Assembly: GCA_001600355.1 (NCBI GenBank)
Contig: BCJU01000004.1
Span: forward strand, 1,901,865 to 1,961,900
From: Meira nashicola
Taxonomy: Eukaryota > Basidiomycota > Exobasidiomycetes > Exobasidiales > Brachybasidiaceae
Reading direction: 5' to 3'
DNA: 60,036 bases
Shown: piece by piece, positions 1 through 60,036 of the stretch
Position numbering within the stretch: the first letter of the stretch is position 1
How the letters are laid out: every line of letters starts with the position of its first letter
Translations under genes and position numbers: made by a program
The notes under the pieces: model-generated
Databases searched by the model: none
Seen by the model: only the letters and a program-made list of their open reading frames with translations
Told to the model about the DNA's origin: nothing

Positions 1-270
1 AATTACCAGTACCTAAACATCTGTGCATCATTCAACTCAAGTCCAACACCTGACTACGTCTTTTGAGCTTGATACTCCGGAATGGGATTGAGGAGACTCG
101 CCCTGAGATGGAAAGCAGTATCTTGTAAGGTTGACAAAGGACGGTGGAAGACTNGGAATGGATACAAACATCTCTCTGTGCATCACACCAATAATTACCA
201 GTACCTGAACGTCTGTGNGTCACTCAATNCAAGTCNAACACCTGACAATGTTTTCTGAGCTTGATGCTCT
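1..270. repeat. Direct repeat pair of about 78 bp
   Basis: Bases 1 to about 78 and 193 to about 270 are diverged direct copies. Both begin AATTACCAGTACCT, continue through a CTCAAGTCC-like segment and CACCTGAC, and end in GAGCTTGAT. The copies start 192 bp apart. The pair may be the edge of a tandem unit or paired short terminal repeats of a decayed element. Ns in the second copy limit the comparison. Confidence 0.6.
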
Positions 271-699
271 TCGCATTCTGAACTTTCTCATAATTGGTGG
301 CCAACTGATCTGTTTGGTATTCGACTATAGGAAAATCAAGCATTTCTTATTGGTTTCCAACGCAATGGATTTGAACTACACAACAAACTCATCTTCGAAG
401 AAGAATACAACATCTTTGTGCAAAAGCGTTCCTTGTTCACTCGCTTCATTCGCTGTTTGAAATCAAGGTCTCATCAAGGATCATCAAATACATCATTTTC
501 TATTGTCGCACGATCAATATATGCGCAATTCTGTTGATCATTTCCAGCAAGCCCATATGAAACCTCAACGTCCAATCATCATTAACAAAAGTGGAGAACG
601 TGTCAATCATGAAACCGGTCTGATCATTGCCGGTCAAGAGTCAAACAGGAACAATCAAGCAATCGCAGTAATTACAACCAATCAACAATCGACAAATAA

Positions 700-1115
700 T
701 CGACATTTGCTGATCAATCAACAATCGTCAATCAAGCAGTCATCAATCAAGCAGCATTCATCAATCAAGCAGTAATCAATCAATCAATCAACCAACATTC
801 ATCAATCAAGCGGTAATCTATCAACATTCATCAAGTATCATCAAGTACATCATTTACTGTTGTCGTACAATCAATATGTGTGCAATTCTGTTAATCAATC
901 AGCAGTCACAAATAAAGCAGCATTCATCAACCAAGCAGCATTCATCAACCAAGCAGCATTCATCAACCAAGCAGCATTCATCAATCAAGCAGTAATCAAT
1001 CAAGCAGTCATCAAGTATCATCAGGTCTATCATTTGCTGTTGTCGTATGATCAATACATGTGCAATTCTGTTAATTAATCAGCATTCATCAACCAAGCAT
1101 CATTCATCAATCAAT
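700..1115 (+). repeat. 18-bp minisatellite with a higher-order unit
   Basis: The clearest run is at about 917-995, where GCAGCATTCATCAACCAA repeats in tandem about four times. More degenerate units (ATCAATCAAGCAGT-like) extend on both sides. A longer segment of about 55 bp, containing TGTTGTCGTA-like sequence followed by GATCAAT and GCAATTCTGTTAAT, is interspersed near 488-540, 842-896 and 1026-1080. This gives a two-level repeat. The 18-bp period keeps frames open and encodes a six-residue repeat of the FINQAA type. Confidence 0.8.
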
Positions 1116-1138
1116 CGAACCCTCTCACGTGTAGAGTG

Positions 1139-1164
1139 CTCCAGGGCGTGCGCTCGCCCTGGAG
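1139..1164. other. GC-rich perfect hairpin at the repeat/gene boundary
   Basis: CTCCAGGGCG and CGCCCTGGAG form a perfect 10-bp inverted repeat around a 6-base loop (TGCGCT). It sits just inside the left terminal repeat and about 190 bp before the OCA1 start, in otherwise AT-rich DNA. It could be a structural boundary, a remnant of an element end or an operator. Function is unknown. Confidence 0.6.
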
Positions 1165-1354
1165 GGGGTGTTGCTTCAGTTCTGACTCCATGTATTATTA
1201 TATTCGTCTCTCGCACGGTCCGAAAAAGGCGAGTAAAAATCCAAAACACAACTTCCCCAGACGACACATCCTTTACTCTTCTCCCTTTTACCACCTCAAC
1301 CTCGACAAAAGGTGGTCATCCCACCTTTCAACATTTATTCGCTGATACTTCAAA

Positions 1355-1972
1355 ATGCTTGTTCCTCCGCCAAATTTTGGCATGGTTGAAGAAAATCTAT
1401 ATCGTTCAGGTGCTCCCGATTTGCTCAATTTGCCATTTTTAGAAACTTTGGCTTTAAAAAGTATCATTTGGCTTGCACCTGAAGAACCAGAAGAAGCATT
1501 GTGAGTGCAGAAAAGAAGAAGAAGAGACTAATTATCGCACAAGCTTACCTTCCTTTTACGTCATAACAGCGTCGACTTTTGTCTTTCTCATGAGATAAAA
1601 TTGCATCATCTTGGAGTTTTATACAGCACAAATTCTTGGGATCCAATTACGGAAGATATCGTCTTAAAAGCACTTCATTTACTCGTTCAACCTTCAACAT
1701 ATCCAGTTTTGGTGATGTGCAATTTAGGAAGACATAGAACTGGAACAGTGATTGGATGTTTGCGAAAATTACAAAAGTGGTGTTTATCGGCCATCTTGGA
1801 AGAGTATAGGAGGTATGCAGGACAAAAAGTTCGCGTGATGAACGAACAGGTAAGTTGATTTTAGAAAATGTGACAAATAAAAGGTAATACTGAGATCCAA
1901 AACTCATTCATTCATTTGCTTCCTTTCCTCCAGTTTATTGAACTTTTTGACGAAGAATTAGTCTTTGGCTAA
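1355..1972 (+). CDS. OCA1: Oca1-like protein tyrosine phosphatase (3 exons)
   Basis: Putative Cys-based phosphatase of the fungal Oca1/Siw14 family, linked in yeast to oxidant-induced cell-cycle arrest and inositol pyrophosphate signalling. I join 1355-1500, 1570-1849 and 1934-1972, giving 154 residues. Introns are 69 and 84 bp with GTGAGT and GTAAGT donors and CAG acceptors, and all phases match. The product starts MLVPPPNFGMVEENLYRSG, typical of the family. It carries the C-x5-R loop CNLGRHRTG with catalytic Cys99 and Arg105 and ends in NEQ plus FIELFDEELVFG. The usual His before the Cys is Met here. The compact length suggests an Oca1-type rather than a long Siw14-type protein. The upstream region contains a CACGTG at 1126. 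SEC31 is convergent downstream. Start and splicing are inferred from family similarity. Confidence 0.9.
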
Positions 1973-2186
1973 TTTACCCCATTAAAATTCTGTATTTGTA
2001 CGATACCCTACTTGTCTCAACTCTGCTCCATGCAAATGCAATTGTAATTTTAACACTTCTCCTTATTTTCGTTTTCGGAAAAGATTGTGAAAGGGAACTT
2101 TTATTTCATTTTACCGCATCTCTCAAACAACACATAAGGCATACAAGTAGGAACAATAATGATAATTATAAAAAAAGGGCCTTCAT

Positions 2187-5100
2187 CTATTGGTTCAATT
2201 TGGAAATGACTTGTTTCAATCCGAACAATGCAGTTGCCACATCACCAGATGATGAAGAAGCTAATTGAACGTATTGCGACAAAGCTGCTTGTTGATTACG
2301 TGCATCAATTGCTTGACAAATTCCAATCAATGCTTGAACTGTACGAGCATCCAAAGTTCCACAATTGAGCAAATCCAATAACATGTTCACACGCTTATCA
2401 ACATCATCTGCCATCCTCTTTTGTGCAGGTGGTGTGATAGATTTGAATCTTGCCAATTCTTTCGACAATGTTTGCAAAATTGGTTTCGCATTATCGGCAA
2501 TATGTGAACGATCTCCTGGAGGATATTTGGTCGCTGGTTTGGCAGGTGTTGCACTTCTGTTAGGAGGCGCTCCTGCTCCTGCTCCAGGTGTTGTTGATCG
2601 AAGAGGAACATTTGATGGTGGTAGTGAAGGTGGAATTGCAGGCATCGGAGGACGAGCAAATCCGCCGCCTGGACCGTGTCCAGGTTGTGGTGGTCCTTGT
2701 TGATGTTGAGGAGCTCCACCGAATTGTGAAGGTGGTTGCTGACCAATTGGACCACCAAATCCAGGCTGCTGTTGTCCAGGTCCGAGAGGTCCAGGTGGTG
2801 GAGGAACGGAAACTTGTCCAGGTCCAGGTGCATAAGGTCCACTTGGTGCTTGTTGTGGTTGCTGTTGTTGTTGTGATTGTTGGTATGGCGGTTGTGCTCC
2901 GCCAGGTCCTGGTCTAATTCCACCGGGTGTGCCGCCTCTTGGAGGTGGTCCAGCATTTTGAGGTGGTGGACGCATTCCTTGTTGTTGAGGTGCAAAAGGT
3001 GCTCCAAGACCAGAGCCTGGTCTACCGTAAGGTCCACCGGCTCCTCCAGGAGGAGGACTCATCATTCCACGAGGCGGTTGAATACCTCTTGGTGGAGGCG
3101 CAACAGCTCCTGTACCTGCACCTTGTTGGGCGCCACCATAAGAAGGTTGCATCGGAGGCGTAGAATTTGCATTATTGTATGCCGGTGCGTTTGGGAAAGG
3201 ACTTGTGATCGGTTGAGCTGCTGATCGGTTGCTCATCGCACTCGTTGTACGTTTAGGTGCCAAATTGCTTGGGATATCGTTCCATCCTCCGTCTGGCTTC
3301 TTTGGCGGTGGCGGTGGTGGTACAGCTGCTAAAGTGGATTGTTGACCATACGGCCCTGTTGATTGTGGTGCAAAGCTCGATTGAATATCCGGAGCTCCAA
3401 TAACTGGGGGTGGTGGTGCGGCTACAATAGGTTGAGCAGGAGCATAGGCTGATTGACTTTGAATAGGTTGTTGCAATGCTTGTGGAACGTTAGCTTGTGC
3501 TGGAGGTGCATATGCAGATGGAACGGGAGCAGAATTTGCAGCTGCTTGACCATACGGATCATATGTATTACTTGTTCCGTACGATTGATAAGCAGTATTG
3601 GTGCTCTGTCCGTATGGATCATATGATGCAGTATTATTAACAGTTGCAGGAGCATATGCGTTTGTAGAAACGGGCGCTCCAGCTGCAGCAGCAGCAAATA
3701 CGGAAGCAGAGCTATTGGCAGCAGCAGTAACGGCAGCAGCTCCTTGACCTCCAGTCTTTGCTTGATCGGCAATACGTAAACGTTCACGAGCTAATCCGCT
3801 AATATTTTCGGTTCCGATGTGATAGTCTGATGGCGTTTGATTGATGTACTTCAAAGCAGGAGCAACCAATCCTTGATCTGCCAAAAGATCGACGTATTCT
3901 AAAATGCGATCGTACAAAGGTGCAAGCTTGTATGTCCGTGCTGCAGCCAATTCCTCGCTTGAAGCAACTTGAGCAAGGTCCACATCCACATAATTTACAG
4001 CGCTTTGGAACACGATAATCTTTTCCATGAACGTTTGCAATGCCTCTGCATGAGCAGAATACAAGCTTGTTGATTCAGCAGATGTTGTTGTTCCATTCAC
4101 TTGTCCGTGCTGTAATGCCTTTTCTTCTTCCTTCATTTCGTCGATCCACATGGAAGCAACCTTTTCTAATTTACCAGCAGCCAAGTAGCACAAAACCGCA
4201 TTTTTACGGTGCGTTTTTCCAGCGGTCTTGTTTTGCGCTTGTGTGTATTGGAATTCAAGTCGTTGACCAAGTTGTTCGGCAAGATTGACGAAATCTTCAT
4301 TACGTTTGGCGAAAGTGCAGATGACGACAAAGATTTCTTGCCATTCGTTCAAATCGGCATTTTGAACAATGTCTGTCAAATCATCACTGACGATACTTTG
4401 GAAGAGACGTAGGTAGGGCAAAGAAGCCGTCTTTCTTTCAAAGTATGCCTTTTGCGTTCGTGCAAGCAATTCCGGTCCACCACGAACGGCCAACAAGATA
4501 GCATCTGCATATCGATCTGTCGATAAACACAAAGAAACAGCAGATTGGAAATCGCCAAGAACCAAGGCTCGAGTGACCAATTTGTCCAATTCAGACTCGT
4601 TGTCAGGATAAATTCTGAAAGTATTTGCACGAAGGCTCTCTGAAGCAATTGAAGATGGTCTGGGCGATCCTGCAGTTGCTGCTACAGATGCGGTAGGGCC
4701 TGTTGTAGTAGCAGCAGCAAATAAATGATCGGGGACGGCTGATTTGGCGGGAGCTGATCCGAGAGAGTTGAACAGATCGGCAGCATCACCGCCACTGCTT
4801 TGTTGTGCATCAAATGGATTGGGTTCCGAATCAAAAGCGGTTGGTGGCTCGGCAATGTCTGAAGCAGGTGCAGAAATGTCTGCCAAACCTGCAGTTGCAG
4901 GTGGTGTTTTGTCTGCATTAATGTCACTGTCCAATCCAGGAATACTTGCATTTGCAGTCGAGGCAATATCTTCATTCAGTATTGCAGCTTCAGATGTTCC
5001 ATTGAGACCTGGTGTACCGGGTGCACTTAGTCCAGGTGCAGTCACAGCAGATGTTTGCTTGAATGCTCCGATCGAGCTTGAAATCTTGGCAGCAACTTCT

Positions 5101-6608
5101 TCTTTAGAAAATCCAAGCAGAGTAACCAATTCATCACGATTGTCGGCCTGGAAGAGTGTTTGCAATGCTTTCCAATTGGCAACATCATCAGGTCGTGTTG
5201 AAGGATCGCTACTTCGTTCTGCACAGAAGGAAGCCAAACTTTGTGAATCAATTGCATCTTGCAGTCTTTTTGCTCGCGAAGCGATTGATGGCTCAGTAAC
5301 AACGTCACGCAGATGCACAACAGCACTTTGTGTATGTCCTTTCTCTCCTAGCAAATTGCTAGTGGAAACAAGTTGTCCTCCAAATGCAAATGTGGCACTG
5401 ATGGGCTTCTTGAGCCATTTGGGTGGCTGTGTAAGCGAAATCCCTCGATTGTTCGCTTCACTTTGTGCAGGTAATGAGTTAAAGACGTCATTAACATCGG
5501 TAGGTGCAGCAGATGTGTCTATTGGAGTTTCTTGTTGATTTGTATCTTGGACTGAATTGATGCTAATTCTACCGTCAAAGCTGGCGACTGCAACTAAATT
5601 TGGATTTTTGGGGCACCATTGCACATCATAGCTCCAATTTTGGCTTGCAGGTAATTCTCCAACATTTTGACCAGATTGTGGATTCCAACAAATTGTTCTG
5701 TTATCTTTACCGCACGATAATAATAGGTCTGCATCTTGTTTACACCATGAAAGAGATAGAATTCCACCATTGTGTCCCGAAAGCACTTTCTCAGGAGCTC
5801 TCGAATTTCTCAAGTCCCAAAGCATGACTAGAGGAGAGGCATCGTCATCACTTGCTGTAGCCAAACGAGTCGGTTGCTCCGGATGCCAGCATAAAGCACC
5901 CATCCCTCTCCTTGCACCACTGGCCAAAGCACCACCAGGAGCGATTCCATTTACGTTTCCTCCTGCTGTGCCAGCACCACCACCGTATGCCAAAGCGGTA
6001 AGCTCTTTCTTGTTGCGCAAATCCCAAACGACGGTGTAGCCTGAGCTACTGGAAGTTGCCAAGATGTGAGGCACTTCACCGTTCCAGCTGAGTGCAGTAA
6101 TCTCGTCCAACTTTGATGATCTGGCGCCGGGTGAATATGGCTTACCAGGATTACTGAGATCCCAGATAAAGATTTCTCCATTTACACCACCACTTGCGAG
6201 TAGATTGGGCTGCTTGGGGTTGAAATGCAAACCTTTCACCGGTCCAGAATGTTGATTGTTTCTCAAAATGCTAGCACTGCCATCTGTGACACCATCAATG
6301 ATCTTTTTGGCATCCCATAGATTTAATTCGCCGTTTTCCAGTCCAGCTGCAATCACACCCATCGGATACTTTTCACAAACGTATCCCCATGCTAGTCTGT
6401 TAAATCTTGCTCCGGCAATAAGTTTTGCAATCGGTTGCGTTACTTCGCCTGCGCCGTAATTGGGCTTCCAAATTTCCAATAAGCTATCATTGCTGAAATT
6501 CTCATCTAATGCGCCTGAAAGCGTTCCAGTTACGAGTAAAGGTTCAGCATTTGGAATATTAGATGGCGACCAAGCAAAGGTTGCCGTCCTTGAAATGTAA
6601 GAACGCAT
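2187..6608 (-). CDS. SEC31: COPII outer coat subunit Sec31
   Basis: Single open frame of 1473 residues. It forms the outer cage of COPII vesicles with Sec13 and stimulates Sar1 GTP hydrolysis at ER exit sites. The N-terminus MRSYISRTATFAWSP starts a WD40 propeller over roughly residues 1-360. An alpha-solenoid follows (about 640-960, including the segment FRIYPDNESELDKLVTRAL). Next comes a very long Pro/Gly/Gln-rich linker (about 970-1340) and a helical C-terminal domain ending LKQVISKLNQ. The Sar1-activating WN pair is visible as GGWNDIPSNL, with W1109-N1110, matching the known active fragment of yeast Sec31. The linker is rich in polyproline tracts expected to bind Sec23 gelsolin domains. 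Length is somewhat greater than yeast Sec31. No intron is needed. Confidence 0.96.
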   Translation of the reverse strand: MRSYISRTATFAWSPSNIPNAEPLLVTGTLSGALDENFSNDSLLEIWKPNYGAGEVTQPIAKLIAGARFNRLAWGYVCEKYPMGVIAAGLENGELNLWDAKKIIDGVTDGSASILRNNQHSGPVKGLHFNPKQPNLLASGGVNGEIFIWDLSNPGKPYSPGARSSKLDEITALSWNGEVPHILATSSSSGYTVVWDLRNKKELTALAYGGGAGTAGGNVNGIAPGGALASGARRGMGALCWHPEQPTRLATASDDDASPLVMLWDLRNSRAPEKVLSGHNGGILSLSWCKQDADLLLSCGKDNRTICWNPQSGQNVGELPASQNWSYDVQWCPKNPNLVAVASFDGRISINSVQDTNQQETPIDTSAAPTDVNDVFNSLPAQSEANNRGISLTQPPKWLKKPISATFAFGGQLVSTSNLLGEKGHTQSAVVHLRDVVTEPSIASRAKRLQDAIDSQSLASFCAERSSDPSTRPDDVANWKALQTLFQADNRDELVTLLGFSKEEVAAKISSSIGAFKQTSAVTAPGLSAPGTPGLNGTSEAAILNEDIASTANASIPGLDSDINADKTPPATAGLADISAPASDIAEPPTAFDSEPNPFDAQQSSGGDAADLFNSLGSAPAKSAVPDHLFAAATTTGPTASVAATAGSPRPSSIASESLRANTFRIYPDNESELDKLVTRALVLGDFQSAVSLCLSTDRYADAILLAVRGGPELLARTQKAYFERKTASLPYLRLFQSIVSDDLTDIVQNADLNEWQEIFVVICTFAKRNEDFVNLAEQLGQRLEFQYTQAQNKTAGKTHRKNAVLCYLAAGKLEKVASMWIDEMKEEEKALQHGQVNGTTTSAESTSLYSAHAEALQTFMEKIIVFQSAVNYVDVDLAQVASSEELAAARTYKLAPLYDRILEYVDLLADQGLVAPALKYINQTPSDYHIGTENISGLARERLRIADQAKTGGQGAAAVTAAANSSASVFAAAAAGAPVSTNAYAPATVNNTASYDPYGQSTNTAYQSYGTSNTYDPYGQAAANSAPVPSAYAPPAQANVPQALQQPIQSQSAYAPAQPIVAAPPPPVIGAPDIQSSFAPQSTGPYGQQSTLAAVPPPPPPKKPDGGWNDIPSNLAPKRTTSAMSNRSAAQPITSPFPNAPAYNNANSTPPMQPSYGGAQQGAGTGAVAPPPRGIQPPRGMMSPPPGGAGGPYGRPGSGLGAPFAPQQQGMRPPPQNAGPPPRGGTPGGIRPGPGGAQPPYQQSQQQQQPQQAPSGPYAPGPGQVSVPPPPGPLGPGQQQPGFGGPIGQQPPSQFGGAPQHQQGPPQPGHGPGGGFARPPMPAIPPSLPPSNVPLRSTTPGAGAGAPPNRSATPAKPATKYPPGDRSHIADNAKPILQTLSKELARFKSITPPAQKRMADDVDKRVNMLLDLLNCGTLDARTVQALIGICQAIDARNQQAALSQYVQLASSSSGDVATALFGLKQVISKLNQ

Positions 6609-7389
6609 CTTGGCTGCTCAATATCGAATTTGGCGGGCCAGCCGCAGCCGATTAAAATTTTTTGATGACGACAAAAACTGTGAGGATTGAATGATTCGCA
6701 AAGAGTACTTCTCAGTGGAACTTTAGGAGAAGGACCTTGGTTTTTGCTTTCTGTCACAAATCGATGAGCGGTTTTAAGAGTGACGTAATTATCAACGATG
6801 AGATCCTTTTAAAGATCAATGATTTGAGTCAATTATCGGCTAAAATGGTCAAAAACCGGCTTCTTGTGATGATGTTGGAGGTGATCAAAAGTAGAACAGA
6901 CACGCGTACTGACTACACATTTGATGCAAGAGGCGCGAAGGACCTTCTAATTGCTATAGCGGGTCAAAGCACACACGCACACGCACACATTACACGTCAA
7001 TGCATTCCTCTCGGGCGCAACTTAAGTCGCTCTAGTTTTAGAAGAAAGCGCGATGCCAGCATTGTCAAGTTTAAAGCTTAAATGCGTGGAAGCGACCCGG
7101 TTGAAATTAGCGTACACAGTGCTATGTGGGCGCCGACTTGTACGCACGTAAGAGCGATTCACCCCCTGGAATATTCAAGCTGGCGACCTATTATCGCACG
7201 TGGAATAGTCTTTAGTGGGGGAAAAAGGACAAACAGCCATTGGGCATTTGAATGGATTCATAAGCAGGACGGCGCCTGGATAAGGCGTAAAGAAGATACA
7301 TACACAGATCAGCGCGAGAATGATATCGGGACGACATTTAGACAAAGATTGAGTATACATAGCGACCACCACTATCACAAATCAAAAAG
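6609..7389. promoter_or_regulatory. Divergent promoter region SEC31 / NDUFS6
   Basis: A 781-bp gap between divergent start codons. It holds a short CA-type microsatellite near 6968-6990 and a CACGTG at 7197-7202. Open frames inside it (for example 6737-7081) show no recognisable protein family and I do not call them genes. Confidence 0.5.
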
Positions 7390-7994
7390 ATGTTGACAAA
7401 TGGAGCAATGATGTGCGCCCGTATGGGTCGTACAATGCTACGGAATGAGAGTACATCAATTTTGTCTTCCGGTGCACAATTTCGTTCTTTTAATTCATCG
7501 AGCAAGATTGCAATGCCATCTACACCTTCAGGATTCTTTTCACGTCCTCCAACAAAAGTATCTCAAAACCTTCCAAAAGCTACACATAAGACTGATGTCG
7601 CACAACCGCATACACCACCTGGAATTCCTACCGATCAAGCACCAAATTATCCAACAACATGGAGCGAAACACAAAATCCTCGTGAATTAGCAATGCGTGG
7701 ACCAAGATTTGAACAAATAACAACCGAATATCAACCTCAACCTTTGAGTGCAATGGAAATGATTCAAAGGGAACCTATCAGATTGACAACAAAGCGAGTA
7801 ATAGAATGTGATGGAGGAGATGGACCTTTAGGTCACCCTCGTGTATTTATCAATTTGGATAAACCCGGTCCAAAAGCATGTCCTTATTGGTATGTAGAAT
7901 TGCAACGAAGTATGAAGAAAAGCACATTTACTGACAAATCTTTCCTTTTCTCTAAAGCGGATTACGCTACGAAAGATCTGTCGAACATCATTAG
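7390..7994 (+). CDS. NDUFS6: Complex I 13-kDa zinc-finger subunit (NDUFS6-type), 2 exons
   Basis: Accessory subunit of mitochondrial NADH:ubiquinone oxidoreductase with a zf-CHCC zinc site. I join 7390-7889 and 7958-7994, giving 178 residues. The frame ending of exon 1 (ECDGGDGPLGHPRVFINLD then CPY) is the family signature. The 68-bp GTATGT...AAG intron splits the codon of the last zinc ligand: TG plus C restores Cys, giving CPYCGLRYERSVEHH and a stop. Without splicing this Cys would read as Trp and the frame would run into 33 unrelated residues. The N-terminal part is basic and Ser-rich (MCARMGRTMLRNES), consistent with a mitochondrial presequence. The long Pro-rich linker before the zinc domain is normal for fungi. 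The last exon is only 37 bp. The choice among several N-terminal Met codons is uncertain. Confidence 0.9.
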
Positions 7995-8158
7995 AAAACT
8001 TAATAATCGCAGATGTACGTAGACTTTGTACAATCAATTGCTTAATCAGGCGAAACTATATGCGCGCACACAAGATCTTGAAATGTGAAGATGGAATGAC
8101 TGAAATAGATTTTGAGATTGAATTCAGAGGAAATGGATTACAAGAGATGCTTTTATTT

Positions 8159-10562
8159 TTAATATGTCAAACTGCGTACCAATCCGTCCATGATTTGGAT
8201 TGCACCTGGTTTATACCATGTTTCGTGAACGTGTGGGAATGGTGTATCGAAGCCACCAATTCTACGAACGGGTGCTTCTAAGTTTAAAAAGCATGCTTGT
8301 TGTAAATGTGCAGCAATTTCTGCTCCTGCACCTGCTGTGATTGGAGCTTCATGAACGATTACGCATCTACCAGTTTTTGCAACACTTTCTGCTACCGTTT
8401 TTCTATCCCACGGTAAGATTGTACGTAAATCGATCAATTCTACCGATGCATTGCGAACGGATTGTGGAACATGTTGAGCGATTGAAGAAGGTGGATTTTT
8501 TACCATTTCCATTGCTTGAACGCATGAATAAAGAGGTGCTCCCCATGAAATAAGTGTAATATCTTTACCTTGTTGTAAAACTTCTGCAGTAGAAAGTGGG
8601 ATAGTAAAATCATCCACAGGAACGTGTTCGACTGAAAAGGGAAGAAAGAGAAATCATTTTTTAAGTTCAGTATAAGCTTGTTGAAAGAGAAATGTGCCAT
8701 ACTCACCACTTGAACGGTAAAGAATTTTTGGTTCTAAAAATACAACTGGATTCTCATCTCGAATGGAAGCCAATAATAAACCTTTTGCTTGAATAGGTGA
8801 ACGAGGAACAACGACTTTCAATCCTGCAGCTGGCATAAAAAATTGTTCAACGCTTTGAGAATGATAAAGTGCACCATGTCCAACGCCCATACAAGGACTA
8901 CGAATCGTTAATTTGCCTGCATTATGTTGATTTCCACTTCTGAATCTATATTTTGCTGCTTCATTAACAATTTGATCAAATGCTGGAAAAATATAATCGG
9001 CAAATTGAATTTCTGCAATTACTGTATGTCCCATTGCCGCTGCTCCTATTCCGAAACCAACAATACCTTGTTCGGTCAAAGGTGTATTAAACACACGTTC
9101 ACGACCAAATTCTTCTACCAAACCCATCGTACTACGAAACACACCACCAAACGAAACATCTTCTCCGAATACCAAAGTGGATTCATCAGATGCTAAGGCA
9201 TGAGATTGTGCATCACGAATTGCCTAGTAAAAAGAAGAAGAAAAAAGATATTTGTATCAGTATAATTGATTTCATATTGTCAGGATACATGGAGTCGCGG
9301 CAAGATCATAAAAAGAAGAAAAGGAAAAGTAGGTTTGCACGCGCTCGATTCGTTGGCAGAATTAAAAAACATGAACAAATGTAGAATATATTAAATGAAA
9401 TGACGTGCTGAAGAAAGTGTATGAGAAATAGGATCCGAAAAATGTGTTGTCTTTTCTATTCGCTTTGCTATGTTGATCAAGAAGAAGAAGAAGAGTCTAG
9501 AGCACGACGATGTGCGTCCAAAGTCAAAGCAACTTGACCTCCTCTTGCTTGATTCAATGTAGCAAGCAAACGAGCAGGTGTGGCGCTCAACAAGCCAACG
9601 ATTTGACTTCGCAAGACATCCAAAGTTGGCAATGCAGAAACATCACGCAAGCTTGGAATATCAACCACTTTTCTCACACCTTCACTTTGTTCAACAATAG
9701 CGGCCAAAGGTGTAAAGCGAGTATTGACGTTAGAAACAACTTTAACGTGAGATTGTCCCAATGCAGGTTTGGGTGCCACTCTACCTGCTTTTAAGGCACG
9801 ATCGGCCACCGAAAGAATACGGCTAATGTATGTTGGTGAAATATGATCAAAGGTCAACATAGCAATCGGCCCAACGAACAAATGATTGTTCTTTTGCAAG
9901 GAAGGATGTTTAGACATCCTTGCCAATTTGCGCATCATACCGCTTCGGACGATAGTCAGTCGTGCCTTTTTTGCGTCTTCTGCGCCATCAAGAGACACTG
10001 CTGCAATGTCATTACGAATTCGTGTCATTTCATGAACGCCGACATTATTGTGTTGAAACAAGATTATAACTTTGCTTTCTTCCAGCAAACGTTTATATTG
10101 TCCAAACAAGAATGCTTTGCGTTCAGGAAAGACACGTTGACGAGAAGAAGAAGAAGAAGAAGAAGCAATTACTTCAAAAGATTCCGTTGAAACTGGAGAA
10201 GCATGGGCAACAGACGAAGAGGAGAATGTACGATGCTGCTGTGACAGCAATCGTCTATTACGTACCGTATACATGTTCATCTTGCGAGCCTGTCTTTCAA
10301 TACCTTCTTCGCCGTCAGTCCATTGAATGCCGGGTGTTTGAGATGCTGATTTGGCATTATTGCGTAACAAAACACTTTGTCCAACGACTGGAATTTCTTC
10401 AGCTGCAGGTGGCGCAGATTCGACTGCACTTGATGTGGTTGTAGTTGCTTGACTTGTCGCTGAAGTTGAAAAAGGTGCACGACCTGAGCGCATTCCACGC
10501 ATCAATTGTTGAGAGACTGTTGGTCTTGAAGATCGTGCAAGTGGCGATGTAGCTGTATGCAT
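8159..10562 (-). CDS. BCKDHB: Branched-chain 2-oxoacid dehydrogenase E1 beta subunit, 3 exons, hosting uL10m in intron 1
   Basis: Beta chain of the thiamine-dependent E1 of the mitochondrial branched-chain keto acid dehydrogenase complex (Leu/Ile/Val catabolism). I join, on the minus strand, 10562-10266, 9223-8707 and 8631-8159, giving 428 residues with matching phases. Exon 1 ends [11 protein letters not shown], equivalent to human TQKMNLFQ. Exon 2 continues [12 protein letters not shown] then [12 protein letters not shown], and exon 3 continues from VEHVPVDDF to DGLVRSLTY. Intron 1 is GTACGT...TACTAG (10265-9224, 1042 bp) with a CTGAC branch-like site at 9283-9279. Intron 2 is 75 bp (GTGAGT...CAG). 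Exon 1 has a presequence-like start ([21 protein letters not shown]). Upstream of Met at 10562 the frame stays open into the aldo-keto reductase, so the true start is uncertain. Intron 1 contains nearly all of uL10m. Confidence 0.88.
9477..10280 (-). CDS. MRPL11: Mitochondrial large-subunit ribosomal protein uL10m, inside the BCKDHB intron
   Basis: Stalk-base protein of the mitochondrial 54S subunit (yeast Mrpl11, bacterial L10). The uL10 domain begins at [18 protein letters not shown], continues [14 protein letters not shown] and [12 protein letters not shown], and ends in a Ser run. The nearest Met codons (10280 and 10274) lie inside BCKDHB exon 1, in the same frame. From there [19 protein letters not shown] reads like a mitochondrial presequence ending before a Ser-rich stretch, giving about 265 residues. 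The donor GTACGT of BCKDHB intron 1 falls within this presequence, so the two mRNAs are mutually exclusive. The frame is also open upstream through BCKDHB exon 1 and the reductase, so the protein could instead be made as a longer fusion. A separate promoter cannot be excluded. AT-rich sequence (TTTAATATATTC-like) follows the stop and could support polyadenylation within the intron. Confidence 0.85.
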   Translation of the reverse strand: MNMYTVRNRRLLSQQHRTFSSSSVAHASPVSTESFEVIASSSSSSSRQRVFPERKAFLFGQYKRLLEESKVIILFQHNNVGVHEMTRIRNDIAAVSLDGAEDAKKARLTIVRSGMMRKLARMSKHPSLQKNNHLFVGPIAMLTFDHISPTYISRILSVADRALKAGRVAPKPALGQSHVKVVSNVNTRFTPLAAIVEQSEGVRKVVDIPSLRDVSALPTLDVLRSQIVGLLSATPARLLATLNQARGGQVALTLDAHRRALDSSSSS

Positions 10563-11675
10563 TCTGCGCACTGCAGTTCCACCAGGACCGAGCTCAGGTG
10601 CTTCTGGATCATTACGAGGTTCAAGGTAATGAGATCCATCTGCTTCGTGTGGTTTATCTGCTTCAAATGTGTTTGTTTTGAGAGAGTTGAGCATTTGTTG
10701 ATCCCGGTAATCTTCAAAGATATCCTCTTCCGTGTTCCATGTTTCAGTTGGATCGTTCGATCTCTCGATAGGTCTTGCTTGTGATTCTTCTGTAAGGTGC
10801 ACCACATCTTCCCATGCCAATTCTTTATCAGCAGCAGCAAATGTTTCTTCAATATGCGCTGGATTAGCACTTCGTGTCAAGGGAATGATACCACGAGCCA
10901 ATGGCCATGCGATCAATACTTGTGCCGGAGTCATATTATTGCGTGCTGCAACATCGTTCACGATTGGGTCTTCCAAATACTTTTGACGATTGATATGGGA
11001 ACCCAAAGTAGAGTAGGCTTGCAACATGATTTGATGGGCTTCGCTATAATGTAACAATTCAGTATTTGGAACTCCGAGATTAACTTCTACCTGATTAATA
11101 ACTGGATTTGTTTCGGTTGTGGCTTTCAACAGTTCTTCTGTACGACGAATGTTGAAGTTCGAAATACCGATACTGCGAACTTTGCCCTTTTTAACCATCT
11201 CTTCCATTTGTCTCCATGTTGTAGCCAAATCTTGCGATAACTTTGGCTCTTCGACAGGATAACCCGAAACGGAGCGAAGAGAAGAGATTTGAGAAGCATT
11301 TGGATTGGAAAAGGCAACAGGCCAATGCATAAGGTATAAATCCAAATAATCTACGCCTAAATCCTTCAAGGATGCATCGAGACCTACTTCTACTTTGTCG
11401 CCATGGAAGGTATTCCAAAGTTTACTGGTAATAAATAAATCTTTACGATCGATTCCTGATTTTCGAATAGCATCTCCGGTTGCATCTTCGTTTTTGTATG
11501 CCCATGCGGAATCAATATGACGATAACCAGTTTTAAGAGCATGAGTAACCGAAGCATGCGCTTGCTCTTTGTTCAATTTCCAAGTACCGAAACCGACCTT
11601 TGGAATACGTGCACCGTTTGCCAATGTCCACGAGGACACAGGTGCAGCTTTGCGTGCGATCATTGAAGCACGCAT
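10563..11675 (-). CDS. Aldo-keto reductase module, in frame with BCKDHB exon 1 and uL10m and lacking its own stop
   Basis: NADPH-dependent aldo-keto reductase fold. Residues 1 to about 330 cover the family from WTLANGARIPKVGFGTW onward. The catalytic tetrad is visible as Asp55 and Tyr60 (HIDSAWAY), Lys85 (FITSKLWN) and His117 (YLMHWPV). Later motifs are SIGISNF and a cofactor loop LTRSANPAHIEE. The start MRASMIARKAAPVSS looks like a mitochondrial presequence, which is inference. No stop codon occurs after the domain. About 40 further residues (ending LGPGGTAVRR) lead directly into BCKDHB exon 1, and the whole frame runs 732 codons to 9477. The feature end at 10563 is therefore a module boundary, not a termination. 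Either a fusion or polyprotein is made, or an unrecognised splice or internal promoter separates the parts. Substrate unknown. Confidence 0.8.
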
Positions 11676-12777
11676 GATTATAAAGTATGAAAAGAAGTTG
11701 GAAAAGAGATTTGAATGATGATGGTTTTAGAAACGCCTGCAAAAACAGTAAAAGAAACGGAAGTTTAATTCGATTACTTTGTCACAGGCGTGATGATGGT
11801 CGAAAGAAGAAGGATTGGTTTAATTCAATCTTCTAGATATGCAGCAGAACAGAAGTGCGGGGGTATGAGGGAAATTGAACTGAATCAATCCCAAAGAGTA
11901 ATTACTAAAAAACGACAAAACAGGAGTTTGAACAGAGAAAAACAGCTCACAGACAGAATCCTCTCTTCTACTCCTTGTCTTTTGTTCCGTTTCTTTTCGC
12001 AAATCAAGGTCAATATCTCTCTTCAGAAGAAGTGATCAGACCAGATAATGCATATAACAAGTCGACAAAGGTCAAGAAGAGGAGAAGTCAATCAAAAAAA
12101 AAGTCCTAGCGTAAGTAACCCACACACGCAGGCAGAATGCTTATTACATATGGGCGCGCAGGTCGTCTGGGTGAAGAAAAAAAAATGGGAAGGTGTGCCA
12201 AAAATAATAAAAAAAAAAGCGAGCAACAGGAGAGTGTGTGCTTGTAAGGCTTGGAATTGCGCTGCGCTGCGCACGCAACTAGCGCCGCGGCGAGTGAGCC
12301 GTCCGACCGGAGGGGAATCTTTAGGTTAATCAAGATGCACGCTTCCCCTCATTTCACGCCACGCAACCTGCTTCGTCAGCCCGAGGTAAACTGGGGTGCT
12401 CTGCCTAATCTTCTTGTAATTGCTCCACCGAACCGTTCGTACAAAACGCTCTGCTGGCCATAGAGCCAAGTAATTTTGACGGCGACTAGTTGAGCTTATA
12501 GCGTATCTTTTGGGCTCAAATTCAGGTATCAGATCTGGGAAATGCATCCCTCGATCTGAATATACTTTTATTTGCACAAGCTGATGAGCTGTCAATCTTA
12601 TCTCGTTCTAGAAACATTTTTCGATAATATCATCATTCTTCATCATTAGGAAGGAGTGGTATAAGATGTACACGGTTTACAGTGAATATAGTGAATGCAA
12701 ATAATAATAATAGAGTAAGATAAGAGAAAAAGAATGAATCAACGAAATATCTATGAATGGAAATGTGTTATGTTATC
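11676..12777. promoter_or_regulatory. Intergenic, upstream of the AKR-BCKDHB-uL10m locus and downstream of PMC1
   Basis: 1.1 kb with no credible gene. It contains A-rich runs near 12095-12215 and a short GC-rich patch near 12255-12310. It presumably holds the promoter of the reductase-led locus and the PMC1 3' end, which is inference from orientation. Confidence 0.45.
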
Positions 12778-15700
12778 TCACTTTGTGGTTGAGAATTTTT
12801 TGCTGTTGTGCCCTTTAAGGGTTTCTAATACTTCATCGTTGGATGAAGTTTCAGGATGTACTTGAATTTTTCCTCCTTGATATAATTGCCAAGAAGATAC
12901 ACTTGGATCTCCTGCTGCCGGTTCACTTCTACTTGCTTCTGGTGGATTAGAAGGATGCCAATTGCCCACAATACCTGCACCAATCAAAGCAGGAACTAAA
13001 GCCATCAAATTACCCGGATGAACTTCTGCTTCACGTAATTTTTGACTTCTAGTTTTGCCCATGAATGCCAATCTTGAACGTCCGCCGCGAATACGTGCGA
13101 ATGTGCCTAACTTTTGTGCTAATTGTCCGATCACAGGTGCATCCCAATCCACCTGATCAGCATCAGCTTGAACTTCTGTTGGTGAACGACGTTTGTGCTT
13201 AGGCAAGGCTTCTGGATCAGGCATTAATCCGAATCTGATCAAGATCAAATCGATAGGTTTAGTAGGAATCAATCGGATCAATAAACCAATTGGCCAAGAA
13301 ATCAATCCTGCGATCACACTTATTGCCCAATTAGTTCCGTCCAATTTAACAACACTGAATGCAGCACCACCAACGTAAACGATTAAAACTTGCAATCCAA
13401 CTTCGATAGCCATAATACCCATAAACCAAACATTTTTATGTAAACCTTTGAATATGTTCAAGTTTCGTGTCAAACTTCTACAATTGACTTGATTGAACAA
13501 TTGACAAAACACATAAACATTAAAGATTAATGCACGTAAAATTTCATCTTGAACTCTAATGCCTTCCGGATCGGTACGATTGTAACCTAGAATAGCATCA
13601 CCAGCAAAATTGAGCGTTAAAATCAATGCGAATTGATAGATAGATTGTCCGACAATCATCTTCCACATATCCGTTGTCAATAAAGGTGCTGTACGTCTAT
13701 CCGGTTTCCTATCCAAGAGATCGGGTGAAGCAGGATCGGTAGCCAATGCCAATGCGGCCAAGGTGTCCATAATCAAATTAATCCATAACAATTGAACGGC
13801 AGTAAAGACAGCTCTATCTGCAACTGCAGTAATAAATGTCACTCCAACAGCACCAATATTGACCGAAAGTTGAAATTGCAAAAATCTTCTGACTGCATCA
13901 TTTACACTTCTTCCCCACATGATTGCGGTAACGATTGATTCGAAATTATCGTCCATCAAGATGATATCACTTGCTTCACGTGCAACTTCTGTACCCGCAA
14001 TACCCATACTGAAACCAACATTAGCAGTCTTTAAAGCAGGAGCATCATTTGTTCCATCTCCTGTCACACCTACAACGTGTTCCATTCTCTTTAGACATTC
14101 GACTAATGTCTTTTTATCTTCAGGACTGCAACGTGCAAGAACTTGTAATCTAGGAACGATTTGCATCATATCCAAATCGTTTAATTGACGGAACATCGGC
14201 CCTTCCATAATTATACCACCAGGCGTAAAGATACCACATTGTGTTGCAATCGAACGAGCAGTCAATGCATTATCACCAGTGCACATCTTTACTTGAACGC
14301 CAGCTTTGGCACATGTTGCAACTGCGTTGCGTACACCTGGACGTAAAGGATCTTCGATACCAACAATAGAGATCAAGGTTAAATCATGAGCAAGACTTTC
14401 ATATTTCACCAAACCATCTTCGTCAAGTTGTGCTTCTTTCGGTGGCCATTCGGGTATATCTTTGTAACAGATTGCCAGAGTACGTAACATTTGATTCGCA
14501 TAGAAAATGATTGTTTTTGCCACATTTTGACGGGTATCATCATTGAACGATTTAACATCAATTTCTCCTGAAGAAGATTCTTGATGAACTTCAACATGTG
14601 AATTGCACAATTTAGTCAAAACTTCACTTGCTCCTTTCACGTATAAACGATAACCGCCTTCACGTTTTTTAACTACGACTGCCATTGCTTTACGCTCAGA
14701 GCTGAAAGGGAAATTTGTTACGACTTCATTTCGTATACGCGATTCGCGATAGCTCTCCCATTCCAATTCTTTCGACATTTTCAGTAAAGCAGTTTCTGTC
14801 TTTGAACCAACGAAAGTGGAAGAATCGGCTTTTGTATCTTTTTCCTTCTTTGCCATAAAGGGAATAGATTGTAGAAATTTGTCGAAGATTGATTTGCCTT
14901 TTGCATTTTCACGGATTGAACGAGCTTTTTCATCTTCTTCGAATGCGGTCGAATTTACGGCAATAGCATCATTGAACAATGTACGAAGAGGGCCGTCCAC
15001 TACTGAGCTCAATTCTCGTTGTTCTACAGCCCAATCACTGCTAGTCTTGCTTGCCCTCTTTGTCGTTTCATTTCCACCTTTTTGTGTTTCCACTCGTCCT
15101 TGATTTTCATTCATATCCCGTGCGAATTTCAAGTGAACACCAACACTACCTGCCACAACTGTCATCTCGTTAGAGGTTAATGTACCAGTCTTGTCAGTGC
15201 AAATGACGCTGCAATTGGCGCTCGTTTCACATGCAGACAAAAGACGGACCAATAGATTTTCCTTTGTCATTCTTTTGGTAGCAAATGCTAAAGCCAACGT
15301 TGTTGCCAAAGGTAAACCTTCGGGAACGGCAACAACAATGATCACAACTGCTTCAATAAGAATATCGATGAATGCTTGTGCTTTCTCGTCAGGAGTATGA
15401 GGTGAATCTGGTAATGGCTTGGCTAGTCGAACAAAGAATTTGATCATCAAAGCAATGAAGAGTAACACACCTGCAGTTGTACCGGCATACGCAATAATTT
15501 CTGCCAAACGATTGAGCTTTGCTTGTAGTGGCGTGATTTCGCTATCGGATCGTAAAGACATCATCAATTTACCGTGGAAACTTGTTGGGCCAACAGCAAT
15601 GACGACGTATTCTCCCACGCCTTCCATACAACGTGAACCGGAGATCAAGAAGCAATCACGATGAGGAATCTTTTCACCTGTACTTTCATGCTTTTCGAAA

Positions 15701-17193
15701 TCGGCAAGACATTCTTCATAAGAAACTTTGCGAATCATATCACTTTCACCTGTTGCGCCTGATTCATCACACTTGACATTATGACCACGTAAAAAGATAC
15801 CATCGCATGGTAAAACCTCTCCAGGTTCAATTTCCAGAATATCTCCTACTTGAACATGATGAACGTTCATCAAAGCACGCGTTCCTGATCGGATCACTTT
15901 CACATCTCTTTCTTCTTTTTTAGCATTCAACTTTTTGAATTGACGTTCTTTTTGCCAATCGTTCAAAGAACCAACAATATCAACAATCACAACTGCTACC
16001 AAAATTGCAACACCTTCAACCCAGTCCACGTTTGGCAATTCGCATCTTTCTTGACCCGGTGGAGGATTACTGCATTCAACAAATTCTGGCGGAGCACCAA
16101 AATCAGAGTAAAGACCAAGAGCCAAAGAGATAACTGCAGCAACGCATAACAAGATTAAAATTTTATCTTGCAATGCGAGCCACATCAAAAGAAGCAAGCT
16201 CTTACTTTTCTTCTCTGGTAATGTATTTGAACCATAAACACGCTTGCGATCATCCGAGCTTGCATGAACGAAAGGGTATTTTGATGATCGTTTTTCGTAG
16301 TCATGATTGCCTGATTCTAAATCTTCTTCATCCCTCAATTCTTCCTTTGGCTCCTGTGGTTCGATTGTATCCTCTCTTACCCCTGTACCGGAAGAAAGGT
16401 CAAGACCCTTCTCAGAATCGGTGCCCAAAGAAGCCAAAACACCTTGCACGCCTCCAAGATCTCGTAATGCGCCTACATTCTTTGGATCAACAAGATCAGC
16501 AAGTTCGATTGGACGAATACGAAAAGGTGCAGGATCCATCTCACGTTGTCTCTTTTTCAAAGCTTGCATCTCTTGTGCTTGAGCGGCTAAACGACCTGCT
16601 CTTGTTGCACCTGCAAAGTTTGCCTTTGTCTTTTTCAACCAAGAGCTATTCTTTGCAATTTCTTCATCTGCTTCTTTTGAAATTTCAGCCTTTTCACTTT
16701 TGAGTTTCTCATCTCGTGAAGCACCGGTTGAGATTGTTGCACTTTGATTTTTTGAAGTTTGAACGACATTATTATGATCATTTGATCGTGCATGCGTCAA
16801 ATCACCGCTCATATCGGTAAATGCAGGTGCAATGCTTGCTTGACGTAAATGAGCATGACGTGCTGCTGAAGGATCATTATCTCGCAAAGCCAATGTTGTT
16901 CGAATAGGAGTTGCAGATGCACTATCTCCGGAACCAGAAAAGTCCGAATGGGCACTGAACGTTGGCGAAGAAGGTGAAGGCACGTTAGAAGAATCACCTA
17001 TTCCAGTCTGTCCGGGAACTTGTAAACTCTCGTTTCTTCGATGTTGTCTGGGTTTATGCGGGGTCTCTCGGTTCTGGACAGCAGTGGTTGAAGTTGATGA
17101 TTCGAGATGAGCAACTTCCGTTTCATCTTTTGCTGATGTTTCAGTTGTGATGATCGTTGGAACAGCCGGTTTTTCGGTTGGTGGATTACTCAT
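12778..17193 (-). CDS. PMC1: P-type Ca2+-ATPase, vacuolar PMC1 type
   Basis: A 1471-residue type IIB calcium pump. In fungi this class moves Ca2+ from cytosol into the vacuole. The long hydrophilic Ser/Thr-rich N-terminal extension (about 330 residues) precedes the first membrane segment (LILLCVAAVISLALGLYSD). Key motifs are EPGEVLPCDG and CDESGATGESD (actuator), PEGLPLATTLA (ion-binding M4), the phosphorylation loop CTDKTGTLTS with Asp667, KGASEVL (nucleotide domain) and GDGTNDAPALK near residue 1042. Several hydrophobic helices follow. The C-terminus is hydrophilic and has no strong calmodulin motif that I can recognise. One exon, normal to long for the family. Calcineurin-type regulation is known for yeast PMC1 but nothing in the promoter proves it here. 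Confidence 0.95.
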   Translation of the reverse strand: MSNPPTEKPAVPTIITTETSAKDETEVAHLESSTSTTAVQNRETPHKPRQHRRNESLQVPGQTGIGDSSNVPSPSSPTFSAHSDFSGSGDSASATPIRTTLALRDNDPSAARHAHLRQASIAPAFTDMSGDLTHARSNDHNNVVQTSKNQSATISTGASRDEKLKSEKAEISKEADEEIAKNSSWLKKTKANFAGATRAGRLAAQAQEMQALKKRQREMDPAPFRIRPIELADLVDPKNVGALRDLGGVQGVLASLGTDSEKGLDLSSGTGVREDTIEPQEPKEELRDEEDLESGNHDYEKRSSKYPFVHASSDDRKRVYGSNTLPEKKSKSLLLLMWLALQDKILILLCVAAVISLALGLYSDFGAPPEFVECSNPPPGQERCELPNVDWVEGVAILVAVVIVDIVGSLNDWQKERQFKKLNAKKEERDVKVIRSGTRALMNVHHVQVGDILEIEPGEVLPCDGIFLRGHNVKCDESGATGESDMIRKVSYEECLADFEKHESTGEKIPHRDCFLISGSRCMEGVGEYVVIAVGPTSFHGKLMMSLRSDSEITPLQAKLNRLAEIIAYAGTTAGVLLFIALMIKFFVRLAKPLPDSPHTPDEKAQAFIDILIEAVVIIVVAVPEGLPLATTLALAFATKRMTKENLLVRLLSACETSANCSVICTDKTGTLTSNEMTVVAGSVGVHLKFARDMNENQGRVETQKGGNETTKRASKTSSDWAVEQRELSSVVDGPLRTLFNDAIAVNSTAFEEDEKARSIRENAKGKSIFDKFLQSIPFMAKKEKDTKADSSTFVGSKTETALLKMSKELEWESYRESRIRNEVVTNFPFSSERKAMAVVVKKREGGYRLYVKGASEVLTKLCNSHVEVHQESSSGEIDVKSFNDDTRQNVAKTIIFYANQMLRTLAICYKDIPEWPPKEAQLDEDGLVKYESLAHDLTLISIVGIEDPLRPGVRNAVATCAKAGVQVKMCTGDNALTARSIATQCGIFTPGGIIMEGPMFRQLNDLDMMQIVPRLQVLARCSPEDKKTLVECLKRMEHVVGVTGDGTNDAPALKTANVGFSMGIAGTEVAREASDIILMDDNFESIVTAIMWGRSVNDAVRRFLQFQLSVNIGAVGVTFITAVADRAVFTAVQLLWINLIMDTLAALALATDPASPDLLDRKPDRRTAPLLTTDMWKMIVGQSIYQFALILTLNFAGDAILGYNRTDPEGIRVQDEILRALIFNVYVFCQLFNQVNCRSLTRNLNIFKGLHKNVWFMGIMAIEVGLQVLIVYVGGAAFSVVKLDGTNWAISVIAGLISWPIGLLIRLIPTKPIDLILIRFGLMPDPEALPKHKRRSPTEVQADADQVDWDAPVIGQLAQKLGTFARIRGGRSRLAFMGKTRSQKLREAEVHPGNLMALVPALIGAGIVGNWHPSNPPEASRSEPAAGDPSVSSWQLYQGGKIQVHPETSSNDEVLETLKGHNSKKFSTTK

Positions 17194-18159
17194 TTTGACA
17201 CAGATTTATACAGACTGACGTTTCCGATAACAGTGGCAGTGTAAAAGAATAGTAATCGTAAGAACGATTTCTTTTCTTCACAATGGCAGAGAAAAGCGTT
17301 CGCTGACTTTTTTTTTCGTTTATGATCGTCTTGTATCCATATGTTAAAATGATGTTCGGTGTAGATGGAGAAGTTATTAATTGATCGACCAAGGAATTAA
17401 TTTGGATTGAGCGGTGAGCGAAATGGAAAATCGAAGAAAAGAAAATTCAATCCGCAAGATTGTATTCTTATACGATTTTCAGATTGCATTAATAAGGAAC
17501 GCCAGTCGAATGATGCGGAATAAGATCCAGCCTCTTTTGGCGCGAAGAAAGGCGGTGACAAGGGCGGTGTATGACGAAGCAGTATGCGGCGTAAAAAAAG
17601 GGTAAGGTGAATTAAAAGTTGTAGCTTTTGTGGATGGCTACTTCGAGGGTTGTATAGAATTATTGTCACGCATAAACTCAATGCATAAATTGTCTTGGCG
17701 CTGACTGGAGGTAGTTGAGCTAAATTTAGACCTCTCTGCTTGAAATGCGCCAAGAAATTACCTTGACACGGGTGCTATGCATTTTGCAATCAACGTGCAT
17801 GCACTTGTGTAGGTATGTTCATGAAAGTACAAAAACACCTAGGCGTGGCGCTGCTCTAATTCATCTTTCGTTTTCTGCACAGCCTCTTCCGCATCAAGCG
17901 CGAGAATATAGGCACTGCACTGTCCTGCAACTTACGCGTATTGTTCCTTAAAGGTATTCTAGAAACACGCTCGCATGCAAACTCACACAGCATTGCTTGG
18001 CCATCTGTCAAGGTGTCAGAATAAAGACAGATTCGATTCCTCGGATCGGGCATTTACGCAATCTTTTCCACTCTAAATATAACATTCAAAATGCTTCTTT
18101 CTAGGTAATTGTGGTACATATAAAATCAGATAAAATACAATAATACAATCGAATATAAT
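17194..18159. promoter_or_regulatory. Intergenic between PMC1 and YAF9
   Basis: About 970 bp with the PMC1 promoter at the left and the YAF9 3' end at the right. No coding potential is recognised. A tRNA-like GATTCGATTCC at about 18028 was examined and rejected. Confidence 0.4.
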
Positions 18160-19506
18160 TTAAACAGCAGATATCTTCGACCTTCCATTTCTCAATTTTC
18201 GCTCTCCTTCGATCAATTTAGCACGTGTCTCCTCCAATTCTTGAACAGCGTTCCGTCTTGCCTGATCCAACCTTTCTCCTTCTGCCATCATTGCTTCTTG
18301 TGAAAGAGCATCGAATAAAGCACCAGAAGAATCATGAAGGGGATGTGGAGGAAGAATTCCCGATTCTAAACGTAAATCACGACCTTGCGGTCCACTTAAA
18401 TCGTTCAACTGACCCAAAGAATTCTTATATCGGTGAAAAGAAGATGGATCAGAGAATGCTTGAGCAGATTGGGTGGGCAAAGGGGTAGGAGGATGTTTGA
18501 TCAAAATTTCATAAAAAGATTCCATAGGTTCTGGGAAAACGATTTCATCATAAGCCCACGAATGAACTACAGACGGCAGCGGTCGTAAAGCGGCAGGATG
18601 AGCTGCTGCACTTGCACTTCGTGTTTCATGAACCATTGGCGTCGATGATTCTTCGTTCTTGATGGCAATAATGGAAGCATTGGTTGGTTCGCCTACATTG
18701 TTCACCGATGTTTCACCTTCTTGGATACTTATATCTTCATTCTCTGCTTGCGTCTCATCTGGACCTATTTCGGTATCAGCCATTGTGGTATCCGTTTGGC
18801 CCTCTGTTGCTAAAGTGTCGGTAATTGTTTCATTCGCACCAGCAGTGATAGCCGAAATATCTGCACTGCTTTCTGGATTGCCTAGTCCAGCATCAGGAGC
18901 AGGAACGGCGACCGGATGCCAAGGATGTAACTTGAGCCGATGAAATGTTGATATTGGCTTTTCTCCTGATTCAGGAACGAAAAAGATTTTAATCTGAATA
19001 TCAAATTCACCCCATCCTGTTTCGGTTACTTGAAAAGGCGGCTTGTCAATATTTCTTGTATGTTGTGGATATGTTTCGTGTAATTTGAATTGAACTCGTT
19101 TAATAAAGTGCGAAATATCATCTTTACCACCCACCATTTTATGATAATCTGTTTCACTTTCTCTGCCTCTTGTGCTTACACCTGTAGATGGAGCAGGAGT
19201 TCCTGAAACGGAAACTTCCCTTTCTGTATTGGCTGCGCTCGTTGATGTTCCTGCATTTACATTCGTGACACTTCCTTCTACATTTTGATGAGTTCCTCTA
19301 GAAGATGAAGCTAATCCAAGTTGATCGGCTTCGGATATACTTGGTAACGGATGTGATGCAACACTACGAACAGCAACTGTCCATTTATGCGTATGATCCG
19401 GTGCACTAACGATCCTTTCTGCTTCCGAAAGAGGTGTAGCTGTATTACCTATCAAGATTCCACGATGTATCGCCAATCCTCTCATCCGCTTCACATTAGC
19501 GCTCAT
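18160..19506 (-). CDS. YAF9: YEATS-domain protein Yaf9, with two large insertions
   Basis: Shared subunit of the SWR1 remodeller and NuA4 acetyltransferase that reads acylated histone lysine. The YEATS fold is recognisable in pieces: [18 protein letters not shown] at the start, [11 protein letters not shown] (about 38-48), [19 protein letters not shown] (about 129-147), and the reader loop [18 protein letters not shown] with Trp165. An acidic and Ser/Thr-rich insertion of roughly 75 residues interrupts the domain between about residues 52 and 126. Another of about 110 residues separates the core from [11 protein letters not shown] near residue 318. The C-terminus is a charged helix (EELDQARR-like, ending in KISAV), as expected for Yaf9 coiled coils. 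At 448 residues it is about twice yeast length. The frame is continuous, so the insertions are translated rather than introns. Confidence 0.92.
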
Positions 19507-19749
19507 GCTGATCGCTTTTGGCTTTCGTAGTAGTGATGGCTTCCAGGAAGGGATTAAGAATGATAATTAAATGCTTGTTAATCCAGATCTAGAATATCCC
19601 TGCACGCTAAAAAGCGCGTGTGTAAGAATCACGTGAATATTTGTAAGAAGAAAGCTAATCCGATTTTCTCTTAACCAAATGAGTATGAGTAAATGTAGTA
19701 CTACTTATCACAGTGTCAATCATCATCATCCCTTTATCTCTCTCTCAAA
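19507..19749. promoter_or_regulatory. Divergent promoter YAF9 / RSM25 with CACGTG
   Basis: A 243-bp bidirectional promoter. CACGTG at 19630-19635 lies near its middle. No other element is recognised. Confidence 0.45.
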
Positions 19750-20778
19750 ATGCCTCGTAGAATTGCTACGCAGGTGAGCCAGCTCATTTCACGTCAATTA
19801 CGTGGTGGCTTACTTAAATCAAGTCCAGTTGCCTTTCAAACATTAGTCAATCATCCTCCTACACCTTTACCTTCTCGTGCGCCCGTTCAAAGATCAGCAT
19901 TTGATATGCCTTCCTCTCAAGGTTTATCATGGAATTTCGAAGATGAATTAGATGGAAATTCAAAGAAGTTCAGAAAAGAAAAGCGAAAAGGACCAAAATT
20001 AGGACCTCAACCGATCGTTTATTTGGAAGATCGAGTACGTGAAAGATTTTATAATGATCATCCTTGGGAGACATTAAATCCAAAAATGCTAGTTGAAGGA
20101 CAAAATATTGTCGATAGAAGTACACCAGATATAAATGCGACAGATTTGACTGCTTGGGGAAGAAATCCAGGACCGGAAGATGTGATTGCTTGTGTTGTTC
20201 ACTTGCATCGTCAACATGGTCTTTCGCTTTCTCAATCATATCATAACACATTATCCTCATATTACGCTCTCAGAGCAGAACATGAACATGCTTCTAGAAT
20301 CGCACTTTTCGAAGCAAAGGCATACGGAGCACAATTTGCCAAAATACGAGATGTTGATGGAAATCCAAGTACAACAGCTGTTGAAATTGAGAGAGGGTTC
20401 CATAAAGAAGCGAAAGAAATTCTAAAAGGTGCAAAATATCTAGCCAAAACTTCAAACACATCAGACAGGTTAGCATTCACAAATGCAAACGAAGTCGATC
20501 AACGTGCCAATTCGCGAAAATATCGATTCCGCATTCGTAATACATGGGCACCCGCTTCACAAGGAGAAAAGTATCTCGAAGCAGCACTCAAAGCTAGAGA
20601 TAACGTTCCTCAAAAGCCTTCTTCCGGTTTAAAAATAAGCGCAGATGAACCTCAGATTCAATATCCTGCCAAAGAGTCTACATCTCCGTTATCCGATGTT
20701 TCGGAGCGGACCAGTGGCTTGAATACAAGGACAGAAGCTGAATCAAGCCCACTATATGTATCACCTAACCAAAGATAA
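19750..20778 (+). CDS. RSM25: Mitochondrial small-subunit ribosomal protein mS23 (Rsm25)
   Basis: 342 residues. mS23 is a mitochondria-specific protein of the small ribosomal subunit. The N-terminus ATQVSQLISRQLRGGLLK, then VNHPPTPLPSRAP, matches the fungal Rsm25 start. The core IVYLEDRVRERFYNDHPWE and LTAWGRNPGPEDVIACVVHL is the family signature (Leu-Glu-Asp, Arg-Phe-Tyr, His-Pro-Trp-Glu). A helical segment ALRAEHEHASRIALFEAKAYGAQ follows. The last 100 residues or so are Ser-rich and less conserved, longer than in yeast. No intron. The start codon at 19750 lies just after a CT-rich leader. It is head-to-head with YAF9. Confidence 0.85.
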   Translation: MPRRIATQVSQLISRQLRGGLLKSSPVAFQTLVNHPPTPLPSRAPVQRSAFDMPSSQGLSWNFEDELDGNSKKFRKEKRKGPKLGPQPIVYLEDRVRERFYNDHPWETLNPKMLVEGQNIVDRSTPDINATDLTAWGRNPGPEDVIACVVHLHRQHGLSLSQSYHNTLSSYYALRAEHEHASRIALFEAKAYGAQFAKIRDVDGNPSTTAVEIERGFHKEAKEILKGAKYLAKTSNTSDRLAFTNANEVDQRANSRKYRFRIRNTWAPASQGEKYLEAALKARDNVPQKPSSGLKISADEPQIQYPAKESTSPLSDVSERTSGLNTRTEAESSPLYVSPNQR

Positions 20779-20907
20779 AAAGGACGGCAAGAAAAAAACT
20801 GTACAAATAGGTATCATGTTTCATAATAGATAAATAATTAATCATGCTGTAATATTCTACATTTTGACTTTCTAAAAGGCCACTTCTTTTGATCACTTTT
20901 TCCTCCA

Positions 20908-22944
20908 TCACGCAAATCGTACTGCTTCTCCTGTTCGATGCGTTTTTGACTCTGAAATATCTTCATCGCTTTCATCTCCCACATCAAAAATTTGTTCAGC
21001 ATCACGATCGGCTACAGTACTTCCATTTCCTTTGCCTTTTTCATCTGAATCTGCTCCGTCTGGTAAAGCGCTTGCCCTACGACCATTTGCTCTGGTATTG
21101 GAAGCAGTAGTTGCGTCTAATCGATATGTATCATCGCTATAGGTAGTCGTATTATCATCTTCAGCTAAATTTTCATCGCTTGGTAAATATCCTTGAATGA
21201 AACGTTCCATTTCATGTTCTCCCCCTTCTTCAGAAGGTAAATAAGGAGCAGATGATTTACGATGCAAACGTGCTCTTCTCCTTAATCGTAACAATATACA
21301 CGTTCCTGCTCCAACAAGGATCAATAATACGATCAAAGCAGCACTTCCAGCGTTATAATAAGCTTCCCATTTCGCCTCTTCAGCTACTTGTGCTTCCGTT
21401 TTTCCACTAACGCCTGGAATCATTGGTGATTTATCTTGAGAGGCGGCATTATTTCCACCTCCTGCAACGACAAGAATTCGATCTGGTTCTCCTTCTAGTC
21501 TAGAAGGGATACGTGCACTTGGACCAGCAGCATCCATCAAATCTACGCCCATAAATCGTAACATCATATCATGAGCTTCTACAGGTTTATCAACACCGAC
21601 CATATGCGAAGCTTTCGCGATAGAAACGTAAGTCATATTCCGATTTGAACGCCAATAACCCGCCAATTCGTTATTCACATACCATTCCTTCTTTTCTGGA
21701 GCACCCCATCCTTTACCGTCCCACTTGAGTCTTTCTGGAATTCGTTCAACTCCGATATGATTACAGATCAAATCTTGATCTCCAGCAAATAATAAAACTG
21801 GAATGCCTGCTTCTAAAATTGTGGGTAAATGAACCACTGACGCTTTACCTTTTGTATCACTATCAATACCAACGCCGACCCGATGATTGCATTCAATCCA
21901 TGCTTCCGGCTTGTGTATCGAATCAACGTGCAAAGCTCTTCGTACATCATCCCTTTTCAAATAATCGTATGTGGCTGATAGAGTTGGAGGCCAATTCATA
22001 CCACAAGCAGGCGCTGAATCTGACAATCGAACGTCGTATATGTTAATACATGTATCCCTTCCAACTGTGCGTGCTTTGGTTCTTTCGATGATTGAACTCA
22101 AGATACCACCACAAGATGGAACACTACGCATATCATTTGTTCCTCTTGCGATCGCCGCTTTACATTCGTCCACTTCCTTTTTGATCACTCTGTAATCTTC
22201 GCTATCTTTTGACCAAACTTTTGATTCTACCATCATTTCCAATTCTGTACCACTTTGAGCGATCGGATCGATGAAGCCATTTCCGATCACAATGCCCCTC
22301 AAATCGATTGGAGATCTGTTTCCTTTTTTGATCAAAGCATTAGCAGTGAATGGGATATACTGACCGGCATAGCTTTCGCCTGCAATGTAAACGTCTACGC
22401 CATTTCCTCGAGCGTATTCTGGATAAACTTCTATCAAACGATCGAGAAAATAAACAACTTCATCTGCAGCTTGATCCAAAGTACGTGAATATCCGTTTGA
22501 ATCGACGTATGAAAATCCCGTTCCAACCGGTTGATCTAAGTAAATCACATCAGCGTATTCGTTCCAAGCTCCGCCAGCTTTTGTCCATTCTAATCCTCCT
22601 TTCATATCCGGTCTAAATGCACCAACTTCCATCATTAATCCATCGAAGCTACTGCATCCAGGTCCACCGTTAAGCCAAATGATGAGCTTTCTGCGTGTTG
22701 TAACATGTCTTGCTCGTTCTAAAACAAAGTAAAGATGTGCATTATTCGCAGGTTGATCGCCACTTATAGGCGCCCTTGCAGGCAAATAACCTGAAGCCAA
22801 AGAAAGCGCTTGATCATGATTGAGAAGTGGAAGTGAAGGTGTAAAGAATGTAGCAGCAGATGGTGATTGGGCTCTCTTTTCGAATAGAGGCATTAAACGT
22901 GTATTTTTATTCTGAGACCCATCGTCTCGTCCTACGAATGCCAT
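20908..22944 (-). CDS. KEX1: Serine carboxypeptidase Kex1
   Basis: 678-residue S10 family carboxypeptidase of the late Golgi that trims C-terminal Lys/Arg after Kex2 cleavage of precursors. The fold is complete: [13 protein letters not shown] (oxyanion region), [12 protein letters not shown], catalytic Ser191 in [10 protein letters not shown], Asp391 in [13 protein letters not shown] and His447 in [12 protein letters not shown] single membrane helix ([19 protein letters not shown], about residue 545) is followed by a basic stop-transfer and an acidic cytosolic tail with clustered Ser/Asp, as in Kex1. The N-terminus ([14 protein letters not shown]) lacks a hydrophobic signal peptide. An upstream exon may be missing: a minus-strand ATG at 23132 begins MHLLLFIIAF, which would suit, but I could not prove a splice junction. 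Confidence 0.92.
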
Positions 22945-23479
22945 GATAGGTTCAGAGAAAGGGAAGTTGATGGTTTGAAAGGAAAAGGTTACAGCTTATA
23001 GAAAAGGTGCATTTATATTCTATAAAATGCAATACAAATGCAGGCGATTGTGCTATCCTTTGCGTTGGTAGTGATTTTGAGAATAAACTTGGAGGAAGGA
23101 TTAAAGGCAATAATGAACAACAAAAGATGCATGCAACTGTCGGCTCTCTCACCAACCACACACACAACACACACACACACACAAGGGCGGGGGCCGTTTA
23201 AGGTTGCCGTGCAACATACATTCTTAGTTTTTTAGCGTATAAAGCGGGCGCGTATGATTCCGTCCCTGCACCAGTGACAAAAAAACCAGACGCAAGTTGG
23301 CGTAAAAACGCCGACTTCTCAAGTGATTTGCTTGCTAGCGCTAGGTCTTCTAGAAGAAATTAAAAAAGAAGAAGAGGTAACGTACGTACATCATTTGCGA
23401 TAGTGGAGTTCCTCTTTCACAAATGTCAATGTCAAAGTGCATGTTCCTGACGAAGATTGGACGTTTTGATCAGTAAATT
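22945..23479. promoter_or_regulatory. Divergent promoter region KEX1 / GPI13
   Basis: 535 bp containing an AC-rich microsatellite near 23157-23184 and an A-run near 23279. A possible signal-peptide exon for KEX1 lies on the minus strand around 23132. Confidence 0.4.
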
Positions 23480-26400
23480 ATGGCTTCTAGGCTTCCGCCT
23501 CCTCCAAAATTGACGGCAGAAGCTTTGAATGCTGCAACTGGTTCTTCCAATGCATCCCAAAGGCCGAATCTGACCAAAAAAGATTCGCATGGCTCACATT
23601 CTTCAGATGGATCTCATTCTTCACATTCTTCTCATCAAGAAAGACAAAGGCAACAGCATCTTGGTGAAGGTCCGGGAGGTCCTCCAAGTGTGATTAAACC
23701 AATCGCATCAGCCGTTGCAATTTTATTCATTCTTTTTGTAGGTCAAGCTATTGGACTTTGGCTTTTCACTAAAGGTTTCTTATTAACAAGAACGACTTTA
23801 GAGGGAGTTTCAAGTTGTGATAGGCCGGTTCAATCATCTTTTGTTCTTCCTTCTCAATTAGAAAGAGTTGTGCCGACTTCCGACGCAGAATTTCAACTAT
23901 GGCAAGATACGCTTATTGAAGAAGCAGAATGCACTTTGCCTGCAAAGTATGATCAGACATTTTTATGGATCATCGACGCTTTAAGATTTGACTTTTTGGC
24001 CGATACAAAACGACGTGAAACTTCGAACAATCATACTTGGTCACCTAATCCTTATTATCATGACATTCTCAACTTACCGGCAAAGTTAAATAAGGAACAA
24101 AAGAGTTTTTCATTCTTGTCACATTTTCTAGCCGATGCTCCTACGACCACATTGCAAAGACTTAAAGGACTGACAACGGGATCGCTACCCACTTTTATCG
24201 ACGCTGGATCAAATTTTGGTGGAAGCGAAATCACTGAGGACAACTGGCTATCACAAATGCGTAAGAAAGCAGAATCCATACAAGGTCAGAGTGCAAAAAT
24301 GGGTATAGCCGGTGATGATACTTGGCTCACCGTATTTCCAACACTTTTCGACCAGGAATGGCGCTTCCCTTTTGATAGCTTTAATGTTGAAGATCTTGAC
24401 GGGGTTGATAGAGGTGTAGAACAGACATTAAACCCTTTTCTAAATCGAGCTGAAAAATCTCTAACAGGTTGGCGTTTATTGATCGCGCATACACTCGGAG
24501 TGGATCATGTCGGTCATAGATTGGGCGCTTCACATCCTCGAATGAGATCCAAGCTCGAAGAAATGCAACAGTTTTTAGAGTTTATCATCGAGAGTCTACC
24601 TGAAAATGCTCTTTTCATTCTTATGGGCGATCATGGCATGGATGAAAAAGGTGATCACGGAGGTGATGGAGAGTTGGAAGTAGGTGCGGCCTTATGGATG
24701 TACTCTAAACGAAAACATTCAAAGAAATTGTCCGAGTCAGATATTAGAAAAATCAACTCAAGATCTGAAGAACTCATTAAATCGTATCAACAATTTTCAT
24801 TGCTACCATCACCGCCATTTGATGCATCGGGTCATCGGAGTATTCCACAAATTGATATTGTGCCAACGCTTTCGCTACTTTTGGAACAACCTATACCGTT
24901 TAACAATCTAGGTTCAGTCATACCTGAGGCTTTCGAGTCATCCGCATTATTGCTTCGAGCATTGCGAATCAACGCTTTACAAATTCGTAAATACTTTGAT
25001 GAATATGCAAAGGTTTCTAGTGATTTTCAACCATTCAAAGACGATCTTCGATCTGCATGGTATGATGCACTAAGAAAAGATGCTCAATTAGCAAATGCTG
25101 CTCGTGATCAGAAGGAAACGTTAGAGCTTGAAACTGCTCAAGCTTACCTTTACTTCAATCGTTTAGCCTTGGTTAAGGCCAGAAGTGTTTGGGCTAAATT
25201 TGAAATTGTCAAAATGGTAATAGGTCTATCGATGTTGGTATTGAGCTTACTGACTCTCATTCGGATAAAATCTGTCTCTGCAAATGAGGAAGTGGAAGTG
25301 GTGCTAGGAGAGATTGTGAAAAAAAGTATTCCTGGAATCTTGATTGGCGCTATAATTGGATTTGGAGGCAAGATTTTTTCGCTATATGCAATTCCATTAC
25401 TCATGTTTCAGACTTTGGAGCTTTGGGAAAGTGTATTGGCCGGGCTCGTATTTGGGTCGCAAATTAGCCTTTTGTTAAGCTTAACCAAATCAAGCCGAAC
25501 AGATCAGTCAAGTATTCCTTCAGATTGGTCATTTTTGGGGGCTCTGCTACCTGTCCTACACTCTATTGCATTTTCTTCCAATAGCTTCACCGTGCAAGAG
25601 GATAAAGTAGTTTTAGCATTAGCAATCGTTGTATTGTTGTATCGAGGCATTCAGGGCTACTTGAACAGTCCTACCACAAGATTAAAAATCCGTACGCCGA
25701 TATTAGCAATCGCAAGCGCCATTGCGATTCGTATTGCCTCTACCAGCAGAGTTTGCCGAGAAGAACAAGGACCACAATGTACAACCACATTTTATAGTCA
25801 AACGGAATCTACTCTCAACAGTCCAATCGTCATATTAGCAGCTTATGGTTTAGCTTTAGCCATGCCAACTTTGTTACAACAAGCATTGCATGTCAGTCGT
25901 TCTGATGGTGGAGTAGCTCCCTTATTCTTCACGTGGATGTTAAGGCCTGCTCTTTTGGCAGGAGCTGGCTATTGGTTCGTTGATTGGCTTGTCACGGCGG
26001 ATGTATTAGGAACTGTGAGCGAGAATGAAGGTACATCGTCAAATACGATCTCGATTATGGAAATGGCAAAATTGGCATTAGCAAGAGCTGATTTTGCTTT
26101 GATTGTGGTGATTGCATTGGCATTTTGGATCTTTAGCCCTTTGTGTTTGGAAATGAAACAAGAAGTCGTACCAGCGTCAGAAGCAAACAGTGGTATTAGT
26201 ACTGGTAACAAATCTGCTACAAGAATCATTGTATTGGGATTTGCAAATTCGTTTGGATCATCATACCTAATTTTGTTATCCCTTGTCTTTGCTCTTCATT
26301 TTTTGGTCGCTCAACCTATGGGACAGGTAGCTTTGAGCTTAATAATTCTTGTCATCGTAGCATGTGCTGAGCTGGGCGATCATGAAAGGGATGGTAAGAT

Positions 26401-27082
26401 AATACAAGAGATACAAAAATCGCAACAGATGATGAAACAAGTTGTTACTCCTAAAGGACGTCAAACGATTCAGCCTCAACAAGCTACACCTGCTCCAAGA
26501 TCTGCATTACCTGTGACCATGCTCGAAGTTTCTACTTTAGCATTAGTTGGATTTGTTGCTTTCTTTGCTACCGGACATCAAACCACATTCGCTTCCATTC
26601 AATGGCGTACTGCTTTTGTCGGATTTCGTTCTGTTCAATATCCTTTTTCGCCCATTTTAGTCATTTTGAACAGTTTTGGTCCCTTGGCTTTTTTGCCTTC
26701 ACTCGCTTTGCCATTGCTAATCTTTTGGAATTTAGCTCCTCAACCAAGGTCAAACACAACAAAGGCTGAACAATCTACCATGAAAGAAAGAAGAGAAGAT
26801 GATGATGACCAGATACAATCAAATATCCAACGTATGCCGACAATTCGACATATCTTACAAGCAAGTCTTTCTTTCATCTTTTATCATCTCATTATCACTT
26901 TATCAAGCGCAATTTTTGCCGCTCACTTTAGACGTCATTTGATGTTATTCAAAATTTGGACTCCAAGATTCATGACAGGTGCAATCAGTTTACAAATTGT
27001 CTTCTTTGGCTTGATAATAGGTATCATTGCTGCAGGTAATGTGATGAATAAGGTCACTGTCACTTTTGGCTCTCAATTCTAG
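23480..27082 (+). CDS. GPI13: GPI ethanolamine phosphate transferase 3 (Gpi13/PIG-O)
   Basis: 1200-residue multi-pass ER enzyme that adds ethanolamine phosphate to the third mannose of the GPI anchor, the group later joined to proteins. After a Ser/His-rich cytosolic head and one signal-anchor helix (ASAVAILFILFVGQAIGLW, about 77-95), an alkaline-phosphatase-like lumenal domain carries WIIDALRFDF (metal Asp), RLKGLTTGSLPTF (catalytic Thr region), AHTLGVDHVGHRLG and LMGDHGMDEKGDHGG (metal ligands). The C-terminal half holds a long series of membrane helices. There is no intron. The last 170 bp are duplicated in decayed form immediately downstream (27092-27268). It is divergent from KEX1. Confidence 0.95.
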   Translation: MASRLPPPPKLTAEALNAATGSSNASQRPNLTKKDSHGSHSSDGSHSSHSSHQERQRQQHLGEGPGGPPSVIKPIASAVAILFILFVGQAIGLWLFTKGFLLTRTTLEGVSSCDRPVQSSFVLPSQLERVVPTSDAEFQLWQDTLIEEAECTLPAKYDQTFLWIIDALRFDFLADTKRRETSNNHTWSPNPYYHDILNLPAKLNKEQKSFSFLSHFLADAPTTTLQRLKGLTTGSLPTFIDAGSNFGGSEITEDNWLSQMRKKAESIQGQSAKMGIAGDDTWLTVFPTLFDQEWRFPFDSFNVEDLDGVDRGVEQTLNPFLNRAEKSLTGWRLLIAHTLGVDHVGHRLGASHPRMRSKLEEMQQFLEFIIESLPENALFILMGDHGMDEKGDHGGDGELEVGAALWMYSKRKHSKKLSESDIRKINSRSEELIKSYQQFSLLPSPPFDASGHRSIPQIDIVPTLSLLLEQPIPFNNLGSVIPEAFESSALLLRALRINALQIRKYFDEYAKVSSDFQPFKDDLRSAWYDALRKDAQLANAARDQKETLELETAQAYLYFNRLALVKARSVWAKFEIVKMVIGLSMLVLSLLTLIRIKSVSANEEVEVVLGEIVKKSIPGILIGAIIGFGGKIFSLYAIPLLMFQTLELWESVLAGLVFGSQISLLLSLTKSSRTDQSSIPSDWSFLGALLPVLHSIAFSSNSFTVQEDKVVLALAIVVLLYRGIQGYLNSPTTRLKIRTPILAIASAIAIRIASTSRVCREEQGPQCTTTFYSQTESTLNSPIVILAAYGLALAMPTLLQQALHVSRSDGGVAPLFFTWMLRPALLAGAGYWFVDWLVTADVLGTVSENEGTSSNTISIMEMAKLALARADFALIVVIALAFWIFSPLCLEMKQEVVPASEANSGISTGNKSATRIIVLGFANSFGSSYLILLSLVFALHFLVAQPMGQVALSLIILVIVACAELGDHERDGKIIQEIQKSQQMMKQVVTPKGRQTIQPQQATPAPRSALPVTMLEVSTLALVGFVAFFATGHQTTFASIQWRTAFVGFRSVQYPFSPILVILNSFGPLAFLPSLALPLLIFWNLAPQPRSNTTKAEQSTMKERREDDDDQIQSNIQRMPTIRHILQASLSFIFYHLIITLSSAIFAAHFRRHLMLFKIWTPRFMTGAISLQIVFFGLIIGIIAAGNVMNKVTVTFGSQF

Positions 27083-27091
27083 TATAATTAA

Positions 27092-27268
27092 TTATCATCT
27101 CGTCATCACTCCTGTCTCAAGCGCAGAATTTGCGGCTCACTTTAGATGATTTTTGATGTCAGCCATAACTTGGACCCCAATATTCATGATAGATGCAATC
27201 AATTTGAAGTCGTTTTCTTTGACTGGATACTAGGTATCATTAGTGAAGGAAATGTGATAAATAAGGTA
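27092..27268 (+). pseudogene. Decayed tandem duplicate of the GPI13 3' end
   Basis: The segment aligns by eye with GPI13 26881-27054. Shared blocks include TTATCATCTC, TCAAGCGCA, GCTCACTTTAGA, TAGGTATCATT, AATGTGAT and AATAAGGT, in order. Small indels and stops destroy the frame. The copy begins 10 bp after the functional stop codon at 27080-27082. It is a relic of an unequal tandem duplication. Confidence 0.8.
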
Positions 27269-27397
27269 TTTTTGTGTTTTGCATTTCAAAATCTAATGTG
27301 ATTGGAAAATGCTTGAGGTTCTATCAATCATTGTGACGTGACTAGTATGTAGACTGATTTTGATTTGTCTCATTTATGTCTTTAATTCATACAAACA

Positions 27398-28858
27398 TCA
27401 CTCTGTCCATGCTACTGTACGTTGTTCAGCTGCACTCTTGCGTGCTAGCAAAATACATCTTGTTGTCATAATCACTTGATCAGGTTTAACAAATAGGTTC
27501 TCCAGAGCTTTGAGTACTTCAGGTGTTGCTTTCAAATTAGTCACTTCTGCTTCATTTGCTTCTTCTTTTTCCGTCGATTCAATGCTCTCCGGTGTATTTC
27601 TTGCTTGTTCAACATCGCGAATCGTTTGTCCAACGTTTTGATAAAATTGAATATACCTACCCGGCAACATTGGAATAGAGCTGGAAACTAATTTAGGTTG
27701 AACAGGAGCACCAGATGAGCCTGCATCATTTGCAGATGTATCTGATGAATCTCGTGCCATGGTGGTTGTCAATCTGCCAAGACGCATTGAAGCGGGAATA
27801 CGCTCATGATAAGATCCGAAAGCATCAGGATGCGAAGCAGGTGTCCAACCAGCTTTTAATTGATCTTCTTGTGGATCTAATCCGCGCTTTTCAAAGCTAC
27901 CACGAGTGCCTTCTACACGCCAACGAACTTGTTCAGAGCTGATATGAGCTGCCAAACAACTTGCACCAAGTGTTATTCTTGGACCAGAAATGCGTGTACC
28001 AGGTGCAGGTGCTTCGCTATCAGGTGGTAAAGGAGCTGATAGGGGATAATGAAGATGAACTAAGAAATCATCATCTACTTCAGCAGGTAATTGACCACGA
28101 GAGGACGAAACGAAAGCTGTAACTTTCTCTGGAGGTCCAAAGAGAAACAAAGCTGATATTCAAGAAAAAGAGAAAAGTTAATTTCTTAAAAGTATAAGCC
28201 AAATTACTCGATTATACTCACCTTGGTCAATCAAATGAGCTCCCAAATCCCACAATAGACCGCCTCCTTTCTCTGGTGAAACGCTTTCACGCCATCCTCC
28301 TTTAGCAAATGGTCTATAACGATCAAAACGAGAAATAACTGTAACTGGTTGACCAATAGGTGAAGGCAAACTAGGCTTTGTATGACGGGTTGGACTTAGT
28401 AAGGTACGTAAAGTCAAAAAGTCTGAATCCAATCGACGATTTTGAAAAGCAGCACAAACGAGACCACGAGATTCAGACTCTTGCTTTAACGATTCCGCTT
28501 CCACCAATGTTAAAGCTGCTGGCTTTTCGACAACGACATGGTGTCCAGCACGCAAAGCTTGTAAGGCGAATTGATTATGGGTTTCATTTGAAGTTGCAAT
28601 AACTACAAGACTGCGAGGCGGTAATGCGCCTGTTTTGTCTCCTTCTGTACCTTCGAATATAGCTTCTACCGTTGGAACGATTCGCACATTGGGAAACACT
28701 TTTGCTGCTGGAGGACCGGAAGTAGAACCTTCTCTTTGTTGAATTGTATGTAGATGAAACAGGTCAGGTAAAGAAAGCAAAAGCGGAAGATGAAACGTTC
28801 TTGCTGCTCCGCTAAAGCCAACTATTGCTACGCAAATCGGTGCCGATGGTGAAGACAT
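27398..28858 (-). CDS. Gfo/Idh/MocA-family NAD(P)-dependent oxidoreductase, 2 exons
   Basis: I join, on the minus strand, 28858-28222 and 28152-27398, giving 463 residues. The intron is 69 bp (GTGAGT...CAG) and joins LIDQ to ALFLFGPPEKV in phase. The N-terminal Rossmann fold shows VAIVGFSGAARTFHLPLLL, then VVIATSNETHNQFALQALRAGHHVVVEKPAA. The EKP motif holds the usual catalytic-pocket Lys. A conserved GGGLLWDLGAHLIDQ helix starts the C-terminal sheet domain. The Pro/Ser-rich loops and the long tail (TTRCILLARKSAAEQRTVAW) are typical for fungal members. Substrate is not deducible; sugars, diols and biliverdin-like substrates are all known in the family. The first in-frame Met at 28891 would add 11 residues. 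I prefer 28858. Confidence 0.88.
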
Positions 28859-29870
28859 GTTTAATTTAACGAATGTGGTGGAAAGAAGCAAATTAGAACT
28901 CCAACCAGTGATTGGTAAGAGAAAGAAGAAGAAGAAGTTAAAATTAGGACATGCATAAATACTCTTTACGGAGCTATATTTGTGGCTCTACGGGTATGTG
29001 CAGTAAGTGCCTATTGGCTTAAGATTAATCTTAAAGCTAACTGCTGTACTGTTGTTGTACATTGAAGCACAAGCTCTGTGTGGAAAGTAGCGTCCTATTA
29101 CCTGTGCTGCGCCGGCGCACGCATCGCACGCACAATATAATTTCAGGGCACCGCACCGCATCATATACCGGCAAACGCGTCTTTAGTCTTTACTGATTAG
29201 CATCTGCAGCTCTGGTGGGTGCATTCATACAATTGTTTGTACAACAGCTCCGCCTGATGCCATTCGTTTTTGTGGTAGATCAGGGATGCGAGCAAGTAGC
29301 CTACATGCACCGATGATACATAGACTTCGTAAATTATCTATTTAACGGTGCGTTGCGTGCGCGAATGCGCACATTTACTGTCTTGATTTTTTTTTAAAAA
29401 ACCCAAGTAGCCGAGACCTGCTTGGCACGTAGGAATGAGAATGAAACGTCAATGACAACAACAACAACAGCAACGTGGATGTAACTCCTAGCAGTCATTC
29501 TCCATCTCTATCTGAGCCTTCTTCACTAGTATACAAAGACCTTTCTCTCTTGCGATCAACAAGCTCGAAAGAAATTCAAATATCACTATAGGTCTGTTCA
29601 TCCTTTGTTTGATCAAGAGGTCGTATAAACAGATTACAGTTCATCGTATCTGGGAGAGTAAAAATTTTTGGCTTCATTTGGCGAACAAACAGAACAACGT
29701 TCCTGCTGGACAGAGTCAAAGAAAAAAGCGAAAAAGAAAAAAACAGCAATCATTAATTCGATATATGAGTATGCATTAATCAGCGTAAAATTTGTTATTC
29801 TTGTGGTCTCTAGACAGCGAACAGCCTCAATTCCTTGTTTCCCATAGTACAATCAAATAACAAGCACGCC
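28859..29870. promoter_or_regulatory. Divergent intergenic region, oxidoreductase / SPA2
   Basis: About 1 kb without a recognised gene. It contains a GC-rich island near 29105-29165, a T/A-run near 29388-29400 and a CAA-type microsatellite near 29454-29474. The SPA2 leader is probably long. No RNA gene is recognised. Confidence 0.4.
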
Positions 29871-32800
29871 ATGGACACCGCTCCATATGCACATCAAAGG
29901 GGGAAATCCTCTCTAAGCTCTTCCTCTAGCGGCGGAGGGAGGAGATACAATATCAGCCATCCGACCGATCAACCTCAAACACTCGTCTCGCCTCCTTTTC
30001 AAGCTTTTCGTCAGGCGGGACATCAAAACGGAACAATTGGAGCGGGATATCCTGGATACACCAATGGACAAACGTCCGCCAATCATCATCAAGCTTATTC
30101 AAGTGGTAGTAATGGACATTCGCAAAGCGGTACTTTCAGTCCTGGCCATAGAACAGGCGGCAGTATAGCCAACGCAAACGGAATGGCCTCCAACGGCGTT
30201 CATAACAATGAGCCACCATCAACGCGTGTACGCCATAAGCGCCCGGATACTGAAGAGATCAAAAGGGTGGCGCATATTCATTACGAAGAATTGTTCAAAT
30301 TCTTAAAGAGTCATTTGGCAAAAGGTGAGTTTTAGAAAGAGAGAAAGTATGTGAATGTTGCGATGATTCCCAAATGGGGCGCTAGCCCAAAATTTTGAAA
30401 GGAGCAATGCAGTACGTTGCATAAAGATCGATATGGGCCGATTAGAAGATGCTGTGTCAGTTTTCTCTGTGCCGCTAAATGCACTTCCAAGTGACATCAG
30501 ATCTCCATATATATGCGCCAAACAGGCGTGGATGGCGCTCGTTTCGCATGATATAGATTGGTGTATGAAGAAATCGCTGCATTCATCTTTGGCTTTAAAA
30601 CAACGCTATCAAATAGCGATTGAATCCATAGCATATACCCTTGCTCTTGCCATCCTCACATCCATGGCCGACGTACACTTTTATTTTCAATCTCGCCCTC
30701 GCCGATCGATCCTTTTGATGCCCTTTTCGAAGGCATGTGTTTTGGCCCAGCGGGCTGGCAGCATGATGTAGATGGAGTAGCACCTTCGTCATCGTCTTCA
30801 TCCATTCTCACAAAGGCTTCATCCTATTCTTCTTTGAATAGTATTTTTTTCGGACAAAAGAGAGCTATAAAACCCAACAATTTCCGTCGAATAGACATTG
30901 CACCTTTGGTGACGCCGTGCTTTCAGGGAAATGCCCAGCTAAACCAAATGAGGGCTCAGAGGAACGTGACGCTGGCTCGTACTGCGTACTTCTGTTTCCT
31001 TTTACGAGATCTTTGCTCGTTCTCCAATTACAGTGATCTTCACGAAAAAACCAGACAAGCTAACCGTATTCACCCTATCATCCTTTCTCATGCAGGACAA
31101 CGAGGTCCGCGTACGAATGCAAGAGAAAAACTTACAAGGTTAAGTCAGCAACAATTTACAGAATTATCTACTGACGTTTACGATGAATTGATGCGACGAA
31201 TCACAAATGCACGGACAGGATCCGAAATCCCTCATTTGGCCGTTCGAGAAGAATTTCATCCGAAACGAAATCAAGCCCGACAGAAACTTGCTACCCTTCC
31301 CCGGACACGATTCAAAGATTTGAGTTCAGACGTCTTTTTTGAGCTCGAAAGAAGGTTTCCCGAGCTTCGTGACGAATTTCGTCCAGAAGTTTCAGAGCGT
31401 GAAAGGAGGGAAGAGGAGGAAGCAGCACAAAAGCAAAGACAAAGACAGAATTCTATCTTGAGCGCTCGAGATGAAGATATATCTTCCCATACTGCCCATC
31501 CTTCTCAAAGCGAAGATGCAAATAGATCGACTAATCTCCTTGATCAAGGTCAGAATTCTGATCTTGCGCCTCAACCATCAATGTCTGACGTGGTGGTTCC
31601 TGCGAAGAGTACAATGGTAGAAGAGGAGATCGCTATGCCCTTCACAACCACTGGTGGACCATCCGAGCTTGTAGACTCATCGTTATCCTTTGACCATAAA
31701 CATACGCGATCATCGAGTGGCGAAAGGCCAGCGAGTATTCGTGATTCGATTGTGACAAATGAACAAGAGAATAATCGCAGTACGATGTATAGTCAGGCGA
31801 GTTCAGTCGGCACAGGATTTTTCAATGGATATGCAGCCAGTCGTGCTACGGAAAGTGTCGCAAGTCCAAATTTGGCAACTCGAAGCAGTCAAGCTGAAGG
31901 TTTTCAATCATTCGAGGTGGAGAAGCTCAAGTCGGATTATGAATTTCGGATTGCGACGTTGCAACAAAAGGTTACTGGACTTGAAAATCGGAATGTTGAA
32001 CTTGAAAAAGAAAATTCTGATCGTGCAGATGCATTGCAAGCCGAGCTGGAAGCCAAACGACAATCATATCACAATAAGACACAAGAGTATGAGCGTGAAA
32101 TTTCTGAGCACCGCGAAAATCATCAAAAGACGGAAAGTGAATTACATGATACTTTGAAACGATTAGATGAGCTTAGCGAGCGACATCGTACGTTGGAAAA
32201 TGAAAGGTCTACGCAGCCTTTCAATCAAAATCAAATGGAGGAAGAATTGACTTCTCTCCAACGTGATTATGCTGAGCAGGAAGAACTTGTGACAGAATTG
32301 CGTGGAGAAGTGACAAGCTTGATGGAAGAATTGAAACAACTTTCGAGTCGGAACGATGAGATATTAGGAGACAAGGAAAATGATCAGACCATCATTCGTG
32401 ATTTAAACAATCAAGTTGCATCTTATAAACGTAAATACGAAAACGTCAAGACGGAATTGCGAACACTAAAAGCAACGTCTCAATTGTACGTCCAACCTCC
32501 TAAAACCGATGAATTCATGCCGCCAACCGAAACCGGTGCGATCGCCGACATAAACCTGACAGCATTCCAAAGTTCAATTGATGATCTTTTATCAGCTGCC
32601 CGATCCAAGACGCCAAGTTCAGTATTAATGGCGATGAAGACGGTCATCCTAGCAGCCACATTGGTAACTGATGATGTGACAAAGTTTGAACAAAAGAAAC
32701 AAGAAGGATCAGGATTGAACATGGAAGGAAAAGAACAAGTTTCGCAAGCAAAGACGCGAATTTCAAACACACTGAACAATTTGATGACCGCTTGCCGAAA

Positions 32801-34166
32801 TCACGCTTCCAGTCATGGACTTTCGCCAGTGAGCCTGCTAGATGCAGCAGCAAGTCATGTTTCCACAGCAATTGTTGACGTTGTAAAATTAGTAAAGGTT
32901 CGAAAAGCAACAAAAGAGGAAGTTGATGAATTCGAGATCACCTTTACGCAAAATGGAACTTTACCGAATGGATTAAAGCCTTTGTTGGGTTCCAGTAATC
33001 TCGCAAATGGTGCTTTCAGCAGCCCAAGCAGCGACTTTCGCAGGAGAAATGTTGGAAGTGAGCCGGAAGAAAGGTTGCTAAGTACGCCTGGCGGAAGTGG
33101 CGACGGAAATCATACGGTGATGGGAGGAAGCGGGATGAGCAACCGTTCATTCAGTCCTCGTTTGAGACAGGGTACAACTCCTTTAGGACGCTATTCACCC
33201 GTTAGTTATCGAGGAGATATTACGAGAAAGAATAGTGCTGGCGAAGGCAGTTGGAAAATGAACGGAAACAGAAGTAGGAATGCGAGCATTAGTAGCAACA
33301 GCAGTCATCATTTGCCGCAAAATTCCTCGGGTGTGGACAAAGATACGCCTGCTGTACCTACAATTAATTCAGATATATTGAGAGCAGCTATTTCCTCTAC
33401 TCGTTCAACATCATCTTCATCAAATGCGACGCCAAGAAGTCCCGGATCAAACGGAATTGCGAACAATCCTACAGGTTCAAACAATGGAAATAATGCTAAT
33501 CTCGGAAATGGCTCTAGTAGCGTGAGTTCGGGTTTACAAGCAAGTATAGATGATGATCTAGTTGCTTCACGATCTTTCACAACCTCATCCGAACAGCAAG
33601 AAGGATCATCCAAAGATATCTCTCACAACGGCACACATGCATCAACATCAATCGGTACACTTTCCGCAAGTGCTACTGCATCTCCTATCCCGCCTCCACT
33701 TCCTCCATCATTGGACAATGCGGACGATTCGAATGAAGCTTATTGGGCCGACTTACGAAATTATATCGAAGTACAAACGGAAGCAATTGTACATTGCATC
33801 CAAGCCTTACTCTCTTCGATACGTGAAGGCGCACAAGGGAATCAATTGCATGAAAATCTTACACAAATTACAACAATCGTCTCTTCCATCATTGCCATTT
33901 CAAAAGATAACATTCCTCGTGCAGCTGCAGCTGTAGCAAAACAAACTGCCAGCGACGAAAACATGAGCGATTCCAAAGCTGCTACTGCTTCAGCAGACGG
34001 AGAAAGAATTTTACGAGAATTAAGTGAACATTGCGAAAGATTAATCGAAATGCAAACAATTGGCGGTCAATTCGATAAGAGTACCAAGTCTAACATGGCA
34101 AGCGCAAGTTATGGAGTTGCAAAAGGGCTTAAAGCTCTCAATGGATTGCTAAATATTGAAGCTTGA
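29871..34166 (+). CDS. SPA2: Polarisome scaffold Spa2 (GIT-domain protein), 2 exons
   Basis: I join 29871-30324 and 31096-34166, giving 1174 residues. Spa2 organises the polarisome at growing tips and binds MAPK-pathway kinases and formins. Exon 1 ends HIHYEELFKFLKSHLAKG and exon 2 continues QRGPRTNAREKLTRL, forming the N-terminal Spa2 homology domain. Two SHD repeats are visible: FTELSTDVYDELMRR and FKDLSSDVFFELERRF. A coiled coil spans about 31920-32480 (heptad-rich Glu/Gln/Leu). The C-terminal GIT-type domain includes YWADLRNYIEVQTEAIV and ENLTQITTIVSSIIAIS. Start chosen at 29871 because of its GCCATGG context; an in-frame Met 36 bp upstream is possible. The 771-bp intron is exceptional for this genome. 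Confidence 0.92.
30325..31095 (+). other. Unusually long SPA2 intron
   Basis: The intron is bounded by GTGAGT and TTTCTCATGCAG. At 771 bp it is about ten times the length of the other short introns found here (BCKDHB intron 1 excepted). The final 360 bp or so stay open in the exon 2 frame, from a Met at 30735. No protein family or structured RNA is recognised in it. It could hold an alternative promoter and first exon, or an RNA gene. Confidence 0.7.
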
Positions 34167-34230
34167 TAGACAAAAAAAGAACATCTAGTACTATTGTATA
34201 CAATATTTAATCATTACTAATGTGATATCC

Positions 34231-36276
34231 CTATTCTAATTCTGAGAGTTCCTTTCTTAATGCTTGTTCTGATGCAATCTTTTGCAATTGCGTTTGTTCC
34301 AATTTTTCGCCTTTATCACGACGTTCTTTGAGTTCTTGAATAGCTTTCAACTTCTTGTTCAAATTTCGAAGCTTTTTATCCAATGCGCCTGGCAATGCAA
34401 CATCAGCGCCTTGGCCATTTTTAGCTGAACCGTTGATGGATGAAGGGTCAGAAGTTCCATTTTGAACATCAACGCTTGCGAAGCCTCCAATGTCGGCAGC
34501 CATACTTACTGTGGCCGATTTAGAAGATATCGAATTTACATTTCCGTTTGACTTTCCGCTTGTTGCATTCCTTTTATTTCCCGTGCCGTTTTGCTGTTGA
34601 TTAGCTTTTGTAGAGCTCACAGGAGCAGCACCGGGCACCGTTCTACGTGCTCCTCCAGCTCTGGCCTTATTTGGCGGTACATATGCTCCAGATGGCGTAG
34701 AAGCTCCTGATGCTGAAGGTGAATTGCTGTTACTGTTACTATTGTATGGTAAATTGGCTGCTTCTTCAATTTTGCGTAATTCGCTTGGTGGTAAATGTCT
34801 TGCGCCAGGCGGTCTATACACTCCGCCACTTGTGCCTGTCCTAGCAATAGATCGAGATTGTTTTGCTTCAATAGCAGCTTGTGCAGCTGGTGAAGGTGAA
34901 GGAGTAGGTGGTAAAGAAGCGGGAAAAGGATGATTTTGCAAAGCAAAAGATGGCACTGTCGGTCTCCAACTTGCTTGATACAATTCGTTAATCATATCAA
35001 CATGAACCAATTGACCTGTACAATGCCAAATACGAACGCCATTGTCCACACGTAAACGAGGTGATAAAGTTGCCGTCAAAATGAATTGTCCATCAGGTGA
35101 CCATTGGAAAGTGCTACTATTGCTGGCGTCAAAGCTAAATAATTTAGCAGCAGAATTGTTTTCGTACGCAATTCCATTTCGACCAAGCTTTTCGCGATCC
35201 CAAACGTCAACCGTTCCACTTAAATTTCCAAATCCTGCCAAACAAAATAGGCGTCCTTGAGGATTGAAAGCAACAAAGTTACGAGATGATGTGCCAAGTT
35301 CAGCAATCACATTTACACGATAGCTGAACAAAGTGCTCTTTGCTGGCATGTAGCCGTACACTGCGATAAATTCTCTACCATTTGGATTCCATTCAAAGTC
35401 ATGAACTGGTCCTTCTTTGTCCAATGCGATCCGACAATCAAAGTCACCACGAGTTGACATCATATACAAATTTGTTTCACCATAATAAGATTTTCCTGTT
35501 TTGTCATGATCCGTTGATGTAGCGAATAAAAGGGCGGTACCTTGGGTATTCCACTTGATTTGAATCTTATCTGCTTTGAAAAAAGTCTTTTGCGAAGTGG
35601 GATTTGGAGTTTCTTTCAGGCCACTTAACAGTGAAGCCAATGAATAGATGCGCACAGATGCAGGTGCACCTTTCCTTTCGCCGCAGAAAACAGCTACTGT
35701 AGGCTTTTCGCCTGGACCAACCTCATAACTCGTCAATCCTTCTAATTTTAGCCGACCGATCATGTTACCCTCTATTTCTTTTGGATCAAAGACGTGCAAC
35801 TCATTCGTTACCATTCGAAGACAAGCGTCTTCATTTTCGGTGAATTGAAAATGGCATCCTTGTTGATTTTTTCTTTCAAAGCTTCCGACGCATTCTCCTG
35901 ATTCGCAATCCCAAACTTGTAAATTTTTTGCATTTTTATCTTCTGCATCCTTGAAAGGCCTTTTCCATGTGCTCAAAAAGCGACCTTTTGGTGAAAATTG
36001 AAGATCGACAACTTTATCTACTTCGAATGTATGAAGAGGCTTGCATTGTTCATCTTTACTGGAAGAAGAACTGGAGCCATTTGTAGAAAGAACCAAGCAA
36101 TGATTGTCGAATGCAAATGCTACTAAAGATCCATTTTGACTATACTGAAATGTACGTGCAGCGCTTTGCAAGACTGATTCGTCTATCGAACCTGTCAAAG
36201 AGACATAATTTGGCGCACCACTAAAGATACCAACAGCTTTTTGAGATCGCCATGCAAATTGACTTGGGACAGTCAT
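34231..36276 (-). CDS. EIF2A: Translation initiation factor eIF2A
   Basis: 681 residues from the ATG at 36276. The frame is open seven codons further but begins with TTG, so the ATG giving MTVPSQFAWRSQKAVGIF is preferred. eIF2A is a WD-repeat protein that can deliver initiator tRNA in a GTP-independent way. The beta-propeller occupies about residues 1-430, with blades such as LQFSPKGRFLSTWKRPFKD and PVHDFEWNPNGREFIAVYGY. It includes GNLSGTVDVWDREKLG and VWDCESGECVGSF. A disordered Asn/Ser/Pro-rich middle follows. The basic C-terminal helix, which starts DKKLRNLNKKLKAIQELKER, is typical for the factor's mRNA/eIF2-binding end. It is tail-to-tail with SPA2, only 64 bp apart. Confidence 0.94.
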   Translation of the reverse strand: MTVPSQFAWRSQKAVGIFSGAPNYVSLTGSIDESVLQSAARTFQYSQNGSLVAFAFDNHCLVLSTNGSSSSSSKDEQCKPLHTFEVDKVVDLQFSPKGRFLSTWKRPFKDAEDKNAKNLQVWDCESGECVGSFERKNQQGCHFQFTENEDACLRMVTNELHVFDPKEIEGNMIGRLKLEGLTSYEVGPGEKPTVAVFCGERKGAPASVRIYSLASLLSGLKETPNPTSQKTFFKADKIQIKWNTQGTALLFATSTDHDKTGKSYYGETNLYMMSTRGDFDCRIALDKEGPVHDFEWNPNGREFIAVYGYMPAKSTLFSYRVNVIAELGTSSRNFVAFNPQGRLFCLAGFGNLSGTVDVWDREKLGRNGIAYENNSAAKLFSFDASNSSTFQWSPDGQFILTATLSPRLRVDNGVRIWHCTGQLVHVDMINELYQASWRPTVPSFALQNHPFPASLPPTPSPSPAAQAAIEAKQSRSIARTGTSGGVYRPPGARHLPPSELRKIEEAANLPYNSNSNSNSPSASGASTPSGAYVPPNKARAGGARRTVPGAAPVSSTKANQQQNGTGNKRNATSGKSNGNVNSISSKSATVSMAADIGGFASVDVQNGTSDPSSINGSAKNGQGADVALPGALDKKLRNLNKKLKAIQELKERRDKGEKLEQTQLQKIASEQALRKELSELE

Positions 36277-36892
36277 GATCTTTGAATGTACAACCAAGGA
36301 CTGATGCTCTTCTTTTCTTATTCAATAGAAGAAAAGTGTAGAAATAATAATCGCAAGCATGCAGCTTTGATGGGTGTGATGGAATGGAAGAAAGCTGAAA
36401 GAAGAAAAAAAATGCATTTCTTGAACAAGGCTAGCAGCTAGTGTAACAGAAGCCGAACACACATGCAAAATGAAAATACGTTCAAACGCGTTAAAGCCAA
36501 ATTGAGATCTCCTTTACCTTTTGCATAGCTAACAACTCTCTCCAAAAAGAAGGCGAACATCATTTCTTGCACGTGCTTCTTTTCAATGAGATCATTCAAA
36601 TTTGACAAAAGAAAGAGTTTAATGAACTATAATAACATCATTAAACCCTTTGAATAATTCCTCACATGATAGACATTATTAATTTTCTTGATGAATTATT
36701 CTTCGAGTTAAGTTTGAATTGTGACGTGGAAAGTTGAGTGGTAGGGCTTGCCGCCTGTTAAAAACAAGAGTAATCATGCACTACGCGGAGCACCGCGAAA
36801 AGAGGTTCGTGCGCGAAGGCAAGAATGTAAGGAAGAAGAACTTACGAGCTTGTCTTTTCTCTTTTTTAAACTTCTTCAAACCATCTTCCAAG
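36277..36892. promoter_or_regulatory. Divergent promoter eIF2A / SCJ1
   Basis: 616 bp. CACGTG lies at 36570-36575 inside the palindrome GCACGTGC. A perfect 9-bp inverted repeat (GTTTAATGA / TCATTAAAC) spans 36617-36646. The core could bind a bHLH or bZIP factor, and SCJ1-type genes are induced by ER stress in yeast; regulation here is inference. Confidence 0.45.
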
Positions 36893-38295
36893 ATGGACTC
36901 AATCGGTGGAGATGAAGAAATGGAAACATGGAAGTTCGATATGTTCAAAGAGCAACCTGAATCATCTTTTCAAAGTTCTTCATTGAATTTGAGAAAAGAG
37001 AATCAAAGGAAGAAAAGGTCACAAATTCGAACGCCTTCTTTTCGTTTTACGTCAATCATTGCAATCGTCGTTGTTTTTATTATTTTTGCTTCTTTAACTG
37101 ATTCTGTGAATGCAGCAAAAGATTATTACAAGATTATGGGTGTAGATCGAAAAGCAGATGAAAGAACGATTAAAAAAGCATACAGAGTAAGTAACTTGTA
37201 GTTATTTTCAATCAATGTCGTGTGCGGTTGAACATCTAATCAATTCCTTCTCCTTTTTCTCAGAAATTGGCTCAAAAGTTACATCCTGACAAACATCCTG
37301 ATAAACAATCCGAATTTGTGGAAATGTCAGAAGCTTATCAAGTTTTATCTGATTCCGAACAACGTTCAATTTATGATCGTTTCGGAGAAGAAGGAATTAA
37401 AAGACATCAAGCTGGCAAAGCAGGTGGAGGAGGTGGCGGTCATGATCCTTTTGATATCTTCAAAAATTTCTTTGGAGGTGGAGCATTTGGAGGTGGCGGT
37501 CAAGCAGGAGTACGTAAAGGACCTACGAAACAATTTGAAGTAAAGGTGAATTTGGCAGATATGTATACTGGTCGACGTGTTCAAATCTCTTTTGATCGTT
37601 CGGCCGTTTGTCCAAAATGCGATGGAAGTGGAGCAAGATCTAGGGATGATATTCATCAATGTAGCGCTTGTAATGGAGCAGGAGTAAGAATCGTTCGCCA
37701 ACAAATCATGCCTGGCTTCGTAACGAATGCACAAATGACATGCGATAAATGCGGCGGAAAAGGTAAAATGATCGTTCATGCATGTGATCGTTGTAGCGGA
37801 GCAAAAGTTATACGTGAAGATGTAGAATTGGACGTTGAAGTTATGCCTGGAGCAAGAGAAGGAGAAGAATTATTATTCGAAGGAGAAAGTGATGAAAGTC
37901 CTGATTTTGAAGCGGGTGACGTTGTGATAAAATTATGGAGCGAAAGGAATAAAAATGCATTTAGAAGGAGAGATACAAATTTGTACACTTCAATTGCTTT
38001 AGGTTTAGATGAAGCTTTATTGGGCTTTGAACGTAATATCACTCATTTAGACGATCATATTGTCACTTTGCATAGAAGAGGTGTCACCCAACCGGGTTAC
38101 GTTGAACAAATCGAGAAGCAAGGTATGCCAAAACGTGAAGATTGGGATAACTTTGGAGACCTTTTCGTAGAATATAGCGTTGTACTACCAGACAAAATTG
38201 AAGGCGATTTGAGAAAGGTACTCGAAAAAGTCTTTGGTCGACAACCTGGAGCAATGGACGAAAGATCAAAAAAGGATGGTCACACAGAACTCTAA
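36893..38295 (+). CDS. SCJ1: ER-lumenal type I DnaJ co-chaperone Scj1, 2 exons
   Basis: I join 36893-37186 and 37264-38295, giving 441 residues (77-bp intron, GTAAGT...CAG). It stimulates the ATPase of the ER Hsp70 Kar2/BiP. A hydrophobic segment (FTSIIAIVVVFIIFASL) ends in DSVNA just before the J domain AKDYYKIMGVDRKADE, so it is probably a cleaved or anchoring signal. HPD is at 105-107. A Gly-rich linker follows, then four zinc motifs: CPKCDGSG, CSACNGAG, CDKCGGKG and CDRCSGAK, the last missing its final Gly. The C-terminus HTEL is an HDEL-like retention signal. About 60 charged residues precede the signal segment, which is unusual. The frame is open to 36734, so the start is the weakest part of this model. 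Confidence 0.92.
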
Positions 38296-38484
38296 TATGA
38301 ATTGTATCAACTATATTATGCTCAAATAGACCTTTACTTTAATTCACATGCATTAGAGAATCGCTTTCTTTGTCAAAAATGATAAATCTCAACAGAATAG
38401 ATTCCAAATCATATCTTCGTATAATACATAAAAATACACTGTACAATGATTAATTAAGCCGACTATGAAGAGCAAATAGTAAGA

Positions 38485-40746
38485 TTATCTTTCATCATCA
38501 TCATCTTCCTCATCATCATCATATATTGTATGATCTCTCAAACGAACTCCTCGCAAACCACCACGCCAGGTCCAAGATTGCTGACCATTAGTGCGAATTG
38601 TTGACCTTGCATGATTGACATCTTCACCATCTTGTGCAACATCAGAAGACGCATCTTCTTCTTCATTATTTGACTTTTGTCTGATTGCATCTTCGTCTAT
38701 CCATTCATCATCCTGATTTGCTTGATTGATCGTGGTCGTGTTCTCGGCTACAACTTCCCTCCTTTCCGCAGAAACGTTTTGAATTGAATGACGTCTCCGT
38801 TCATCTTCTTGATTCTCGTTTGAACTTCTTCCGACAAAGTGTGCTGTACGTCCGTCGGGCAATACAGAGAGTGAACGAACACTATTGGGCCCGCTTGCAC
38901 TTCCGCTCATCCTTCGAGGCAAATCATTCTCTAACAAGATAGGCATGACAGCTTGTCTTCCACTACCCGTGCCTGAGCTATCTGTCGTCAAAGAAGGTTG
39001 AAAAGCCAAAGCGCTTCTCCTTTGACTATTCGTTCTTCCTACATTATTCATTTCATTTCCATTTCCCATAGAAGGAGAAGGTGGCGTATTTCGATTATCA
39101 AACATCATCGTCCTCAAACCTGGTGCCATTGGCTCGGATTGTCTATTTAAAACTTGATCACGTAACATAGTTTGTTCAGTAGCAGCTCTTCGAGCGGCAG
39201 CAACGTGTGCCATACGTAATCTGCGCATTCGTCTACGGATGAAGTTTGGTTGATGCTCTGCAATGAAATCTGCCACTGAACTTAGCCAGCCAGCACTTGA
39301 AGTAGCACCAGCAGATGTAGTTGGATGGGTATCGCTACTTTGCGATCCCGTTCCTGCCACAGTTTGAACATCATCGCCTTGCTGTCCGTTATGAATAGCG
39401 ATAGATTGCAAACGTTCGGCTTCTGGAGCGGCAACTGAATCGTTTGCTTGATTCATTTCAATCTCTTCACCCGGTGATCCTGATTGACCTTCTGTATTGA
39501 TACGTATCCGGCGATTGAGTCCTGACCTGCTACTGTTCCGTGAAGGATCATTCGGCACACTGGAAAACCTAGACGTGATGCGGCGAATGCTGCCACGAAT
39601 GACCTCGGAACCATTTTCTCCTAGACTAGAAGCCACAGCTGCAGCAGCTGTTTGGCTTCCCGTTCCACTGCCTCCGTTAGATTTAGCAGCAGCCTTTAAT
39701 CTAGCCTTTTCCTCCCTCTCACGCTTTCTTTTCAACTTTTCTGCCCTCTTCCTTCTTCTTTCTTGACGTTCGACGCGATCTTCTACTTCTCCTATTCCCA
39801 TACCGGAGCCCACCCACCACCAAAATCCTAACCAACTTTGCCAAAGTGTTAAAGTCCATAAAATGTCGGGTAACCACCAAAGACGATCGAAAGCGATTTC
39901 AACAAAACTGACCGTCGTATTGATGAATGCCAAACCCACACTTCCTCCTCCAAAAGCGGCAGTTCCACCATCTGTTCTCCATGCCCTTCTTCTATTGACC
40001 AATAATCCCCAAACGAGAAGTCCGGATGTGTAAAGGAGAAACAATGTCGAATTGCAAATATTTCGAATTGCATCGCCTAAATCAGAAGTTTTCACGTCAT
40101 CATCCGATGAAAGGGCAGTAAATTCCATCCCGCTTGCTGCTAATGCCAAAGGACCTAACATCCACAAAATCAATCTTGCTTCCAAAGCTGAAGGGAAGAG
40201 AAGTGTTAAAAATTGAATATGTGTCAAATGAATAAAAAATGTTGAAACAGCGCGCATGACCAAAAAGAAGGCTTCTTCAACAATTGTCCAACTTCCATCT
40301 TGGGGAGGTATTTGAACTGCGATATAGGCAAACATGTATGGCCATCCATGTACTTGATGCTCTAATGCGCTCAAGATTGAATGTAGTTGAACGGCCAAAG
40401 AGATGAGTAAAATCAAAGTACTACAAGATTGAAGGATGTAATTTCTCTTGCTAAGCGGATAATGATATTGCATAGTAAAGATTAACTGAATCGTGAGCAT
40501 GGTTGTAAGTGCTAAATTGACACCTCCTACTATAATTTGAGCTGGCATGGAAAAAGCGAAATCTGGCATGATTGCCAAAAGAGGATCATGAGGTGAACCG
40601 GTAGAAGTTGGTGGTGGCTGACCGGATATTTGACTTGCGCCTGTTGGTAAGGCAGAACTGGATGTATTGTAATTTGCATCACTTTCTGCTCTGCGTAACC
40701 AGCCAAATTGGCTTGGAGCAGGCCAAACGCTTGAAGGTTTCGCCAT
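38485..40746 (-). CDS. Orphan multi-pass (about seven-helix) membrane protein
   Basis: 753 residues that I do not recognise as a named family. The first 60 residues are polar and Pro/Ser-rich. About seven hydrophobic stretches follow between residues 65 and 330. Examples are AQIIVGGVNLALTTMLTIQL, ILQSCSTLILLISLAVQL, AFFLVMRAVSTFFIHL, FLLYTSGLLVWGLLV and the Trp-rich last helix (WQSWLGFWWWVGSG). A strongly basic stretch (RRRKRAEKLKRKREREEK) comes right after the last helix. The remaining 400 residues are disordered, Ser/Asn/Arg-rich, ending in an acidic Asp/Glu run encoded by a TCA/ATC simple repeat. The topology suggests a receptor- or sensor-like protein with a long cytosolic tail. Function is unknown. 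Confidence 0.75.
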   Translation of the reverse strand: MAKPSSVWPAPSQFGWLRRAESDANYNTSSSALPTGASQISGQPPPTSTGSPHDPLLAIMPDFAFSMPAQIIVGGVNLALTTMLTIQLIFTMQYHYPLSKRNYILQSCSTLILLISLAVQLHSILSALEHQVHGWPYMFAYIAVQIPPQDGSWTIVEEAFFLVMRAVSTFFIHLTHIQFLTLLFPSALEARLILWMLGPLALAASGMEFTALSSDDDVKTSDLGDAIRNICNSTLFLLYTSGLLVWGLLVNRRRAWRTDGGTAAFGGGSVGLAFINTTVSFVEIAFDRLWWLPDILWTLTLWQSWLGFWWWVGSGMGIGEVEDRVERQERRRKRAEKLKRKREREEKARLKAAAKSNGGSGTGSQTAAAAVASSLGENGSEVIRGSIRRITSRFSSVPNDPSRNSSRSGLNRRIRINTEGQSGSPGEEIEMNQANDSVAAPEAERLQSIAIHNGQQGDDVQTVAGTGSQSSDTHPTTSAGATSSAGWLSSVADFIAEHQPNFIRRRMRRLRMAHVAAARRAATEQTMLRDQVLNRQSEPMAPGLRTMMFDNRNTPPSPSMGNGNEMNNVGRTNSQRRSALAFQPSLTTDSSGTGSGRQAVMPILLENDLPRRMSGSASGPNSVRSLSVLPDGRTAHFVGRSSNENQEDERRRHSIQNVSAERREVVAENTTTINQANQDDEWIDEDAIRQKSNNEEEDASSDVAQDGEDVNHARSTIRTNGQQSWTWRGGLRGVRLRDHTIYDDDEEDDDDER

Positions 40747-41035
40747 CTCTCTAGGAAGACATGGGTCAATAGTGATGGACGAAGAGAATGGTGAAGGGGG
40801 TTTTACCTATGATGCATTGCTACGCGCTGCGCCTGCGCAAATGGGCAAATGCTTGCATATGCATGTTTTACACTCTGCCTGCGCCTGTTGCAAAAAAAAA
40901 TAAAAAGTACGGTGCAGCCCGTTTGGACCAAAGCGGGGAATAAGAATTGTGTATGCACGAAAATTATAAATTGATAAAAACAATCATTTAATCTTTTCCT
41001 TCGGTCGTGCTCAAAAGCAATGACATGTGTGAAAA
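40747..41035. promoter_or_regulatory. Divergent promoter, orphan membrane protein / HOS3
   Basis: 289 bp between divergent starts. It has a short GC-rich patch near 40820-40890 and an A-run near 40893-40905. No motif is recognised. Confidence 0.35.
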
Positions 41036-43462
41036 ATGGATGATCTCGTAGAAGCTTTCGCAAAAGCAGGTATCGAGAATGAGTCGATTTCAAAAGTTGA
41101 CTTAAGTCAAGAAGATACCTCTGAGCTGCAAAACGGTTCAACGATTGAAGAAACAATAAATGACAAACACGATGTAGACGTTTATATTGCTCCAGAAGTT
41201 TTAGGTCACAGATGGGTTCGTTCTCGTTCTACGGCATACATTGTGGAAAGACCAGAAAGATTACGAGCTTCACTTCTAGGTTTGGCCGCTATTATAGGAA
41301 AATCGTACGAACCATTGTCCAATTCCGAATCAATTGTTGAAGATGAGAAAGTAGACAACTTGACAAATAGTATCGCCTCTGTTTCGATCGCACGAAAGTT
41401 TGGACAAAATAGAGCATCCATTCAAGCTCTTATATCACGATCAAAAATCTCTTTGGCAAATCCAAATAAAGGCTTGCTATCCGTACACGGATGCGAAGAA
41501 GAAATGGTGACATTAGACGAAATAGGAGACGCTCCAGCCTACTCTATCGCACGACAGTCCAAATTATGGCCTAAATCGAATTTATCCTATTTAGCATACC
41601 TTCAAATGCTATGTAGAATTGCTCCAGATCGTGAGCCCAAAGTAGCAGACGTGGGTCATCTCACACGGCAAAACGTGATGAGCCCTTCCCGTAAATCAAA
41701 TTTATCGATTGAAGAAGAGAAAGGGGAGAATTCTATCCTTCTTTCCGATGGTAGTTATCCCAGTGAAATTCCACTTCACCTTCCTCAGGGAGATCTTTAT
41801 CTATGTGGAAGTCAATCTCTCACAAATACTACTCAAGAACAAATAACGGAACATATTGATCCCCAAACTCCAAGACATGAGAATGGTCATTTCATCACTC
41901 ACAATGCGCAAGATCAATCGCATATAAGGGAATATTCGGCTGAAATGTCCGACAATTCAAAGATGCAAAGCGACAGAGAATTTTTGTCTGAAGCAGATCT
42001 ACTTCGACAAGGTTCACAAGGAGCAATTGAAGCATCCCTTGGCGCATGTTGTACAGCTTTAGATCGAATCGTTCAAAGTTCACGTGGACTGAATGCTTGC
42101 ACAGAGACCTCTGAAATTACCTCTGTTGATCTTTCAGAATTGCATTTATCGAGATCTCCAGTCAGTCATTCCACTCCAGCTTCAATAGGTCGCAGAGCAT
42201 TCGTTCTTGCAAGACCGCCTGGTCATCATTGCTCTTCGAAAAATCCTTCTGGTTTCTGTTGGGTGAACAATGTGGCAGTAGCAGCAGCTGAGGCATATGC
42301 AAAGCATGGTATCGATCGAATTGCAATTCTAGATTTTGATTTACATCACGGTGATGGAACACAATCAATCGTTTGGAGAATAAATGAAGAAACTTTTAGG
42401 ATGGATGCAGATAGGGAAGCGAGAAAAAATGCCATCTTAGCGGAAGAGAAGAGTAAAGAGAAAAAGCACAAATCTGGCACACCAAATGCGAAAAAGCAGT
42501 CTGTAGCGAAATCAGAGTCAGATTTAGACAGTTCAACATCGAATGCACTAGGAAAAGACGAAAATTTAAACCAATTTGACGAAGATGAAGATCGTTGGTC
42601 AACATTATTGGGTAGACGTGGACTTAAAATGTTCTATGGATCCTTGCACGATATCGAAAGTTTTCCATGCGAGGATGGAAATAAACAAAAAGTGACAGAT
42701 GCAAGTATTCGATTAGAAGGCGGACACGGACAATGGATTTGGAACGTGCACCTTGACTGTCATGGTAATCGTGATGAATTCTTGTCTGCATATGAGAGAA
42801 AGTACAAAGATTTAGTTAGAAAAGCACAACAATTTTTCGAGAACACACAATCCACATCAAAAGCTAGTATGGTGATCATTTCAGCTGGCTTTGATGCTTG
42901 CGTACATGAAACGCCCGGAATGCAAAGGCATGGTAAAAATGTGCCTACTGAATTTTACACTCTTTTCACTCGTGATTCAATTCGATTGGCCGAAAACTTT
43001 TGCGACGGTAAATTGATGAGCGTTTTGGAAGGAGGATATTCGGATCGTGCTTTAACGACTGGTGTGATTGCACATTTAGCAGGCATGACAGATCAACTCG
43101 AAAAAGGAATTGAAGATGAATTATGTTCACCTACAACACTTCATCAATTTGATCGATTGAGTAAACTTTCAACGAATTCCATGATTACTCTTTCTAAAGA
43201 ATCAATAATACACGATAATTTGATCAACCGTAAACGATCAGAATGGACTTCAAAAGATCCTCAATGGCTCAAATATACCCTCGAATCATTCAAACGTTTA
43301 CAAGAATATTGTGGAAAACAAAGGAAAAATGAATCAAACGGTTCGGCAACTGCTCCTACAACACCAAAAAATGATGGTTCAATGCATTCTTTATGGCAAA
43401 GTCCCCGCGAAACAAGATCTTCAAGACATGCAGCCAGTGCCAAGCCGAGTCCGATGAAATGA
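41036..43462 (+). CDS. HOS3: Fungal histone deacetylase Hos3
   Basis: 808-residue zinc-dependent class II-like deacetylase, a fungal-specific family. Catalytic-core motifs are RPERLRASLLGL, LARPPGHHCSSKNPSGFCW, ILDFDLHHGDGTQ with His437-His438, VIISAGFDACVHE and LMSVLEGGYSDRAL. A charged low-complexity insertion (about residues 452-520) separates the HHGDG segment from GRRGLKMFYGSLHDIESFP. Another long polar insertion sits between residues 220 and 330, before the EASLGACCTALDRI helix. The frame is continuous. The C-terminus is Ser/Pro-rich. It is larger than yeast Hos3 (about 700 residues) owing to these loops. Confidence 0.94.
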   Translation: MDDLVEAFAKAGIENESISKVDLSQEDTSELQNGSTIEETINDKHDVDVYIAPEVLGHRWVRSRSTAYIVERPERLRASLLGLAAIIGKSYEPLSNSESIVEDEKVDNLTNSIASVSIARKFGQNRASIQALISRSKISLANPNKGLLSVHGCEEEMVTLDEIGDAPAYSIARQSKLWPKSNLSYLAYLQMLCRIAPDREPKVADVGHLTRQNVMSPSRKSNLSIEEEKGENSILLSDGSYPSEIPLHLPQGDLYLCGSQSLTNTTQEQITEHIDPQTPRHENGHFITHNAQDQSHIREYSAEMSDNSKMQSDREFLSEADLLRQGSQGAIEASLGACCTALDRIVQSSRGLNACTETSEITSVDLSELHLSRSPVSHSTPASIGRRAFVLARPPGHHCSSKNPSGFCWVNNVAVAAAEAYAKHGIDRIAILDFDLHHGDGTQSIVWRINEETFRMDADREARKNAILAEEKSKEKKHKSGTPNAKKQSVAKSESDLDSSTSNALGKDENLNQFDEDEDRWSTLLGRRGLKMFYGSLHDIESFPCEDGNKQKVTDASIRLEGGHGQWIWNVHLDCHGNRDEFLSAYERKYKDLVRKAQQFFENTQSTSKASMVIISAGFDACVHETPGMQRHGKNVPTEFYTLFTRDSIRLAENFCDGKLMSVLEGGYSDRALTTGVIAHLAGMTDQLEKGIEDELCSPTTLHQFDRLSKLSTNSMITLSKESIIHDNLINRKRSEWTSKDPQWLKYTLESFKRLQEYCGKQRKNESNGSATAPTTPKNDGSMHSLWQSPRETRSSRHAASAKPSPMK

Positions 43463-44151
43463 TGAATGCTTTTATTGATTAAAATGTGTACTTTTATGTA
43501 AACTTTTATACCGATTCGATGATATATAGTGATGGCTGTAATGAGAAGTCTTCCTGTTGTATTCTTAGTTATTAATTAGAATGTATGCGTCTATGTATGC
43601 GTGCGGCCAATTGAAGCCGAATGAAAAAAGTGGCTTTATTTTTAACCTTGGCTAATTGCGTGTTTTGTTTTAGTAGACTGTTCATTTGCCCAAAGTGTAC
43701 ATACATTTGCCCAAAGTTACATACATTTGCCCAAACTGTACGTACGTGTATAAAATCTATGATGTAACTGATAATGGTACATACGGTGTTTTAAATAATT
43801 TACACGGACGAAATGCTTCTTTGCATTAGCTTACATTTCCGAAATTTCGAAGCGGGATTTTTATTTTTAAACCTTGGGACAAAAAGGGTGCTAACATTGA
43901 CAAAAATTAAATAAATAAAATGGAGGAAACGATGACGAGATGCATAAACGCATATAAATATTATTAATGTCATCTTCTCGGCACTATTCACCCTTTGTGT
44001 TGAAGAAGACATTTGACATTTTTCCTTTATTAGTGTAACCTCTTTCACAACCATCAACATTCATTTCTTCATTCAAATTTGCTGCTGCTATAGTGGTGCA
44101 ATTTAGCCGATCAACGTTCATGTTCATGACAGTATAAGATTTTTTTCAAAT
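43463..44151. other. Intergenic HOS3 / FLC-type gene with a three-copy 20-bp repeat
   Basis: 689 bp. CATTTGCCCAAA occurs three times, at 43683, 43704 and 43724, each followed by a GT-TAC-like spacer (period 21 and 20 bp). The rest is AT-rich and presumably holds the HOS3 terminator and the promoter of the downstream gene. No gene is recognised. Confidence 0.55.
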
Positions 44152-46359
44152 ATGATGTTGAAAAGGGTTTGGAGTCAATTTTTCATTTGTGTTTTGTGCA
44201 CTTTGGCAAGTCTTACTTCTTTCACAAGAGCTATTGGTCAACCTAATCAATTGTATACTTCTTCAGTTGCTTATTGTAGTCCACCGATTGCAATCTTGGT
44301 TACAGATCTTTCATTACACTTTTATCCTGAAAATTCAACCTTGGAATTCGATCTTTCAGCAGCTTCAATTCAAGATAATTTGAACGTTTCAATTGCATTA
44401 AGCGTGAATGCATACGGTTTAGGATTGTTTAATGTTAATATCGATTTATGCTCTTTAGCAGGTGGAATTCTTTGTCCATTGCCAAAATATCAATTTAGCG
44501 GTGGAGGCATCTTTCCCGTTCCAACTCAATTCTCTACTCAAATTCCCAATATTGCTTATACGATTCCCGATTTAGAAGCAGTTGCAACGTTACAATTAAA
44601 AGATACGTCAAGTAATAACGTTGTAGGATGTGTTCAAGCAACTCTTAGTAACGGTCATACAGCAAAACAAAGTGGAGTTTTATGGGCAACTGTTGGATTA
44701 GCACTTTTAGCTTTATTTAGCTCTTTATTGCATACAGTCATAGCTCAAAGTGTAGGAGCAGCACAATGGAGAATTGTTGATGTAATGTGGGCAATTCAAC
44801 ATCCTGCAATCACTTCTTTGCTTTCACTAAATTATCCTACCGTATTCTTATCTTATGGAACAAATTTTGCTTGGTCACTTGGATTGATCAATATTCCTTC
44901 TTTGCAATCTTCAATCACTCAAACAAGATCAAATACTGGAGGTCATGATCAAGCCGTTTTTGGTAAAAATTTGACTGCTGAAAATGGACGTAAATTCAAT
45001 CCTTTTAGCGGAGGTGAATCACAATCTTCTAGTTCATCTTCTGGTTTAGGAAAATCTCTCTCTATTGGAAGTTTAGGATTCTTTAAAACGAATGATGAAA
45101 TGTATGCACAATCTTCTTCAACGCTTCAACCGCTTTCATCACATGCACAAATATACGATTCTACAAACCTTTCACTTTTCAAACGTCAACAATACGCTCC
45201 AAATACCGGTCCAGGAGGATCTTTGATCACAGGCGGAGAAGGAATTGCACTTCCACTTGTAATGGGCGATAATAGAACCGTAAACGGAGGGATCGGTACT
45301 TTCGCAGAACGTAATTATGTTGCACCTAGCAATGCATTTTTAACAGTTTTAGTCTCAATGACAATTCTTTTGGCAATTTGTATTGGCGCTCTAATTTTAA
45401 CTTATTTAATCGCTTTTTCCGTTCGTTTATTAACCGATAAGAGGAACAAAGGAAAAGGTCTTTCAAGAAATTTATCTCATTGGTCTCATAGAGTTACGAA
45501 ACCTTCGGAATTTTTCAATACTGTCATCTTGCCTACTTTGGGACGTTATCTTTTAATCGTCTTTCCCGTTTTTTTCATTTTCGCTTTTTGGCAATGGTTC
45601 GATGGAGATTCTTGGGTTGGTCATCTAGTTGCAGCATTAATGACCGTTATCATTCTAGCATTCACAGCATTAATCTTTATTCCAATGATCGTTCGTGCAA
45701 GACAATCTACTTCGGCAATTTTATATCATGAAAAAACGCCTCCTGCTCATGGTACTAAAATTGCAAAAAGATGGGGTCATTTATCTCATCCTTATCGTAA
45801 AAGATTTTATTGGTTCAGCTTGGCTTTGCTTTTATTCGCTTTCATTCGTGCTTGCTTTATTTCATTTGCACAACAACATGGAACTCGACAAGCTATAGGA
45901 TTATTGGTAACTGATGTTCTACTTTTCTTAATCTTGTGCATCTTTCGTGTTGGCAGAGATAAAAAGTCAGACTTTGTTTTGATCTTATTATGCTTTAGCA
46001 GGATAGCAGCTTGGGCTGTTTGCGTAGTTTTTATTCCATCGGCAAACATTCGAACGATTCCAAGAGCTATCGTCGCTTTCGTTTTATTAGTCGTTACCGC
46101 TTTACCCATCATTTACCTTTTCTTCTTGACAGTTTATGATCTCTTTATGCCTTTATTACGTCGCAATCGGATTGACGTTGATCACAAAATTGATCATGAA
46201 AACGATAATTACGAAAAGCAACGACAAAATGATTTAGAAGATAGAGCAATCGGACTTCAACATTCTCAAGATTCCGATGAAACACCAGATCAACAAAGTC
46301 AAAACGCAACAACGGCAAGATCAACTATTGATGAACCACATCAAAGACTTAGATCGTGA
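44152..46359 (+). CDS. FLC/TRP-like membrane protein with ML-like lumenal domain
   Basis: 735 residues. A signal peptide (about 1-27, FFICVLCTLASLTSFTRA) is followed by an ML-like lumenal domain (about 35-175) with paired Cys (AYCSPPIAILV, NIDLCSLAG, CPLPKYQF, VVGCVQATL). Roughly nine membrane helices then form the TRP-like region, for example VLWATVGLALLALFSSLLHTV, AFLTVLVSMTILLAICIGAL and LIVFPVFFIFAFWQWF. A Ser/Gly-rich polar loop lies between helices 1 and 2. The tail is acidic and Gln-rich. The architecture matches fungal Flc proteins (yeast Flc1-3), implicated in ER FAD or haem transport, Ca2+ release and cell-wall integrity. Which Flc paralogue it matches cannot be decided by eye. No intron. 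Confidence 0.86.
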   Translation: MMLKRVWSQFFICVLCTLASLTSFTRAIGQPNQLYTSSVAYCSPPIAILVTDLSLHFYPENSTLEFDLSAASIQDNLNVSIALSVNAYGLGLFNVNIDLCSLAGGILCPLPKYQFSGGGIFPVPTQFSTQIPNIAYTIPDLEAVATLQLKDTSSNNVVGCVQATLSNGHTAKQSGVLWATVGLALLALFSSLLHTVIAQSVGAAQWRIVDVMWAIQHPAITSLLSLNYPTVFLSYGTNFAWSLGLINIPSLQSSITQTRSNTGGHDQAVFGKNLTAENGRKFNPFSGGESQSSSSSSGLGKSLSIGSLGFFKTNDEMYAQSSSTLQPLSSHAQIYDSTNLSLFKRQQYAPNTGPGGSLITGGEGIALPLVMGDNRTVNGGIGTFAERNYVAPSNAFLTVLVSMTILLAICIGALILTYLIAFSVRLLTDKRNKGKGLSRNLSHWSHRVTKPSEFFNTVILPTLGRYLLIVFPVFFIFAFWQWFDGDSWVGHLVAALMTVIILAFTALIFIPMIVRARQSTSAILYHEKTPPAHGTKIAKRWGHLSHPYRKRFYWFSLALLLFAFIRACFISFAQQHGTRQAIGLLVTDVLLFLILCIFRVGRDKKSDFVLILLCFSRIAAWAVCVVFIPSANIRTIPRAIVAFVLLVVTALPIIYLFFLTVYDLFMPLLRRNRIDVDHKIDHENDNYEKQRQNDLEDRAIGLQHSQDSDETPDQQSQNATTARSTIDEPHQRLRS

Positions 46360-46598
46360 TACACGATTTGCTATCATTTCAATATCACATATTCAACTAG
46401 ATTACTCCTCGCAATTCAACATAATTATCCGCATATTATCTTTTAACCTTGTATCAATTTCTATAGACTTTTGTTTTCTTGATTTGTATATTTCAATCAA
46501 TGCTTGCATCTAGCAATTATCATCAGACTGAAAAAAAAAAAACGTTCTAGTTTACAAAAGTTTCCTTGCATAAAATTTATAGGAAATCAATCTTGCAT

Positions 46599-47729
46599 TC
46601 AATCTAGAGCCTCTTGATCCTGTCGAGAATTAGAATCCGTTACACTCTCAACGACAAAGAAGTCGGCGTTCCGTATCGGTCGTGTTTCTACACTTTTGCC
46701 TTGTATGATTTGATCTTGTGCTTTTGAATCTGAAGATTCGTTTTTACGATTGTTCGAAACACTTTCAATTCGCTTTCTTCCTTCAGCGCTTCGTATGAAT
46801 TCACGTACAGGTTGCATAGCAGCACCTCTGCAAATTTCTTTCAAATCACTTCCGCTAAAACCTTCTGTCCTTTTCACAATCGCATCTAAATTGAAATTTT
46901 TATCCAATCGAACGTCAGCAAGCATGATTTTTAATATCTTTCGCCTTTGTTCAGGATCGGGTAATCGAACAGCATATCGCTTAGGCATCCTTCTTAAAAT
47001 AGCCGAATCAATATCTGTAGGTCGATTTGTCGCTCCTAAAACCATAATTCGATCGGTTGACGATGTAAGTCCATCCCAAAGTGTCATGAATTCCGCTTTC
47101 ATCATACCAGTTACTTCATGATCTCCAGTTGCACGCTCTCTTAGAAAGCTATCGATTTCGTCAATGAAGATGATACTTGGTTGCAATTTCCTTGCTAAGC
47201 TAAATAAAGCAGCTACCAACTTATTTGATTCGCCAAACCATTTGTTAGTAAGAGTTGAAACGTGCATATTGATAAATGTTGCGCCACTCTCTTTTGCTAA
47301 AGCTTTTGCTAACATTGTCTTTCCTGTACCTGGTGGACCGAATAATAAAACACCTTTTGGCGCTCCAAGTAATCCATTCTTACCATTTGCATTAGCAAAT
47401 AATTCGGGATAACATAAAGGTGCAATTACACTTTCTTGTAAAGAACTTATAATGCCATCCAATCCACCTATAGAATTAAAATCTACAGTGATTTGAGAAG
47501 GTAAAATTAATTCACTTGCAATTTGTTCTTCATATTCGTTCAAATTTAACTCGTTTCCACGAACACCAAGACGATGTAATTTTTCATCACTTTGCTTTTT
47601 TGCATCTAATCGCTTTTGTTTGTTTGGATCGAGAGAACGTAAGATCGCTTTAAATGCAAAATAAAATGCAACATTGCTAAGCGCAAACACCGCAATATCG
47701 GTCACCATCTTTCTGGAAACCTCTCGCAT
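46599..47729 (-). CDS. MSP1: AAA ATPase Msp1 (ATAD1)
   Basis: 376 residues. Membrane-anchored hexameric AAA protein of the mitochondrial outer membrane (and peroxisomes) that extracts mislocalised tail-anchored proteins. An N-terminal helix (IAVFALSNVAFYFAFKAIL, about 12-30) is followed by a linker. Walker A is GPPGTGKT at 131-138, and Walker B is IIFIDEID with Asp190-Glu191. Pore loop 1 includes KWFGES, and the second region of homology shows VLGATNRPTDID. The C-terminal helical lid is LKEICRGAAMQPVREFI. Length and layout are standard. The polar tail after residue 325 is slightly extended. Confidence 0.94.
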   Translation of the reverse strand: MREVSRKMVTDIAVFALSNVAFYFAFKAILRSLDPNKQKRLDAKKQSDEKLHRLGVRGNELNLNEYEEQIASELILPSQITVDFNSIGGLDGIISSLQESVIAPLCYPELFANANGKNGLLGAPKGVLLFGPPGTGKTMLAKALAKESGATFINMHVSTLTNKWFGESNKLVAALFSLARKLQPSIIFIDEIDSFLRERATGDHEVTGMMKAEFMTLWDGLTSSTDRIMVLGATNRPTDIDSAILRRMPKRYAVRLPDPEQRRKILKIMLADVRLDKNFNLDAIVKRTEGFSGSDLKEICRGAAMQPVREFIRSAEGRKRIESVSNNRKNESSDSKAQDQIIQGKSVETRPIRNADFFVVESVTDSNSRQDQEALD

Positions 47730-48098
47730 GGTGCAAATTTGAACAATCTTTGATCAAAATGTGGATTTTATATTTGCTTAAATAGAGAATGTGTTTAATT
47801 GATCAACTTGCTCTGAGGTCGTAAAGAGCTTTTTGTGAATTTGTTGGAGACCAGCTATTGATGTATGATCATTGAATTATTATTGTTGAGGACCTGAGGC
47901 AAGAATTAGAAATAGCCGGATTAGCGTGCGTGTGTGCGGGCGCCCGCAAGCGTGGCTGCACATTGACATTTTTTACTAGAATATCTTCATGTGAATCGGA
48001 GGGCGCGTGCATAATTTTTTGGCTTGAGAAATTTTCTTCTTGTACTTTATTTTTTTTTTAAAGTGTTACATTTTCATCAAAACCTATTCGATGTCCAA
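47730..48098. promoter_or_regulatory. Divergent promoter MSP1 / MAK5
   Basis: 369 bp, mostly AT-rich, with a GC-rich patch near 47925-47955 and a T-run near 48050. No recognised gene. Confidence 0.35.
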
Positions 48099-50534
48099 AT
48101 GGCAATAGGACCGTTCAACAACAGTGAAGCAAAAATGAAGAGAAGAAGCGGATCATCATCATCAAAAAGAAAGATCAAATCGGTCAATAAACAAGAGATA
48201 CCCTCCTCTTCTTTGGCTTGGTCAGCTGTTCCTTTACCTTTAGAAGCAACAGCTCAAGCAGGACAAACTGATGCAGATTTCTTTCAAGGCTTCAGTTACG
48301 ATGATGCCGATTTTATGGGCTTAACAGAAGTTGAAGGCGTTGAAGTAGTTCGAGACAAAGATGGAATTGTGAAATTTGTTGTGGAAAAAGATGGATTGAA
48401 TGGCGCAACAAAAGGCAAAGGGAAAGCGACTGAATTGAAAAGTTTTGAACATGAAGAGCCACATCAGAGAAGCAGTAAGAGGCAAAAAATTCATCGAGAT
48501 CCTTCAAGTTCTCTTCCTCAAGCAATTGACATAGACTTGCCACATACAAACTTTGAGGATGACGATGACTCTGCAAATGACAAAGATGAAGGAAGCGATC
48601 AACAGAATTTGGATATAAATGCCGATTTTGCCTTACTTGCTGAAGATATTGAAGGTGAACATTCGAATAGTATCAAATGGACAAAAAATGACACGATCAA
48701 AAAGCTTCCTGCATGGAATAAACTACGAGTACGGCTACATCCTCTACTCTATCAATCATTGCATACTCTAAAGTTTGAGAGACCGACAAAAATTCAAGAA
48801 GAAACTTTACCAGTCTCCATAACAGAAAATGTGACCATTTCAGATAATAATCGTGACATCATTGGTGTGGCCCAAACAGGAAGCGGAAAGACATTAGCAT
48901 ATGGGCTACCTATTTTGCATTGGATCGCTTCACATTCTGTCGAAGATCGACAAATGCGTTTACTGAATGGTGTGCCAAAAGAAGAAATTTCAAGTAGGTT
49001 AAGCGCATTGATTCTGACTCCAACAAGAGAATTAGCTCTGCAAGTAGCAAAGCATCTCAGCACAATCATCGATTCTTCAAGCAGCGAGAAAAAGCGATGG
49101 GCAAGTATAGCGACTATAACAGGTGGTATGAGCGAAGATAAACAAAGGAGGATGTTACAAGGCTATCGTGGAAGAGGAGTGGATATAATTGTTGCTACTC
49201 CAGGCCGGCTATGGGAATTATGCCGAAGTGATGATGCTTTAGCAAGGAGAATAAAAACGACTCGTTTCTTAGTTGTCGATGAAGCAGACCGAATGATCGA
49301 AACCGGTCACTTTGCAGAAATGCAAAATATATTTTCACTCGTACAAAGAATTGAAGATGGTCAAGATCGAAATGAGAATGGTCAAGAAGGCATTCCAATA
49401 GCAAGAATTCTTGGTGGAGCCCATGATATGCAAACTTTTATATTTTCTGCTACCCTATCGAAAGATTTGCAACACAATTTGAAACGGGCAAATCGAATGA
49501 AAAGAAAGCGAAAGGGACAAAATGCTTCTACAGTAGAAGAATTATTGGAAGCGATTGATTTCAGAGATAATGATCCTTTCATGATCGATCAAAGTACCTC
49601 AACACGAATCGCTAGTAATGTTATGGAGGTAAAATCGGAATGCTTGGCAAAAGATAAAGATCTCTTTTTGTATTATTTCCTTCTTCGTTATCCGGGAAGG
49701 ACGCTAGTTTTTGTGAATGCTATCGACGGTATACGACGTTTACAACCTCTGTTGGAAAATTTGCAAATTTCCGTTCAACCTCTACACAGTCAATTGCAAC
49801 AAAAACAACGTCTGAAGAATATGGATCGCTTTCGATCTAATAAACAACCTTCAATCGGCGGAAGTGCGGTGCTCTTAGCAACAGACGTTGCAGCAAGAGG
49901 TTTAGACATTCCTGCTGTAGATCACGTTGTGCATTTTCAAATTCCAAGAACGGCTGATACATATGTACACAGGAGTGGTAGAACGGCAAGAGGAGGAAAA
50001 GAAGGCGTTTCATTGGCTTTAATTGAGCCGAGCGAGAAACGTGTTTGGCATGATTTGTGTAAAAGTTTACAACGTAAAGATGATTTAGCTTCCATGCCGA
50101 TAGAATACACTTTCCTTTCAGCATTGAAAGAGCGTGTCACATTGGCAAAACAAATTGATCAAGCGACGCATACTCAAAAGAAGGCTTCTCATGATGATGC
50201 TTGGTTGCGTAAATTAGCAGAAGAAGCAGAGATGGATTTGAGCGAAGTAGAAGAAGAAGGAGAAGATCGTTCACAAAGCAATAAAAAGGTCAATGAAACC
50301 AAATCTGTTCATAATCTGCGCTCTCGTTTGACTCAATTGATCAAAACACCATTGCGAGCCAGGGGAATAAGTGCGAAATACATCACCAGTGGCGATCGTG
50401 ACTTCGTTGATAGTCTTTTGGACGATCGTCACCATGGAAGCTTGATTGGATTACACAAGGCCACCTTACATGAAGATATACAACAACCGAAGATGAAAGA
50501 AAGAAAATCAAAGCAAAACGGAAAGCTTGGTTGA
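48099..50534 (+). CDS. MAK5: DEAD-box RNA helicase Mak5 (60S biogenesis)
   Basis: 811 residues from 48099. A later Met at 48135 (MKRRSGSSSSK) is an equally good start. Nucleolar helicase needed for 60S subunit maturation. The N-terminal linker shows SLAWSAVPLPLE and LTEVEGVEVVRD, typical of Mak5/DDX24. The helicase core has the Q motif FERPTKIQEETLP, motif I AQTGSGKT (258-265), LILTPTRELALQVAKH, ATPGRLWELC, the DEAD box VVDEADRMIE (Asp394 starts it), FSATLSK, and the C-terminal motifs LLATDVAARGLDIP and YVHRSGRTARGG. The C-terminal tail is Lys-rich. No introns. It is divergent from MSP1. Confidence 0.94.
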   Translation: MAIGPFNNSEAKMKRRSGSSSSKRKIKSVNKQEIPSSSLAWSAVPLPLEATAQAGQTDADFFQGFSYDDADFMGLTEVEGVEVVRDKDGIVKFVVEKDGLNGATKGKGKATELKSFEHEEPHQRSSKRQKIHRDPSSSLPQAIDIDLPHTNFEDDDDSANDKDEGSDQQNLDINADFALLAEDIEGEHSNSIKWTKNDTIKKLPAWNKLRVRLHPLLYQSLHTLKFERPTKIQEETLPVSITENVTISDNNRDIIGVAQTGSGKTLAYGLPILHWIASHSVEDRQMRLLNGVPKEEISSRLSALILTPTRELALQVAKHLSTIIDSSSSEKKRWASIATITGGMSEDKQRRMLQGYRGRGVDIIVATPGRLWELCRSDDALARRIKTTRFLVVDEADRMIETGHFAEMQNIFSLVQRIEDGQDRNENGQEGIPIARILGGAHDMQTFIFSATLSKDLQHNLKRANRMKRKRKGQNASTVEELLEAIDFRDNDPFMIDQSTSTRIASNVMEVKSECLAKDKDLFLYYFLLRYPGRTLVFVNAIDGIRRLQPLLENLQISVQPLHSQLQQKQRLKNMDRFRSNKQPSIGGSAVLLATDVAARGLDIPAVDHVVHFQIPRTADTYVHRSGRTARGGKEGVSLALIEPSEKRVWHDLCKSLQRKDDLASMPIEYTFLSALKERVTLAKQIDQATHTQKKASHDDAWLRKLAEEAEMDLSEVEEEGEDRSQSNKKVNETKSVHNLRSRLTQLIKTPLRARGISAKYITSGDRDFVDSLLDDRHHGSLIGLHKATLHEDIQQPKMKERKSKQNGKLG

Positions 50535-50647
50535 AATGGTCCTAAATACTTACAGATTTCTTATCTAAATCTCAATTTTCATTCAAAGAATATATCATTT
50601 GAATTCCATATATCTTCTATAATACATTGATTTGATTATTGATTGAT

Positions 50648-51201
50648 TTACACTTGCTTATCTCGTGCCTCAACAGATAATCCTCCTCCCATGTGAAGAG
50701 CATGATTATTATTCCGCAAATTTTCATCGCCATGAATTATTTTAGGTGTAATTTGTTCTAATCGTTCTCCTAATTTGAGCGTTGTCCATTTTACCACTCG
50801 AGGATCACTTTGTAAACGTGAAGAAAGTGTATTTAGCACTCTCGGATTCGTATCGAATTGCATTAAGAAATGATCACCTTCTGTATGCCATTGTTGATGC
50901 CTTCTTGCTCTTTGTGGTAATCTTCTACGACCCCAATATTGTGTTCCACGAACTGCACCTCCGTTATCGATTAATAATCTAGAAGTTGTACGAATTAAAT
51001 CGCGCAAAGGAGCCTAAAAGAATGATGTTAAAATGACAATCCTTATCATTAAATTTTTCCATCTTTTTCATCTTCAACTTACTGATTCGCTCGAACAAGC
51101 GGCTATGCAAAATAATTCGTAAAGACTGTGAATGTGTTCAAATTTGCAGTTAGAAAGGATGTGACTCTCGATTGTTTTTTTCAAAAGTGTACTTACGGCA
51201 T
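50648..51201 (-). CDS. MRP17: Mitochondrial small-subunit ribosomal protein bS6m (Mrp17), 3 exons with a 5-nt first coding exon
   Basis: I join, on the minus strand, 51201-51197, 51125-51083 and 51013-50648, giving 137 residues. The first coding exon is ATGCC only. It is spliced (GTAAGT at 51196, CAG before 51125) to TCTTTACGAATTA, giving MPLYELFCIAACSSES, the standard start of bS6. Exon 3 follows with APLRDLIRTTSRLLIDNGG and the conserved GTQYWGRRRLPQR. The rest is HFLMQFDTNPRVLNTL and DPRVVKWTTLKLGE. Introns are 71 and 69 bp. bS6m contacts bS18m on the small-subunit platform. The conserved N-terminal MPLYEL makes this exon reconstruction strong. It is divergent from VPH1. Confidence 0.92.
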
Positions 51202-51565
51202 TACCAATCCAATGATATAAGAGGAAATGAGTAGGTGTGATGATGATTGTGTGAATATTGATAAGAAAAGAATAATAGCCTAAAGCCAGTCAGAATTATG
51301 GAAAGAGGAAAAAGTACAAATCACGTGTTGCCTATTTCCATATGCCAGTGCGTTTGAATTTGGCGGCTTTAGTGCTGGACTTATTTATTCACAGGGGCTG
51401 TGAGAGTCCTTTACGCTTACGATACGATAGAACGATCGCTCGGCTCAACGCAACGCACGCCCCCTTTTTGCCTCGACCAACATCTCCTTCTTCCTTGCTA
51501 TCATACCCTTCATTAAACATTTCGCTCATTGTGGGGTTTCATTACAACGATCAAAGTTGCCCATC
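51202..51565. promoter_or_regulatory. Divergent promoter MRP17 / VPH1 with CACGTG
   Basis: 364 bp. CACGTG sits at 51322-51327, between the two start codons. CT-rich sequence precedes the VPH1 ATG. Confidence 0.45.
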
Positions 51566-54169
51566 ATGAGCGGTAATGTTGTTCAAGGAAATGAGAGCTT
51601 ATTTCGCTCAGCAGAAATGAGCTTAATTCAACTTTTCATTCCTTCTGAAGTGGCACATGCAACTGTAACCGAATTGGGTCAATTAGGCAACGTTCAATTT
51701 AAAGATTTAAATCCAGACGTTACGCCTTTTCAACGTTCGTTTGTTTCTGATATTCGTAGAATTGATGAAATGGAACGTAGAATTCGATTTTTATACAATC
51801 AAATGGATAAAGAATCCGTTCCTGTTCGACCTTTAGAATCCGCTTTACCTTTTGTCAATTTATCCAATCAAGATAATCAACGTGGACCGCAATTAATCGA
51901 AGATCTTTCTGTAAGACTTCGTGAACATGAAGAACGATTAGCACAAATGAACGATAGCTATGATCAATTACAAAAGCGATTATTGGAACTCGAAGAAGCT
52001 AGACATGTTTTACGCGAAACTGCCGTCTTTTTCGAACAAGCAGAAGGAAGACACGAAGCAACACGATCCTCTTTCGAAGATGATGCTAATGCACCATTAT
52101 TAGATGACGTTGAAGCACGCGGTTTAAGTTCACAAAGAGAAGAAGGCGCAGGTTACGGAACAATCGATCTCGAATTCGTAGCAGGCACGATTGATCGAAG
52201 CCGAATGGCAACATTCGAACGTATCCTTTGGCGTGTTTTACGAGGTAATTTGTACATGAATTACGCCGAGATTGAAGAACCATTCAATGATCCTACAAAG
52301 GAAGAACCTATTCGTAAAAACGTCTTTATCATCTTCGCCCACGGCAATGAACTTTTGACCAAGATTCGCAAAATTAGTGAAAGCATGGGTGGCACATTAT
52401 ATCCGATCGATAGCAACGCTGATAAAAGAGAAGAAAGTTTACGTGAAGTTACAGATCGAATCGAAGATCTCAATAATGTCCTATACTCTACCAGCGCTAC
52501 CCGTAGAACAGAATTGGTGAAAGTTGCTGAAACTTTGAGCGCATGGTCTGATGTAACAAGAAAGGAGAAGCTCATTTTCGGTACTATGAATTTGTTCAAC
52601 TACGATCCTAATCGTAAAACTCTCATCGCAGAAGGATGGTGTCCCACTTCTGGTTTAGGATCAATTCATCTTGCTCTAGAACGTGCTACTGAACAATCTG
52701 GTACCTCTGTTTCAGCTGTTCTACAAGTTTTAAAGACGAGCGAAAAGCCGCCAACTTATCACTTGACAAACAAATTCTCAAGTGGATTTCAATCCCTCAT
52801 TGATGCTTACGGAGTCGCTACTTATCAAGAAGTCAATCCTGGTCTATTCACTGTCATCACTTTCCCTTTCTTGTTTGCTGTCATGTTTGGTGATATTGGA
52901 CACGGCTTTATCATGTTCTTGTCTGCTTTTGCTATGATCATGTACGAGAAAAAGCTGGCAAAAGGCTTGGACGAAATCACAAACATGTTCTTTTACGGTC
53001 GTTATATCATTTTGATGATGGGTTTGTTTTCGATCTTTACCGGTTTGATGTATAACGACATCTTTTCCAAGTCTATGCACCTCTTCAAATCCGGCTGGGA
53101 TTGGCCAAAGGATTCTAACAGCAAAGATTTAAAGGCAATTTCCAACGGCGGTGTTTATCCTATTGGTTTGGATCCGTTGTGGCATGGAGCGAACAATCAA
53201 TTGCTCTTTACCAATTCGCTCAAAATGAAAATGTCTGTCATTTTGGGAGTCTTGCACATGTCCTTCTCTTTGTGTTTGGTGATTCCCAACTCAATTCACT
53301 TCAAGAAACCTGTGATGTTCTTTGGTGAATTTTTACCCAAGATGATCTTTTTGCAATCTATCTTTGGTTATTTGGTGTTCACCATCCTTTACAAGTGGAG
53401 CATTGATTGGTATGAAACGGATGCAAACGGAACTGTTTTCCGCAACAATCCACCAGGATTGTTGAATATGCTCATTTACATGTTCCTCAAACCAGGCCAG
53501 GTTGAAAAGGGTCAAGAATTATATCCACTTCAAGGTTTAGTACAATCTTTACTTTTATTGATCGCATTTATATGTATTCCATGGATGTTAACTGTTAAGC
53601 CTTATGCTGAATACAAGGAACATCAACAACGTCAAGGTCAAGGTTATCACACAGTAGGCAATGAAGGTGCCGAACGTCCAGACCTCTACCGTGATGAAGA
53701 AGATGATGACGAAGGCGAAGGCCATACCGTTCAACAGAGTGGCAATCACAATCAAGGAAATGGAAACGCACATGGAGGAGACGGAGACGATGAACATGGA
53801 GAATTCGTTTTGGGTGAAGTGATTATTCATCAAGTAATTGAAACAATTGAATTCGTTTTAGGTACAATCTCTCAAACTGCCAGTTATCTTCGTTTGTGGG
53901 CATTAAGTTTAGCACATGCTCAATTGAGTGAAGTTGCATGGACGATGACGATCAATAATGTTTTCGGAATCGGAGGTATTACTGGGGTGATTGCTGCCGT
54001 TCTTGGCTTTGCTGTTTGGTTTTCACTCAGTATTGCTGTTTTGGTTTTAATGGAAGGTTTGAGTGCATTCTTGCATGCATTGCGTTTGCATTGGGTTGAA
54101 GGTTGCTCTAAGCATTATATGGCAACAGGATACGCATTCCGCCCTTTGACTTTCGATCAAGAAGAATAA
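51566..54169 (+). CDS. VPH1: V-type H+-ATPase subunit a (Vph1)
   Basis: 867 residues from the first in-frame ATG (51566, MSGNVVQGNESLFRSAEMS). Proton-translocating V0 subunit a that acidifies vacuole and Golgi. The N-terminal cytosolic half starts with LIQLFIPSEVAHATVTELG and a long coiled-coil stretch (about 55-145). The membrane half begins near TVITFPFLFAVMFGDIGHG. The essential buried Arg is Arg776 in TASYLRLWALSLAHAQLS, equivalent to yeast Vph1 Arg735. The last helices are followed by VEGCSKHYMATGYAFRPL. An acidic, His/Asn/Gly-rich loop of about 60 residues (around 710-755) sits before the Arg helix. Vph1 and Stv1 forms cannot be separated by eye; length and sequence favour the single fungal subunit a. 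Confidence 0.95.
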   Translation: MSGNVVQGNESLFRSAEMSLIQLFIPSEVAHATVTELGQLGNVQFKDLNPDVTPFQRSFVSDIRRIDEMERRIRFLYNQMDKESVPVRPLESALPFVNLSNQDNQRGPQLIEDLSVRLREHEERLAQMNDSYDQLQKRLLELEEARHVLRETAVFFEQAEGRHEATRSSFEDDANAPLLDDVEARGLSSQREEGAGYGTIDLEFVAGTIDRSRMATFERILWRVLRGNLYMNYAEIEEPFNDPTKEEPIRKNVFIIFAHGNELLTKIRKISESMGGTLYPIDSNADKREESLREVTDRIEDLNNVLYSTSATRRTELVKVAETLSAWSDVTRKEKLIFGTMNLFNYDPNRKTLIAEGWCPTSGLGSIHLALERATEQSGTSVSAVLQVLKTSEKPPTYHLTNKFSSGFQSLIDAYGVATYQEVNPGLFTVITFPFLFAVMFGDIGHGFIMFLSAFAMIMYEKKLAKGLDEITNMFFYGRYIILMMGLFSIFTGLMYNDIFSKSMHLFKSGWDWPKDSNSKDLKAISNGGVYPIGLDPLWHGANNQLLFTNSLKMKMSVILGVLHMSFSLCLVIPNSIHFKKPVMFFGEFLPKMIFLQSIFGYLVFTILYKWSIDWYETDANGTVFRNNPPGLLNMLIYMFLKPGQVEKGQELYPLQGLVQSLLLLIAFICIPWMLTVKPYAEYKEHQQRQGQGYHTVGNEGAERPDLYRDEEDDDEGEGHTVQQSGNHNQGNGNAHGGDGDDEHGEFVLGEVIIHQVIETIEFVLGTISQTASYLRLWALSLAHAQLSEVAWTMTINNVFGIGGITGVIAAVLGFAVWFSLSIAVLVLMEGLSAFLHALRLHWVEGCSKHYMATGYAFRPLTFDQEE

Positions 54170-54233
54170 GGAAAAGATTTATAGATATTCATACAATCAC
54201 TCATAATCTCTCATTACAACAGGAAAACATTTT

Positions 54234-55049
54234 TCATCCTTCTAATATACGTAATAATTTAAGCCATGATGACCAAATGCTTACTTGTGCTCCCAATCGG
54301 ACTTGATCGAAAGCCTGTTTCCAGACAAGAACATTGTAAGCTTTATTCCTTTTAGCATTAGCCTTGAGCCAGGTTGCGTAAAAGTCTGATTCGCTTGAAG
54401 GTGCGGAGATCTCTTCTGTTTTGGGTACTTTAACCAATGCATTTTCTTCAACAGCTTCCTTTGCAGAATTGCTCAAGTTACTTTGTGACCAAGCTTGCAT
54501 ATCACGGCTGAAGCGAGTATTGTTATCCCTCCAAAATCGTTGAGTAGTAGTATCTGTTGTCAATTTGCTTAGTCTTAACTTCATATCTACCTCTTCAACA
54601 CGATCGCATACATGATCAACATATTCGCGATATAAACGAAACATACCAAGTCCTTTTGGTTTTTGTTGAGAAGTTGAAAATTTACTGCTGGCTGTTTGAT
54701 GAAATTCATGAGGAGAGTAAGGATGCGGTTGTTGCTGTTGTAGGATGTTGACGGAAGTAGAAGAAGCGGATTTCGTTCTCTTACGATCTAAAGATTGTCG
54801 AGGAGCATAGATCATCGGACGAATATTTGATATTGAATCGGGCGGTCCTACTAAGTCAACTTTATTAGCATCAAGATTATCCGAACGATTTTTTGATAAC
54901 CTTTTCGGGGTGGAGGAGGTAGAGCTTGATTCACCTTGCAAATTTTGCCTAGATGCTATCATACTTGTAGAATGCATAAATCTTTTTTGTACAGCTCGAA
55001 GCTGAGAACGTATTATTATCGCCTCTTGTCTTTTACCAATCATGTTCAT
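54234..55049 (-). CDS. COA8: Putative cytochrome c oxidase assembly factor COA8 (APOPT1-like)
   Basis: 271 residues. The N-terminus (SQLRAVQKRFMHSTSMIAS) is a clear mitochondrial presequence. The core shows VDLVGPPDSISNIRPMIY, which matches the IGPPD...SN-RP signature of COA8. A helix with RFWRDNNTRFSRDMQAW matches the FW..N..F..E segment, and the C-terminal part is DFYATWLKANAKRNKAYN...W. COA8 protects and promotes complex IV assembly in animals. Low-complexity Ser/Gln/His segments between the motifs are fungal additions. Recognition rests on spaced motifs, so confidence is moderate. It is tail-to-tail with VPH1 (64 bp). Confidence 0.75.
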   Translation of the reverse strand: MNMIGKRQEAIIIRSQLRAVQKRFMHSTSMIASRQNLQGESSSTSSTPKRLSKNRSDNLDANKVDLVGPPDSISNIRPMIYAPRQSLDRKRTKSASSTSVNILQQQQPHPYSPHEFHQTASSKFSTSQQKPKGLGMFRLYREYVDHVCDRVEEVDMKLRLSKLTTDTTTQRFWRDNNTRFSRDMQAWSQSNLSNSAKEAVEENALVKVPKTEEISAPSSESDFYATWLKANAKRNKAYNVLVWKQAFDQVRLGAQVSIWSSWLKLLRILEG

Positions 55050-55342
55050 TTAAAGTATGCTATAATAAGGTTGTGATGAAGCAAGATGAACAAATGCTCT
55101 CGGGAGAAAGTGATATTTGCAGGTCATATACATAAATTATAATTATAATGCACGTGTGATAAAGAAGCCCTGTGCGTAATTTTTGCATCACGCTAATGCA
55201 AAAGATGCGCTTCTAAGCAGAGTAATTGAATTATAATTTGACAGATGTCTAGCAAAGCGTGGAAGAAAAAAAAACCTCTTCTTCTCCTCTCCTTTTGACT
55301 TTACCTGGTCCGACTCTTCCCAAAATAAAAGAAAAGTCATCT
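55050..55342. promoter_or_regulatory. Divergent region COA8 / HTH protein with CACGTG
   Basis: 293 bp with CACGTG at 55151-55156. An ATG at 55245 opens a short frame that stops after 17 codons (an upstream ORF, MSSKAWKKKK...). The HTH protein frame is open from a GTG at 55259. Confidence 0.4.
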
Positions 55343-55945
55343 ATGCCAAATAGTACTTCTACTACAACATCAACTGAAAATAATGGCATCATTCAACGTA
55401 GACCTGATCGAAGTTTTGGTGAAACGACGATAGAAGAACGAAATCGAATCGTTGGACGATTTCAAGCAGGGCAATCGTTCAATCAAATAGCAAAGCAAAC
55501 TGGCGTTTCTTGTTCATCTGTAAGTAGATTGATTGCCAGGTTTCAAAAGACTGGAAGTGTAGAAAATAAACCTAGAAAAGGAAGACCATCGATAACAGGT
55601 GAATCAGACCGAAATGCATTAATAGAAATTGGACGACGTTCGAATCGCCAATGGAATTTTGAAAAAGTATTAAAGGAATATCATGATCAAGGTAACGTTC
55701 AAATTAGTGAAACGAATGCAAGAAGGATCCTTAGAGATGCAAAGATTAAATTAAATCGATCAAGAATGGGTCCAGAAAAGGGTTTTAAGCAAAAACGTTT
55801 ATTAACAGCTCAGAATCAAATCGATACGATTCCTTCCAATTTGAACGACGATCAATCTACACAACCTTTTCAATCGAATACGGTTTCTCAATTGCTCAAT
55901 CCATCTGTAGATTCATCATCTTCCTCTTCTTATCATCAACGATAA
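55343..55945 (+). CDS. Tc1/mariner-type bipartite DNA-binding domain protein without a catalytic domain
   Basis: 200 residues from the first in-frame ATG (55343). The first helix-turn-helix reads RNRIVGRFQAGQSFNQIAKQ, then TGVSCSSVSRLIARFQKTGS. It is followed by the hook RKGRPSITGESDRNALIEI and a second helical unit ending SETNARRILRDAKIKLNRSR. This is the layout of the Tc1 transposase N-terminal paired-like domain. The DDE/D catalytic core is absent: a polar Gln/Ser-rich tail runs to the stop after about 60 residues. No inverted terminal repeats were seen beside it. It is either a domesticated regulator or a truncated remnant that still has an open frame. Start is uncertain because the frame opens with GTG at 55259. 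Confidence 0.7.
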   Translation: MPNSTSTTTSTENNGIIQRRPDRSFGETTIEERNRIVGRFQAGQSFNQIAKQTGVSCSSVSRLIARFQKTGSVENKPRKGRPSITGESDRNALIEIGRRSNRQWNFEKVLKEYHDQGNVQISETNARRILRDAKIKLNRSRMGPEKGFKQKRLLTAQNQIDTIPSNLNDDQSTQPFQSNTVSQLLNPSVDSSSSSSYHQR

Positions 55946-56080
55946 AGCACAACACTTCTTTTCGAATTTTGAATCTCGATCCAGGTACAAAGATATTATT
56001 AGCACGAATCAAAAATTAAACTTTGCCTGTCAATATGTGACATACCCAATTTCACGCGTCAAGAATTCTCCGCATATATG

Positions 56081-56099
56081 CATGCATATACGCACGCGT
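56081..56099. repeat. 19-bp motif shared with 57817-57835
   Basis: CATGCATATACGCACGCGT here and CATGCATATACGCACACGT at 57817-57835 differ at one base. They flank the MOCS2B gene and the PEX1 remnant in direct orientation. Confidence 0.6.
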
Positions 56100-56161
56100 T
56101 TTGTATTTTATCTTCTACATCCTTCTCCTTGTATTCATCATTAATTCCTTTTTGATCATCA

Positions 56162-56788
56162 ATGTCAGCCATATTATCAAAAGTGAAGGCAAATGTATGG
56201 GAAAAAGTTGCAGGTGAAGGATTTGAAGAGACAAAAATAGAACAACGAGATGAAGAATTCGATGAATTGATCGAATTTGGTGATCGGATATTGTTGACGT
56301 ATAATGAATTGGATGAAAGGTTGGCATTAAAACATGTCAACGATCACAGTGCAGGTGCAAGCGTTTTATTTGTAGGAACGACAAGGAACGAATTTGAAGG
56401 TAAATCAGTTCAAAAGCTAGAATATACAGCTTATTCTTCCCTTGCTCGTAAACTTATGCAAAAATTGATCAAAGATGGACGTGAAAAGTTTGAAAATACT
56501 ACGGATACCGGTCACGACATACAGCAATCAGGTCATCATCAAAATGCATACAATGAAATTAAGCGAGTCTATTTGGCACATAGGCTAGGAAATGTTGGAA
56601 CAGGAGAGGCATCTATTTTAGTTTGCGTTTCTAGTGCTCATCGTAAAGCAGCTTTCGATTTATGCGAGGAAATTTTAGAAGAAGTTAAACGGCAAGTGCC
56701 AATTTGGAAAAAAGAAATCTATGATGGAACACATGCAGGCTTAGCCGAATGGAAAGCTAATTCACGATCTCATTGGAATAAAGGATAA
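56162..56788 (+). CDS. MOCS2B: Molybdopterin synthase large (catalytic) subunit, MoaE/MOCS2B type
   Basis: 208 residues. With the small MoaD-like subunit it adds two sulfurs to precursor Z to make molybdopterin. The MoaE fold is clear: ASVLFVGTTRNEFEGKSVQKLEYTAY, RVYLAHRLGNVGTGEASILV, VSSAHRKAAFDLCEEILEEV and the active-site lysines in VPIWKKEIYDG. The tail HAGLAEWKANSR has the family's usual pattern. Residues 1-60 are a fungal extension, with an acidic stretch. No intron is needed. Presence implies the organism makes molybdenum cofactor, for example for nitrate reductase or sulfite oxidase. It lies upstream of the PEX1 remnant. Confidence 0.93.
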   Translation: MSAILSKVKANVWEKVAGEGFEETKIEQRDEEFDELIEFGDRILLTYNELDERLALKHVNDHSAGASVLFVGTTRNEFEGKSVQKLEYTAYSSLARKLMQKLIKDGREKFENTTDTGHDIQQSGHHQNAYNEIKRVYLAHRLGNVGTGEASILVCVSSAHRKAAFDLCEEILEEVKRQVPIWKKEIYDGTHAGLAEWKANSRSHWNKG

Positions 56789-56854
56789 TCATTAAATCAT
56801 AGCAATGTACCCGTTCATCTATGAATAGTTTACAATTTTGATGATCTTGAATGA

Positions 56855-57775
56855 GCAAAGACTGATTCGATAACGCTCTTAGCTGGTGCAGTAGCAAGGG
56901 AATGTGGATTCAACTTCATCGGCGTCAAAGGTCCTGAAAATTTGAACAAGTACATTGGTGCAAGTGAAAAGAGTGTAAGAGATTTGTTTGATCTTGCTCA
57001 AGCTGCAAAGCCTTGTGTTTTATTCTTTGATGAATTCGATTCGATCGCAGTTAAACGTGGACATGATTCAGCAGGTGTTACTGATCGGGACCTAATGTGA
57101 TCGAGTCAGCTTTGTTGAGACCGGATCGGTTAGATAAGTCTTTTTTGTGCGATTTGCCGAATGAAGAAGATCGATTGGATATTTTGCAAGTACTTTGTGG
57201 AAGTAATCGTATTCGTTTGTCTGAAGATGTTGATTTGAAAGCATGGGCTAAGCGTACACAAGGTTTCAGTGGTGCTGATCTGCAAGCATTGGTATACAGT
57301 GCTAATTTGGAAGCTACTCACGAAGTAATGAATGCAGTGAAGAATTTCGATGAGGAAAAGAAGGGATCTAATGGAGATACTAATGAAGGCGAAAGTGGTA
57401 CAAATGCACCCAATACGTTTCGTCAATTTTGGAGGTTCTAAGAAAGGAAAGTCGACAACTTTGAGTGGAGCAGAAAAGCAAGCATTGCAACGAAGGATGG
57501 AATTGATTCTTAACAATTCACGTCAAAATGTGAATGGAAGCATTGAAGAAGAATTGACACAACAAAATACGAGTGTAGAAAAGAGAAAGGATAATTCTGT
57601 CTTGGTTACTGAAGCACAATTACAACGTTGCTTGCGCTCAACACGACAGAGTGTACCGCCCGAAGAAGCCAAAAGGTTAAAAAATATTTATCAACAACAC
57701 ATTGGTGAAAGAAGCGGAGAATTTCCAGATGGAGAAGCGAGTAACGAGGTTGGAGCTCGACAATTTTTGATGTAA
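56855..57775 (+). pseudogene. PEX1: PEX1 remnant (second AAA domain onward), truncated and frameshifted
   Basis: Peroxin 1 is an AAA ATPase that recycles the peroxisomal import receptor with Pex6. The remnant starts abruptly at the second Walker A (only AKT remains). It continues [38 protein letters not shown] and [21 protein letters not shown] (Walker B) to VTDR. About 28 codons are then missing, and the frame jumps to [15 protein letters not shown] and KRTQGFSGADLQALVYSA. A second shift near 57405 restores RFVNFGGSKKGKS and the usual end RSGEFPDGEASNEVG. Neither jump has splice signals. The N-terminal domain and first AAA domain are absent. An intact PEX1 probably exists elsewhere. No product is likely. 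Confidence 0.88.
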
Positions 57776-58045
57776 TTTTAGTCAGTCAGCAAAATATAAT
57801 TGTTCATACATGCATACATGCATATACGCACACGTGTCAGCATATCATGATCTCGATTCGTTTTCGATGATGGTGATGATGGTGATGGCAAGTGACTAAG
57901 TATGATTATTATTATTAGAATACCTTAGTGAGACTTATTAGTAGGCAGGCAGGTCAGGTGATTGATTAAGTAATATTGTATTGAATTGTTTATAGTGAGT
58001 AGTGATTACATAAGTTGCTTAGTCAGCAAAAAAAAATCAAAAAAA

Positions 58046-58082
58046 CCTGGGCGTCTGAGCTCCTAAGAGCCCAGAGCCCAGG
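58046..58082. other. GC-rich imperfect hairpin
   Basis: Left arm CCTGGGCGTCTGAGCTC pairs with GAGCCCAGAGCCCAGG around a 4-base loop, with one bulge and one mismatch. It follows an A-run and sits about 280 bp inside the right terminal repeat, echoing the hairpin at 1139-1164 near the left repeat. Confidence 0.6.
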
Positions 58083-58144
58083 GAAAAACCCAGGGGCACC
58101 TTTCAGATTGATTCAGGGTTTTGTATTGGATCGCGCATGCAAAG

Positions 58145-58268
58145 CTCTTTCGAACTTCACGGGAACCATTTCTTTGGCAAGCCAAAGAGGAAGGCAGGTG
58201 TTTTTTGATCAGACCTTTCGGTCGTCACGGGTACCATCTGCTCGGCAAGCCTTACAGTACAGGCGGTG
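58145..58268. repeat. Degenerate direct repeat of about 56 bp with a perfect 8-bp inverted repeat
   Basis: 58145-58200 and 58212-58268 align: both have CTTTCG, TCACGGG, ACCAT, GGCAAGCC and end GGCAGG/GGCGG-like. The first copy carries TCTTTGGC-AA-GCCAAAGA (58171-58188), a perfect 8-bp palindromic hairpin. Function unknown. Confidence 0.6.
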
Positions 58269-58329
58269 GGTGGTTGAAAGGGGCCCCGTAAAAGAGGATG
58301 TAATGTGATAAAGTTGTCAAATGTTGATT

Positions 58330-60036
58330 GAATGTACTCACCTCTGATTGCTTGATTGATGGCAAAGATTGCTGGATGTCGATTGATGGCGAAGGTTGTC
58401 GGATGCTGATTGATGGAGAAGGGTTGGTGGAGATTGTCGAATGTTGATTTGATGATTGTAGCGACCTTGATAACGAATAGCGAAAGANGCGAGCTTATTT
58501 GTTGACCATATCTTCAAAAANAGTGATTTCGTCATGAATACATCGGAGATGATATCCAGCCTAGAACACCTTTCTCAGTCTGACATAATGACCCACTCCG
58601 TTTTACTCGGCCCATCAAACATCTTCGAGCACAGAAGATGCCGTCATAGACCTTTCATTCAAGAGGTGCTCTGGATCACCGATGACCAGACTGTATACTT
58701 ACCATGGTCGCTTGCTTACTTACCGTGATCGCTTACTTACCTTGCTCGCTCCTTTGCTTGCTTGCATGCTTGATCAGAAGACTTTGATTGGAATCACCTG
58801 GCGATTGTAGAAATCTTGATATTGAAAAGCGGTTTGGAAAGAATGTTGACTTATCGAATGTCGATGATTGATGATTGTTGATTGGTTGACGAATGTTGAT
58901 TGAATGACAAATGCTGGATGATTGGTGAATGCTGNATGATTGTCGAATGCTGAATGATTGTCGAATGCTGGATGATTGTCGGATGCTGGATGATTGTCGA
59001 ATGCTGGATGATTGGCAAGTGTTGATTGATTGGTGAATGCTGATTGATTGGTGAATGCTGATTGATTGGTGAATGCTGATTGATTGGCAAGTGTTGATTG
59101 ATTGGCGAATGCTGATTGATTGGCGAATGCTGGATGATTGGCAAGTGTTGATTGATTGGCGAGTGTTGATTGATTGGCGAATGCTGGCTGTTTGACAAAT
59201 GTTAGTTGATCGGCGAATGTTGATTGACTGTACTTACTCTGATTGTTTGATTGTGCATGTTGACAATTTCTTCCTGCTTGACCGGCAATGATCAGACCGG
59301 TTTCATGATTGACACGTTCTCCACTTTTGGTAATGATGAATTGACGTTGAGGTTTCATATCGGCTTGCTGTAATTGATCAACAGAAATGCGCATACATTG
59401 ATCGTACGACAACAGCAAATGATGTACTTGATCATACTTGATGAAACCTTGATACCAAACAGCGAAAGAAGCGAGAAAAGAAGGAAGGCTTTTGCACAAA
59501 GATGTTGTATTCTCCTTCGAAGATGAGTTTGTTGTGTAGTTCAAATCCATTGCGTTGGAAAGCAAGAAGAATTGCTTGATTTTCATGTAATTGATTGCCA
59601 AACAGATCGATTGGCCACCAATTACCTTACACAGAGAGTTCAGATTGCCTACTCGATCCCAAATCGTAAGTTTGTTCGTTTCATGGTAAACGAATTTAAT
59701 TGTTGTGGAACTGTTGCGTTTGCTGTGACTTCTTGAGTAGCAAATTGGTTTGAAGCGACTTTGAAAAAGTCTTGAACTTTGCGATACATAAAGTTGACTG
59801 CATCGCAGATTTGAAGGATCATGTCGTGAGAAATGAAGTTGAACATGTTTGGAAGATGAAGTCTGGTGACAAAAGAAGATGGTAATGAAGTGTGCGGTAA
59901 AGCGAAGTGTAGTTCGAGTGAACGATGTCTCAAAAAAAGGATGATTTTTAATGATGGCGGGAAGAAAGTAGAAGTTGGGGATGCGAGAATGGGTTTTATT
60001 GAATTTCATTCATGCGATTAGCTTCTGCATGTAGAA
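58330..60036 (-). repeat. Right terminal repeat block, homologous to the left one in inverted orientation
   Basis: Ns occur at 58489, 58521 and 58935. The minus strand gives a 411-residue open frame (60009-58774) whose distal part contains MDLNYTTNSSSKENTTSLCK and SGERVNHETGLIIAGQ, matching the plus strand of the left end. The proximal part is an 18-bp minisatellite. In another minus frame the distal part reads NMFNFISHDMILQICDAV, loosely like an F-box start, which is speculative. No intact transposon enzyme is recognised. Confidence 0.75.
58845..59230 (-). repeat. 18-bp minisatellite array
   Basis: About 20 degenerate units of TGATTGATTGGCGAATGC type (plus-strand reading) in tandem. The six-residue translation NQSAFA varies at Ser/His, Ala/Thr and Phe/Leu. 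It is homologous to the array at 700-1115. The 18-bp period keeps at least two frames open across the whole array, so open length here is not proof of coding. Confidence 0.85.

What the first reader, a model, noticed from the sequence alone, without database searches (positions are those of the whole stretch)
8159..11675. uL10m embedded in frame in intron 1 of BCKDHB: two mitochondrial proteins from one precursor
Seen: BCKDHB exon 1 ends [11 protein letters not shown] at 10266, followed at once by GTACGT. Its continuation [12 protein letters not shown] starts at 9223 after TACTAG, in phase 0. Between them, in the same frame, lies a full uL10m ending at 9477, with a CTGAC branch-like site at 9283. 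Known: in maize and rice, mitochondrial rps14 sits in an intron of sdh2, and alternative splicing gives either protein from shared targeting sequence. Inference: splicing gives the E1-beta subunit, while intron retention or intronic polyadenylation gives uL10m. This would tie mitochondrial ribosome supply to branched-chain amino acid catabolism through one splicing decision. I know of no such description in fungi.
Basis: partly seen in the sequence, partly recalled or inferred. Interest (0 to 1): 0.92.

Follow-up and report, generated by a model that had tools for sequence, protein, structure and literature searches.

The report
Three mitochondrial proteins from one gene
In this smut-related fungus one unbroken reading frame runs through an aldo-keto reductase, the first part of a branched-chain amino acid enzyme and a mitochondrial ribosomal protein, and relatives carry the same three-part protein; a choice between splicing and not splicing would then likely decide which of the last two is made, giving three predicted mitochondrial proteins from a single gene.

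Summary
On the minus strand one frame is open from ATG 11675 to the stop at 9477-9479. It encodes an aldo-keto reductase (AKR), the presequence and N-terminal exon of BCKDH E1-beta (ending at 10266, donor GTACGT), then uL10m. The rest of E1-beta lies at 9223-8707 and 8631-8159. No stop separates AKR from E1-beta: this is an AKR-E1-beta fusion gene whose 1,042-nt first intron holds uL10m in frame.

Proteins of 12 named genera in two classes of Ustilaginomycotina carry the fusion. The residue after the exon end is Val in 41 of 44 sequences, as a GT donor requires; the other three read as spliced there. Four sequences have no Met that could start E1-beta with its presequence; Ceraceosorus has none at the uL10m boundary. 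Relatives outside the clade show the parts apart.

Best explanation: one AKR-headed precursor with two alternative ends, cut inside mitochondria. The fusion and its conservation are shown; splice choice, import and cleavage are inferred. No RNA evidence was available. Closest known: grass sdh2-rps14, and tandem precursors cut by MPP.

The parts
10710..11675 (-). Aldo-keto reductase domain (P0001 residues 1-322), start codon at 11675
   Evidence: PF00248 residues 26-294, E 3e-47; five AKR proteins of other basidiomycetes align up to residue 316-324 and end there or within 3 residues; Foldseek aldose reductase E 5e-25
11628..11675 (-). N-terminal extension of the AKR, presequence-like (MRASMIARKAAPVSSW)
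   Evidence: at least 2 K/R and no D/E in 26 of 26 sequences with an intact N-terminus, out of 44; targeting is inferred
10560..10709 (-). Linker between AKR and E1-beta, in frame, no stop
   Evidence: mean pairwise identity 0.56 in 30 sequences; pLDDT below 50 over most of residues 305-512
10407..10559 (-). Internal presequence-like segment of E1-beta ([13 protein letters not shown]...RAPFSTSA)
   Evidence: R-x-[FYLM]-[STA]-[STA] motif in 39 of 44, shuffle mean 6.1; looser motif 39 against 10.9; D/E 0.7% against 10.2% overall
10266..10406 (-). E1-beta N-terminal coding part, end of exon 1 (...[11 protein letters not shown])
   Evidence: 117 of 117 E1-beta proteins from outside the fusion set align across the junction, starting at median residue 414, i.e. 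56 aa before it; human BCKDHB aligned across the junction
10260..10265 (-). 5' splice site GTACGT, read as Val-Arg when not spliced
   Evidence: Val in 41 of 44; the next residue is R 39, C 1, G 1, all encodable by NGT; P0218 reads Val-Ser, P0044 Val-Gly
10137..10265 (-). uL10m presequence-like segment ([18 protein letters not shown]...)
   Evidence: same motif in 34 of 41, shuffle mean 5.3; looser motif 38 against 9.8; D/E 1.8% in the first 30 residues
9477..10136 (-). uL10m core and stop codon (9477-9479)
   Evidence: 6ywe_f uL10m E 5e-7; PF00466 E 5e-5
9224..9476 (-). Intron sequence after the uL10m stop (253 nt): candidate 3' UTR/poly(A) region, branch-like CTGAC (9279-9283) and CTGAT (9256-9260), pyrimidine tract, TACTAG acceptor
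   Evidence: sequence; the poly(A) role is inferred
8707..9223 (-). E1-beta exon 2 (AIRDAQ...)
   Evidence: PF02779 E 2e-33
8632..8706 (-). Intron 2 of E1-beta, 75 nt, GTGAGT...CAG
8159..8631 (-). E1-beta exon 3 and stop
   Evidence: PF02780 E 3.5e-32

Best explanation
This locus is one gene whose single reading frame encodes an aldo-keto reductase and then forks at a splice donor, so that splicing would likely give an AKR-E1-beta precursor and reading on into the intron would likely give an AKR-uL10m precursor. Both precursors are predicted to enter mitochondria by the basic N-terminus of the AKR part and to be cut at internal presequence-like segments (by the mitochondrial processing peptidase, MPP) into AKR plus E1-beta, or AKR plus uL10m. 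Exon 1 would act as a composite terminal exon: when the 10265 donor is not used, transcription would end by cleavage and poly(A) addition in the 253 nt after the uL10m stop (or the intron is retained). Both outcomes would have to be produced, because I found no second copy of uL10m or BCKDH E1-beta in the genome. Shown by sequence: the unbroken frame in this genome, the conserved donor position, the conserved linkers, the absence of internal Met starts in some species, and relatives in which the three proteins are apart. Inferred: the two RNAs, import, cleavage, and any regulation.
For: One frame open for 749 codons spans all three parts. Of 97 hits to the whole frame, 45 (P0002-P0046) show the fusion or part of it and 52 match the AKR domain only, by their Pfam column. 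43 of the 45 plus the query carry the linker and junction motifs and make up my set of 44; the two missed by my pattern are P0036 and P0044.

Named members fall in Ustilaginomycetes (Ustilaginales, Urocystidales) and Exobasidiomycetes (Exobasidiales, Ceraceosorales, Microstromatales) (five looked up).

After KMNMYT the residue is Val in 41 of 44; the three exceptions read as spliced exactly there (P0028, P0029, P0045). The following residue is R, C or G, S in P0218, as GTN-NGT requires. Thecaphora P0045 is modelled AKR-E1-beta through the predicted junction.

No Met lies in the E1-beta presequence of P0020, P0024, P0029 and P0040, so an AUG start there is excluded; Ceraceosorus P0010 has KINLYT, with no Met at the uL10m boundary.

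The three named clade models among the 120 rows listed by the E1-beta search are all fused to AKR. The uL10m profile found no complete standalone clade protein. AlphaFold gives two folded domains with a mostly disordered 305-512 between. Cleavage-like motifs exceed shuffles about sixfold, or 3.6 to 3.9-fold with a looser motif. Only two GTRNGT sites lie in the 2,196-nt frame.
Against: There is no RNA or peptide evidence. Relatives were seen as proteins only, so donors are read from amino acids, acceptors from gene models, and introns elsewhere in their genes cannot be excluded. The search admits only proteins of 0.55-1.75 times the query's length and scored only the 7995 candidates sharing most words, so separated AKRs under about 403 aa would not appear. 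Public models are predictions: P0022, P0031 and P0036 join AKR to E1-beta by donors other than the predicted one, and P0028 and P0029 jump from the donor into uL10m. In 43 of 44 sequences a Met in the KMNMYT motif could start uL10m, and in 40 of 44 some Met in the linker could start E1-beta. MPP cleavage was judged only by composition and motif; the shuffles do not allow for relatedness of the sequences.
Confidence: 0.72

Rival explanations
1. uL10m is a nested gene with its own promoter inside exon 1 and starts at ATG 10280 ([23 protein letters not shown]); only AKR-E1-beta is a shared precursor.
For: The stretch from ATG 10280 reads as a good presequence and has A at -3; P0218 is a 228-aa frame called from MNMYT on a 784-nt contig; 43 of 44 sequences keep at least one Met in that motif.
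Against: Those Met residues belong to the conserved E1-beta motif KMNMYQ/KMNLFQ seen in E1-beta without uL10m, so their conservation says nothing about a start. Ceraceosorus P0010 has KINLYT and no usable Met. In all 41 sequences that keep Val the protein runs on through the donor into uL10m.
Confidence: 0.15
2. As in grass sdh2-rps14, uL10m is reached by splicing exon 1 to an alternative acceptor in the intron.
For: Models P0028 and P0029 jump from the same donor position into the uL10m N-terminus, as P0217 might.
Against: In this genome no in-phase AG lies 31-299 nt into the intron; those at 27 and 30 nt are too close and the one at 300 nt lies inside the uL10m core. The segment that such splicing would remove carries a recurrent motif in 34 of 41.
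Confidence: 0.06
3. The precursors are not cut: AKR stays covalently joined to E1-beta and to uL10m as bifunctional proteins.
For: No cleavage is shown; the fusion has been kept across the clade.
Against: The segments between the domains are mostly disordered and look like presequences with recurrent R-x-F-S-type motifs. A 470-aa N-terminal appendix on uL10m would have to be tolerated by the mitoribosome (inference).
Confidence: 0.06
4. Assembly or annotation artefact: neighbouring genes happen to lie in one frame.
For: Adjacent same-strand genes; public models of the locus differ (P0022, P0028, P0029, P0031).
Against: The fusion is found in models of 12 named genera and in unnamed assemblies; the linker, absent from the five AKRs compared, is conserved at 0.56 mean identity.
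Confidence: 0.01

Closest known systems
Nuclear sdh2-rps14 of grasses (PMC1543663, abstract and passages read; proteolysis of the maize precursor, Figueroa 2000, seen there as a cited reference only)
   Same: A mitochondrial ribosomal protein lies in an intron of a gene for another mitochondrial enzyme, shares its first exon, and alternative RNA processing gives either product; the fusion precursor is thought to be cut to release the ribosomal protein.
   Different: Here no splice is needed to reach the ribosomal protein (continuous frame, composite terminal exon); a third complete enzyme, AKR, heads both precursors; uL10m has its own presequence-like segment; different kingdom and different proteins.
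MPP-cleaved tandem precursors: yeast Arg5,6; S. pombe Rsm22-Cox11; Atp25 (PMC8847149, passages read; primary work Friedl 2020 not read)
   Same: Two folded mitochondrial proteins in one frame with internal presequence-like segments and cleavage motifs.
   Different: As far as I know those have one fixed C-terminal partner; here the partner would be chosen at RNA level between E1-beta and uL10m. Cleavage is not shown here.
SKI7/HBS1 alternatively spliced gene of fungi (PMC3597508, abstract and section list read)
   Same: An ancient fungal gene that makes two functionally distinct proteins by alternative splicing, kept in many species, with mechanisms that vary.
   Different: There the two products come from one gene of related domains (recalled); here they are unrelated proteins.
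Immunoglobulin mu composite terminal exon (recalled, no call)
   Same: A 5' splice site inside a terminal exon competes with poly(A) addition.
   Different: There the products differ in their tail; here in the whole second protein.

Membership tests
sdh2-rps14-type nested mitochondrial gene | Second mitochondrial protein lies in an intron of the host gene, same strand, in frame with the upstream exon | tested here: met
   recurrent in relatives at protein level
sdh2-rps14-type nested mitochondrial gene | Exon 1 joined to the nested frame by an alternative acceptor | tested here: not met
   no in-phase AG at 31-299 nt into the intron; frame continuous. P0028 and P0029 models suggest it elsewhere, unverified
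sdh2-rps14-type nested mitochondrial gene | Both mRNAs exist | not testable with these tools
   no RNA data at hand
MPP-cleaved tandem precursor | Two or more separately folding mitochondrial proteins in one frame | tested here: met
   two domains with a mostly disordered 305-512 between; PF00248 and PF00466 in one frame. That the AKR is mitochondrial is inferred
MPP-cleaved tandem precursor | Internal presequence-like segment with cleavage motif | tested here: met
   39 of 44 and 34 of 41 against shuffle means 6.1 and 5.3; the motif definition is recalled
MPP-cleaved tandem precursor | N-terminal presequence on the first protein | tested here: inconclusive
   composition fits in 26 of 26 intact N-termini, but the extension is short and no predictor was available
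MPP-cleaved tandem precursor | Cleavage by MPP | not testable with these tools
   needs N-terminal peptides or in vitro processing
BCKDH E1-beta (BCKDHB) | Closest solved relative is BCKDH E1-beta, not PDH E1-beta | tested here: met
   1dtw_B E 9e-125 against human PDH E1-beta 8e-45
uL10m | Closest solved relatives are mitochondrial uL10 | tested here: met
   6ywe_f 5e-7, 8uxa_e 1e-6; cytosolic P0 0.017
Aldo-keto reductase | Catalytic tetrad Asp-Tyr-Lys-His (recalled) | tested here: met
   D55 and K85 invariant, Y60 and H117 in at least 90% of 19 aligned sequences

The most novel reading that the evidence does not exclude
In a whole fungal subphylum a single obligatory gene sets the ratio of mitochondrial ribosome stalk protein to branched-chain keto acid dehydrogenase by one splice-or-polyadenylate decision, while a constant AKR is co-made with either; the decision responds to amino acid or translational state, so that mitochondrial protein synthesis and branched-chain amino acid burning trade off by construction.
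Probability: 0.3. Interest if true: 0.93.

Novelty: new variant of a known kind. Interest (0 to 1): 0.83.

Why it matters
Two core mitochondrial genes, each without a second copy found here, share one donor site, and the arrangement is kept across two classes of fungi. A change in splicing of that intron would be expected to move two core functions in opposite directions, with a third enzyme produced in both cases. It joins two known tricks, the tandem precursor cut in the matrix and the nested dual-output gene, in one locus, and offers a natural test of how internal presequences are recognised. It also accounts for conflicting public models: the exon is given to uL10m in most of them, to E1-beta in Thecaphora, and to chimeras in Kalmanozyma and Moesziomyces, so one of the two proteins is likely truncated or lost on paper in many genomes.

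Tried and rejected
Looked for relatives' DNA in viral contigs and genome contigs: no relative. Considered that E1-beta has another first exon: rejected, because 117 of 117 E1-beta proteins align across the junction, from a median of 56 aa before it, as does human BCKDHB. Considered a second BCKDH E1-beta in the genome: L003 is PDH E1-beta; the other five places were not examined. Considered a hidden intron that gives AKR its own stop: only one other GTRNGT lies in the frame, at 11387 inside the AKR core; weaker donors were not scanned. A comparison with AKR paralogue N-termini of the own genome gave two usable rows of 19 loci (L019 and L021, both with acidic residues; L013 matched at a wrong place), too few to count. 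A first count of E1-beta alignments (118) was of alignments, not proteins; one search gives 117 proteins, 4 of which carry another extra domain by their Pfam column.

Literature: ten searches, all answered. No listed paper describes this locus by title or abstract start; two listings were partial (12 of 21, 12 of 1,565), the single paper was not read, and subscription papers and preprints are not held. The U. maydis EST paper PMC2219887 was searched for five terms: four had no occurrence and the passages on 'ribosomal protein' do not mention this gene.
Full report
What is there. The window lies in a 17.9-Mb genome whose locus is 91% identical at protein level to that of Meira miltonrushii (P0003; Exobasidiomycetes). 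On the minus strand a single frame is open for 749 codons, stop to stop. From ATG 11675 it reads an aldo-keto reductase (PF00248, E 3e-47), then a linker, then the presequence and N-terminal part of BCKDH E1-beta, then uL10m (PF00466, E 5e-5), with its stop at 9477-9479. The rest of E1-beta follows at 9223-8707 and 8631-8159 after introns of 1,042 and 75 nt.

Identity of the parts. Spliced E1-beta matches human BCKDHB without a gap across the proposed junction (E 9e-125; human PDH E1-beta 8e-45). uL10m matches Neurospora uL10m (5e-7) before cytosolic P0 (0.017). The AKR part folds as aldose reductase. The genome search found three L10-family places; the other two read as P0 and Mrt4 (recalled). 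It found seven transketolase-type places; L003 is PDH E1-beta and five were not examined. So no second uL10m or BCKDH E1-beta was found.

The fusion is conserved. A search with the whole frame gave 97 hits. 45 of them (P0002-P0046) are fusion proteins or pieces of them; the other 52 carry an AKR domain and none of the other two, by their Pfam column. Of the 45, 43 plus the query have the junction motifs and form my set of 44. P0036 (labelled as a fern, probably a contaminating fungus) and P0044 were missed by the pattern; P0044, read later, also continues with Val. Named genera: Meira, Ceraceosorus, Testicularia, Pseudozyma, Ustilago, Jaminaea, Kalmanozyma, Melanopsichium and Moesziomyces, whose models read through the donor into uL10m; Sympodiomycopsis and Parajaminaea, whose models jump from the donor into uL10m; and Thecaphora, whose model is AKR-E1-beta. 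Five were looked up and span Exobasidiomycetes and Ustilaginomycetes. The linker between AKR and E1-beta has mean pairwise identity 0.56 in 30 sequences, against 0.66 for the AKR core and 0.52 for the uL10m core.

The three parts are apart elsewhere. Five AKR proteins of other basidiomycetes, chosen, align up to query residue 316-324 and end there or within three residues; two of these (P0054, P0055) carry another domain in front. 117 of 117 E1-beta proteins that have no AKR align across the junction, from a median of residue 414, 56 residues upstream of the donor.

The donor is conserved although it is read as protein. Directly after the exon end the residue is Val in 41 of 44; the other three (P0028, P0029, P0045) read as spliced exactly there. 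The next residue is R in 39, C in 1, G in 1, S in P0218 and G in P0044. These are the residues of NGT codons, so all fit GTN-NGT. Four models contain the rest of E1-beta, and all four begin it at AIRDAQ; only Thecaphora P0045 uses the predicted donor, while P0022, P0031 and P0036 use others.

Separate starts are excluded in some species. Between the AKR core and the donor motif, P0020, P0024 and P0040 have only a Met at the eighth residue of the linker, far before the presequence, and P0029 has none, so no AUG can start E1-beta at its presequence. In Ceraceosorus P0010 the motif reads KINLYT, so uL10m cannot start there. If AUG starts are assumed, these species must make E1-beta, or uL10m, as part of a longer fusion. 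The other 40 and 43 of 44 sequences do have a Met that might serve.

Signs of cutting. The AKR N-terminal extension has at least two K/R and no D/E in 26 of 26 intact N-termini (18 of the 44 are truncated or do not fit the pattern). The segments before E1-beta and uL10m have 0.7% and 1.8% acidic residues against 10.2% overall. A motif like that of matrix processing sites (recalled definition) occurs in 39 of 44 and 34 of 41 sequences against 6.1 and 5.3 in shuffles; with a looser motif 39 against 10.9 and 38 against 9.8. The shuffles do not allow for relatedness. AlphaFold shows a folded AKR, a mostly disordered 305-512 and a folded uL10m (mean pLDDT 62.9, so only the domain layout is used).

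RNA step. The donor GTACGT at 10265 is one of two GTRNGT sites in the frame. No in-phase AG lies 31-299 nt into the intron, so a grass-like alternative acceptor is not available here; 253 nt lie between the uL10m stop and the end of the intron. I therefore favour a composite terminal exon: either the donor is used, or transcription ends in the intron. Plain intron retention would leave intron 2 downstream of a stop and is less likely (inference).

Limits. No RNA, no peptides, no DNA of relatives. This is partly balanced by the uL10m profile search, which found four proteins, three short-contig pieces close to the clade and P0219, and no complete standalone clade uL10m. It is also balanced by the E1-beta search, in which the three named clade models among the 120 listed of 6232 hits are all fused; unnamed rows were not identified, and E1-beta models under about 354 aa were outside its range.

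Compared with the known. Grass sdh2-rps14 is the nearest (PMC1543663, abstract and passages), tandem precursors cut by MPP are second (PMC8847149, passages), and SKI7/HBS1 shows that dual-output genes last in fungi (PMC3597508, abstract). This locus combines the first two and adds a third protein. I found no description of it in the searches, with the limits told under Tried and rejected.

Noticed in passing
window 7363-8022 (+): A frame with the zf-CHCC domain (PF10276), NDUFS6-like by recall, convergent with E1-beta and ending about 137 nt from its stop: another probable mitochondrial gene next door.
   Followed up: partly
P0036 (448 aa): AKR-E1-beta piece filed under the fern Adiantum nelumboides, 68% identical; probably a contaminating exobasidiomycete in a plant assembly.
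   Followed up: no
P0022 (1045 aa) and P0031 (939 aa): Public models of Kalmanozyma and Moesziomyces fuse AKR, all or part of uL10m, and E1-beta through a different donor: an annotation trap caused by this locus.
   Followed up: partly
window 58777-60009 (-), repeat 58879-59227: An 18-bp tandem repeat of about 19 copies lies inside a 411-aa frame that matches the middle of phosphoglucose isomerase, near the window edge.
   Followed up: no
window 735-1114: Array of ATCA-rich repeats with an approximately 180-bp higher-order period near the window start.
   Followed up: no
window 12778-17193 (-): P-type cation ATPase frame of 1471 aa in one open frame, upstream neighbour of the AKR start.
   Followed up: no
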